A DNA stretch of 38,594 bases from Candidatus Zipacnadia bacterium (GCA_029821635.1 JALGSW010000018.1:1-38594), one strand, 5' to 3'. Counted from the stretch's first letter, positions 1-38,594 are shown. Translations and numbers: made by a program. Notes: a model not told the origin generated them from the sequence alone.

Positions 1-1
1 C

Positions 2-2059
2 GACCCGAAGCTCTTCGCGCAGGCCCGCAGCTACCCCGCCGACGAGCGCATCCTCTCGCGTCGCGACGGCATGGCCCGCCACGACCCGGCCCCCGCGCTC
101 GTGCACTGCTGGGATGGCGAGACCGGCCTCGGCGTGATGGCCGGCGGCGACGCCCGCGCGGTCTCGCACGCCATCGAGCCCGGCTCGAACCTCGTGCAGC
201 TTGCGGCGTACTCGCAGCCGCTGCGCTGGACCGGGCCTCCCTCCGACGCGCGGCTGGAGCTGCGCCTGGTCATCGGCGCGACGCCTGATGAGGCCCTCGC
301 GCTGCACCGCGCGCTCACGCCGGGCCTGCCTCCGGTAGAGATCGCGCGGCTCGACGTGGACCGCCTCGTGCACTGGCTCGACGAGCCGGGTGCCGCGACC
401 GCGGTTGTGCGCAGTAACGCCGACGAGGCGCTTACCGTGCGGCTGCAGGCGACGGTCCGCGGTGGCCTGAGTGACGAGCTGGCGCTGCCCGAGCAGTCGC
501 TGGAGCTCGCGCCCGGCGAGGCCGTGGCGGTGCGGCTGCAGTGGCCCGCGCAGGCTGAGTGGGGCCATGAGCTGGCCGTGCGGCTGCTCGGCGAGGACGG
601 CGCGGAGCTCGACGTGGCACGCGAGTGCTTCGCTGCGAGCGACAACTTCTCGCGCGTCGGACAGATCGTGGTCTTCAACCCGGGCTGGATGAACGCCGAG
701 TGGCAGATCGACCGGTGGGTCGAGTGGGCGCGGCGCAACGCGATCGGCACGATCGAGTACTACTGCTGGGCGCCCGACCAGGTCTTCGACCTCACGCCCG
801 ACACCGAAGTCTTCGAGCCGCACACCGAGTCGCAGGGCGCCTACCGCGCCGAGTTGACGCGCACGTTCCTGCAGGGCCTCGTCGCGAGCGCGCACGAGGG
901 CGGCCTGCGCGTGCTGGCGATGGACACGGGCATGGCGAGCCTGCCCGGCGCGCTCAGCCACCCCGAGCGCATCCGCTACACCGCCGAGGGCCAGCCCTAC
1001 CTCTACAACGGCGACATCCACGACGACCGGCGCTTCAACGCCGTCCCCGCACACGTCTTCACCACCGACCGCATCCGCGACTGGGCCAACGAGATGGCCG
1101 CGTCCGTGGACATGTTCGGCTGGGACGGCGTCCGCTTCGACTGGAATTTCCTGCCGGTTTCGGCACAGGACCCGTTGTACCTTGGCAGTGAAGAGGACGC
1201 CGACTCGCACACCTGGTATGACTGGCAGGGGCGGTCGGTGCACGAGCTGTTCCCGCAGCCCGATGCGACCGCCGCCGAGCTGTGTCGCACCTGGCGTGAG
1301 ACCGTCGTCGCCCGCCACCCGCGCTTCGTCTACCACGGGAACTACCAGGTCAACGAGGAGATGCTCGGGGCCTTCCCGCAGTACTCGCGCACGGCCTGCG
1401 CGAGCTCGGGGATCTTGCGCGAGGGCCTGCTGAACGTCGCGATCCGCTACCCGGCGTGGCAGGAGTGGACCGCTGCGCTGATGGACACCACGCGCACGAT
1501 CCGGCCACTCGACGCACAGCCGTCGGTCGGCTGGATGCGCGGCTACGCGCCGGGGAGCGTCGCGCACCGCGTGCTGCAGTACTGCATGATGGCCGCGGGC
1601 TACCACTGGTACGGGACCGCCGGGGCGCGCTACTCCATCGACGACACCTGGACGCGCTTCCGCCACGCGATGCGCTTCTCCGAGTACTTCTACGGGCCCG
1701 ACTTCCTGCCCGCCGCCGACGCCGCGACGGTCTCGGGCGAGGGCGCCGAGCGGGTGCTCTGGCAACCGTTCGTCTACGCCCGGGAAAGCGGCGGTACGCG
1801 CGAGACGCTCGTGCACCTCGTGAACCTGCCCGCGAGCGACCACATCATCCAGCGCCACGAGCAGCCGCCCGTGCGGCGCGACCTGACGGTGACGGTGAGC
1901 CTGCCCGCGGGCGCCGAGGTCGCGGGCTGCTATGCGCTCGTACCCGACCCGCAGCCACACGCCGAGGCGATTGACTGGCAGCCCGCGGGCGAGGGGCGCG
2001 TGCAGGTGACGCTGCCGGAGCTGCGCGAGATGGCCTCCGTGCTGGTGATCGCGCAATGA
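2..2059 (+). CDS. Glycoside-hydrolase-like TIM-barrel protein, 5' partial
   Basis: The reading frame is open from base 2, so the true start lies outside the window; the first in-frame ATG is at 71. The visible part, about 685 residues, has an N-terminal beta-rich region. A TIM-barrel-like part follows, with GWMNAEWQIDRW, EYYCWAPDQ and GWDGVRFDWNF; the Asp in the last motif sits where many GH-A/GH13/GH66-like barrels place a catalytic or substrate-binding acid. A C-terminal beta domain closes the protein. Its likely role is carbohydrate cleavage or binding, but I cannot assign a numbered GH family. The stop overlaps the ATG at 2056 (ATGA), suggesting co-transcription with the next gene. The GH-like fold is inferred from motifs. 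Confidence in a real gene is high; confidence in function is low. Confidence 0.72.
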   Translation, partial: DPKLFAQARSYPADERILSRRDGMARHDPAPALVHCWDGETGLGVMAGGDARAVSHAIEPGSNLVQLAAYSQPLRWTGPPSDARLELRLVIGATPDEALALHRALTPGLPPVEIARLDVDRLVHWLDEPGAATAVVRSNADEALTVRLQATVRGGLSDELALPEQSLELAPGEAVAVRLQWPAQAEWGHELAVRLLGEDGAELDVARECFAASDNFSRVGQIVVFNPGWMNAEWQIDRWVEWARRNAIGTIEYYCWAPDQVFDLTPDTEVFEPHTESQGAYRAELTRTFLQGLVASAHEGGLRVLAMDTGMASLPGALSHPERIRYTAEGQPYLYNGDIHDDRRFNAVPAHVFTTDRIRDWANEMAASVDMFGWDGVRFDWNFLPVSAQDPLYLGSEEDADSHTWYDWQGRSVHELFPQPDATAAELCRTWRETVVARHPRFVYHGNYQVNEEMLGAFPQYSRTACASSGILREGLLNVAIRYPAWQEWTAALMDTTRTIRPLDAQPSVGWMRGYAPGSVAHRVLQYCMMAAGYHWYGTAGARYSIDDTWTRFRHAMRFSEYFYGPDFLPAADAATVSGEGAERVLWQPFVYARESGGTRETLVHLVNLPASDHIIQRHEQPPVRRDLTVTVSLPAGAEVAGCYALVPDPQPHAEAIDWQPAGEGRVQVTLPELREMASVLVIAQ

Positions 2060-2106
2060 GGTCGCTCGTGCTCGTTACGGCGCTGACCGTCGGAGGAGGC
2101 CACACA

Positions 2107-3954
2107 ATGGCCGATGCTGTGACATGGATCGCCGCGGAGGATGAAACGCGCGTAACCCGCGAGGGCGCGTGGTCCGAGACCGCATTCCGCTACGCCGAAC
2201 GCTCGCACCTCGCGACGACGGAGGACGGTGCCACCCTCACACTTGCTTTCAGCGGCACGGACCTGATCGTGCGCCTCGGCCAGCACGCCGTGCCCGCCTA
2301 CGGAGCGCCTAACTTCGGCGCTCTCGCCGTCAGCATCGACGATGGCCCCAAGCGCATCATCCAGCCAATCACGGAGCCGCGAGAGATCGTACTCGCGCGT
2401 GGCCTCCAGCCGGGCGAGCACACCGTTCGCCTCGAGCACCGCATCTCACAGGCCGGCTCCGTCGCACGCATCGAGGCCTTCGGCGTGTCGGATACCCCGA
2501 CCGGTGAGCTGGCCTTCATGCTCACCGGTGAACGCAACGCGTACCTGGTCGATGCGCGCGCGATCGTCACTCGCGACGGCACTCCGGTCGCCGAACGGCT
2601 CGTGCGCAACTGGCTGACCGGGGGCTGCCGCCTCGCGGGGCTGCCGCCGGGCGAGGGCTACCGGCTGGAGTTGCGCGCGATCGGCTGGCAGCCGGTCACG
2701 ATCGAGGGCATCAGCGTCGAGGCAGGCCGCGAGACGCTGCTGCCGCCCATCCACCTTGCCGCCGACCCGGCCACGCAGGCGCGCGGCTTCCTCTCCCCTC
2801 GCATCGGCAGACAGACGGTCCACCGCGCCGGCGAGAGCTTCCGCGCGCGCTTCCAGGCCCGCGGTGCCGAAATCGCGGGCGTGCGCATCGTGCGTATCGT
2901 CGGCCCGGCCACGATCTCCCGCGAACTGAGCTTCGTTGAGGACGAGGCGGCGGCGTTCTACTACGACCGCGAGATCGTCGCGACGCTGCCCGCGGACGCG
3001 CCGCCGGGGCTCTACGACCTCATCGTGACCGCGCGCTGGCCGGAGCAGGGCGCCGAGCACGAGTTCCGCTCGCCGCGCGCGGTGATGGTGGTCGATCAGT
3101 TCCCCGCCGACCCGGTATTCACGTCGTGGGGGCACCTCGACACGCAGGGACAGTACCAGGCCGAGTACCTCCGCGACCTCGTGGCGATCTCCAACCTCTG
3201 CGGGGCGGACATGGTCCTGATGGCCTGCGCGTGCAACCCGGCATACATCGCGGGCGCGCTGGCGGACCTCGAGGTGCCCTTCGCAGTGAACTTCGGCAAC
3301 CATCAGTTCGCGGGCTTCGAGCAGTGGTTCGGACCGCAGGAGGGCGTGATCGACTACGGCCCCAACCTGTGCGTGCTAAACCGCTCGCTCCCGTGGCATG
3401 AGGACACCGCCGGGGCCGATGCCATGCTGGCGGCCCGGGCCGATGCGCGTATCAAGGTCATCAACGCCTTCGAGCACAACGCGCCGGTCGAGCTGCTGGA
3501 CCGCCACGGGGTTGCGCTCGTGCATGACGGCCACGGGCCGGGGTTGCGCGTCTTCGAGATGGGCGCGACGCCGACACTGCGCGTGGGCAAGTCGAACTCC
3601 GAGAGCTTCCGCGTGACCCGCTTCCGCGATGGACGAGTGGCGTCATGCACGTATCTGGGCGATGAGAGCGGGCCGATCCCCTTCCCGCGCGGCTCGACGC
3701 CGCCACTGCGCCTGAGCGTCGATCCGCCCGCCGACGGCACGCACGCTGAGGTCCGCGCGACCATCGCGAACGACCTCGCCGAGGCGTTCCCGAACTGCCG
3801 CCTGACGCTCGTGATGCCCGCCGGCGACTACGCCTGCGATGGAGGGCGCATCGAGCGCGCGATCGTCAGCGACGACGGCGACTTCGTCGTGCTGACCGTT
3901 CGCGCCGATGCCGCCCCGCAAACTGAGACAGTCGTCGCAATCCACCCGAGGTGA
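2107..3954 (+). CDS. Calcineurin-like phosphoesterase-related protein
   Basis: An ATG at 2056 overlaps the upstream stop, but the ATG at 2107 is preceded at 7 nt by a strong GGAGGAGG and is preferred, giving 615 aa. The longer form would add a weak hydrophobic leader. Residues 1-240 are beta-rich. Around residues 335-400 the pattern SWGHLDT, a CGADMV strand and GNHQ (His399) resembles the metal-binding core of calcineurin-like phosphoesterases, where GNHD/E is usual. The first Asp-x-His motif is not canonical, so activity is uncertain. The C-terminal ~90 residues look like a CARDB/Ig-type domain. The last 38 bases, encoding QTETVVAIHPR and the stop, are duplicated at 5398-5435 beyond the PEP-CTERM gene. 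The gene converges on that gene with a 16-bp gap. Confidence 0.6.
   Translation: MADAVTWIAAEDETRVTREGAWSETAFRYAERSHLATTEDGATLTLAFSGTDLIVRLGQHAVPAYGAPNFGALAVSIDDGPKRIIQPITEPREIVLARGLQPGEHTVRLEHRISQAGSVARIEAFGVSDTPTGELAFMLTGERNAYLVDARAIVTRDGTPVAERLVRNWLTGGCRLAGLPPGEGYRLELRAIGWQPVTIEGISVEAGRETLLPPIHLAADPATQARGFLSPRIGRQTVHRAGESFRARFQARGAEIAGVRIVRIVGPATISRELSFVEDEAAAFYYDREIVATLPADAPPGLYDLIVTARWPEQGAEHEFRSPRAVMVVDQFPADPVFTSWGHLDTQGQYQAEYLRDLVAISNLCGADMVLMACACNPAYIAGALADLEVPFAVNFGNHQFAGFEQWFGPQEGVIDYGPNLCVLNRSLPWHEDTAGADAMLAARADARIKVINAFEHNAPVELLDRHGVALVHDGHGPGLRVFEMGATPTLRVGKSNSESFRVTRFRDGRVASCTYLGDESGPIPFPRGSTPPLRLSVDPPADGTHAEVRATIANDLAEAFPNCRLTLVMPAGDYACDGGRIERAIVSDDGDFVVLTVRADAAPQTETVVAIHPR
3917..3954 (+). 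repeat. 38-bp direct repeat, copy 1 (functional 3' end of the phosphoesterase-like gene)
   Basis: The repeat begins CGCAAACTGAGACA and ends CACCCGAGGTGA, including the stop codon. It matches 5398-5435 at 36 of 38 bases. The two differences, at 3924 and 3930, are both third-codon-position changes within Thr codons. The copies bracket the oppositely oriented PEP-CTERM gene. Confidence 0.95.
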
Positions 3955-3970
3955 CCGGTCAAGCCAACGC

Positions 3971-5125
3971 TCACTTCTCCCTGCGGCGGAACTTACCAAC
4001 GAGGCCTGCCAGGCCGATGCCAAGGAGGGCGATCGTGCCCGGTTCAGGCGACGAATTCGTCCGATGGATGTCCCCCTCGGACTGCCAGGCTATCCAGTCT
4101 CCATCGATCTCAGGGAGCATGTCATCAACGTCATTGTCGGTCACGACGTAGGTGTCACGTCCGTCATAGTAGAAGATCTCGTAGTCGTCGCCGTACGCGG
4201 AATCCTTGCCGTACCAGACTGCCTGCCCCCGGTCATTGATCCGGGGCCTCCGCCCCTCATCGAGATCCGCGGTTAGAATGATGACGGCACTGCCGTCCCA
4301 GTACTCGATCTCGTTGCCGGGGTTGAAGCGATACCAGACAACTTCGCCACTGTCGCTGATCTGGACATAGTCGCAGTTGTCGCTGGCGTGCTCCTTGATC
4401 TTGGTCTTCGTCGTTCCATTCCAGAGCCAGACGTCGTAGGAGCTGTCCCCGGTCCACGCGACGTGGCCGCTGTTGTTGATTGCGGGAGCGGTGTCCCAGC
4501 CGAACGCGTCATCTGAGATGTTGGTCACGTTGTAGCCGTCCCAGAAGAAGATCTCATAGCCGTTGATGTCCGGATCGAAATGGTCGCCCCTCTCTATCCA
4601 CGCGATCTGATCCGCGTCATTGATCGCGACGTCTTCCGGTCCGAAGAGCGCAGGGCTGTTCCATATCTCCGTGGCGTTGGTTCCATCCCAGAGATAGATG
4701 AAGTCTCCCTCAGCCCAGGCAACGTGTCCCTGGTCGTTCATGGCCGGTGTGTCCAGCCATGCATCGGTGATCTCCACGGAGGCCGAGCCGGCGTCCTCCA
4801 CAAAGTGCATCCCGTAGGGTGATCCCCATGGCGACCATACGGCGTTCCCCGCATCGTTCAGCTCGTGCGCCCAGACGCGGTCGGCGGCATCATTCGACAC
4901 ATTCACCGCGGGGCCAGAGCCGTTCCACAGGAATACGTCGGAGCCACCGGTACCGTCGCCAAGCCACATCATCTGCCCCGACGAGTTGATCCTGACCCCC
5001 GACTCCACGCCCCCCGGCGTGCGAGTAACGTTGTCGACCGGATGCGACCACGACCGGACATCCGCGGGCGCGATGGCTGCGCAACAGAGGGCGACCATCA
5101 CCGTTAGGGCAATCCGGCTTCGCAT
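3971..5125 (-). CDS. PEP-CTERM sorted surface protein with beta-propeller-like repeats
   Basis: The start is the ATG at 5125, with AGGAGT seven bases upstream; this gives 384 aa. The first ~24 residues are a signal peptide (MRSRIALTVMVALCC, then an AxA-like site). The mature part carries about eight short repeats of the form (I/M)N-(D/N)-x-G-x-x-x-W, such as MNDQGHVAW, INDADQIAW, INNSGHVAW, ISDSGEVVW and INDRGQAVW. Most are followed by a W-(N/D)-G strand, as in bladed extracellular propellers. The C-terminus is a textbook PEP-CTERM signal: SSPEPGTIALLG, a hydrophobic stretch, then KFRRREK. Such proteins are processed by an exosortase and delivered to the outer surface; no exosortase gene is visible here. 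Base composition is visibly less GC-rich than the flanks, and duplicated flanking sequence suggests an insertion. The ligand is unknown. Confidence 0.88.
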   Translation of the reverse strand: MRSRIALTVMVALCCAAIAPADVRSWSHPVDNVTRTPGGVESGVRINSSGQMMWLGDGTGGSDVFLWNGSGPAVNVSNDAADRVWAHELNDAGNAVWSPWGSPYGMHFVEDAGSASVEITDAWLDTPAMNDQGHVAWAEGDFIYLWDGTNATEIWNSPALFGPEDVAINDADQIAWIERGDHFDPDINGYEIFFWDGYNVTNISDDAFGWDTAPAINNSGHVAWTGDSSYDVWLWNGTTKTKIKEHASDNCDYVQISDSGEVVWYRFNPGNEIEYWDGSAVIILTADLDEGRRPRINDRGQAVWYGKDSAYGDDYEIFYYDGRDTYVVTDNDVDDMLPEIDGDWIAWQSEGDIHRTNSSPEPGTIALLGIGLAGLVGKFRRREK

Positions 5126-5441
5126 TCCCATCACTCCTGAACTGCGGGTTGTCGGTGGAACGGCGTCGTGCCGCTTGCGCCTCGCGGCTTCCGTGCTGCT
5201 GACAGGAACCATTCATCGCACAATTGTCCCAACCTCCTCAAGAGATGCTCACAGAACTACCGAAGAGGACTTGCTTAGCTCGCTACACGACCGCATATTT
5301 CTCACAAGACAACAAAGTGTCGCACGCTGCGTTGTGTGCCAGGAGTCGGCGCAGACCGAAGGGAATGGTAGGCACTGGGCGAATTCCCCGAACGTGTCGC
5401 AAACCGAGACCGTCGTCGCAATCCACCCGAGGTGATGGACG
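5126..5441. other. Intergenic stretch between divergent genes
   Basis: This 316-bp region holds the leader of the PEP-CTERM gene and, at its right end, the second copy of the 38-bp repeat. It is relatively AT-richer than the neighbouring genes. I found no convincing -35/-10 pair on either strand and no tRNA or terminator. A GAGGAGG near 5236 (minus strand) precedes an alternative longer reading frame, but the ATG at 5125 has the better-placed ribosome binding site. Confidence 0.6.
5398..5435 (+). repeat. 38-bp direct repeat, copy 2 (orphan coding end)
   Basis: This is the second copy of the 3' coding end found at 3917-3954, with two synonymous differences at 5405 and 5411. No intact gene runs into it. 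Its GAGGTGA serves as the apparent ribosome binding site for the TTG start at 5442. This suggests copy 2 is the ancestral junction with the downstream gene. Confidence 0.93.
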
Positions 5442-7220
5442 TTGTCCGATGAGCCGATCACTCAGCGCGATGTGATGATGCCGCTGCGCGATGGCGTGCG
5501 CCTCGCGACAGACCTGTACTTCCCGCCCGCGTGGAGTGAGGGCGATGAGCCGCTGCCCGTCATCCTCGCGCGCACGCCCTACGACAAGACCGCGCAGGCC
5601 GAGATGGCCATCGGCGCGGCCCGACACGGCTACATCTTCGCCTCGCAGGACGTGCGCGGCCGCTACGCCTCCGAGGGCGAGTTCTACGCCTTCGCTCACG
5701 AGGGCCCGGACGGCTATGACACCGTCGAGTGGTTCGCCGAGCAGCCCTGGTGCGACGGGAAGGTCGGGACCATCGGCCAGTCCTACTGCGCCGCGGTGCA
5801 GAACGCGCTGGCGTCGCTGAACCCGCCGCACCTGTCGGCGATGATCATCACCTACGGGCCGTCGAGCTACTACCACCACGCCATGCGCCACAACGGCGCG
5901 CTGGAGATGCGCTTCTTCGTCTACGCCTTCAGCATGGCGAGCACGAGCCGCGAGGCAATCGCCGATCCGAAGATCAAGGCCGCGCTCGATGACGCCTGCG
6001 CCAACATCTGGGACTGGGTGCGCGCCTGCCCCATCCAGCCGGGCGAGTCGCCGCTCGCGCTCGTGCCGTCATACGAGCGCTGGCTGCTCGACATCCTCCG
6101 CCTCGCGAGCTACGACGACTACTGGCGGGCACCCGGCTACGGGCCGCTGCCCTGGTACGATCAGCACGCCGACGTGCCCACGCTCTACATCGGCGGCTGG
6201 TACGACAGCTACACGCGCGCGACGTGCGAGAACTTCGTGGAGCTGTCCCGCCGGCAGGAGCAGCCCGTCCATCTGCTGATGGGCCCGTGGCATCACGGCG
6301 GCGCGGGCGTCCCACGCGCGGGTGACGCGACCTTCGCCGGTGGCGGTCTCGACGACTACCTCGGCATGAGGCTCAGCTTCTTCGACCGGCACCTTAGGGG
6401 CGACGAGGCCGCGGAGTTCGGCCAGGAGCGCGCGGTGCGCTACTTCATCATGGGCGGCGGCGAGGGGCCGGCGGAGGACGGCCGCGACATCGAGCGCGGC
6501 GGCGAGTGGCGCGAGGCCGACACCTGGCCGCCCGCCGGGTGCGAGCCGACCGCGTTCTACCTGCAGCCCGACGGCGGCCTCGCGACGGAGCCGCCTGCGG
6601 TGGAGGACGCCGCGACCTCGTGGACCTTCGACCCGAGCGACCCGGTCCCGACCATCGGCGGCAACCTCTCGGCGCTCGGCGTCGATCCGGGCGCCTACGA
6701 TCAGCGCAACAGCGACCGCTTCCCGTTCACGACCGGCACGCTGCATCTGTCGGCGCGCAGGGATGTGCTGTGCTTCGTGACCGAGCCGCTGGAGGAGGAC
6801 GTGGCGATCGCCGGGCCGGTCGAGGTCGTGCTGCACGTCGCCACCGATGGCCCGGACACGGACTTCACCGCGAAGCTGATCGACGTCTACCCGCCCTCGG
6901 AGAGCCATCCGGCGAGCTGCGCGCTGAACCTCAGCGACAGTATCATGCGCCTGCGCTTCCGCAACGGCTTCGAGCGCGAGGAGCTTGCCGAGCCGGGCGA
7001 GGTCTACGAGCTGCGTTTTCAACTCTACCCCACGGCCAATCGGTTCACGGCGGGCCATCGGATTCGCGTGGACATCTCGTCGAGCAACTTCCCACGCTTC
7101 GAGCTGAACCCGAACACGGGCGCTCCACTCGGCTCTGACCGTGGCCGCCGCATCGCGCAGAACACGCTGCACCACGACGCTTCGCGCCCGTCGCGGGTGG
7201 TGCTCTCGGTGCTGCGGTAG
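5442..7220 (+). CDS. CocE/NonD-type S15 family hydrolase (X-Pro dipeptidyl-peptidase-like)
   Basis: This 592-aa protein belongs to the S15 alpha/beta hydrolases, which cleave esters or Xaa-Pro peptides. The N-terminal catalytic domain has RDGVRLATDLYFP, DVRGRYASEGEF and a nucleophile elbow IGQSYCA with Ser114. Asp255 in GGWYDSY and His284 in MGPWHHGG complete the triad, in the order and spacing known for cocaine esterase. The last ~220 residues form the PepX_C jelly-roll domain. No signal peptide is present, so it is probably cytoplasmic. An in-frame stop at 5433-5435 limits the start. TTG at 5442 has GAGGTGA about seven bases upstream; the next candidate is an ATG near 5472, which would cut into the domain. 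The substrate cannot be told from sequence. Confidence 0.9.
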   Translation: MSDEPITQRDVMMPLRDGVRLATDLYFPPAWSEGDEPLPVILARTPYDKTAQAEMAIGAARHGYIFASQDVRGRYASEGEFYAFAHEGPDGYDTVEWFAEQPWCDGKVGTIGQSYCAAVQNALASLNPPHLSAMIITYGPSSYYHHAMRHNGALEMRFFVYAFSMASTSREAIADPKIKAALDDACANIWDWVRACPIQPGESPLALVPSYERWLLDILRLASYDDYWRAPGYGPLPWYDQHADVPTLYIGGWYDSYTRATCENFVELSRRQEQPVHLLMGPWHHGGAGVPRAGDATFAGGGLDDYLGMRLSFFDRHLRGDEAAEFGQERAVRYFIMGGGEGPAEDGRDIERGGEWREADTWPPAGCEPTAFYLQPDGGLATEPPAVEDAATSWTFDPSDPVPTIGGNLSALGVDPGAYDQRNSDRFPFTTGTLHLSARRDVLCFVTEPLEEDVAIAGPVEVVLHVATDGPDTDFTAKLIDVYPPSESHPASCALNLSDSIMRLRFRNGFEREELAEPGEVYELRFQLYPTANRFTAGHRIRVDISSSNFPRFELNPNTGAPLGSDRGRRIAQNTLHHDASRPSRVVLSVLR

Positions 7221-7296
7221 CTGCAGGAGGTGTTGGCGGCCGAGGCGCGAAGCTACGCGCAGCGCCTTAAGCCCCACGCTCAGGGGGTCTTACGTC

Positions 7297-9894
7297 ATGC
7301 GTCCTCTGCTACTCGTGCTTGCCGCGATCACCGTTGCGTTGCCCGCCGTGGCTCAGCGCCCCTCCAACGTCACCCGCGGCGTGTACGTCCATTCGCGCGA
7401 CCTCATGGCCGCCCACGTCTGGTCCGACTGGAGCGGCGGCTTCGACTTCGTCACCGATGACCCGCACTCCGGTGAGACAGCCATCCGCATCACGAACGCC
7501 ACCGGCGAACAGGGCGGTGGCGCGGGCCAGAACGTCGAGGTCAATCAGCAACAGGCCGCACCGCTCAAGATCGCCGGCTGGAGCCGCGCCGAGGGCGTGG
7601 ACGCCGGCGACCCCGACTGGCAATACTCCATCTACGTGGACCTGCGCTACACCGACGGTGAGAGCTGGCCGATGAAGATCGCGGCCTTCGAGCGCGGCAG
7701 CCACGACTGGCAGTACTCCGAGACCATCATCGAGCCGCCCAAGCCCATCGCCTCCGCGCGCTTCTACGTCTTCGTACGCAACATCGGTGGCACCGCGTGC
7801 TTCGACGACCTGTTCTTCGGGCCGGTCGATGGCGACAACTTGCTCAAGATCCCCGGCTTCGAGGGCAACGCGATCGACGACTTCGCGCCGCGCCAGGAAG
7901 TCCTGAGCGACCTCGACGCGATGCACTGCAACGCCATTCATACCTACATCGGCGTCCCCACGGACGAGCGTAGCGATGAGGCGCTGCGGGAGATGCTCGC
8001 GGCGGTCACCGAACGCGGCTACGGCGTAACGCTCACCCCGCACATCGCCTACGGGACCTTCAAGGACGCCGACGATCCGGCCTTCCCGAGCTACGCCTGC
8101 GTCAACAGCGATTGGGGCGACCGCTGGGTCGCAGCCTGCGGCGCGATGGCACAGTACCCGTTCATGGGCGTCTCCGTGGTGCCCGACGAGTACAACTGGA
8201 ACACCGGCCGGCTCAAGCGGGCCTACGCCAACCACGCCGACGAGCGCGTCAAGCAGTTCTACGCCGATCTCGGGGACTACTGTGACTGCGAGGCCTGCAG
8301 GGAGCGCTTCCAGGCAATGTTCGACATGCCCCTGCCCGAGATGGGCGGCTGGTCGCGCATCCCTGAGCAGTCCGAGGCCCACCGCAACTTCATCGACTTC
8401 CGCTACCAGTGCACCACCGACCTGATTGGCCGCGCGGTCGATGCCGTGCACGCCGGCCCCTACGAGACCGCCGCCGACTCGCTGATCTGCGTCTCGCCGA
8501 TCTGCAGCGATTACCGGCTCGGCACGGGCGTGGCGTGGGACATGGTCGGCTACGGCACCGGCATCGACTACCCGACCACCGACCCGTATATCCTCCTGCA
8601 CAACTACCTCGGCGACTCCACGCACTGGTACGTGACCGAGACCGCGATGCACCTGACCGGCTCGACACCGAAGCGCCAGTGCGGGATGGTGCTCGAAGCC
8701 GGGCATCTGCGCCCTGAGCACCGGCCGCTGCTGCCGGTGGAGATCTACGGGAGTGCGCTCTCGTCGGTGGCCCGCGGCGCAAAGGAGATCGGCTTCTTCC
8801 ACTATGTGCACCTGATGCAGAAGACCGAGGCGGGCCAGACGCAGGGGCAGTCGGCCTTCGACGCCGTGCAGGGCTGCTACGACCTGCTGGAGCGCATCGA
8901 CCCGTGGCTGGAGGGCGCGGAGCCGGTCAAGCGCGTGGCATTCCTGTACTCGCGCGCGTCCGACGAGTACTTCAGCTACTACACGCGCGGCGAGCCAAAC
9001 ATGGACGTCCTCACGCACCCGACCGACGACCCGCGCTACCCGTTCCTCGCGCAGAAAGAAGTCCTCTACTACCTGCTGCGCGCGGGCGTGCCGACGGACC
9101 TCTACTTCCTCGACGAGGTGAGCGCGGAGGAGCTTGCGGACTACGAGACTATCGTGGTGCCCTTCCCCTTCGCGATCAGCGAGGAGAAGGCAGCGATGCT
9201 GGAGAGCCTCGCCGAGGCGGGGAAGGCGCTGGTGGTGATCTCCGAGTTTGGCTCCGTGGATGAGCGCGGAGTCCCCTACGAGCGCCCGGTGCTGCTCGAT
9301 CTGCTGGGGCTGCAGGAGGCGCCGCGCGGGGAGAAAATCGGCCACATGGAGGTACTGTCGAGCTTCCACCCGAAAGACGGTGAATTCACGGTCTACGACA
9401 CCGTCGTCCCGACGGAGGACACGGAGACACTCGCCACGGTCGACGGAACGAGCGCCGTTACGCTCCGCCCGGTCGGTCGGGGCGCGGTCTTCTACCTCGC
9501 GGGTGAGTTCGGCATCGATCTCCCGGCGAACTACGACAATGAGATCCGCGACCGCACGGCATACATCATGCCCTCGGAGCTCTCACAGGGCCACGCGCGT
9601 CTGCTGGGCGAAATTTTCGACGAGCTCGCCCTAGCGGAGAGGCTCGTTCCGGAGGATGATGTCGAGCTTTCTCTGCTGCGCAACGCGGCGGGCGACTACT
9701 TGCTCTTCGTGATTAACTGGGAGGAGCAGCCCTCGTCCGTGGACCTCGTACTGCCCGATGAGGCCACCGGGACGGGCGCGGGCTTCGCCGTCGGCGCGAG
9801 TGGTGCCGTCACGGAGCGATCGATGGCTGCGGACGCGGGGAGCCTCGACCTCGCGCCGCAGGAAGCGGTCGTGTTGCGATTTGTCGCGCAGTGA
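7297..9894 (+). CDS. Secreted GH42-like glycoside hydrolase-related protein
   Basis: The frame is open further upstream, but the ATG at 7297 begins a clear signal peptide (MRPLLLVLAAITVALPAVAQ) and is chosen, giving 865 aa. After it comes a ~180-residue beta-sandwich resembling a carbohydrate-binding module. A TIM-barrel region follows from about residue 185, with VVPDEYNW (Glu298, placed like a clan GH-A acid). A Cys cluster DYCDCEACRERF (Cys329, 331, 334) comes next. Residues ~545-760 resemble the beta-galactosidase trimerisation (Rossmann-like) domain of GH42, including LYSRASDEYFSYY and YETIVVPFPFAIS. A short beta domain ends the protein. Its role is probably extracytoplasmic saccharide processing. 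The family assignment is inferred from domain order and motifs; activity is uncertain. Confidence 0.75.
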   Translation: MRPLLLVLAAITVALPAVAQRPSNVTRGVYVHSRDLMAAHVWSDWSGGFDFVTDDPHSGETAIRITNATGEQGGGAGQNVEVNQQQAAPLKIAGWSRAEGVDAGDPDWQYSIYVDLRYTDGESWPMKIAAFERGSHDWQYSETIIEPPKPIASARFYVFVRNIGGTACFDDLFFGPVDGDNLLKIPGFEGNAIDDFAPRQEVLSDLDAMHCNAIHTYIGVPTDERSDEALREMLAAVTERGYGVTLTPHIAYGTFKDADDPAFPSYACVNSDWGDRWVAACGAMAQYPFMGVSVVPDEYNWNTGRLKRAYANHADERVKQFYADLGDYCDCEACRERFQAMFDMPLPEMGGWSRIPEQSEAHRNFIDFRYQCTTDLIGRAVDAVHAGPYETAADSLICVSPICSDYRLGTGVAWDMVGYGTGIDYPTTDPYILLHNYLGDSTHWYVTETAMHLTGSTPKRQCGMVLEAGHLRPEHRPLLPVEIYGSALSSVARGAKEIGFFHYVHLMQKTEAGQTQGQSAFDAVQGCYDLLERIDPWLEGAEPVKRVAFLYSRASDEYFSYYTRGEPNMDVLTHPTDDPRYPFLAQKEVLYYLLRAGVPTDLYFLDEVSAEELADYETIVVPFPFAISEEKAAMLESLAEAGKALVVISEFGSVDERGVPYERPVLLDLLGLQEAPRGEKIGHMEVLSSFHPKDGEFTVYDTVVPTEDTETLATVDGTSAVTLRPVGRGAVFYLAGEFGIDLPANYDNEIRDRTAYIMPSELSQGHARLLGEIFDELALAERLVPEDDVELSLLRNAAGDYLLFVINWEEQPSSVDLVLPDEATGTGAGFAVGASGAVTERSMAADAGSLDLAPQEAVVLRFVAQ

Positions 9895-9978
9895 TTTAGT
9901 CTGGAGGAGAGGGTGGCGGGGGCGGCGAAGGAAGCGTTCCGGCGCAAGGGCTGCGGGCCGTCAGGACGTGGCCGTGCG

Positions 9979-10008
9979 TTGACAGGGCCGTGAAGCGTGT
10001 CGTATAAT
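9979..10008 (+). promoter_or_regulatory. Consensus sigma-70 promoter
   Basis: TTGACA at 9979-9984 and TATAAT at 10003-10008 are separated by 18 bp. Both hexamers match the sigma-70 consensus fully, which is striking in DNA this GC-rich. Transcription would begin near 10015, leaving about 40 nt before the ATG at 10054. It probably drives the envelope block from 10054 to the terminator at 15693-15734. Confidence 0.85.
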
Positions 10009-10053
10009 GCCGCACACACGGGGACCCGTGGGCTCTGAAGGGAGCATATCCGG

Positions 10054-12009
10054 ATGACGAGGATCAGCCGCGCCTGCGGACTTATCATCGTGTACTGCGT
10101 TCTCGCAGGCCTGTTTTCATGCGGGATTGCAGCGGCGCAGGAGATCAACAGCGACTTCACGGAAGGCGTGCGTCTCTTCCAGGAGCGTTCCTACAACGCC
10201 GCCATCCGCAAGCTCGAGGCGGTCGTAGAGGCCGAGCCTGAGAATGAAGCCGCATGGTACTACCTCGGCGTAGCGCGCTACGAGCAGGACGAGCCGCAGG
10301 AGGCGCTTGAGGCCCTTCAGAAGGCCTACGAGCTCCGCCCCGGCCGCCCCGGCACGCAGCTTCACGTCGGGATGATCTACGAGCAGCTCGGCGCCTATGG
10401 TGAGGCGATCCGCGCCTATCAGACCGAGCTGCGCAACCGCCGCCTGAAGAACCTCGCTGAGGTCTTCATGGCACTCGGTCGGGCCAACTACTTCTCCGGC
10501 CGGTACTTCGACGCCAACGAGAATCTCACCGAGGCCATCGATCACGATGAGAACTACGTCGAGGCCTACTTCTACCGCGGCCTGGCGAAGTTCATGCGCG
10601 AGGAGTACGATCCCGCCCTCAAGGACTTCACACTCGCCACCGACATCATCGACGAGTGGGACCGTAAGCGCCGATCACTCGACAGTATGATCGAGCGCGA
10701 GGGCGAGGGCATGCTGCCTCCTGAGGCCCAGCGCGCCAAGCAGGAGTTGCAGGAGGAGCTCGCGCAGGACTACTCGCGAGCCGCCGAGTTCGCGCAGCAG
10801 AAGTTCCTGCGCCCGGCTCTCTACCTCGCCAAGGGCGACACGGATGTGCATCTCAAGGAGTACGGGAACGCCCGCAACTCGTACCGCAAAGCGCTCGACC
10901 CCGAGCGCGGTGGGAACGCATCCGACCCGCTTCCGCAGGTGAATGTCGGGCTTGCGTACTTCGAGCAGGCGGAGGACCTGTTCTACAACAAGGGCCTGCT
11001 GTGGACCGCGATCACCACGATCGATCAGGCGATCTACGAGATCGAGGGGGCGCTCGAGAACGACGAGGCCTACCCCGACGCCCACAAGGCCCTCGGTGAC
11101 ATCTTCTTCTTCCAGGCGTCCACCTACGTCTCCGACCCGGACCGCAAAGTCGTCTCCAGCACCTTCGACGAGGCACTGGAGCGCTACGACGCCGCGATCG
11201 CGTCCGCGCCGGACTACGTGGAAGCCTACGCGGGCCGGGCGCAGGTCTACATCGCCACCGACGAGCCGGACAAGGCGATCAGCGACCTGCAGTCCGCGCT
11301 GGAACTGGACCCGCGCAATCCGGACCTCTATGCCGCCCTCGCGATGGCGCAGATGCTCAAGGAGGACTACGAGCCGGCCATCAGCACCGCGCAGCTCGCG
11401 CTGAACATCGACCCGATGAACGCGCAGGCGCACGACGCCGCGGGGATGGCCTACTACTATATCGGCCAGCTCGGCGCCGCGAGCCAGCACTTCCTCGACG
11501 CCATCGAGGCCGACCCGGCGATGCACCAGTCATACACGAACCTCGGGAACACTTTCTATCAGATGGGCTCGTGGCACCGGGCGCGGATGAACTACGAGAA
11601 GGCGCTCGAGCTGATCCCCACGCCCGCCATCGCCAACACCGCGGTGCAGCGCAGCTACCTGTATTACCTGATCGCCACCACCCACCACTTCGCGAGAATG
11701 TATGACCGCGAGATCGAGGCGCTGGGTCAGGCGCTCGCGCTCGACTCGGCCTACCTCGAGGCGCTGATGCAGCTTGCCACCGCCTACACCGAGCTCAAGC
11801 AGTATCAGGCGGCCGAGCAGGCGCTGCGCACCGCGCTTGAGGTCTCGCCGGGGATGGAGGAGGACGCGGCCATCCACGTGCAGATGGGCCGGCTGTATGA
11901 GCACGAGGGGCGGCCGTACGAGGCGATTACCGCATATGGCGCGGCCCTCGCGGCTCAGAGCGACAATATTGAAGCCGGGGAGGCGCTGAAGCGACTGACC
12001 TCCGGGTAG
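10054..12009 (+). CDS. Exported tetratricopeptide-repeat protein
   Basis: This 651-aa protein begins with a signal sequence (about 28 residues, ending GIAAAQ). It then consists almost wholly of TPR units, starting at FTEGVRLFQERSYNAAI and AAWYYLGVARYEQDEP. I count at least ten, in two arrays separated by a charged, helical spacer at about residues 205-240. TPR solenoids bind partner proteins; no enzymatic domain is visible. The ATG lies about 11 nt after GAAGGGAG and about 40 nt after the predicted transcription start. It is the first gene of a block of four envelope-associated genes, so a scaffolding role in the periplasm or outer membrane is plausible but inferred. Confidence 0.88.
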   Translation: MTRISRACGLIIVYCVLAGLFSCGIAAAQEINSDFTEGVRLFQERSYNAAIRKLEAVVEAEPENEAAWYYLGVARYEQDEPQEALEALQKAYELRPGRPGTQLHVGMIYEQLGAYGEAIRAYQTELRNRRLKNLAEVFMALGRANYFSGRYFDANENLTEAIDHDENYVEAYFYRGLAKFMREEYDPALKDFTLATDIIDEWDRKRRSLDSMIEREGEGMLPPEAQRAKQELQEELAQDYSRAAEFAQQKFLRPALYLAKGDTDVHLKEYGNARNSYRKALDPERGGNASDPLPQVNVGLAYFEQAEDLFYNKGLLWTAITTIDQAIYEIEGALENDEAYPDAHKALGDIFFFQASTYVSDPDRKVVSSTFDEALERYDAAIASAPDYVEAYAGRAQVYIATDEPDKAISDLQSALELDPRNPDLYAALAMAQMLKEDYEPAISTAQLALNIDPMNAQAHDAAGMAYYYIGQLGAASQHFLDAIEADPAMHQSYTNLGNTFYQMGSWHRARMNYEKALELIPTPAIANTAVQRSYLYYLIATTHHFARMYDREIEALGQALALDSAYLEALMQLATAYTELKQYQAAEQALRTALEVSPGMEEDAAIHVQMGRLYEHEGRPYEAITAYGAALAAQSDNIEAGEALKRLTSG

Positions 12010-12023
12010 CATGGCGGGGCGAG

Positions 12024-13376
12024 ATGGCGGCGTCGAGAGCAATGACGCCGCCGCGGCGGGCGATGCGGCGCCATCTGTCGCCGCGACAACTGCTCGCCGC
12101 GCTTGTCGCTGTCGGCGTACTCACAGCCACGCCGGCCCGCGCGCAGGATGACGGGCCGATCAAGCAGCACCTGCCCAACGGCCTGCGCGTCGTCGCTCAG
12201 GGCAACGAGCACACCGCGACGGTCGTGATCGCAGCGCTCGTGCGCATCACCGCACTGCACGAGCCAAGCGGGGCCACCGGCATCCGCCAGCTCACGCAGA
12301 CGGTCCTGGCCTCCGGCCAGGGCTGCCATGACGAGATGCTCGCCGCCGCCGTGCGGGCGGATGGGCAGGTGGCGCCGGACTACGTCGAGCTGTCGATCGC
12401 CGCGCCCGCCGAGTCGCTCGAGGACGCCATCGGGCTCCTGCGCAGGCTGCTGTTCCGGCCGGAGCTGTCGGAGGAGGCCGTCGAGATGACGCGCGCGGGG
12501 CTCGTTCGGAGCTTTGCGGCGCGCGGCGAGATCCCGGTGCCCCTGGCGGTGGACCGCCTTTACGAGGCGCTCTACCCCGGAATCGGCTCGGGCGACACCG
12601 CCGCGGGTGATCCGGTCGAGGTTGATGCGATCACGCTCGACGACATCAGAAGCTTTCACGCCCGGCACTACCTGCCGAACGCAACGGTGCTGGGCATCAG
12701 CGGGGGGATTGACGCCCGCGAGGCCGTGGCGCTGGTCGAGCGGGAGATGGGCCGACTGCTGCCGGGCGCGCTGCCGCGCGAGGCGCCCCTGCCCTCACCG
12801 GGCCGTCCGCCCGGGGCCGAGGAGCTCGAGATCGGCGGGAACACGAGCGTCTACGCGATGGGCGGGCGAGCGGTCGCGCTCGACTCGCCGGTGTATCCGG
12901 CGATGGCGGCCGGGGTGGCGCTGCTGGGCTCGGGGATGGACTGCAGGCTCTACCGCGCACTGCGCCTCGAACGCTCGCTGGCCTACACGATCGGCGCGGA
13001 GTTGACGCCGTCAAAGACGGCGCCATCAGGGCTGGTGGTGGTCGCGTGCGATCCCGAGCAGCTCGACGAGGTCGCGCGGGTGGTCGAGGGGGAGATTGAA
13101 CGCGCGGTGGAGGAGCCCGCGGGGGCCGATGAGTTGCAGCGCGCCAAGCGCTACCTGATCGGCAAACACGCGCTACGGCGCCAGCGGAATCGCGAGATCG
13201 CGCACTACCTGGCGATGTTCGAACTGCTGGGCGGGCCGCAGGGCTACCGGCGGGACGCGCAGCTTGCGGGGGAGATCGCCGCGGTGGACGCGAATGCGGT
13301 GATGGGCGCGATACGTGAGCTTTTCCGGCCCGCATGGGCGGTACGCCTGCGGGCGTGTGAGACGGGGGCGAACTGA
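12024..13376 (+). CDS. M16-family peptidase homologue lacking the zinc motif
   Basis: This 450-aa protein has the insulinase/M16B two-domain architecture after an N-terminal hydrophobic leader ending ATPARAQ. Starts at 12024, 12042 and 12063 are all possible; the last gives the tidiest signal peptide. The N-terminal domain begins KQHLPNGLRVVAQG. Where catalytic members have HxxEH, it reads ATGIRQLTQTVL, so the zinc ligands are absent. The C-terminal domain keeps the R/Y-type region LYRALRLERSLAYTIGAEL. In two-subunit M16B peptidases one chain carries HxxEH and the other only the R/Y residues; this protein matches the second type. No catalytic partner lies in the window. It may be a partner subunit or a chaperone-like homologue. 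Confidence 0.83.
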   Translation: MAASRAMTPPRRAMRRHLSPRQLLAALVAVGVLTATPARAQDDGPIKQHLPNGLRVVAQGNEHTATVVIAALVRITALHEPSGATGIRQLTQTVLASGQGCHDEMLAAAVRADGQVAPDYVELSIAAPAESLEDAIGLLRRLLFRPELSEEAVEMTRAGLVRSFAARGEIPVPLAVDRLYEALYPGIGSGDTAAGDPVEVDAITLDDIRSFHARHYLPNATVLGISGGIDAREAVALVEREMGRLLPGALPREAPLPSPGRPPGAEELEIGGNTSVYAMGGRAVALDSPVYPAMAAGVALLGSGMDCRLYRALRLERSLAYTIGAELTPSKTAPSGLVVVACDPEQLDEVARVVEGEIERAVEEPAGADELQRAKRYLIGKHALRRQRNREIAHYLAMFELLGGPQGYRRDAQLAGEIAAVDANAVMGAIRELFRPAWAVRLRACETGAN

Positions 13377-13405
13377 TCCGATCCGTGGAAGCTGGAGGAA
13401 CGGTT

Positions 13406-15205
13406 ATGCGATCCGGCATGATATTGATGGTCGCGCTCACACTCCTGGCCTCGGCCGCGCTGGCCCAGGACGCCACGTGGCAGATGCGCTACAACGAGGA
13501 GAGCAGTGGCGTCTCCGACGCCACAATCACTTTCCCCACGAGCCTCGCGTGGAAGTACGACACCGAGGCGGAGGACTTCAAGGCCGTCGCCACCCCGGCG
13601 GTGGACGACAAGGCCGTCTACGCACCGGTCGGCGACACGATCTACGCGATCGACCGCGTGACCGGGGCGCTGCTGTGGGAGCAGGCCGCGGGCGATGAGA
13701 TCCTCTCCAGCCCCGCCATCGCCGACGGTATCCTCTACTTCGGCAGCCGCGATAACAACCTCTGGGCGGTCAACACCGAGGATGGCTCGGTCGAGTGGCG
13801 CTATCCGACCCAGGGCGGCATCGACTGCCCGCCGGTCATCTCCTACGGTGTGCTCTACTTCGGCTCAGACGACAATCGCCTGACCGCGCTGGACCTGGAG
13901 ACCCGCCGCCCGATCTGGCAGTTCCCGACCTCGGGCGACATCAAGGCCCCGCCACTGGTCTACCGAGACGTCGTCGTCGTCGGCTCGCTCGACGGACGTA
14001 TCTACTGCCTCAACGACAAAGGTCAGCCGATCTGGTCGAACAGCATCGAGCCGGACACGTTCTTCGCCTCGCCGGTGGGCGAGCGCACCAAGGTCATCTA
14101 CACGTCGGGCAATGAGCTGCACGCGCGCGACCTCTACTCCGGGCGAGTGGTTTGGGGGCGGCCCTTCCGCGCCGCAGACCTGATCGTAGGCTCACCCGCG
14201 GTGCTGGGCCGGAACGTCTACATCGGCACGCGCGGAGGCGCCGTCTACGGCATCGACACGAACCGCGGCACCGCGCTGTGGAAGTGGCCGGATGAAGGCG
14301 TCGCCGAGCCGATCGCCAGCTCGCCCGTGATCGTTGACGACATGATCGTCTTCCGCGCCGGTGAGCGCCACCTGATCGCCATCAGCCTCGACGGCAAGGA
14401 CCTGCTGTGGAAGTACACGCTGCCCGAGGTGGTCGAAAAGCCCGATACTCCCGCCGTGGGCGGTGGGGCATTCTTCCCCGGTGAGGGCATGGAGCCGGGC
14501 ATGGAGCCAGGCATGGAGCCGGGAGGGATGGATCCGGGCGTTGGCATGCCCCCGGACGTCGGCGGTCCCGGGGACGTCGGAGGTCCGGGCATGGGCGGCC
14601 AGACGCAGCAGGACTCCGTCGAGTTCGAGGACGTCATTGACCCGTCCGCCTCCGTGGTCAACAACGCGCTCTTTACGCTCGGCGCCGACGGTGTGATCTA
14701 CGGCTTCAGTTCGCTGGCGCCCGACAACGTTGCGCCGACGATCGCCGATCCGTTGCTTGAGGTGCCCGGCGCAAGCCGCCAGCGCGCGCGGTTCGACACG
14801 CTCCTGGCCGACGAGAACGACTTCCCGGAGCGCTTTGCGGCGGACATCGAGGTCCCCGGCACGCCGCCGATCTTCCTCTCCTTGCTTGTGCGCGACGAGG
14901 GCTCGGGCGTGAACCCGGACACGGTCAGTATCACCGTCAATGGCGAGCCCGCCGACTTCACCTACGACGCGCGCGAGGGCCTCGTCTGGTACATCTACGA
15001 TCCGCGCGGCGCGGCATCGAACCTTGCTAACGGCGTCAAGCGGATCGTCATCGAGGCCGAGGACTGGCGCGGGAACCGGGCGGCGAAGGTTGTGGCCTTC
15101 ACGATCAACAACAAGCTCAAGGCGCCCGCCCCGCCCAAGCCGAAGACGCCCACCTTCGAGGGCGGCGGCTTCCCCGGCGAGGTCCCGCCCGAATTCATGC
15201 CGTGA
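13406..15205 (+). CDS. Exported PQQ-type beta-propeller protein with C-terminal Ig-like domain
   Basis: The ATG at 13406 has GGAGG seven bases upstream and starts a signal peptide ending ASAALAQ; the protein is 599 aa. Residues ~50-340 contain repeated YAIDRVTGALLWEQ, LWAVNTEDGSVEWRY, LTALDLETRRPIWQF and YGIDTNRGTALWKW blades, typical of BamB/quinoprotein-like propellers. No dehydrogenase cofactor residues were recognised. A Gly/Pro/Met-rich linker (~360-400) includes a threefold GMEP repeat. The C-terminal ~180 residues look like a beta-sandwich, with FLSLLVRDEGSGVNPDTV. The probable role is a periplasmic or outer-membrane interaction scaffold; a true quinoprotein enzyme is less likely. Confidence 0.85.
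   Translation: MRSGMILMVALTLLASAALAQDATWQMRYNEESSGVSDATITFPTSLAWKYDTEAEDFKAVATPAVDDKAVYAPVGDTIYAIDRVTGALLWEQAAGDEILSSPAIADGILYFGSRDNNLWAVNTEDGSVEWRYPTQGGIDCPPVISYGVLYFGSDDNRLTALDLETRRPIWQFPTSGDIKAPPLVYRDVVVVGSLDGRIYCLNDKGQPIWSNSIEPDTFFASPVGERTKVIYTSGNELHARDLYSGRVVWGRPFRAADLIVGSPAVLGRNVYIGTRGGAVYGIDTNRGTALWKWPDEGVAEPIASSPVIVDDMIVFRAGERHLIAISLDGKDLLWKYTLPEVVEKPDTPAVGGGAFFPGEGMEPGMEPGMEPGGMDPGVGMPPDVGGPGDVGGPGMGGQTQQDSVEFEDVIDPSASVVNNALFTLGADGVIYGFSSLAPDNVAPTIADPLLEVPGASRQRARFDTLLADENDFPERFAADIEVPGTPPIFLSLLVRDEGSGVNPDTVSITVNGEPADFTYDAREGLVWYIYDPRGAASNLANGVKRIVIEAEDWRGNRAAKVVAFTINNKLKAPAPPKPKTPTFEGGGFPGEVPPEFMP
14486..14521 (+). repeat. Three tandem 12-bp units in the propeller gene linker
   Basis: GGCATGGAGCC followed by G or A is repeated three times without gaps, encoding GMEP x3. 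A degenerate Gly/Pro/Asp-rich tail follows. The 12-bp period keeps the frame, so copy number could vary without breaking the protein. Confidence 0.9.
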
Positions 15206-15242
15206 GCGCTAAACCACTCCCACCACACTGCCAGGGGGTCGT

Positions 15243-15668
15243 ATGATGGCTCAGGCAATCGTGACAGTGTTGATCGTGCTGATCTTCATCGGCTACGCTG
15301 TGTTCTTTGCGATCTGGAACCCGGGCACGATCGAGATCACCAGCCTCTACATCCAGCAGGGCCTGTCATGGGGCGCGACCGTGCAGGTCTTCGTCATCCC
15401 TCTGATCGGCGCCGTCTTTGGCGCGATCCTCATGGCGCTCACGATCAGCGCGCCGTGGTCTTCGCTCAAGGCCAAGCTTGGGGCGGCTGAGGACCGGCTG
15501 GAGGCCGAGCGCACCCGTTCCAAGGAGCGCGCGCGCAAGAACGAGGCGCTCAAGAGCCGCGTGCTCAAGCTCCAGGCGCAGCTTGAGCCGGCATCCCCCG
15601 AAGCCGAGGACGTTGTGGTGGTTGACGAGGGCGGAGAGTTCGATCTCTCCGAGCCCGACGAAGTCTGA
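15243..15668 (+). CDS. LapA-domain-like small membrane protein
   Basis: This 141-aa protein has two transmembrane segments (about residues 3-25 and 45-70) separated by a short loop. The first helix is followed by FFAIWNPGTIEI, recalling the FxxxN pattern of LapA/DUF1049 proteins, which take part in envelope and lipopolysaccharide assembly. A charged coiled coil (about 80-120) and an acidic tail follow. Tandem ATGs at 15243 and 15246 follow a CAGGGGG ribosome binding site. It is the last gene before a strong terminator, consistent with co-transcription with the envelope genes upstream. The LapA assignment rests on topology and a short motif only. Confidence 0.75.
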   Translation: MMAQAIVTVLIVLIFIGYAVFFAIWNPGTIEITSLYIQQGLSWGATVQVFVIPLIGAVFGAILMALTISAPWSSLKAKLGAAEDRLEAERTRSKERARKNEALKSRVLKLQAQLEPASPEAEDVVVVDEGGEFDLSEPDEV

Positions 15669-15692
15669 GCAACGCCCGGCAGAGCCTCGCAT

Positions 15693-15734
15693 AGCGGCCA
15701 GGAGGCCCGGATCGGCGCCTCCTGGCGGCTTTTT
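15693..15734 (+). terminator. Intrinsic terminator
   Basis: The arms GCCAGGAGGC (15697-15706) and GCCTCCTGGC (15717-15726) pair perfectly. The stem extends outward to 13 of 14 pairs and is followed by five T residues at 15730-15734. It closes the envelope gene block and separates it from dprA. Confidence 0.93.
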
Positions 15735-15789
15735 CGTCAGGGAAAGCGCCCGGCCGTGCCACATGCGGCCCGCGCGTCTGGAGTGAACT

Positions 15790-16905
15790 ATGGGGGACGG
15801 CGGCGCGTCACAAACCGAGGCATGGCTGCGGTTCAACGCCAGCGGCCTGTCGCCGAAGCTCCAACTCGCCCTGCTTGAGGCCTTCGGGTCGCCGGAGGCG
15901 ATCTTCGCGGCCACCAACGAGCACCTGCGCGTGGTCGAGGGCATCGCCTCGGCGCACCTCGGGAAGCTGCGGGCTGCCGAGTCCGAGGTGGACGCAGGGG
16001 CAATGCTGGAGCGCCTGGACGAGCTGGGAGCCCGCCTGCTGCCAATCGCGGACGAGGGCTACCCGCCCTTGCTGCGGGAGATCGACGATCCTCCCCCACT
16101 GCTGTTCGTGCGCGGCGCGTTCAGTGACCGGGACGACCTGTCCATCGCGGTCGTGGGAACGCGCAAGCGCAGCCCCTACGGCGAGCAGGTGGCCGGACAG
16201 CTCACGCGTGACCTCATCCGGCGTGGCTTCACGGTGGTGAGTGGCCTCGCGGTGGGGATCGACGCCGACGCGCACCGCGCCACGCTCGATGCGGGCGGGC
16301 GGACCATCGCGGTCACCGCCTGCGGGATCGACGTGAACTACCCGTCCGGCAACTCCGACCTGCGGGAGCGGATCGCCGAGGATGGGGCGGTCATCAGCGA
16401 GCTGGCGATGGGCATGCCGCCCACGCGCGACCGCTTCCCGCAGCGCAACCGGATCATCGCCGGGCTGTCGCTCGGCGCGGTGGTGATCGAGGCTCCGAGC
16501 AAGAGCGGGGCGCTGATCACCGCGCGCCTCGCGGGCGAGTACGGCCGGGGCGTGTTCGCCGTGCCGGGGAACATCACCAGCCCGGTCAGCCGCGGCTGTC
16601 ATGAGCTGCTGCGCGACGGCGCGCTGCTCGTGGAGACCGCCGAGGACATCGTCGAGGGCCTCGGGATTATGCTCGCGGCCGTTCCCGAGCGGGAGCCGGC
16701 CGTCGAGCGTGAGCGCAAGCTCGACGACCTGCCCGCCGATCAGCAGCAGGTTCTGGCGGCGCTGAGCCACCAGCCACGCAACATCGACGACGTCGCGATC
16801 GACTGCGGGCTACCCCTGCCGCAGGTTTCCGCGGCGCTGATGCTGTTGGAAGTCAAAGGTTTCGTCAAGCGCTTCCCTGGGAATCAGTTCGTACGCACAG
16901 TGTAG
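15790..16905 (+). CDS. dprA: DNA-processing protein DprA
   Basis: This 371-aa protein has the full DprA layout. A helical N-terminal SAM-like region (1-75) comes first. A Rossmann-like DprA/Smf domain (~80-300) carries VVGTRKRSPYG, SGLAVGIDADAH, FPQRNRIIAGLS and VIEAPSKSGALITARLA. A C-terminal winged helix (~310-371) ends the protein. DprA loads RecA onto incoming single-stranded DNA during transformation and is also kept by many non-competent bacteria. It lies 75 bp before topA, an arrangement common across bacteria. The ATG at 15790 agrees with the family N-terminus. No other competence genes are in the window. Confidence 0.96.
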   Translation: MGDGGASQTEAWLRFNASGLSPKLQLALLEAFGSPEAIFAATNEHLRVVEGIASAHLGKLRAAESEVDAGAMLERLDELGARLLPIADEGYPPLLREIDDPPPLLFVRGAFSDRDDLSIAVVGTRKRSPYGEQVAGQLTRDLIRRGFTVVSGLAVGIDADAHRATLDAGGRTIAVTACGIDVNYPSGNSDLRERIAEDGAVISELAMGMPPTRDRFPQRNRIIAGLSLGAVVIEAPSKSGALITARLAGEYGRGVFAVPGNITSPVSRGCHELLRDGALLVETAEDIVEGLGIMLAAVPEREPAVERERKLDDLPADQQQVLAALSHQPRNIDDVAIDCGLPLPQVSAALMLLEVKGFVKRFPGNQFVRTV

Positions 16906-16980
16906 CCGCTGCCGGATGGGCCTCGGCGGCGGAAGAGACGATCAATCTGGCGGCAAGCGCCGCATTGCAGGAATGATACC

Positions 16981-19461
16981 GTGGCAGACAAGAAGGCAAT
17001 CATCGTCGAGTCGCCCACAAAGACCCGGACGCTGTCCGGGTTCCTCCCTGAGGAGTACACGCTGCTCGCCTCGATGGGGCATGTACGCGATCTGCCCGAG
17101 GATGAGATGGGTGTGGACCTCGAGGGCGCGTTCGAGCCCACCTACGTGATCTCCGGGAAGCGCGCGATCACCGCGCTCAAGAAGGGCCTCAAGGACGTCG
17201 ATGAGGTCTACCTCGCGACTGACCCGGACCGCGAGGGTGAGGCGATCGCGTGGCACATCATGGACGAGCTGGGGCTGCGCTCAGCGCGGCGGATCCAGTT
17301 CAACGAGATCACGCGCGAGGCGGTGCTGGACGCGCTGGAGCACCCCGGCGAGATCAACATGGACCGCGTGGACGCGCAGCAGGCCCGACGCATCCTCGAC
17401 CGCCTCGTCGGCTACTCCCTCAGCCCGGTGCTGTGGAAGAAGGTCGGCGGCGGGCGCGGCGGCCCGGGCCTCTCGGCCGGACGCGTGCAGTCGGTGGCGC
17501 TGCGACTGATCACCGACCGCGAGCGCGAGCGCGCGGCGTTCGACGCCGAGGAGTGGTGGTCGATCGGCGCGCTGCTGCAGCCCGACGCGGGCGAGCAGTT
17601 CGAGGCCGAGCTCAAGACGATCGACGGCAAGGACGCCGAGCTGTCCGCCGAGGGTGATGTGACGCCGCTGGTGGAGGAACTCGGCGACGCGCAGTACGTC
17701 GTCGCGGCGATCGAGGAGAAGGAGCAGCAGCGCAACCCGCAGCCGCCCTTCATCACCTCGACGCTGCAGCGCGCTGCCTCCAACCGCCTGCGCTTCTCGG
17801 CGCGCAAAACGATGCAGATCGCCCAGCAGCTCTACGAGGGCGTGGAGATGGACGACAGCAGCCACGGGCTCATCACCTATATGCGAACCGACTCGACCAA
17901 CGTGGCCGCGTCGGCGCGCCAGCAGGCCGCGGACTTCATCGAGGGCGAGTGGGGCGGGAAGTACGTCGGCCCCGGCGCGCGCGGCAAGAAGGTCAAGGGC
18001 GCCCAGGAGGCCCACGAGGCGATCCGACCCACCACGGTGCGGCACAGCCCCGAGAGCCTCAAGAGCGTGCTGAGCAAGGATCAGTTCGCGCTCTACGATC
18101 TGATCTGGCGGCGCTTCCTGGCGTCGCAGATGGCCGCCGCTGTGGTCAATCAGACCGGCGTGAACGTCGAGGCCGGGCGCTTCGGCCTGCGCGCGACCGG
18201 CCAGGTCGTCGTCTTCCCCGGCTGGTACGCGGCCATGCCACGCGATGACGAGGACAAGTCGCTCCCCGAACTCACCGAGAGCGAGGAACTCTCGCTGATC
18301 GAACTCAAGCCCGAGCAGCACTTCACGCAGCCGCCGCCGCGCTACACGGAGGCGTCGCTGGTACGCGAGCTTGAGGCGAACGGCGTCGGGCGGCCGAGCA
18401 CCTACGCGGACATCATTGACACGCTCACGCGCCGCCGCTACGTGACCACCGAGAAGCGGCAGTTCGTGCCGACGCCGCTGGGGCTGTCGGTCTGCGACTA
18501 CCTCGTGGACAACTTCCCGGAGATCATGGACATCGAGTTCACCGCGCACATCGAGGAGGACCTCGATACCGTCGAGCGCGGCGAGCGTGACTGGCGCGAG
18601 GTGCTGCGCGAGTTCTACGGGCCCTTCGAGACCGAGATCGAGACCGCGCAGAACGCCGAGCCGCAGGTGCTTGAGGACGCGGTCTGCGAGGAGTGCGGCG
18701 GGAAGATGCTGGTGAAGTACTCGCGCCGCGGCAAGTTCGCGGGCTGCGAGAAGTATCCGGACTGCACCTTCACGATCGACCTGACCGGCGACGTGCTCGA
18801 GCGCCCGGCCGTCGAGGAGACTGATTTCGACTGCCCGGAGTGCGGGAAGAAGCTCATGCTGCGCACAGGCCGCCGCGGGCGGTTCTTCGGCTGCAGCGGC
18901 TACCCGGAGTGCGAGTACACCGCCGATGTAGGCGCCGAGGGCGAGCCGAAGGAACGCTCGCGCCCGATGGAGACCTCCGAGAGCTGCCCGGACTGCGGCG
19001 AGGGGACGCTGCTCGTGCGCGAGGGCCGGCGCGGCAAGTTCCTCGGCTGCTCGAACTACCCGAAGTGCCGCTACACGCGCGACTACGACGACGAGAACGT
19101 AGTTGGCGAGGCCTCCGAGGAGCTCGCGAGCCCCAACGGTGACCTGCCCGAGAGCAACGCGGTGCCGGTGTCCTGCCCGAAGTGCGATGGGCCGATGTCC
19201 GTGCGCAGCGGGAGCCGGGGCAAGTTCCTCGGCTGCCTGGGCTACCCGAACTGCAAGGGCACGCGGCCGATCAGCGACGCGATTGCGGCGGGCTGGGAGC
19301 CGCCCGCGCCCGAGGCGCTCGATGAGGAGTGCCCGGACTGTGGCAAGGGGCTGGTGCTGCGCGAGGGCCGCAAGGGCAAGTTCGTCGGCTGCAGCGCCTA
19401 CCCCAAGTGCAAGTACACGCGTGACTACCAGGCGGACGGGGAGGGCGCGAAGGCTGAGTGA
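16981..19461 (+). CDS. topA: DNA topoisomerase I (type IA)
   Basis: This 826-aa enzyme relaxes negative supercoils. The TOPRIM domain opens with AIIVESPTKT and contains the metal-binding ATDPDREGEA (residues 79-88). The nucleophile is Tyr300 in LITYMRTDST. After ~570 residues of core there are five consecutive C4 zinc-ribbon modules, beginning CEECGGKM, CPECGKKL, CPDCGEGT, CPKCDGPM and CPDCGKGL. Each is followed by a G-(R/K)-F-x-G-C-x-x-(Y)-P-x-C pattern. Escherichia coli has fewer intact metal-binding modules, so this tail is rich. The GTG start has AGGA about eight bases upstream and fits the family N-terminus. The large open frame on the opposite strand is a GC-driven shadow. Confidence 0.98.
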   Translation: MADKKAIIVESPTKTRTLSGFLPEEYTLLASMGHVRDLPEDEMGVDLEGAFEPTYVISGKRAITALKKGLKDVDEVYLATDPDREGEAIAWHIMDELGLRSARRIQFNEITREAVLDALEHPGEINMDRVDAQQARRILDRLVGYSLSPVLWKKVGGGRGGPGLSAGRVQSVALRLITDRERERAAFDAEEWWSIGALLQPDAGEQFEAELKTIDGKDAELSAEGDVTPLVEELGDAQYVVAAIEEKEQQRNPQPPFITSTLQRAASNRLRFSARKTMQIAQQLYEGVEMDDSSHGLITYMRTDSTNVAASARQQAADFIEGEWGGKYVGPGARGKKVKGAQEAHEAIRPTTVRHSPESLKSVLSKDQFALYDLIWRRFLASQMAAAVVNQTGVNVEAGRFGLRATGQVVVFPGWYAAMPRDDEDKSLPELTESEELSLIELKPEQHFTQPPPRYTEASLVRELEANGVGRPSTYADIIDTLTRRRYVTTEKRQFVPTPLGLSVCDYLVDNFPEIMDIEFTAHIEEDLDTVERGERDWREVLREFYGPFETEIETAQNAEPQVLEDAVCEECGGKMLVKYSRRGKFAGCEKYPDCTFTIDLTGDVLERPAVEETDFDCPECGKKLMLRTGRRGRFFGCSGYPECEYTADVGAEGEPKERSRPMETSESCPDCGEGTLLVREGRRGKFLGCSNYPKCRYTRDYDDENVVGEASEELASPNGDLPESNAVPVSCPKCDGPMSVRSGSRGKFLGCLGYPNCKGTRPISDAIAAGWEPPAPEALDEECPDCGKGLVLREGRKGKFVGCSAYPKCKYTRDYQADGEGAKAE

Positions 19462-19486
19462 GGCGCGAGCCGATCGGTCGGGGGCA

Positions 19487-21832
19487 GTGCCCGCGGGCAT
19501 TCTCGCGGGCGTCTTCCTCGTGGCCCTCGCCGGACTGATCTTCGAGGTGGCGCTCACCCGTGCCTTCAGCGTCCTGCTGCGCTATCACTTCGTCTTCCTG
19601 GCGATCTCGATGGCCACCTGCGGCCTGGGCGTCGGGGGTCTCGTGGACTTCCTCCTGTTGCGCCGGCGCGCGACCGATGACAGCACGATCCTCAGCCTCC
19701 TCGCCGCCGCCGCCTCTGTGACCTTCGCCGGCGCGGTCGCGCTGCTCTTCTCCGACCCGATGGCCGTGCACCTGACCTCACTTGCGTTCGTCGGCGGCGT
19801 GTGCATCGTGCCCTTCATCTGCAGCGGCGCGTTCCTCAGCCACGCCTTCGCCCGCTGGTCGCACCAGGGCGGGCGCATGTACTTCTTCGACCTCACCGGC
19901 GCGGCGCTCGGAAGCTGCGCGGTCATCATCGCCCTGCAGCTCCTCGGCGCAACCGGTGTCCCCTTCCTGTGCGCGGCGCTCGCGGGGATCGCGGCCATCG
20001 TCGTCGCCCGGCGGACCGCCTTGCGGGCGCTCGGAGCAGTGCTGGCGGTCGGCGCGCTCGTGGCGGTGGGTAGCAGCGCCACCAGGCCCCTGATCGACCT
20101 CCCGCACGTGCCGCCCGAGGCCGGGGACGTCGCCAAACCCCTCTACAAGGAGCTTGGCGACCCGAACATCGAGGCGAAGATCGTCTACACCGAGTGGAAC
20201 GCGTTCGCGCGCACCGACGTGGTGGCCTACGCGCGCCCTGATGGCACGTGGGTGGACACCGACGACCTGTTCGTCTACACCGACGGCGAGGTCCCGACGA
20301 ACCTCATCCACTTCCAGGGCGACCTGCAGGAGATCGCCCAGCGTTACCGCGGCTTCATCGGCTTCTTCCCGTTCGTGACGAACCGCCCCGACCGCGTGCT
20401 GCTGATCGGTCCCGGCGCGGGCCTCGACGTGCTGCTGGCACTGGCCGTCGGCGCGCGCGAGATCGAGGGTGCCGAGCTGAACCCCTCGATGCTGCCGATC
20501 GTGCGGCGCTACCGCGACTTCGCCGGGCCGCTCTACGACTACGCCAACGTCAACGTGGCGGTGGCCGAGGGGCGCAGCTACGTCCGGCGCTCGGACAAGA
20601 AGTACGATCTGATCTACATGGCGCTCACGAAGAGCGCGACCACCGCCTCGAGCAGCCTCGCGCTGGTGGAGAGCTACGTACACACCGTCGAGGGCTTCGA
20701 GGACTACCTCGCACACCTGACCGACAATGGTCAGGTCGCGATCATCTGCCAGCACCCGCTGGTGCAGGCGCGACTGGCGCTCACCGGTCTCGCGGCGCTT
20801 GAGCGCGAAGGTCTCTCACACGAGGAGGCGCTCAAGCACCTCGCGATGATCAGCGTCCCGAGCCGATTCTACGTCTTTGGCCCCTACCGCCACCTCGTGG
20901 TCATCTCGCGCGCGCCCATCACCGCGCAGCGTTCGGCCGATCTCGCCCGCGAGGCCATCGCTGTGGGTCTCGAGCCGGTCTTCCTCCCCGGCGCCTACGA
21001 GGTCCCGCCCTACGGCTGGCTCACGCAGACCGGCAGCATCGAGGAGTTCGCGACGCAGTTCGACCAGTGGTGGGCGAGCGGGCAGGTGGACGTGGCGCCC
21101 GCGGTGGACGACCGCCCGTTCGTCATCGACTTCCACCCCGGCATTCCGGCGCAGATGTCCGGCTTCGTCTGGGTCATCGCGCTGATCGTGCTCGCGTTCT
21201 CCGTGGGGACGATCTCTCTCCTGACGCGCTCGGGCGCGGGCACGGTCGGCACCCTCAGCGGCACGGTCGTCTACTTCGCGCTGCTGGGCGCGGGGTACAT
21301 GCTCGTCGAGGTCTGCCTCGCGCAGAAGCTGATCCTTTACCTCGGCTATCCGGCGCTGACGCTGTCCGTGATCCTGTTCTCGCTGCTGGTCGGCAGCGGC
21401 GCGGGGAGCCTGTTCAGTCAGAGCTGGCCGGAGAGCGCGATGCTGAGGCGCTCGGCGCTGGCAGCGCTGGCTGCCTGTGGCGGCGTGATCGTACTGGTGC
21501 TGGTGCTGTCGCCGCTGCTGGACGCGACGCTTGGCTGGTCGATCGGCCTGCGCGCGGCGGTGACGATGGCGCTGCTCGTGCCGCTTGGCTTCGCGATGGG
21601 CATCCCGTTCCCGACGGGTCTGCGCGAGGTCGGGCGCTGGAAGGGCGACATCGTCCCGTGGGCGTGGGGCATCAACGGCGTGGTCTCCGTCCTTGGCTCG
21701 GTGAGCGCGATGCTCGCCGGCAAGCTCTGGGGCTTCCAGACCGTGCTGCTCGGGGGAGCGGCGGTCTACGCGTTGGTCTTCGCCATCACATCGATCGCCC
21801 AGGCGCGACCGCACTGGCTGGGAAGGTCCTGA
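19487..21832 (+). CDS. Polytopic membrane protein with spermidine-synthase-like domain
   Basis: The start is placed at the GTG at 19487, 25 bp after topA and behind a G-rich tract; this gives 781 aa. The open frame reaches back into topA, but that part is a shadow. About six hydrophobic segments lie in the first 200 residues. A cytosolic SAM-methyltransferase/spermidine-synthase fold follows (about residues 300-430), with LLIGPGAGLDVLLAL, GAELNPSML, VAEGRSYVRRS and YDLIYMAL. Seven or so more membrane segments follow from about residue 560. Proteins of this build are widespread, often annotated as fused MFS/spermidine synthase. Whether they make polyamines is not established. No speD or speE partner is nearby. 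Confidence 0.85.
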   Translation: MPAGILAGVFLVALAGLIFEVALTRAFSVLLRYHFVFLAISMATCGLGVGGLVDFLLLRRRATDDSTILSLLAAAASVTFAGAVALLFSDPMAVHLTSLAFVGGVCIVPFICSGAFLSHAFARWSHQGGRMYFFDLTGAALGSCAVIIALQLLGATGVPFLCAALAGIAAIVVARRTALRALGAVLAVGALVAVGSSATRPLIDLPHVPPEAGDVAKPLYKELGDPNIEAKIVYTEWNAFARTDVVAYARPDGTWVDTDDLFVYTDGEVPTNLIHFQGDLQEIAQRYRGFIGFFPFVTNRPDRVLLIGPGAGLDVLLALAVGAREIEGAELNPSMLPIVRRYRDFAGPLYDYANVNVAVAEGRSYVRRSDKKYDLIYMALTKSATTASSSLALVESYVHTVEGFEDYLAHLTDNGQVAIICQHPLVQARLALTGLAALEREGLSHEEALKHLAMISVPSRFYVFGPYRHLVVISRAPITAQRSADLAREAIAVGLEPVFLPGAYEVPPYGWLTQTGSIEEFATQFDQWWASGQVDVAPAVDDRPFVIDFHPGIPAQMSGFVWVIALIVLAFSVGTISLLTRSGAGTVGTLSGTVVYFALLGAGYMLVEVCLAQKLILYLGYPALTLSVILFSLLVGSGAGSLFSQSWPESAMLRRSALAALAACGGVIVLVLVLSPLLDATLGWSIGLRAAVTMALLVPLGFAMGIPFPTGLREVGRWKGDIVPWAWGINGVVSVLGSVSAMLAGKLWGFQTVLLGGAAVYALVFAITSIAQARPHWLGRS

Positions 21833-21871
21833 CTCTCTGAGCGCCGAAGTCTTCCCCGGAGAGCACCTCGG

Positions 21872-21901
21872 CGGGGGCTCATCTTCCCCCGACCGTCTTT
21901 T
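21872..21901 (+). terminator. Possible weak intrinsic terminator
   Basis: CGGGGG (21872-21877) and CCCCCG (21886-21891) can form a 6-bp stem with an 8-nt loop. After a 4-nt spacer comes TCTTTTC. It sits between the membrane protein gene and the next ORF. The stem is short, so the call is tentative. Confidence 0.4.
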
Positions 21902-21944
21902 CATAGCGCGCGTGTGCGCGCACTCTATCAGAAGGAACTCTGTC

Positions 21945-22526
21945 ATGGCCCGAACCACGAGGCTCGAACTGCGCAACGAACGCACCCGGCAGGTGATTGA
22001 CCGGGTCAACCAGGAGATCGAACGCTGGGTGATGGCGCAACTCGCTGAGCTGAGCTCGACGCATCGCACCCGCGCCGCCGCCGAGCACGCGTACGAGAAG
22101 GTCATCTGCGGGCGCAGGCTGCTCGTACTGCCCAAGCACAACGGGGAGGAGCGCTTCTTCCTGCGCCTGATGCTCATGTACACGATCGCGCTGCGGCCGG
22201 GGCTGCAGGCGAAGGCGAACGAGGTGGCCGAGTACCTCTCCACCAACTACGCCTACGAGTGGGTGCAGTCGCGCGTCTCGCGCCTCGCCGTCGCACGGGC
22301 GCGGGACATGATCCTCTCATCGGCGGAGTCCGAGTTCGGTGAGACGCCGATGGCGGGGCCACTGGGCTTTGTCTACCAGCACAACGAGATGCTCAATGTC
22401 CGCAACGTGTCCGACTACGGGGAGTGCTACATGCGCGCCGCGAACCTCGTGCGCGAGCGCAACTTCCTCAACGTGGACCAGCCGTGGCGGGAGAAACTCG
22501 GTCTGCACACGCTGCACATGACCTGA
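21945..22526 (+). CDS. Unrecognised 193-aa protein
   Basis: The ATG at 21945 has GAAGGA eight bases upstream; a longer GTG form from 21912 lacks such a site. The product is soluble and mostly helical. It has a basic, charged N-terminus (RTTRLELRNERTRQ), a central region with KVICGRRLLVLPKHNGEER, and a helical stretch around RLMLMYTIALRPGLQAKANE. The C-terminal motif is FLNVDQPWREKLGLHTLHMT. The central region (VAEYLSTNYAYEWVQSRVSRL) superficially resembles a winged-helix or HTH arrangement, but I cannot name a family. There is no signal peptide or membrane segment. It stands between a possible terminator and the convergent isomerase gene, so it is probably expressed on its own. Confidence 0.8.
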   Translation: MARTTRLELRNERTRQVIDRVNQEIERWVMAQLAELSSTHRTRAAAEHAYEKVICGRRLLVLPKHNGEERFFLRLMLMYTIALRPGLQAKANEVAEYLSTNYAYEWVQSRVSRLAVARARDMILSSAESEFGETPMAGPLGFVYQHNEMLNVRNVSDYGECYMRAANLVRERNFLNVDQPWREKLGLHTLHMT

Positions 22527-22545
22527 GCCCGCCATCGGGCGCGCC

Positions 22546-23436
22546 TCACTCGGCCGCCGCCCGGATCGCGCGCATGGCGACCTCGCGGCTCCTGCCCAGC
22601 GCCGCCTGAGCCTGCGCCTCCTCCAGCTCGAACGAGACCAGCCCGGCGTAGTCGCGCGCCATCAGCAGCCTGAAGAACGCCGCGTAGTCGATGATCCCGG
22701 TGCCGGCCTCGCGGTGATCGCGCACGCCCTCCGCCTGCACGTCGTGCAGATGCACGTGGTAGATCCTGTCCCCCAGCGACCGCACATGCCGCGCCAGCAG
22801 CTCGTTGTACGCCGACGCGATCGCCTCCGGCGCGCGCTGCGCCTCGCTCAGCAGCCCGCGCAGATGGCCGACGTCCACGTTCGCTCCCACCGCCGGGTGG
22901 TCGATCTCACCGACCAACCCCGCGAACACCTCGATCTCCATCGGGTAGCCCGTCTCGATCGTGACCGTCACGCCCGCATCGGCCGCCACCTCGCCCAGCT
23001 CGCGGTAGAAGCTGAGCACCTCAGGCCGGAACTCCTCCAGTACGTGCCCCATCCTCGGGATGACGTGCGTGGTGACCGTCTCCGCGCCGATAGCCCCTGC
23101 GACGGTGAGCGTCCGCCGGAGCTGCTCGCGCGCCGCCTCCCTCACGGTCGGGTTCGGCGAGAAGGGCATGACATCCCAGAACGGTGCGTGCACCGCGACG
23201 TGCTCGAAAGGCTCGACGCTCGCTGCCAGGCGCTCCATCTCCTCCGGCGACAGGCAGTCGAAGAAGCGTCCGGCGAGGTCGCCGGCGGTGTGCCGGTAGC
23301 CGTCGAAGGCCAGCAGCTCCGCGCAGCGGAAGCCGAGGTCGAAGCCGGCGCCGAGTGCCTCGTCGAGGTCGAAGCCGGGGAGTGAGGCAGTGTTGAAGCA
23401 CAGGCGGCCGATCAGGTGATCAGGGGAGGTCGGCAT
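22546..23436 (-). CDS. Sugar phosphate isomerase/epimerase family protein (xylose isomerase-like TIM barrel)
   Basis: This 296-aa protein matches the AP-endonuclease-2/xylose-isomerase-like TIM barrel. It shows FNTASLPGFDLDEAL at the first strand, VAVHAPFWD, TVTIETGYPMEIEV, VGANVDVGHLRG and a metal-site strand IYHVHLHDVQ. His and Glu/Asp residues at strand ends (ET, DVGH, HLHD) fit the usual divalent-metal site. Members isomerise or epimerise small sugars and inositol derivatives; the substrate is not predictable. It is the last gene of the minus-strand operon led by holB, 24 bp after the hydrolase gene. It converges with the orphan 193-aa gene. Confidence 0.87.
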   Translation of the reverse strand: MPTSPDHLIGRLCFNTASLPGFDLDEALGAGFDLGFRCAELLAFDGYRHTAGDLAGRFFDCLSPEEMERLAASVEPFEHVAVHAPFWDVMPFSPNPTVREAAREQLRRTLTVAGAIGAETVTTHVIPRMGHVLEEFRPEVLSFYRELGEVAADAGVTVTIETGYPMEIEVFAGLVGEIDHPAVGANVDVGHLRGLLSEAQRAPEAIASAYNELLARHVRSLGDRIYHVHLHDVQAEGVRDHREAGTGIIDYAAFFRLLMARDYAGLVSFELEEAQAQAALGRSREVAMRAIRAAAE

Positions 23437-23460
23437 GGTCGCTGGGATGCTCCCGGCGCG

Positions 23461-24225
23461 TCAGAGTCGCTCCGCAAGCCAGCCGCGCGTGAGGCCGATG
23501 ACCTCGTGCTCCAGCGCGACCGTGGAGAAGGTGTGATCGGCGTCCTCGATGGCGCGCAGCCGCGCGTCACCGGAGGGGATCGCTGCCATGTAGTGGTGCG
23601 CGTGGTCGAGCGGCACGGCCTGGTCGTTGGTCCCATGCACGACGAGGACCGGGCCGGCGTGGCCCGCGATCTCCTCGAGGGGCTTGATGCGTGCACAGTC
23701 GAGCAGGAAGCCCGCGCCGATCTCATGCGCACCGTGCTCGTAGTAGCCGCGCGGGTCGAACTGCCCTTCATCGGTGGGCATCTGCCAGCGCTCGCGCACG
23801 AGTTCGGCCATCTCCGCAACCGCCGACCATAGCACCAGCGCGCGCACGTCCCCGTCGCGCCCGGCCGCGCAGGCGGCGACGAGGCCACCGAGGCTCAGCC
23901 CCAGCAGACCGACGCGCTCGGCGTCCACCGTCGGCTCGGCTCGCAGCGCGCGGAGCGCCGTCAGCGCGTCCTCGATCTCGCTGCCGATCGTCATGTCGCG
24001 GAAGCGACCGTCGCTCTCGCCCGAGCCGCGGAAGTCGAAGCGCAGCACGTTCCAGCCCGCCTCGCAGAACGCCCGGGCGGCCTTCACAAAGAGGAAGTGC
24101 GCCTCGATCCTGTGGCCGGTGAAGCCGTGGCACAGGACGAGCCCAGGCGCGGGCGTGACCTCGGGGACATGAATGCCGGCGGCTATGCGCTCGCCGTCCG
24201 TGCGAAGCTCGCGGAACTGCTCCAT
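23461..24225 (-). CDS. Alpha/beta hydrolase
   Basis: The start is placed at the ATG at 24225, which has GGAGG eight bases upstream; a GTG at 24240 would put that site inside the gene. The protein is 254 aa. It shows the serine hydrolase fold: LVLCHGFTGHR oxyanion region, RFDFRGSGES, nucleophile elbow GLSLGG (Ser111), Asp201 in VHGTNDQAVP and His231 in DADHTF. The family includes esterases, lipases and peptidases related to serine aminopeptidase S33. No signal peptide is present. It follows the small membrane protein gene by 16 bp, so the two are probably co-transcribed. The substrate is unknown. Confidence 0.9.
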   Translation of the reverse strand: MEQFRELRTDGERIAAGIHVPEVTPAPGLVLCHGFTGHRIEAHFLFVKAARAFCEAGWNVLRFDFRGSGESDGRFRDMTIGSEIEDALTALRALRAEPTVDAERVGLLGLSLGGLVAACAAGRDGDVRALVLWSAVAEMAELVRERWQMPTDEGQFDPRGYYEHGAHEIGAGFLLDCARIKPLEEIAGHAGPVLVVHGTNDQAVPLDHAHHYMAAIPSGDARLRAIEDADHTFSTVALEHEVIGLTRGWLAERL

Positions 24226-24241
24226 CGTGGCTGCCTCCACG

Positions 24242-24733
24242 TCAGTCCATCAGATCATTCGCGTTGCTCGGCGCGGGCGGCTCGTCGTCCTCGTCGCGCT
24301 GCAACTCCGCTATCTCCTCCTCCAGCTCCACCCGCAGGGCCTCGCGGTCGGCCCGGCGCATCGTGCCGATCGCGGCGCCAACGGCGCAGAGGGCGACACC
24401 CATCATCAGCGGCACCCGCATCTCGGGAGTACCGATCTCGTAGAGGTGGAAGAAGAGTTCGAGGATGGACCATGAGACGAGCGAACCGAGCGCGGCGGCG
24501 GCCATCCCGCGCTTGCCCTGACGCCGCCCCATCGCGTTGCCGATCGCGAGTGCCAGCAGCCCGTAGAGGACTGTGACGACCCAGAATCCCGCCGTGATCA
24601 TGTCCATGTCCACGGTCATGCCCGCGAACATGCCCAGCGTCACCACCCAGCCGCCGAAGCTGGCGGCGGCGAGCAGCGCGAAGGTCACCTGTAGCGTTCC
24701 CCGGATCAGCGCAATCGTCCGCGGCGAGACCAT
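24242..24733 (-). CDS. Small four-helix membrane protein with acidic coiled-coil tail
   Basis: The open frame extends upstream, but the ATG at 24733 begins the membrane domain and is preferred (163 aa); GAGGAGTGATG lies about 12 nt before it. Four hydrophobic segments can be placed near residues 7-36, 46-66, 78-100 and 108-126. The last ~35 residues are a charged coiled coil (LRVELEEEIAELQRDE) with an acidic end. No family was recognised. It sits in the operon between holB and the alpha/beta hydrolase with short gaps on both sides. A link to either function is not evident. Confidence 0.72.
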   Translation of the reverse strand: MVSPRTIALIRGTLQVTFALLAAASFGGWVVTLGMFAGMTVDMDMITAGFWVVTVLYGLLALAIGNAMGRRQGKRGMAAAALGSLVSWSILELFFHLYEIGTPEMRVPLMMGVALCAVGAAIGTMRRADREALRVELEEEIAELQRDEDDEPPAPSNANDLMD

Positions 24734-24762
24734 CTGTGCATCATCACTCCTCGGGCCGGTCC

Positions 24763-26043
24763 CTAGCGGCGGCGGGCGGCGGCGATCAACTTCACCATCA
24801 GAACCTGGCAGGCCAGTCCGAAGTTGGCGTTGTGCGAGCGCAGGTCCGACCGCACGTCCTCGATGATCTCCGACGCCCACACCAGCCCCTCGGGCGAGTA
24901 GCTGCCTGCGAGCCCTCGGAGCTGATCGGCGCGGTCGGCGTTGAGGACAAGCTGCGACCCCGAGTCGGCCCGCAGCAACGTGAGGTCACGGAACCACGTC
25001 TGCAGCACGTCCAGCAGCTCGTTCATCTGTATCCGGCTGATCCGATCGGGGCTGTTCTTCCCCAGCGTCTCCAGGGCCTCCGCGCGCATCTGCCGCTCGT
25101 CCTCGGAGCCCTGCCCTGCCTGCGCCTCGGCGGCCTCGGCCGTCTCCCACCAACGCCGCGGCATCGCCGCCAGGCGTTCACCCAGCCGCAGGGACTCGAC
25201 CAGAGGCGCCTCGGCGGTCGCGACTACGAGGTCGAGCAGCTCGTTGCGCAGTGACAGCACGTCCGGCGCGCCAACCAGCCACTCCGCGCGCCCGTAGCGG
25301 CCGCCCGCCATCGCGACCGCGGCCTCGCGATGCCCCTCGTCAGTCTGCGGAAAGCGCTCTCCCAGCGTCCCCGCGAGGTCCTGCCTCGACAGCGGATGGA
25401 ACTTGATCGTCTGACAGCGCGAGATGATCGTGTCAAGCAACTGCGACGGGTTGGCCGTCGTCAGCACGAAGGTCGTGTTCGGCGGCGGCTCCTCCAGCGT
25501 CTTCAGCAGCTTGTTCGCGCCGTCGGTGTGCATCCGCTCGGCCGAGCAGATGATGACGATCTTGCGCCGCGCCAGCGCGGGCTTGGCGGAGAGCTGCTGG
25601 ATCAGCCGCTCGACCTGCTCGGTGTAGATCAGCGCGTCGGGCAGCTCAACGTAGACCTCACGCGACACGGTCCGTGCCTTCGGCTGGCCGCGCCCGCCGC
25701 CCTCGTCCGCGGGCGGCTTGACGTCCACGCGCACCGCCGGACGGAGGATCCGCAGGTCCGGGTGGTTGTCCTGCGCGATGCGCACGCAGTTGTGACACTC
25801 GCCGCAGGCGTCCACCTGATCGGCACGGGGCGTCTCAGGCAGCCGTTCGCAGTTGACCGCGCGCGCGAACTCCTGCGCCACCAGCGTCTTGCCCACGTTC
25901 GGCGGGCCGACGAGGAGGTAGGCGTTGGGGACCCGGGCCGACGCGATCGCCTGCCGGAGGACCTCGATCTGCTGCTCATGTCCGACGATATCTGAGAATG
26001 GCATCGATGGGTGTTTCGCAACGCGCGGGAGGGAGTCCTGCAT
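24763..26043 (-). CDS. holB: DNA polymerase III delta' subunit (clamp loader)
   Basis: This 426-aa AAA+ protein belongs to the DnaX/HolB group. It shows IVGHEQQIEVLRQAI, Walker A GPPNVGKT (residues 46-53), a Cys4-type zinc site (Cys65, 80, 83, 86 in ACGECHNC) and a sensor-like LLKTLEEPPPNTTFVL. ISRCQTIKF is also present; its SRC arginine-finger motif is typical of clamp loaders. Residues ~110-140 form a Gly/Arg-rich insertion. The delta' subunit works in the clamp-loader complex with tau/gamma and delta. An alternative start at 26004 (MPFSDIVGH) lacks a ribosome binding site, while the one at 26043 has AAGGT about ten bases upstream. It leads a four-gene operon. Confidence 0.92.
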   Translation of the reverse strand: MQDSLPRVAKHPSMPFSDIVGHEQQIEVLRQAIASARVPNAYLLVGPPNVGKTLVAQEFARAVNCERLPETPRADQVDACGECHNCVRIAQDNHPDLRILRPAVRVDVKPPADEGGGRGQPKARTVSREVYVELPDALIYTEQVERLIQQLSAKPALARRKIVIICSAERMHTDGANKLLKTLEEPPPNTTFVLTTANPSQLLDTIISRCQTIKFHPLSRQDLAGTLGERFPQTDEGHREAAVAMAGGRYGRAEWLVGAPDVLSLRNELLDLVVATAEAPLVESLRLGERLAAMPRRWWETAEAAEAQAGQGSEDERQMRAEALETLGKNSPDRISRIQMNELLDVLQTWFRDLTLLRADSGSQLVLNADRADQLRGLAGSYSPEGLVWASEIIEDVRSDLRSHNANFGLACQVLMVKLIAAARRR

Positions 26044-26191
26044 TGACTCGCTTTACCTTCAGGATATCGCGCGCCGCGCACGACGCAGATGCTCTGCCGG
26101 CTGCTGGAGGTCACGCCGACCCGGGGGGCGAAGTGGGTTTGCCGCTGCTCGGAAGTGCACTGCCGCGCCCTGATGGGGAGGTCCGCAGCCT

Positions 26192-27043
26192 ATGAAGCTC
26201 GGTGTCTACTCGATCGTGCTGCCAGACTACCGCCGTGATGATGCCGCCGCGAAGATCGCCGAGGTCGGCTACACCGGCGTCGAGTGGACCGTGGGATACG
26301 AGGACCACGTGTTCGACTCGGGCGAGCAGTGGCATGTAAGCCTCGAGCACCTCGAGGAGGACGCGCCGCGGGCCCGCGAGGTCGCCGAGCGCCACGGCCT
26401 CGACATCCCCTCGCTCGGGACCAGCTCCGAGACCGGGGACTTCGCGAAGATCGAGCGCCTGATGAAAGCCGCGGTGGCGATGGGCGCGCCGATGCTGCGG
26501 ATCGGCTCGGCCCGCTACGACGGCTCCACGCACTACAGTAAGCTGCACGAGATGGTCATCGAGAACTACCGCACGATCGAGGCGATGGCGGCCGAGCACG
26601 GCGTCAAGGCGCTCATCGAGATCCACGCGAACACGATCTGCCCGTCGGCATCGGCGACGATGCGCATCCTCGAGCACTTCGACCCCACGCACGTGGGCGC
26701 GATCCTCGACCCCGGCAACATGGTCATCGAGGGGATGGAGCGCTGGCGCATGGGCATCGAGATCCTCGGCCCCTACCTCGCGCACGTCCACGCCAAAAAC
26801 ATGGCGTGGGTGCAGGATGAAAGCGGCGCGTGGAAGTGGGAAAACGCCTCGCTGGAGGGCGGGATTGCGGACTTCGGGGAGATTGTTTCGTCTCTGCATG
26901 AGTACGGGTATGATGGCTATGTTTGCTTGGAGGACTTCCGCGGCGGGTACTGTACGGCGCCGGTTGGGATCACAACTGAGGAGAAGCTGGTAGAGGCCTA
27001 CTCATACCTCTCGCGGTTGCTCGCCGGGGCGGCCGACGAGTAG
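26192..27043 (+). CDS. Sugar phosphate isomerase/epimerase family protein
   Basis: This 283-aa xylose-isomerase-like TIM barrel begins MKLGVYSIVLPDYRRDDAA and shows VGYTGVEWTVGYED, ALIEIHANTICPS, VGAILDPGNMV, YLAHVHAKNM and YDGYVCLEDFRGG. The acidic and His residues at the strand ends (Glu in IEIH, Asp in LDPGN, His in VHAKN, Glu in CLED) match the metal site of the family. GGGGAGG lies about ten bases before the ATG. It is divergent from holB across a 148-bp gap that carries only a weak TTGACT-type element on the plus strand. It is the second of three such enzymes in the window, each of different sequence. The substrate is unknown. Confidence 0.9.
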   Translation: MKLGVYSIVLPDYRRDDAAAKIAEVGYTGVEWTVGYEDHVFDSGEQWHVSLEHLEEDAPRAREVAERHGLDIPSLGTSSETGDFAKIERLMKAAVAMGAPMLRIGSARYDGSTHYSKLHEMVIENYRTIEAMAAEHGVKALIEIHANTICPSASATMRILEHFDPTHVGAILDPGNMVIEGMERWRMGIEILGPYLAHVHAKNMAWVQDESGAWKWENASLEGGIADFGEIVSSLHEYGYDGYVCLEDFRGGYCTAPVGITTEEKLVEAYSYLSRLLAGAADE

Positions 27044-27067
27044 GACGGAGGGAGCCCCAACGGTACG

Positions 27068-28588
27068 ATGACCCAGATGCACTCGCGTGACACGGGCGGA
27101 GTCGTACTGAAGGTCATTGCGGCACTGCTGCTCCTGGTCGGCCTGTACGTGGCGCAGACCTACAGCTACCTGCTCTTCCACAGCCTCGTGGAAATCTTCA
27201 GCGTCGCGGTGGCGGTGGCGCTGTTGATGCTCACGTGGAACTCCCGCCACTTCGTCGAGCGCCATTTCCTCCTGTGGATCGGCATCGGCTACGGCTTCGT
27301 GGCAATCCTCGACCTGGTCCATACGCTCGTCTACCGCGGCATGGGCGTGTTCGGGGATCTGGGCGTCGATCCGGCCACGCAGCTCTGGATCGCCGCACGC
27401 TTCATCCAGGCCTTCGTGCTGCTCATCGCGCCGGTCTTCTTCACGCGCAAGCTCAATGCCCGCGCGGCGGTCGCCGGCTTCAGCATACTCATCACGCTCG
27501 TGCTTCTGTCCATCTTCGGCTGGCACAACTTCCCACAAGCGTATAATGACGCCGCGGGCCATCTCACCCCCTTCAAGATCATCTCCGAGTACATCATCTG
27601 CGCGCTGCTGCTGTGCGCCATCGGCTGGATCGCCGCCCGGCGAAATCGGTTCGACAGGGACGTCATGGCACTCCTGATCGGCTCCATCGCATTCACTCTC
27701 CTCGGGGAGTTCTCGTTCACCCTCTACACGGACCCCTACGGCTTCACGAACCTGCTCGGGCACTACTTCAAGCTCGTGGCCTTCTACCTGCTGTACAAGG
27801 CGGTCGTCGAGGCGAACCTGCGACGGCCGTACGAGGTGCTCTTCCGCGACCTCACTCAACGGGAGGACGAACTCGCGCGCTCCCAGCGCAAACTCGAGGC
27901 GTTCAACCATACGCTCGAGGAGCGTGTTTCCGAGCGCACGGCGCAGGTCCGGTCGCTCGCGCGTGAGCTGACGCAGGTCGAGACCCGCGAGCGCGAACGC
28001 CTGGCGAGCATCCTGCACGATGACCTGCAGCAGACTCTCGCCGCCGCCCGCATGAGGGTGAAGATGGGGATGTCGCGGCCGGAAGCGTCGGCAGAGTCGC
28101 TGGCAAAGGCCGATGAGCATCTCGCTGAGGCGATCGAACGCAGTCGCTGCCTGGCGGTCGAGGTCAGCTCCGGCGTGGTCCGCGAGCGGGGTTTCGTCCA
28201 GGCGTTGCGCTGGCTCGGCGAGCATATGGGCGAGCGCCACGGACTGGTCGTCGAGGTGATCGCCTCGGAGGCGACCGACCTCGGCGATCCGGACGTCGAA
28301 GCGCTCATCTTCCGCGTCGTGCGGGAGCTGCTCTTCAACGTCGTGAAGCACGCAGAGGTCGATCGCGCCACCGTCTGCGCCGCACGAGGGAACGGGGGCG
28401 AGCTGTGCGTGACGGTCAGCGACCCGGGGCGCGGCTTCCGCGTTGACGAGGTCAGCGCCGACACCGACGGCTTCGGCCTCGGCAGCGTGCGCGGTCACGT
28501 CGAGATGCTCGGCGGCACCTGCATCATCAGCAGCGAGCCCGGCGCGGGGACGCAGGTCACGATGGTCTTCCCCGTGGACGCGGAGTAG
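27068..28588 (+). CDS. MASE3-type membrane sensor histidine kinase (HisKA_3)
   Basis: This 506-aa kinase starts with a membrane sensor of about eight segments (residues 13-250). FHSLVEIFSVAVAVAL and GYGFVAILDLVHTLVYRG are hallmarks of the MASE3 sensor domain. A coiled coil (~260-305) leads to a HisKA_3 dimerisation domain, with the phospho-acceptor His317 in RERLASILHDDLQQTL. A HATPase_c domain follows, with N-box RELLFNVVKHA, DPGRGF and GFGLGSVRGHVEMLGG. This is the NarX/DegS-type kinase class, which normally pairs with NarL-type regulators. None lies next to it; the receiver at 31316-31738 has no DNA-binding domain. MASE3 ligands are unknown. Confidence 0.92.
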   Translation: MTQMHSRDTGGVVLKVIAALLLLVGLYVAQTYSYLLFHSLVEIFSVAVAVALLMLTWNSRHFVERHFLLWIGIGYGFVAILDLVHTLVYRGMGVFGDLGVDPATQLWIAARFIQAFVLLIAPVFFTRKLNARAAVAGFSILITLVLLSIFGWHNFPQAYNDAAGHLTPFKIISEYIICALLLCAIGWIAARRNRFDRDVMALLIGSIAFTLLGEFSFTLYTDPYGFTNLLGHYFKLVAFYLLYKAVVEANLRRPYEVLFRDLTQREDELARSQRKLEAFNHTLEERVSERTAQVRSLARELTQVETRERERLASILHDDLQQTLAAARMRVKMGMSRPEASAESLAKADEHLAEAIERSRCLAVEVSSGVVRERGFVQALRWLGEHMGERHGLVVEVIASEATDLGDPDVEALIFRVVRELLFNVVKHAEVDRATVCAARGNGGELCVTVSDPGRGFRVDEVSADTDGFGLGSVRGHVEMLGGTCIISSEPGAGTQVTMVFPVDAE

Positions 28589-28605
28589 GTCCAGCGGTCC
28601 CACCC

Positions 28606-29160
28606 CTACAGGCTGAGCGGCTCCCCTCTCTCCACGTCGAAGTGCGTGATCGCGCCGTCCTCCCACGTCACGCAGGTGCGGCGCTGAAGCGGCCCGTCGG
28701 GCGAGAGCGGGTAGGTGACCGTGCCCGGGTTCACGTGCACCAGGCCATCGTAGCGCGTCACCGAGGGCACGTGCAGGTGGCCCGTCAGCAGCAGGTCGAT
28801 GCCCCACTTCCGCGCCAGCGGCACAAGCTCTTCCGGCGGCCGGATGTGCCCGTGCGCTGCGAGGATGCGCAGGTCCTCCACCTGCGCGAAGACGTACGGG
28901 CTCTGCAGCGGCACGTCAAGCACGAGCTGATCCACGTCCGAGTCACCGTTCCCGCGCGCGATGAGCACGGGGGTGGTACTGTCGTTGATGCGCCCGGCGA
29001 GGGCCATTGGGTCGTAGGCCTCGGCGGGCGCGAACTTCGGCCCATGGTAGAGCACGTCGCCGCAGTGCACGATCAGGTCGCTGTCCGTGAGCGCAACCCC
29101 CATCGCCGCATCCCACCCGGCCACGTTCCCGTGCGTGTCCGCGATGATGCCGATCTTCAT
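28606..29160 (-). CDS. YfcE/MJ0936-type metallophosphodiesterase
   Basis: The ATG at 29160 has AGGAGG seven bases upstream; an upstream in-frame extension is not needed. The 184-aa product matches the usual length of YfcE. All metal ligands of the calcineurin-like fold are visible: Asp8 and His10 (IADTHGN), Asp35 (HCGD), Asn71 (RGNGD), His103 (AHGH), and His128 and His130 (TGHLH). Family members hydrolyse phosphodiesters in vitro with manganese; the natural substrate is unsettled. It converges on the histidine kinase gene with a 17-bp gap. Confidence 0.93.
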   Translation of the reverse strand: MKIGIIADTHGNVAGWDAAMGVALTDSDLIVHCGDVLYHGPKFAPAEAYDPMALAGRINDSTTPVLIARGNGDSDVDQLVLDVPLQSPYVFAQVEDLRILAAHGHIRPPEELVPLARKWGIDLLLTGHLHVPSVTRYDGLVHVNPGTVTYPLSPDGPLQRRTCVTWEDGAITHFDVERGEPLSL

Positions 29161-29203
29161 GGCGCAGGCCTCCTGTATGCTTCGGCTGCCCATAGGTCGT
29201 ACG

Positions 29204-29277
29204 GAGGGGCCGCACGAGCGTCAATCGCGCCAGCGATTAACGCGAGGTCGGCCCTGCGGCCGTTCGTGCGGCCCCTC
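29204..29277. repeat. Nested palindromic element (long inverted repeat with two inner hairpins)
   Basis: GAGGGGCCGCACGA (29204-29217) and TCGTGCGGCCCCTC (29264-29277) form a perfect 14-bp stem. Between them are AATCGC/GCGATT (29223-29228 and 29233-29238) and CGGCC/GGCCG (29249-29253 and 29258-29262), each with a 4-nt loop. The 74-bp unit could fold as a three-way junction. It sits in the spacer between two minus-strand genes. It is not tRNA-like, because the loops and arm lengths do not fit. It may be a REP/MITE-type element or an RNA structure. Confidence 0.85.
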
Positions 29278-29343
29278 GTTCGGCGAACCACTCGGGCTAA
29301 TCCGCCGCCGCGAGCCCAACAACGCCGCGTCTCCCGGATGGCC

Positions 29344-30231
29344 TCAGGAACGCCAGCAGGGGTTGCTCCACGCCCGGCGGCCGGCTTCATCGACGATACA
29401 TACGCGCACCGGGTCGGTCCCGGCTCTCAGCGGCAATTCGTATGAGGTGCGCGCCTCGCGGACATCGCTTGTCCGCCAGTTCGTCGAGCCACTGCCCGGC
29501 ATGGGACAGACGGCGAAGCACTCGACGGCGGGCGAGCACTCAACGAGCACGGTCTCTTCACCGAACTGAACGCTCTCGATGGTCGGGCCCTGGCTGGCGT
29601 AGAAGTGCCCGGCGCGTAGCGCTGCGAAGATCGCCTCACGCGTCGGCTCCTGCGCCTTGAGCATGATCCAGCCGCCGTAGAGGTCGTTGTAGTGGCAGTG
29701 GGCGTCGTCCACGCCGAGGCCGAAGAACCGCTTCCCGCGCGCGAGCAGGTCGTCCCACTGCACCTCGGACAGGCCGCGGCCGATGCCGGTGTGGCAGGTG
29801 TGGTTGTAGACCTCGACGCCGATGATGCCCTCGATCGGCAGGATGTCGGCGAAGGTGACGCTCGACCACGACGGGTGCGCGACGAAGCAGGCCTCGCATA
29901 TCTCGCTGAGGCGGCCGATGGCGGCCTGCGGCGTGTCATCCTCGCGCTTCTCGGGCACCTCGGACGCCCCGATGCCGACGCAGTGGACGGTCTGGCCGAG
30001 CTCCGCGCCTGGCGGAGCGATCTCGACGCCATGCAGCAGCGTCATGCCCTGGTTGTTCAGCTCGTCCATGTCCACCACGCGGTCATGGTCGGTGATCGCG
30101 AGGAAGTCGTAGCCCTGGGCGCTGTAGCCGTCCACGGCCTCTTGCGGGGTGAGTTCGCCGTCGGAGACGGTGGTGTGCAGATGCAGATTACCCCTGAGCC
30201 ACTGCCCGGGAGCGTCGAAAGCGTCGAACAT
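29344..30231 (-). CDS. PHP-domain metal-dependent phosphoesterase (CehA/McbA-like)
   Basis: The ATG at 30231 is preferred over the one at 30252, because GGGAG lies seven bases before it; the protein is 295 aa. PHP motifs are clear: LHLHTTVSDGELTP (His17, His19, Asp24), AITDHD (Asp48, His49), HGVEI (Glu70), FVAHPSW and a late GVDDAHCH. These residues bind two or three metal ions in phosphoesterases of this superfamily. No signal peptide is present. It is divergent from the isomerase/epimerase gene at 30381. The substrate is unknown; the CehA/McbA-like label rests on the single-domain size and motif spacing. Confidence 0.9.
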   Translation of the reverse strand: MFDAFDAPGQWLRGNLHLHTTVSDGELTPQEAVDGYSAQGYDFLAITDHDRVVDMDELNNQGMTLLHGVEIAPPGAELGQTVHCVGIGASEVPEKREDDTPQAAIGRLSEICEACFVAHPSWSSVTFADILPIEGIIGVEVYNHTCHTGIGRGLSEVQWDDLLARGKRFFGLGVDDAHCHYNDLYGGWIMLKAQEPTREAIFAALRAGHFYASQGPTIESVQFGEETVLVECSPAVECFAVCPMPGSGSTNWRTSDVREARTSYELPLRAGTDPVRVCIVDEAGRRAWSNPCWRS

Positions 30232-30380
30232 GATCGGTCTCCCTCTCAGCATCGGTGAGCGACGAGTGCGTGACGCAGGTTCGACCGAGGGGGCGGGGAG
30301 TCCTCTACCGGGAAGGTCCCGGCCTGTGCATGGCGAAACGCCTCCCGCTGCGACCTGACAACGTTGACTGGAGGCGCACT

Positions 30381-31229
30381 ATGGCCGACCTGAAGATAGC
30401 TGTTATGCTCAATTCGCTGCGCATGGACCCCTACGACGGCTTCGACAAGATCGCTGAGATGGGAGTCACCGGCGTCCACCTCTCCGTGGGTGGCGGGCCG
30501 TTCTCACCCGAGAACATGTCCAAGCAGGACCGCGTGGACCTGCTCAAGCACCTCGGCTCGCTGGGCCTGGAGATCTCCGCGGTCTCGGCCTGGGGCGGCG
30601 GCGTCCACCTGGAGGACGACGACTGCACCGAAGCGATCGCACAGGCCAGGGACGTGCTGGAGCTCTCCGCCGACCTCGAGTGCGCCATCTGGCAGGGCCA
30701 TGTGGGGATCATGCCCGAGGACGTCAACGATCCCCGCTGGGCCAACCACGTCCGCCATCATGAGGAGATCGCGAAGCACGGCGAGGCCACGGGCGCGTGC
30801 CTGTCGATCGAGACCGGCCCGGAGCCGCCCTACGTGCTCAAGCGGCTGATCGAGACCGTGGGCTCGGACGCGATCCGGCTCAACTGGGACCCGGCGAACC
30901 TGATCCTGTGGCCGGCGAAGTACGCCAAGGACGCCGGTGAGGAGTACGACAAGCAGAAGTGGATGGACCTCTACCAGCCGGTCGAGGGCCTCGACGTCGT
31001 GGGCGAGTATGTGGTGCACGTGCACGCCAAGGACGCGCTCGTGCATGACGACGGCGAGCGGCAGGAGGTCGCGTTCGGCAAGGGCTGGGTGGACTGGGAC
31101 AACTTCATCGGCAAGCTGTGCGACGACCACGGCTACGACGGCTACTTCGCCATCGAACGCGAGGTCGGGGAGAACCCGGTCGCGGACATCCAGACCGCGG
31201 TGGACTTCCTGAAGAACTTCGGCGCGTAG
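30381..31229 (+). CDS. Sugar phosphate isomerase/epimerase family protein
   Basis: The open frame begins upstream, but the ATG at 30381 has TGGAGG seven bases before it and fits the family N-terminus (MADLKIAVMLNSL), giving 282 aa. The TIM-barrel pattern includes GVTGVHLSVGGG, LECAIWQGHVGI, CLSIETGPEPPYV, IRLNWDPANLIL, VVHVHAKDAL and YFAIEREVG. Conserved Glu (SIET), Asp (NWDPAN), His (HVHAKD) and Glu (AIERE) residues are placed for metal binding. It is the third enzyme of this superfamily in 9 kb. A strong hairpin lies 21 bp after the stop. The substrate is unknown. Confidence 0.92.
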   Translation: MADLKIAVMLNSLRMDPYDGFDKIAEMGVTGVHLSVGGGPFSPENMSKQDRVDLLKHLGSLGLEISAVSAWGGGVHLEDDDCTEAIAQARDVLELSADLECAIWQGHVGIMPEDVNDPRWANHVRHHEEIAKHGEATGACLSIETGPEPPYVLKRLIETVGSDAIRLNWDPANLILWPAKYAKDAGEEYDKQKWMDLYQPVEGLDVVGEYVVHVHAKDALVHDDGERQEVAFGKGWVDWDNFIGKLCDDHGYDGYFAIEREVGENPVADIQTAVDFLKNFGA

Positions 31230-31250
31230 GCCGCGTCCCCCGAGAATCGC

Positions 31251-31282
31251 TGCGGCCGGGCTCCTCCTCGAGCCCGGCCGCA
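31251..31282. terminator. Hairpin between convergent genes, probable terminator
   Basis: TGCGGCCGGGCTC (31251-31263) and GAGCCCGGCCGCA (31270-31282) pair perfectly over 13 bp with a 6-nt loop. It lies between the stop of the isomerase gene and the convergent receiver gene. No T-tract follows on either side, so it may act with low efficiency, with Rho, or only as a barrier. The core GCGGCCGGGC is shared with the hairpin at 37728-37765. Confidence 0.65.
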
Positions 31283-31315
31283 CGCCCCGCCTGCTGATTT
31301 CGCGCCCCTGTGCTG

Positions 31316-31738
31316 CTACGATGGAACCAGGCCCAACGCCGTCTCCATCAAATCCGTGGGTCGGAAGGGCTTGCGGAAGAAGCCTGCAGCCGAGGAGGCG
31401 ACGTCGTCGACCTCGTCCGGATCAAGCTCCATTCCGCTGACGATGAGCACACGCGTCTTCGCGCCGCCACCCTCCAGCGACCTGCACATCTCCAGGCCGC
31501 TCATCACGGGCATGTCGAGGTCGCTGACGATCAGATCGACGCCGCCGTGCCGGGAATGCGCCGCAAGCGCCTCCCGGCCGTTGGCGGCCTGGATCACCCG
31601 CCACCCATGCTCCTCGAAGACCGTCCTGAGCAGCAGCAGAGCGCCGGGATCGTCGTCCACGACGAGCACCGTGCGTTCGGCTCGGCCCTGTTGTGCCGGG
31701 CCCGGGCGCGCGGCCCGGTTCGTTCGTCTCTCGACCAT
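31316..31738 (-). CDS. Single-domain response regulator (receiver)
   Basis: This 140-aa protein carries only a receiver domain after a ~20-residue basic leader. The acidic pocket is DDD (residues 28-30), the phospho-acceptor is Asp73 in VSDLDMPVMSG, the switch Ser is at 101 (IVSGME) and the conserved Lys is Lys123 (FFRKPF). There is no DNA-binding or enzymatic output domain, so it probably works by protein contact or as a phosphate shuttle. G-rich sequence precedes the ATG at 31738. It is separated by 201 bp from the upstream minus-strand gene. The MASE3 kinase 2.7 kb away is a possible but unproven partner. Confidence 0.92.
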   Translation of the reverse strand: MVERRTNRAARPGPAQQGRAERTVLVVDDDPGALLLLRTVFEEHGWRVIQAANGREALAAHSRHGGVDLIVSDLDMPVMSGLEMCRSLEGGGAKTRVLIVSGMELDPDEVDDVASSAAGFFRKPFRPTDLMETALGLVPS

Positions 31739-31939
31739 GGCCCACCCCCGGCGCGCCCGATCGCGCGCGTTACCCCTGCCGTGGGTCGATCACTTCATCA
31801 ATGACGTGCCGCGGATACTGTCCTGTTTGACTGGGGGAGTCTACCCGTCAGTAATACTAACACCGATGACAGCAAGAGTGTTACGCGTTCGCAGATGGAG
31901 TCTGCTGAAATCAGACGCTCCGCGCATCGACCCGTCCGT

Positions 31940-32338
31940 TCAGCGCCGGCGTCGCCGGTCGGTGCGTGAAACCCGTGACGAGCGTGGTGGCGGTGGCTGA
32001 CTCTGCGTGCGCCGCGGCGTGGCGGCGCGCTGGGATGGCGGCCTGCGGGTGGCCCGCCTGGCGCGCAGGGCCTCTGTGTGCGCCTTCTGAGCCGCCTCCA
32101 GCCGCCGTGACGCAAGCTCCATCCTCTTCGCCTGCTCCTCCAGCTCCTCGGCGGTCAGCGGCCGCCGGCGCTGCCCGAAGATCAGCACAGCGGCCATCAT
32201 GATGATGATCGCGAGCAGGGCGTCGGTGAGGGTCATCTCCTGATAGATGCCCAGCTCGTCAACGACCAGCCACCGCAGGACGGGGGCCCCGGGGAAGAAC
32301 AGCGCAAAACCGATGATCAGGCCCAGCAGGCGTTTCAT
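31940..32338 (-). CDS. Small bitopic/two-TM membrane protein with basic tail
   Basis: This 132-aa product has hydrophobic segments at about residues 3-26 and 38-54. A charged coiled coil follows (LTAEELEEQAKRMELASRRLEAAQ), then an Arg/Pro-rich tail of ~45 residues. No family was recognised. The tail composition is extreme (Arg, Pro, Ser, Thr) and could bind nucleic acid or the membrane surface. It begins 19 bp after the SGNH-like gene and was probably transcribed with it. The ribosome binding site is weak. The helices and coil are seen in the sequence; the function is unknown. Confidence 0.6.
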   Translation of the reverse strand: MKRLLGLIIGFALFFPGAPVLRWLVVDELGIYQEMTLTDALLAIIIMMAAVLIFGQRRRPLTAEELEEQAKRMELASRRLEAAQKAHTEALRARRATRRPPSQRAATPRRTQSQPPPPRSSRVSRTDRRRRR

Positions 32339-32357
32339 CTGCGATCACATCCCGGCA

Positions 32358-33518
32358 TCAGATCTGCGGTTGCAGGAGCAGTTCGAGGACCGCGGTGGCG
32401 ACGACGCGACGCGCCTCCTCGGACAGGCTCCCGTCTTCGCCTGCGATGTCGTCAGCCGTCAGGCCGTCGCGCAGCAGAGCGGCTTCCGTCCGCACGAGCG
32501 GCAGTGAGAGCACGTCGGCCAGCTTCTCCATCTCGCGCAGCGCCCGGCGGCCGATGTCCAGCCGGCTCGCGTCCTTCACCGCCGGCCCCACCAGCACCAC
32601 CAGCGCGTCTGTCTCATCCAGCAGCCGCCGCACGAGCCCGGTGAGGCCCACGCGGAAGCGCTCCCCGTCCCACTCCCGCATGTCGGTGCCGAAGGTCACC
32701 AGCACGACGTCCGGCTCGGCCTCGGCGGTCAGCCCGACGTAGCCGGAATGGGCGCCCGGCTGCAGGTCCGCCTCGGTCATCGCCGTGAGGGAAACCTGCG
32801 CCTCGTCTGGGCGCACGAGCGCCAGCTTTTCGGCGACGGACTGCGGCCACCTCTCCTCCCCACAGGACGCCAGTGAATCGCCGAGGACGGCGATCTTGAG
32901 CGGCCGGTCGGCGGCCAGTGCCCAGCGTCGGAAGAGCTTCAGGTCGCGCGTCGCCACCAGCGGGTCGCCCGTCGGCTGCGACATCGGCTCGATCACCGGC
33001 GCGCCGCCGGTCGGGCTACCGAAGACCTCGACCTCGCGGCAGAAGATTGTGTTGTCCCCACCAAGGCCGCCGCCCCAGGTGTTGGTGAACTCGACGCGCA
33101 CGAACTGCACCGGGCGGTCGCCGAAGCGGTGGTTCAGCGCCAGCGCCTCGCCGTGCGGGAAGATGAACTCGCGCAGCTTCTCGTACTGCACTCCGTCGCT
33201 CGAGCAGTAGATCATGATGGCGCGCGTGTTGCCGTTCGCGGAGTTGTGCACGGTCACGCGGTTGATGTTGCACGGCCGCTGCAGGTCAATCGTCACGGAC
33301 TTGGGGAACTCGTTCGAATTGCCCGTGGCGAAGCATCCGGGCGCGCTGTCGGAGTCGGTGACGCCATCCACCAGCCCCGTCCAGCCGTCCATCACATCCC
33401 CGGTGCAGCCGAAGGGCCGGTCCTGCGCGACGTTGTACTGAGCCGACGCGGCGGTCGCCACGAGCAGAATCGAGGCCAGGATCACCGGCCATCGGATTCT
33501 CGATCGCGTGCGCATCAT
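32358..33518 (-). CDS. Exported discoidin-SGNH hydrolase-like protein, catalytic His apparently lost
   Basis: Tandem ATGs at 33518 and 33515 follow GGGAGG; the product is 386 aa with a signal peptide ending ATAASAQ. Residues ~28-168 form a discoidin/F5-8-type-C-like jelly roll (FPKSVTIDLQRPCNINRVTV, FVRVEFTNTWGG). Residues ~205-383 have an SGNH/GDSL fold: block I is VLGDSLASCG with Ser215, and block III is VTFGTDMREW. In the last block, where D-x-x-H is expected, the sequence reads GEDGSLSEEA, so the catalytic His seems replaced. The protein may therefore bind rather than cleave carbohydrate. It starts 27 bp after nadC, suggesting read-through from the pan/nad operon. Confidence 0.78.
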   Translation of the reverse strand: MMRTRSRIRWPVILASILLVATAASAQYNVAQDRPFGCTGDVMDGWTGLVDGVTDSDSAPGCFATGNSNEFPKSVTIDLQRPCNINRVTVHNSANGNTRAIMIYCSSDGVQYEKLREFIFPHGEALALNHRFGDRPVQFVRVEFTNTWGGGLGGDNTIFCREVEVFGSPTGGAPVIEPMSQPTGDPLVATRDLKLFRRWALAADRPLKIAVLGDSLASCGEERWPQSVAEKLALVRPDEAQVSLTAMTEADLQPGAHSGYVGLTAEAEPDVVLVTFGTDMREWDGERFRVGLTGLVRRLLDETDALVVLVGPAVKDASRLDIGRRALREMEKLADVLSLPLVRTEAALLRDGLTADDIAGEDGSLSEEARRVVATAVLELLLQPQI

Positions 33519-33545
33519 CGGGTGCCTCCCTCGTACCCCCGCGCC

Positions 33546-34430
33546 TCAATCAAGCAGCTCCAGTTCCAGGCTGATGTCCACCGCGGTCGCCGAGTGCGTC
33601 AGGCGTCCCACGGAGATCAGGTCAACACCCAGCAGCGCGACGTCGCGCACTCGCTCCAGGCGCATCCCGCCGGAGGCCTCTACCAGCGCCTGCCCGCCCA
33701 CGATCCGCACCGCCTCGGCCATCATGTCGTCGTCCATGTTGTCGAGCATGATGATGTCCGCGCCGGCTTCGAGAGCCTCACGGACCTCACCCAGGTGCGC
33801 GGTCTCGACTTCGATCTTGAGCGTGTGCGGAGCGCCTGCGCGGGCCCGCGCCACCGCCTGCGCAACGCCCCCCGCCAGGCGGATGTGATTGTCCTTGACG
33901 AGGATGCCATCGTAGAGCGCGAAGCGGTGGTTGCTGCCACCGCCCGCGAGGACCGCGGCCTTCTCCAGCACACGCAGTCCGGGGGTCGTCTTGCGGGTGT
34001 CGGTCACGCGCACGCCGGTGCTCTTCACCGCATCGGCGAACTGCCGGGTGAGCGTGGCCACGCCGCACAGGCGCTGGAGGAAGTTCAGCGCCACGCGCTC
34101 GGCGCCCAGCAGCCCCCGCGCGGTGCCTTCGATGCGCCCGAGGTGGTCGCCGCTGCTGAAGGGCTCGCCATCGGGGAGCAGCTCGGAGAGCGAGCAGCAC
34201 GGCTCGTTCTGGAGGAAGCACTCGGTGACGACCGCGCCGCCCGCCATCACGCCGTCCTGCTTGGCAAGCAGCACTCCCCTGGCGCGCACGCCGGGCGGGA
34301 TGGTGAGCATGCTTGTGAGGTCGCCGCGCCCGATGTCCTCATGCAACGCCGCGCGCACGATGCTCGCGATGGTGCGGGGATCGACCGCCGCGCCTGCGCG
34401 CGGGCTGTCTGCGTGTGATGCTGCCATCAT
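33546..34430 (-). CDS. nadC: Quinolinate phosphoribosyltransferase (nicotinate-nucleotide pyrophosphorylase)
   Basis: This 294-aa enzyme makes nicotinate mononucleotide from quinolinate and PRPP in de novo NAD synthesis. Family motifs are intact: HEDIGRGDLTS, LNFLQRLCGVAT, VTDTRKTTPGLR (PRPP and quinolinate contacts), NHRFALYDGILVKDNH, KIEVE, EASGGM and ISVGRLTHSA. The start ATG overlaps the panD stop (ATGA). That places it in the panC-panD-nadC operon, so CoA and NAD precursor synthesis are probably co-expressed. nadA and nadB are not in the window. The length is normal for the family. Confidence 0.97.
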   Translation of the reverse strand: MMAASHADSPRAGAAVDPRTIASIVRAALHEDIGRGDLTSMLTIPPGVRARGVLLAKQDGVMAGGAVVTECFLQNEPCCSLSELLPDGEPFSSGDHLGRIEGTARGLLGAERVALNFLQRLCGVATLTRQFADAVKSTGVRVTDTRKTTPGLRVLEKAAVLAGGGSNHRFALYDGILVKDNHIRLAGGVAQAVARARAGAPHTLKIEVETAHLGEVREALEAGADIIMLDNMDDDMMAEAVRIVGGQALVEASGGMRLERVRDVALLGVDLISVGRLTHSATAVDISLELELLD

Positions 34431-34780
34431 TGCTCCGCGATGTGGTTCTGCTGGTCGACATGCACTACCTTCAACGTGACCTCCTCCGCCTCCTCCTTGT
34501 CGAAGAGCGCATAGCAGAGGATGTGCACGACGTCGCCCACGGTGGCGAGACGCGCGGCGGGACCGTTGAGGCAGATGACCCCCGAACCGGCCTCGCCCTC
34601 GATGACATACGTCTCCAGTCGCGCGGCGTTGCTGAGATTGACGACCTGCACGCGCTCGTTGGGCAGGATGCCCGACGCGTCAAGCAGATCGGCGGCGATC
34701 GTGATGCTCCCCTGGTAGCTGAGCTCCGTCTGGGTCACGGTCGCGCCGTGAATCTTGGCGTGGCACATGGTGCGTAGCAC
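34427..34780 (-). CDS. panD: Aspartate 1-decarboxylase (pyruvoyl-dependent)
   Basis: This 117-aa proenzyme converts aspartate to beta-alanine for pantothenate. It begins MLRTMCHAKIHGATVTQ and has the self-cleavage site at Gly24-Ser25 (YQGS), which generates the pyruvoyl group. Lys9 and the VNLSNAARLETYVIEG and CLNGPAARL segments are typical. The start is GTG at 34780, five bases after the panC stop; the stop overlaps nadC. The length is normal for the family, and its place between panC and nadC supports the call. Confidence 0.97.
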   Translation of the reverse strand: MLRTMCHAKIHGATVTQTELSYQGSITIAADLLDASGILPNERVQVVNLSNAARLETYVIEGEAGSGVICLNGPAARLATVGDVVHILCYALFDKEEAEEVTLKVVHVDQQNHIAEQ

Positions 34781-34785
34781 TGCGA

Positions 34786-35628
34786 TCAGTCCTCAACTGC
34801 GACGTTGTCGATCAGTCGCGTTTTTCCGAGATACGCCGCCGCGGCGATGGCCATCGGTCCGGTCCCCTCGCCCAGCGGCTGAAGCGTGTTCGCGTCAACG
34901 GCCTGCACGTATTGCACGTCGAAGAGCGGCTCCTGCGCGAGCGCATCCCTGACCACGCGCTCGACCTGCGCCCCGGTGGCGCCGCCTCGCGCGGCCCCCA
35001 CGCCCGCCTGCAACGCCTGGTGGAGCTTCGGCGCAGCCGCGCGCTGCTCGTCGGAGAGGTAGGCGTTGCGCGAGCTGAGCGCAAGCCCGTCCGCCTCGCG
35101 CACCGTGGGCAGGCCGATGACTTTGACGGGCATGTCGAGGTCGCGCGCCATCCGGCGGATGACCACGAGCTGCTGGTAGTCCTTGCGGCCGAAGAAGGCG
35201 CGGTCGGGCTGCACAATGTTGAAGAGCTTGCAGACGATCGTGGTGACGCCGTCGAAGTGCCCCGGGCGGTGCGCGCCGCACAGGCCCTCGATGAGCGAGC
35301 CGACGCTCACGACCGTGCAGGCGTCCTCGGCGTACATCTGCTCCGGATCGGGCGCGAAAATCAGGTCCGCCCCGGCGGGCTGGAGCTTTGCGGCATCGCC
35401 CTGCAGGTCGCGCGGGTAGCGTTCGAGGTCCTCGCCGGGTCCGAACTGCGTCGGGTTGACGAAGATGCTCACGATGACGAAGTCGCACTCGGCCGCGGCG
35501 GTGCTGACGAGTGAGAGGTGGCCTTCATGCAGCGCGCCCATGGTCGGCACGAGGCCGATGGACTTCCCCTCCGCCCGCGCGGCTGCAACGGCATCACGCA
35601 CGTCGTGCTTTGTGTGGACGATCTTCAC
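34786..35628 (-). CDS. panC: Pantothenate synthetase (pantoate-beta-alanine ligase)
   Basis: This 280-aa ATP-dependent ligase joins pantoate and beta-alanine. The nucleotidyltransferase HxGH motif is GALHEGHLSL (His34, His37). Other signatures are VPTMG, IFVNPTQFGPGEDLERYPRD, FGRKDYQQLVVIRRM and READGLALSSRNAYLS, the KMSKS-like region. The start is GTG at 35628, overlapping the stop of the upstream HTH gene by four bases. It lies directly before panD, so both products feed the same step. panB, needed for pantoate, is not in the window. Confidence 0.97.
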   Translation of the reverse strand: MKIVHTKHDVRDAVAAARAEGKSIGLVPTMGALHEGHLSLVSTAAAECDFVIVSIFVNPTQFGPGEDLERYPRDLQGDAAKLQPAGADLIFAPDPEQMYAEDACTVVSVGSLIEGLCGAHRPGHFDGVTTIVCKLFNIVQPDRAFFGRKDYQQLVVIRRMARDLDMPVKVIGLPTVREADGLALSSRNAYLSDEQRAAAPKLHQALQAGVGAARGGATGAQVERVVRDALAQEPLFDVQYVQAVDANTLQPLGEGTGPMAIAAAAYLGKTRLIDNVAVED

Positions 35629-35894
35629 TGCGTGGCTTCCTCCGCGGTTGCCAGCGCGTCAACTCGGGCCCTTCTGGCGACCTCCCCGAGCACGCGGTCC
35701 AGCCGGTACTTGATCCCGCCCAGCGGCAGCTCGAATGACGCAGCCAACTCCGAGTACGTATGTCCTTCCGACCACAACACAAGCATCACCGCGTCCACAG
35801 GCTCAATCGCACCTTCATTGACAGCAGCGGAGAGCCCATCCACAATGTTCTGTGGGAGAAGGGCCCGCTTCTGGTCGACATCAGTCGCGGCCAT
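35625..35894 (-). CDS. Small HTH protein resembling sigma-70 region 4
   Basis: The ATG at 35894 has AAGGAG nine bases upstream; the longer frame from 35969 lies inside the previous gene. The 89-aa product has an acidic N-terminal helix (ATDVDQKRALLPQNIVDGL) and a C-terminal region VLWSEGHTYSELAASFELPLGGIKYRLDRVL. That pattern is a sigma-70 region-4-like helix-turn-helix (GHTYSELAASF-x5-IKYRL). It lacks region 2, so it is not a complete sigma factor. Its position, overlapping both the upstream gene and panC, suggests tight translational coupling. A role in regulating this operon is an inference. Confidence 0.75.
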   Translation of the reverse strand: MAATDVDQKRALLPQNIVDGLSAAVNEGAIEPVDAVMLVLWSEGHTYSELAASFELPLGGIKYRLDRVLGEVARRARVDALATAEEATQ

Positions 35895-36417
35895 GGTTGG
35901 CAACTCCTTCACCGTACTCGAGGATAGCCAGTATCGTACGCACCGAACCGGGATCGTCGGCGCTGCCAATGAGCTCTTCCTCGTCCAGGTCCTGCCTCAT
36001 CTTGCGGGCGTGAAGGATTCTGATGGCGATTGCGGTTGAATCCTCGCGCCGCAGCTTCTGGGCCAGCACCTTTCGGGCCGCCTCGGCTTCGGGATGCGAT
36101 GGGTCGCACGAGACCACACCGACCGCTGTACCGATGACATCGTATGGCGACGGGATGAGTCCCTGCAGATTCCTGAAGAACCCATCACCCGCGTTCATGA
36201 TCGCTTGCTCGATTGCCTCCGGAGGAATCTCGTTCCTGCGAAGGGCTGCGTCCGCGATCTGTTCAGCAGCCTCGCGCTGCGCCTGCCGCGCGATAGGACG
36301 GAGCGCCTCCAGAGCGACGCTCTTCCGCAGGAACCACCGCGTCACTACATACGACAGCCCGGCACCGACAACTGCGCTCACAACGTCGTGCCAGTAGGTC
36401 TGTAACAACCCGATCAT
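35881..36417 (-). CDS. Membrane-anchored protein of unknown function
   Basis: This 178-aa protein has one N-terminal membrane segment (about residues 10-30, VVSAVVGAGLSYVVTRWFL). A charged helical body follows (REAAEQIADAALRRNEIPPEAIEQ), and then HPEAEAARKVLAQKLRREDS and ARKMRQDLDEEEL. No family was recognised. The ATG at 36417 lies about 14 nt after the predicted transcription start with a GGGGG ribosome-binding tract. It overlaps the HTH gene by 14 bp and leads the transcript that continues into panC-panD-nadC. A membrane-anchored partner of the small HTH protein is possible but unsupported beyond context. Confidence 0.75.
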   Translation of the reverse strand: MIGLLQTYWHDVVSAVVGAGLSYVVTRWFLRKSVALEALRPIARQAQREAAEQIADAALRRNEIPPEAIEQAIMNAGDGFFRNLQGLIPSPYDVIGTAVGVVSCDPSHPEAEAARKVLAQKLRREDSTAIAIRILHARKMRQDLDEEELIGSADDPGSVRTILAILEYGEGVANHGRD

Positions 36418-36437
36418 CGGTGTAGCCCCCTGTGCTT

Positions 36438-36466
36438 AGTATACCACTCCCCGCCCCCGCTCACCA
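36438..36466 (-). promoter_or_regulatory. Extended -10 promoter for the panC-containing operon
   Basis: On the minus strand, TATACT (36443-36438) is preceded by TGG, forming an extended -10 (TGnTATACT). A weak -35, TGGTGA, lies 17 bp upstream. The predicted start near 36431 is about 14 nt before the ATG at 36417. Confidence 0.6.
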
Positions 36467-36484
36467 GTCCTCCTCTGCCTCCCC

Positions 36485-37636
36485 TCAGTAGTCCCGCGTC
36501 TTCTCGAACTCGTCGAGCATCGCCATGAAGTTATCGTACTTCGTGCCCCAGGCGATTGAGTGTGAGGCGCCGAGGATCAGGCCTCCGCCAGCCTTCGCAG
36601 TCTCCATCGTCTCGCGCACGTCGCGGCGCACGTCCTCCATGGTGCCCGCCACGAGGTTCGCCACGTCCACTCCGCCCCACGCCGCCATGCGGTTGCCCGA
36701 GCGCTCCTTGACCATCGCCGGGCTCATCCCCGCCTGCGGCTGCAGCGACTGCAGGCAGTCGATCCCGCCCTCGACGAGCTGGTCGAAGATCGGGCGGTTG
36801 TCGCCGCAGGAGTGCTGGATGAAGTCCCAACCGTTCGCGTGGATCGCCTCCGCATTGAACTTCACGCTCTCCAGGAACAGCCGCCTGAAGGCCTTCGGCG
36901 AGACGAACGAACCGGTCGTGTGGCCGAAATCGCTCTCGCTCATCACGCCATCGAACGTCGACGCTGTCGGGCGCTTCTTCCAGAGCTGCTGTTGCTTCGC
37001 CGCGCGCGCCCGGTATGACGCGCCCGCGCGCTCGACCACCTCGGGGTTCAGCGCCACCTCCACCAGCCCGCGCTCATAGCCGCCCAGCAGGATCTGCTCC
37101 TGCGCCATCGGGTAGTGCCCGACGATGTAGCGATCCGGCGGCATCCTGTCGATCACCGCGTCCCAGACCTCGTAGATCGACTCGTCCTCCGGCTCCACCT
37201 CCGGGTCGAGCGGGAACTGCTCCACCGTGTACACGCTGTCCCAGTTGGTCTTGTGCGAGACGGCCGCGATCTCGTTGGTGATCGGCGAATACTTCAGGGC
37301 CTGCCCGCTCGCGGTCTCCCAGACGCCGTCCGCGATCTGCTTTGGAGCGGGTGGATGGTGACCCTTGGGCGGCACGATGGCGATCTTGCGCAGGTGGATG
37401 AGGTCGTAGATGTCGAGCTTCGCGTAGAGCTCGGGGATGTCCACCTTGAGCGACTCGACGACCTCATCGCGCCGGCCCTCCCAGAAGGCGATTGTCTGCC
37501 CGGCCTTGTTGCGGATGTAGGTCTCCCGATCGAGGACCTTCGACGCGATGTCGGCGTCGATGGCGTAGGTGGCCAGCGGGACCTTGTCGGGCTCCTCGAA
37601 GCGCAGTGCGGCCTTGACTCGCTCGCGCGAGGTCAT
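36485..37636 (-). CDS. Uroporphyrinogen decarboxylase / MtaA-family protein
   Basis: The ATG at 37636 has AGGAGG nine bases upstream and gives 383 aa; the longer open frame crosses a structured leader and is rejected. The TIM-barrel sequence begins TSRERVKAALRFEEPDKVPL, typical of the URO-D superfamily. His275 and Cys277 in FIQHSCGDN match the zinc-binding His-x-Cys of MtaA/MtbA-type methylcobamide:CoM methyltransferases. The Arg/Asp pattern of HemE is not evident. It therefore looks like a corrinoid- or thiol-methyl-transfer relative rather than a haem enzyme; no corrinoid protein gene is nearby. The leader at 37673-37765 could regulate it. The substrate is unknown. Confidence 0.88.
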   Translation of the reverse strand: MTSRERVKAALRFEEPDKVPLATYAIDADIASKVLDRETYIRNKAGQTIAFWEGRRDEVVESLKVDIPELYAKLDIYDLIHLRKIAIVPPKGHHPPAPKQIADGVWETASGQALKYSPITNEIAAVSHKTNWDSVYTVEQFPLDPEVEPEDESIYEVWDAVIDRMPPDRYIVGHYPMAQEQILLGGYERGLVEVALNPEVVERAGASYRARAAKQQQLWKKRPTASTFDGVMSESDFGHTTGSFVSPKAFRRLFLESVKFNAEAIHANGWDFIQHSCGDNRPIFDQLVEGGIDCLQSLQPQAGMSPAMVKERSGNRMAAWGGVDVANLVAGTMEDVRRDVRETMETAKAGGGLILGASHSIAWGTKYDNFMAMLDEFEKTRDY

Positions 37637-37672
37637 GGTCAGTCGCCTCCTGTGCATGGCTTGTCTCCCGTG

Positions 37673-37765
37673 GTGCGGGCGCCCGGAGACGCGAAGCGTC
37701 TCAGCCCGCACGCCTGGCATCAACGGAAGCGGCCGGGCCGGCGCTTGACGCCAGGCCCGGCCGCT
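37673..37765 (-). promoter_or_regulatory. Candidate structured RNA leader (three helices, two interleaved)
   Basis: Read on the minus strand, helix A pairs 37765-37754 with 37739-37728 (12 bp perfect). Helix B pairs 37756-37745 with 37723-37712 (12 bp, including one G-U at 37749/37719). Helix C pairs 37711-37704 with 37680-37673 (8 bp) and encloses GAGACGC/GCGTCTC (7 bp). A and B are interleaved and share three bases, so they are mutually exclusive or form a pseudoknot. The last helix ends about 20 nt before the ribosome binding site of the URO-D-family gene. Helix A may also be the terminator of the upstream gene. No known riboswitch consensus was recognised. Confidence 0.55.
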
Positions 37766-37785
37766 GAGGATGGAGAAACATCGGC

Positions 37786-37962
37786 TCAGCGTGGTGTGCG
37801 TTCTTGATGAGAACGGACCTCTGCCTTCGCCACCCAAGTGCTTACACTCAGTTCGTGAGCGAGCGTCGGAAGCGTTCCTTGTGTCGCCGAAGAACTCTGC
37901 CAATGACCTTCTGCTGATCGCTGCGGTGTGACGTTGCCATCTTTCTGATCGGATCTACGCAT
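37786..37962 (-). CDS. Possible small ORF coupled to the deaminase
   Basis: The ATG at 37962 has AGGAGGG eight bases upstream, and that site overlaps the deaminase stop codon TAG. The 58-residue product begins MRRSDQKDGNVTPQRS and is hydrophilic, without membrane segments or a known motif. A 30-residue alternative frame (37940-37848, beginning MATSHRSDQQKV) overlaps it but has a poor ribosome binding site. The strong coupling argues for translation; the unremarkable protein sequence argues against it. Confidence 0.35.
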   Translation of the reverse strand: MRRSDQKDGNVTPQRSAEGHWQSSSATQGTLPTLAHELSVSTWVAKAEVRSHQERTPR

Positions 37963-37975
37963 CTGGATCACCCTC

Positions 37976-38491
37976 CTATTTGCCGTAGACGCGCTCGAAG
38001 GCTCTATGTGTGAAGCCCTCGAATGCATGCACCTCAACTTCTGCATTCTCGAAGAAATCAATCGCTTCAGGTTGATTGTACGGTTCGCCGAATACGACCT
38101 TGCTTATGCCACAGTTGACGATCTTCTTCGCGCAAAGTGCGCACGGAAAGGTTGTGACGAAGAGTGTGGCCCCTTGGAGGCTCATCCCGCCGAGTCGGCT
38201 GACTTGGAGGATAGCCCGCTCCTCCGCATGGAGGGCACGGCAGTAGTCAAGATGTTTGCGTTTGGGGAGCAGCTTTGCGTAAGAGGCCCCGCACTTCTCG
38301 CACTCCAGAGTCGCCGACAGTCTGGAACCGCACTCACACTGAGCGCGTAGTTTCTGGATTGCAGCGAGTTCCTCTCTTCGCTTGCGTCCCCGAAAACACT
38401 CCTCATAGCGAGCAAAGCATGACTGCTGGCCAGGTGGCACCTCGTTTCGTCCTTCTGCGATGATACTCTCACCGTCAGCGCTAGTACTCAC
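37976..38491 (-). CDS. N-terminally truncated dCMP/dCTP deaminase-family protein (anti-phage AvcD-like C-terminal domain)
   Basis: The zinc site of the cytidine deaminase fold is present: HAEERAIL and TFPCALCAKKI, followed by GISKVVFGEPY. The strings GATLF-x-TTFPC and IIAEGRNEVPP resemble the C-terminal deaminase domain of anti-phage dCTP deaminases (AvcD type), which deplete dCTP during infection. An extra Cys cluster (CECG and CEKCG) suggests a zinc-ribbon insertion. Homology begins abruptly at SADGES, so the usual first strand (VGAVI) and the N-terminal P-loop kinase-like part of AvcD are missing. The upstream sequence is the end of a transposase gene. The GTG at 38491 overlaps the transposase stop; the frame is open to 38572 (another GTG at 38551). 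It was probably broken by the insertion. Confidence 0.72.
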   Translation of the reverse strand: MSTSADGESIIAEGRNEVPPGQQSCFARYEECFRGRKRREELAAIQKLRAQCECGSRLSATLECEKCGASYAKLLPKRKHLDYCRALHAEERAILQVSRLGGMSLQGATLFVTTFPCALCAKKIVNCGISKVVFGEPYNQPEAIDFFENAEVEVHAFEGFTHRAFERVYGK

Positions 38492-38592
38492 TTGCGCAAT
38501 TCGGCGTAAGAATGGGCGAGGGCGACTGAATGGACGACGGCCTTCTTCCACTCGAAAGGCGCGGCGCTGGCGTTATGCACTTGGATGAACTC
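38488..38592 (-). mobile_element. Transposase C-terminal remnant, running off the window
   Basis: On the minus strand the 34 codons before the TGA at 38490-38488 read EFIQVHNASAAPFEWKK and continue to SYAELRK. The HN-x-x-x-x-PFxWKK pattern is characteristic of the C-terminal end of IS630-like transposases. The rest of the gene lies beyond base 38594. The frame differs from that of the deaminase, which starts at its stop codon. No terminal inverted repeat could be defined because only one end is visible. Confidence 0.5.
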
Positions 38593-38594
38593 AT

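Follow-up and report, generated by a model that had tools for sequence, protein, structure and literature searches.

A PEP-CTERM gene segment probably inserted, with a 38-bp target duplication, at a tight gene junction of a Candidatus Zipacnadia genome

In the window, a 38,594-nucleotide stretch of DNA that constitutes contig C15 of a metagenome-assembled genome (G000; 5.0 Mb, 247 contigs, 87.6% complete, 2.1% contamination), a 1,443-bp segment carrying one PEP-CTERM gene has probably been inserted, in reversed orientation, at the junction between a CE2 gene and a Peptidase S15 gene. The insertion would have duplicated 38 bp of the junction, and the entry would have been independent of target sequence. 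The named relatives nearest to this genome carry the labels Candidatus Zipacnadia and candidate division WS1.

The junction lies in an operon-like run of plus-strand genes headed by up1 (71–2059), which matches no Pfam family, overlaps the CE2 start and directly precedes the CE2 gene in the relative G007 as well. The CE2 gene (2056–3954) encodes a CE2_N domain (carbohydrate esterase 2 N-terminal, PF17996), is intact, and is 75% identical to its orthologue in G007. Its final 38 bases, consisting of C-terminal codons and the stop, form copy 1 of a direct repeat (3917–3954, plus strand). The inserted segment (3955–5397) follows, and then copy 2 of the repeat (5398–5435, plus strand), from which the S15 gene (Peptidase S15/PepX_C, 5442–7220, plus strand, TTG start) takes its Shine-Dalgarno sequence. 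The next gene of the operon, also on the plus strand, encodes a Glyco_hydro_42M protein (GH42M, 7309–9894, with the reading frame open from 7141), and it follows S15 in G007 too.

The two copies, CGCAAACTGAGACAGTCGTCGCAATCCACCCGAGGTGA and CGCAAACCGAGACCGTCGTCGCAATCCACCCGAGGTGA, are identical at 36 of 38 positions, and the likeness between them stops abruptly at both edges. The differences (ACT/ACC and ACA/ACC) both fall in Thr codons and are synonymous, as had been claimed in an earlier, sequence-only reading of this DNA, in which the 3' end of the CE2 gene, with its stop, was seen to recur after the PEP-CTERM gene. With an extension score of 32, the repeat is the best direct repeat of the window and is far beyond chance; in 40 windows simulated with a first-order Markov model, the best repeats scored 15 in the median and 17 at most. 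When the 5.0-Mb genome was searched with a 27-base pattern from the repeat, allowing up to three mismatches, the two flanking copies were the only matches and no third copy was found. The same reading held that copy 2 provides the next gene with its ribosome binding site, which agrees with the position of CGAGGTGAT in this copy. The motif precedes S15 in G007 and also in G003, where S15 has no CE2 gene upstream.

That the segment is an insertion, and that copy 2 marks the ancestral junction, are two further proposals of that reading which the comparison with G007 bears out. G007 belongs to Candidatus Zipacnadia, to another genus of the same family, and at its locus L048 the genes up1, CE2, S15 and GH42M occur in the same order and orientation, with 73–80% protein identity. 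There is full synteny on both sides and no PEP-CTERM gene between CE2 and S15. The junction of G007 is present in one copy and reads ...ACACGAGGTGATAGACGTTGGCC, the CE2 stop being followed directly by S15 (...GGTGATAGACGTTGGCCGG and then immediately the S15 gene). The right-hand flank in the window is GGTGATGGACGTTGTCCG, which places copy 2 at the old right junction, identifies copy 1 as the gene's own end and leaves 3955–5397 as the extra DNA. The left copy thus retains the ancestral left flank, and the right copy the ancestral right flank. The empty site of the window is seen in one relative, G007. Two other relatives also have no PEP-CTERM gene after CE2: in G001 the CE2 gene has no S15 behind it, with dispersed-repeat DNA there instead, and in G006 it is followed by GH42M. 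A full CE2 paralogue decaying within the segment, considered earlier as another source of the repeated end, was rejected, since a tblastn search matched only the 11 C-terminal CE2 residues of the short copy.

A precise empty site could also arise if the segment were ancestral and G007 had lost it by deletion between the repeats, and such deletions are common. The age of the repeat makes this most improbable. Copy 1 differs from G007 at 12 of 38 positions and copy 2 at 10 of 38, whereas the copies differ from each other at 2 of 38, which places the duplication in the lineage of the window. Across the whole CE2 gene, the two genomes differ at 21.8% of nucleotides and at 35.7% of third positions, and the probability of two or fewer differences in 38 would be about 0.006 if the copies dated from the split between the genomes. 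Barring gene conversion, the duplication therefore appears to be younger than that split.

At both sites where the copies differ, G007 has the base of copy 2, and copy 1 carries the derived bases. The pattern hints, though weakly, that copy 1 was altered or imported. A change on the gene side is unexpected for an insertion with target duplication, since the spare copy should drift first, and is weak evidence against the explanation that we favour. A bias towards G+C could account for the change in copy 1 and not in copy 2, with two sites to judge from. The derived bases would also fit a donor origin of copy 1, as expected under our main rival explanation, a one-sided homologous import (homology-facilitated illegitimate recombination). 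Here, a donor fragment consisting of a CE2 end and a PEP-CTERM gene would have recombined by a crossover within CE2 on one side, and on the other side would have been joined illegitimately 38 bp inside the end of the resident gene. For transformable bacteria, one-sided import is described as an established mechanism (de Vries and Wackernagel 2002, as cited in PMC2884548). We nevertheless consider it unlikely for this locus. A CE2 gene followed by a PEP-CTERM gene was found in no genome, the CE2 gene being followed by dispersed repeats in G001, by GH42M in G006 and by S15 in G007. Furthermore, one-sided import would account for the exact 35-bp leader repeat at a second locus, described below, only with a further donor of the same type.

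The segment contains one recognisable gene, on the minus strand (3971–5131, with the reading frame open to 5212), which ends 16 bp within the left edge of the insert. The encoded protein scores 25.3 bits against PF07589 (cut-off 20.7) and also exceeds the cut-off of NCBIfam TIGR02595. Its C-terminus carries the PEP motif, the hydrophobic stretch and the basic end that mark the class, above the curated cut-off. An ATG at 5131 or 5125, just after AGGAG, is judged from the sequence to be a more likely start than 5212. The genome encodes an exosortase (PF09721, at G000:C85) and has about 15 PEP-CTERM loci; the cargo would be a surface protein handled by the genome's own exosortase. The nearest matches of the protein share about 44% identity with it across roughly half its length and belong to other families of the same order, and within its own family we found only weak partial matches. 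A link to phages was considered and dropped, as viral contigs hold no relative of the protein, and we found no literature linking PEP-CTERM with 'target site duplication'. Upstream of the gene, the rest of the insert (5132–5397) is non-coding, with a GC content of 0.548 at 5213–5400. The other open reading frames tested in the insert have no Pfam match, and there is neither a recombinase nor a transposase among them. Terminal inverted repeats are absent from the insert, the best scores equalling the shuffled median, and neither a promoter nor a terminator consensus was found in it.

The segment had been described as reversed and lower in GC than its surroundings, and both statements hold: the gene is on the minus strand, and the GC content of the insert is 0.606, whereas the window as a whole has 0.677 and 881 long open reading frames of the genome have 0.686 ± 0.025. 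The PEP-CTERM gene itself (GC 0.614) is at the 0.9th percentile of these 881 frames. The comparison of codon usage that was proposed along with GC gave an ordinary result, since other PEP-CTERM genes in the genome have GC contents of 0.639–0.654 and the same GC3 as the gene in the insert (0.78–0.81). Because low GC is largely a trait of the PEP-CTERM class in this genome, it is weak evidence of foreign origin, and we have discarded it as proof. Recombination between gene ends, which the sequence-only reading had named as a possible route, may have brought the segment in, but no donor was found.

The agreement of the gene, its GC3 and the exosortase with the host also bears on whether the segment is an assembly chimera. 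With 247 contigs and 2.1% contamination, misjoined contigs have to be considered, but a chimera at this locus would require two joins at one place, together with a 38-bp overlap that has two synonymous differences, and we regard it as extremely unlikely. Since the GC3 of the PEP-CTERM gene is like that of others here, the gene may have originated in this genome or in that of a relative, which would be compatible with a circular molecule carrying it that was integrated by recombination at the 38-bp sequence; such an event would leave the structure that is observed. Such a circle must, however, have borne the sequence of its target beforehand, and there is no third copy in the genome. The repeat is also short for homologous recombination, for which a threshold of about 30 bp is given in Escherichia coli (PMC2884548). 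Integration of a circle is accordingly improbable.

A scan of another 1.74 Mb of the genome, in which direct repeats separated by 0.3–8 kb were sought and those due to dispersed repeats or paralogous domains removed, brought up a second insertion of similar form. This one additional clean case, on contig C31 (G000:C31, L130), has an exact 35-bp repeat (699–733 and 1228–1262) that comprises the leader of an aminotransferase gene with its Shine-Dalgarno sequence and ATG. The insert between the copies (734–1227, 494 bp) has one small open reading frame resembling a membrane protein. In five relatives (G001, G002, G006, G007 and G009) the neighbouring genes adjoin with a single leader. The repeats of the two loci are unrelated in sequence, and their lengths of 38 and 35 bp, from two clean cases, are unequal yet similar and well above those of transposon duplications.

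Two further repeats around accessory genes resemble these loci but did not prove clean. A scan around the approximately 15 PEP-CTERM loci of the genome, following the suggestion that other genes of this class might be bounded by repeats, returned one unique flanking repeat, which is not a clean target duplication. In this case (contig C166, L081), an exact 28-bp repeat (6643–6670 and 10100–10127) surrounds 3.4 kb with two PEP-CTERM genes, one of which encodes a C39-like peptidase domain. One copy falls within the 5'-terminal part of a large gene for a secreted-like protein, and the other ends an unrelated open reading frame that may be truncated. It was rejected as a clean target duplication because the intact gene start is on the insert side of one copy and the other copy ends the unrelated frame. 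At L150 (G000:C100:48000-67900), a 57-bp repeat (96% identical; 5254–5310 and 6140–6196) surrounds a VapC-AbrB toxin-antitoxin pair. It was likewise rejected, the copy before an HNH gene and its promoter being ancestral, as judged from G002; the extra copy, after the upstream gene, could serve as terminator of that gene. Dispersed palindromic repeats, for example GTAGGACAGGCTTTCCAGCCTGTCAGCCGTT and CGTGGCACGGGCGTCTCGCCCGTGCAG, occur in intergenic DNA at L087, L094, L096, L140 and L141 of the genome.

Integrative elements can use the 3' ends of genes as attachment (att) sites. The CE2 locus resembles such elements: the insertion left the gene with a complete 3' end that has only synonymous changes, which is also what is seen at att sites in protein-coding genes. 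The sequence-only reading had drawn this parallel while stating that no integrase is present. The absence of an integrase is confirmed for the open reading frames tested, and the PEP-CTERM gene remains the one recognisable gene of the insert, but the att-like interpretation itself finds no backing in the repeat. If an integrase had acted in trans on a minimal element without recombinase, the att sequence would be expected elsewhere, and there is no other copy of it in the genome and no second element with this site. The repeat has no att-like hairpin and no notable symmetry or fold (z-scores of -0.6 and +0.7), and the C31 insertion has an unrelated repeat, located in a 5' leader. We therefore consider att-site integration in trans to be very unlikely. 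An insertion sequence or transposon is not indicated either, as there is no transposase and there are no terminal inverted repeats. That the two targets (38 and 35 bp) are unrelated speaks against a shared att site, and equally against a single transposase with fixed ends. An active process in this lineage, in which an enzyme inserts single genes at tight junctions as cassettes without fixed ends and with duplications of nearly constant length (about 35–38 bp), seems improbable, at about the level of the circular molecule.

Based on these comparisons, the explanation that we favour for the CE2/S15 junction is illegitimate, sequence-nonspecific entry of the segment, for example during repair of offset strand breaks. 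As for the enzymology, we infer that the simplest start would be two breaks on opposite strands, about 35–40 nt apart. Fill-in of the overhangs would double the stretch between the breaks, and an unrelated fragment could be captured by end joining or by template switching. Ku (PF02735), which acts in bacterial end joining, is encoded by all three congeners examined (G001, G002 and G003), and was found neither in G000, where at 87.6% completeness absence is unproven, nor in six other family members searched. The presence of Ku in the congeners makes end joining a plausible route of capture, while the failure to find it in G000 counts against this explanation. Selection would then act at the tight junction, where stop and start are a few bases apart, sparing only insertions that double the gene end together with the ribosome binding site. 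Insertions that keep both neighbours working would be the ones that survive and hence the ones that are seen, which would explain why the repeat resembles a rebuilt gene end. A seemingly rebuilt gene end in a tight operon thus need not signal an att site.

The CE2/S15 insertion appears to belong to a known but mechanistically poorly understood kind called 'insertion with long target duplication', and because the pattern matches we regard it as a clear example. According to the accounts cited here, this kind was recognised from comparisons of Helicobacter pylori strains (Nobusato, Uchiyama, Ohashi, Kobayashi 2000, Gene 259:99-108, as cited in PMC1643837, PMC3031569 and PMC3874152), with restriction-modification genes as the main cargo. 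As in those cases, both loci of the present genome have a gene-sized insert without recognisable recombinase or mobile-element ends, and on either side of it a long direct copy of a target that is single and uninterrupted in relatives without the insert. The two duplications differ in length, although they are of similar size. Unlike the Helicobacter cases, the cargo is a PEP-CTERM gene, or a small open reading frame at C31, and the host is a Zipacnadia/WS1 bacterium. The duplications of 38 and 35 bp are also shorter than the length 'in the order of 100 bp' quoted in PMC3874152. Measured against these accounts, the different cargo and the shorter duplication are what is new here.

Similarities are also noted with small variable segments of three bacterial species, about 10–18% of which are flanked by direct repeats (PMC2884548). 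These likewise lie between conserved genes and are not accounted for by transposition or site-specific recombination. Their repeats are mostly shorter than 30 bp, and the segments themselves have often been interpreted as deletions, whereas insertion is backed here by the youth of the repeat. In Arabidopsis, transposed single genes are found between neighbours that adjoin in a relative, with direct target repeats longer than 30 bp, and circle-mediated recombination was proposed (PMC2869330). That system is a plant, and some parental loci are known there, in contrast to the present segment.

The CE2/S15 locus is a recent case whose two edges can be read along with its target and empty site, and together with C31 it makes the break geometry measurable, at 35–38 bp. 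It also widens a pattern from Helicobacter restriction-modification genes to surface-protein cargo and to an uncultured phylum. For most small variable bacterial genes, we know of no established entry route. Elsewhere in the window, an imperfect 39-bp coding repeat (18882–18920 and 19380–19418), with a GCSGYPEC-like translation, probably reflects repeated zinc-ribbon modules of one protein.
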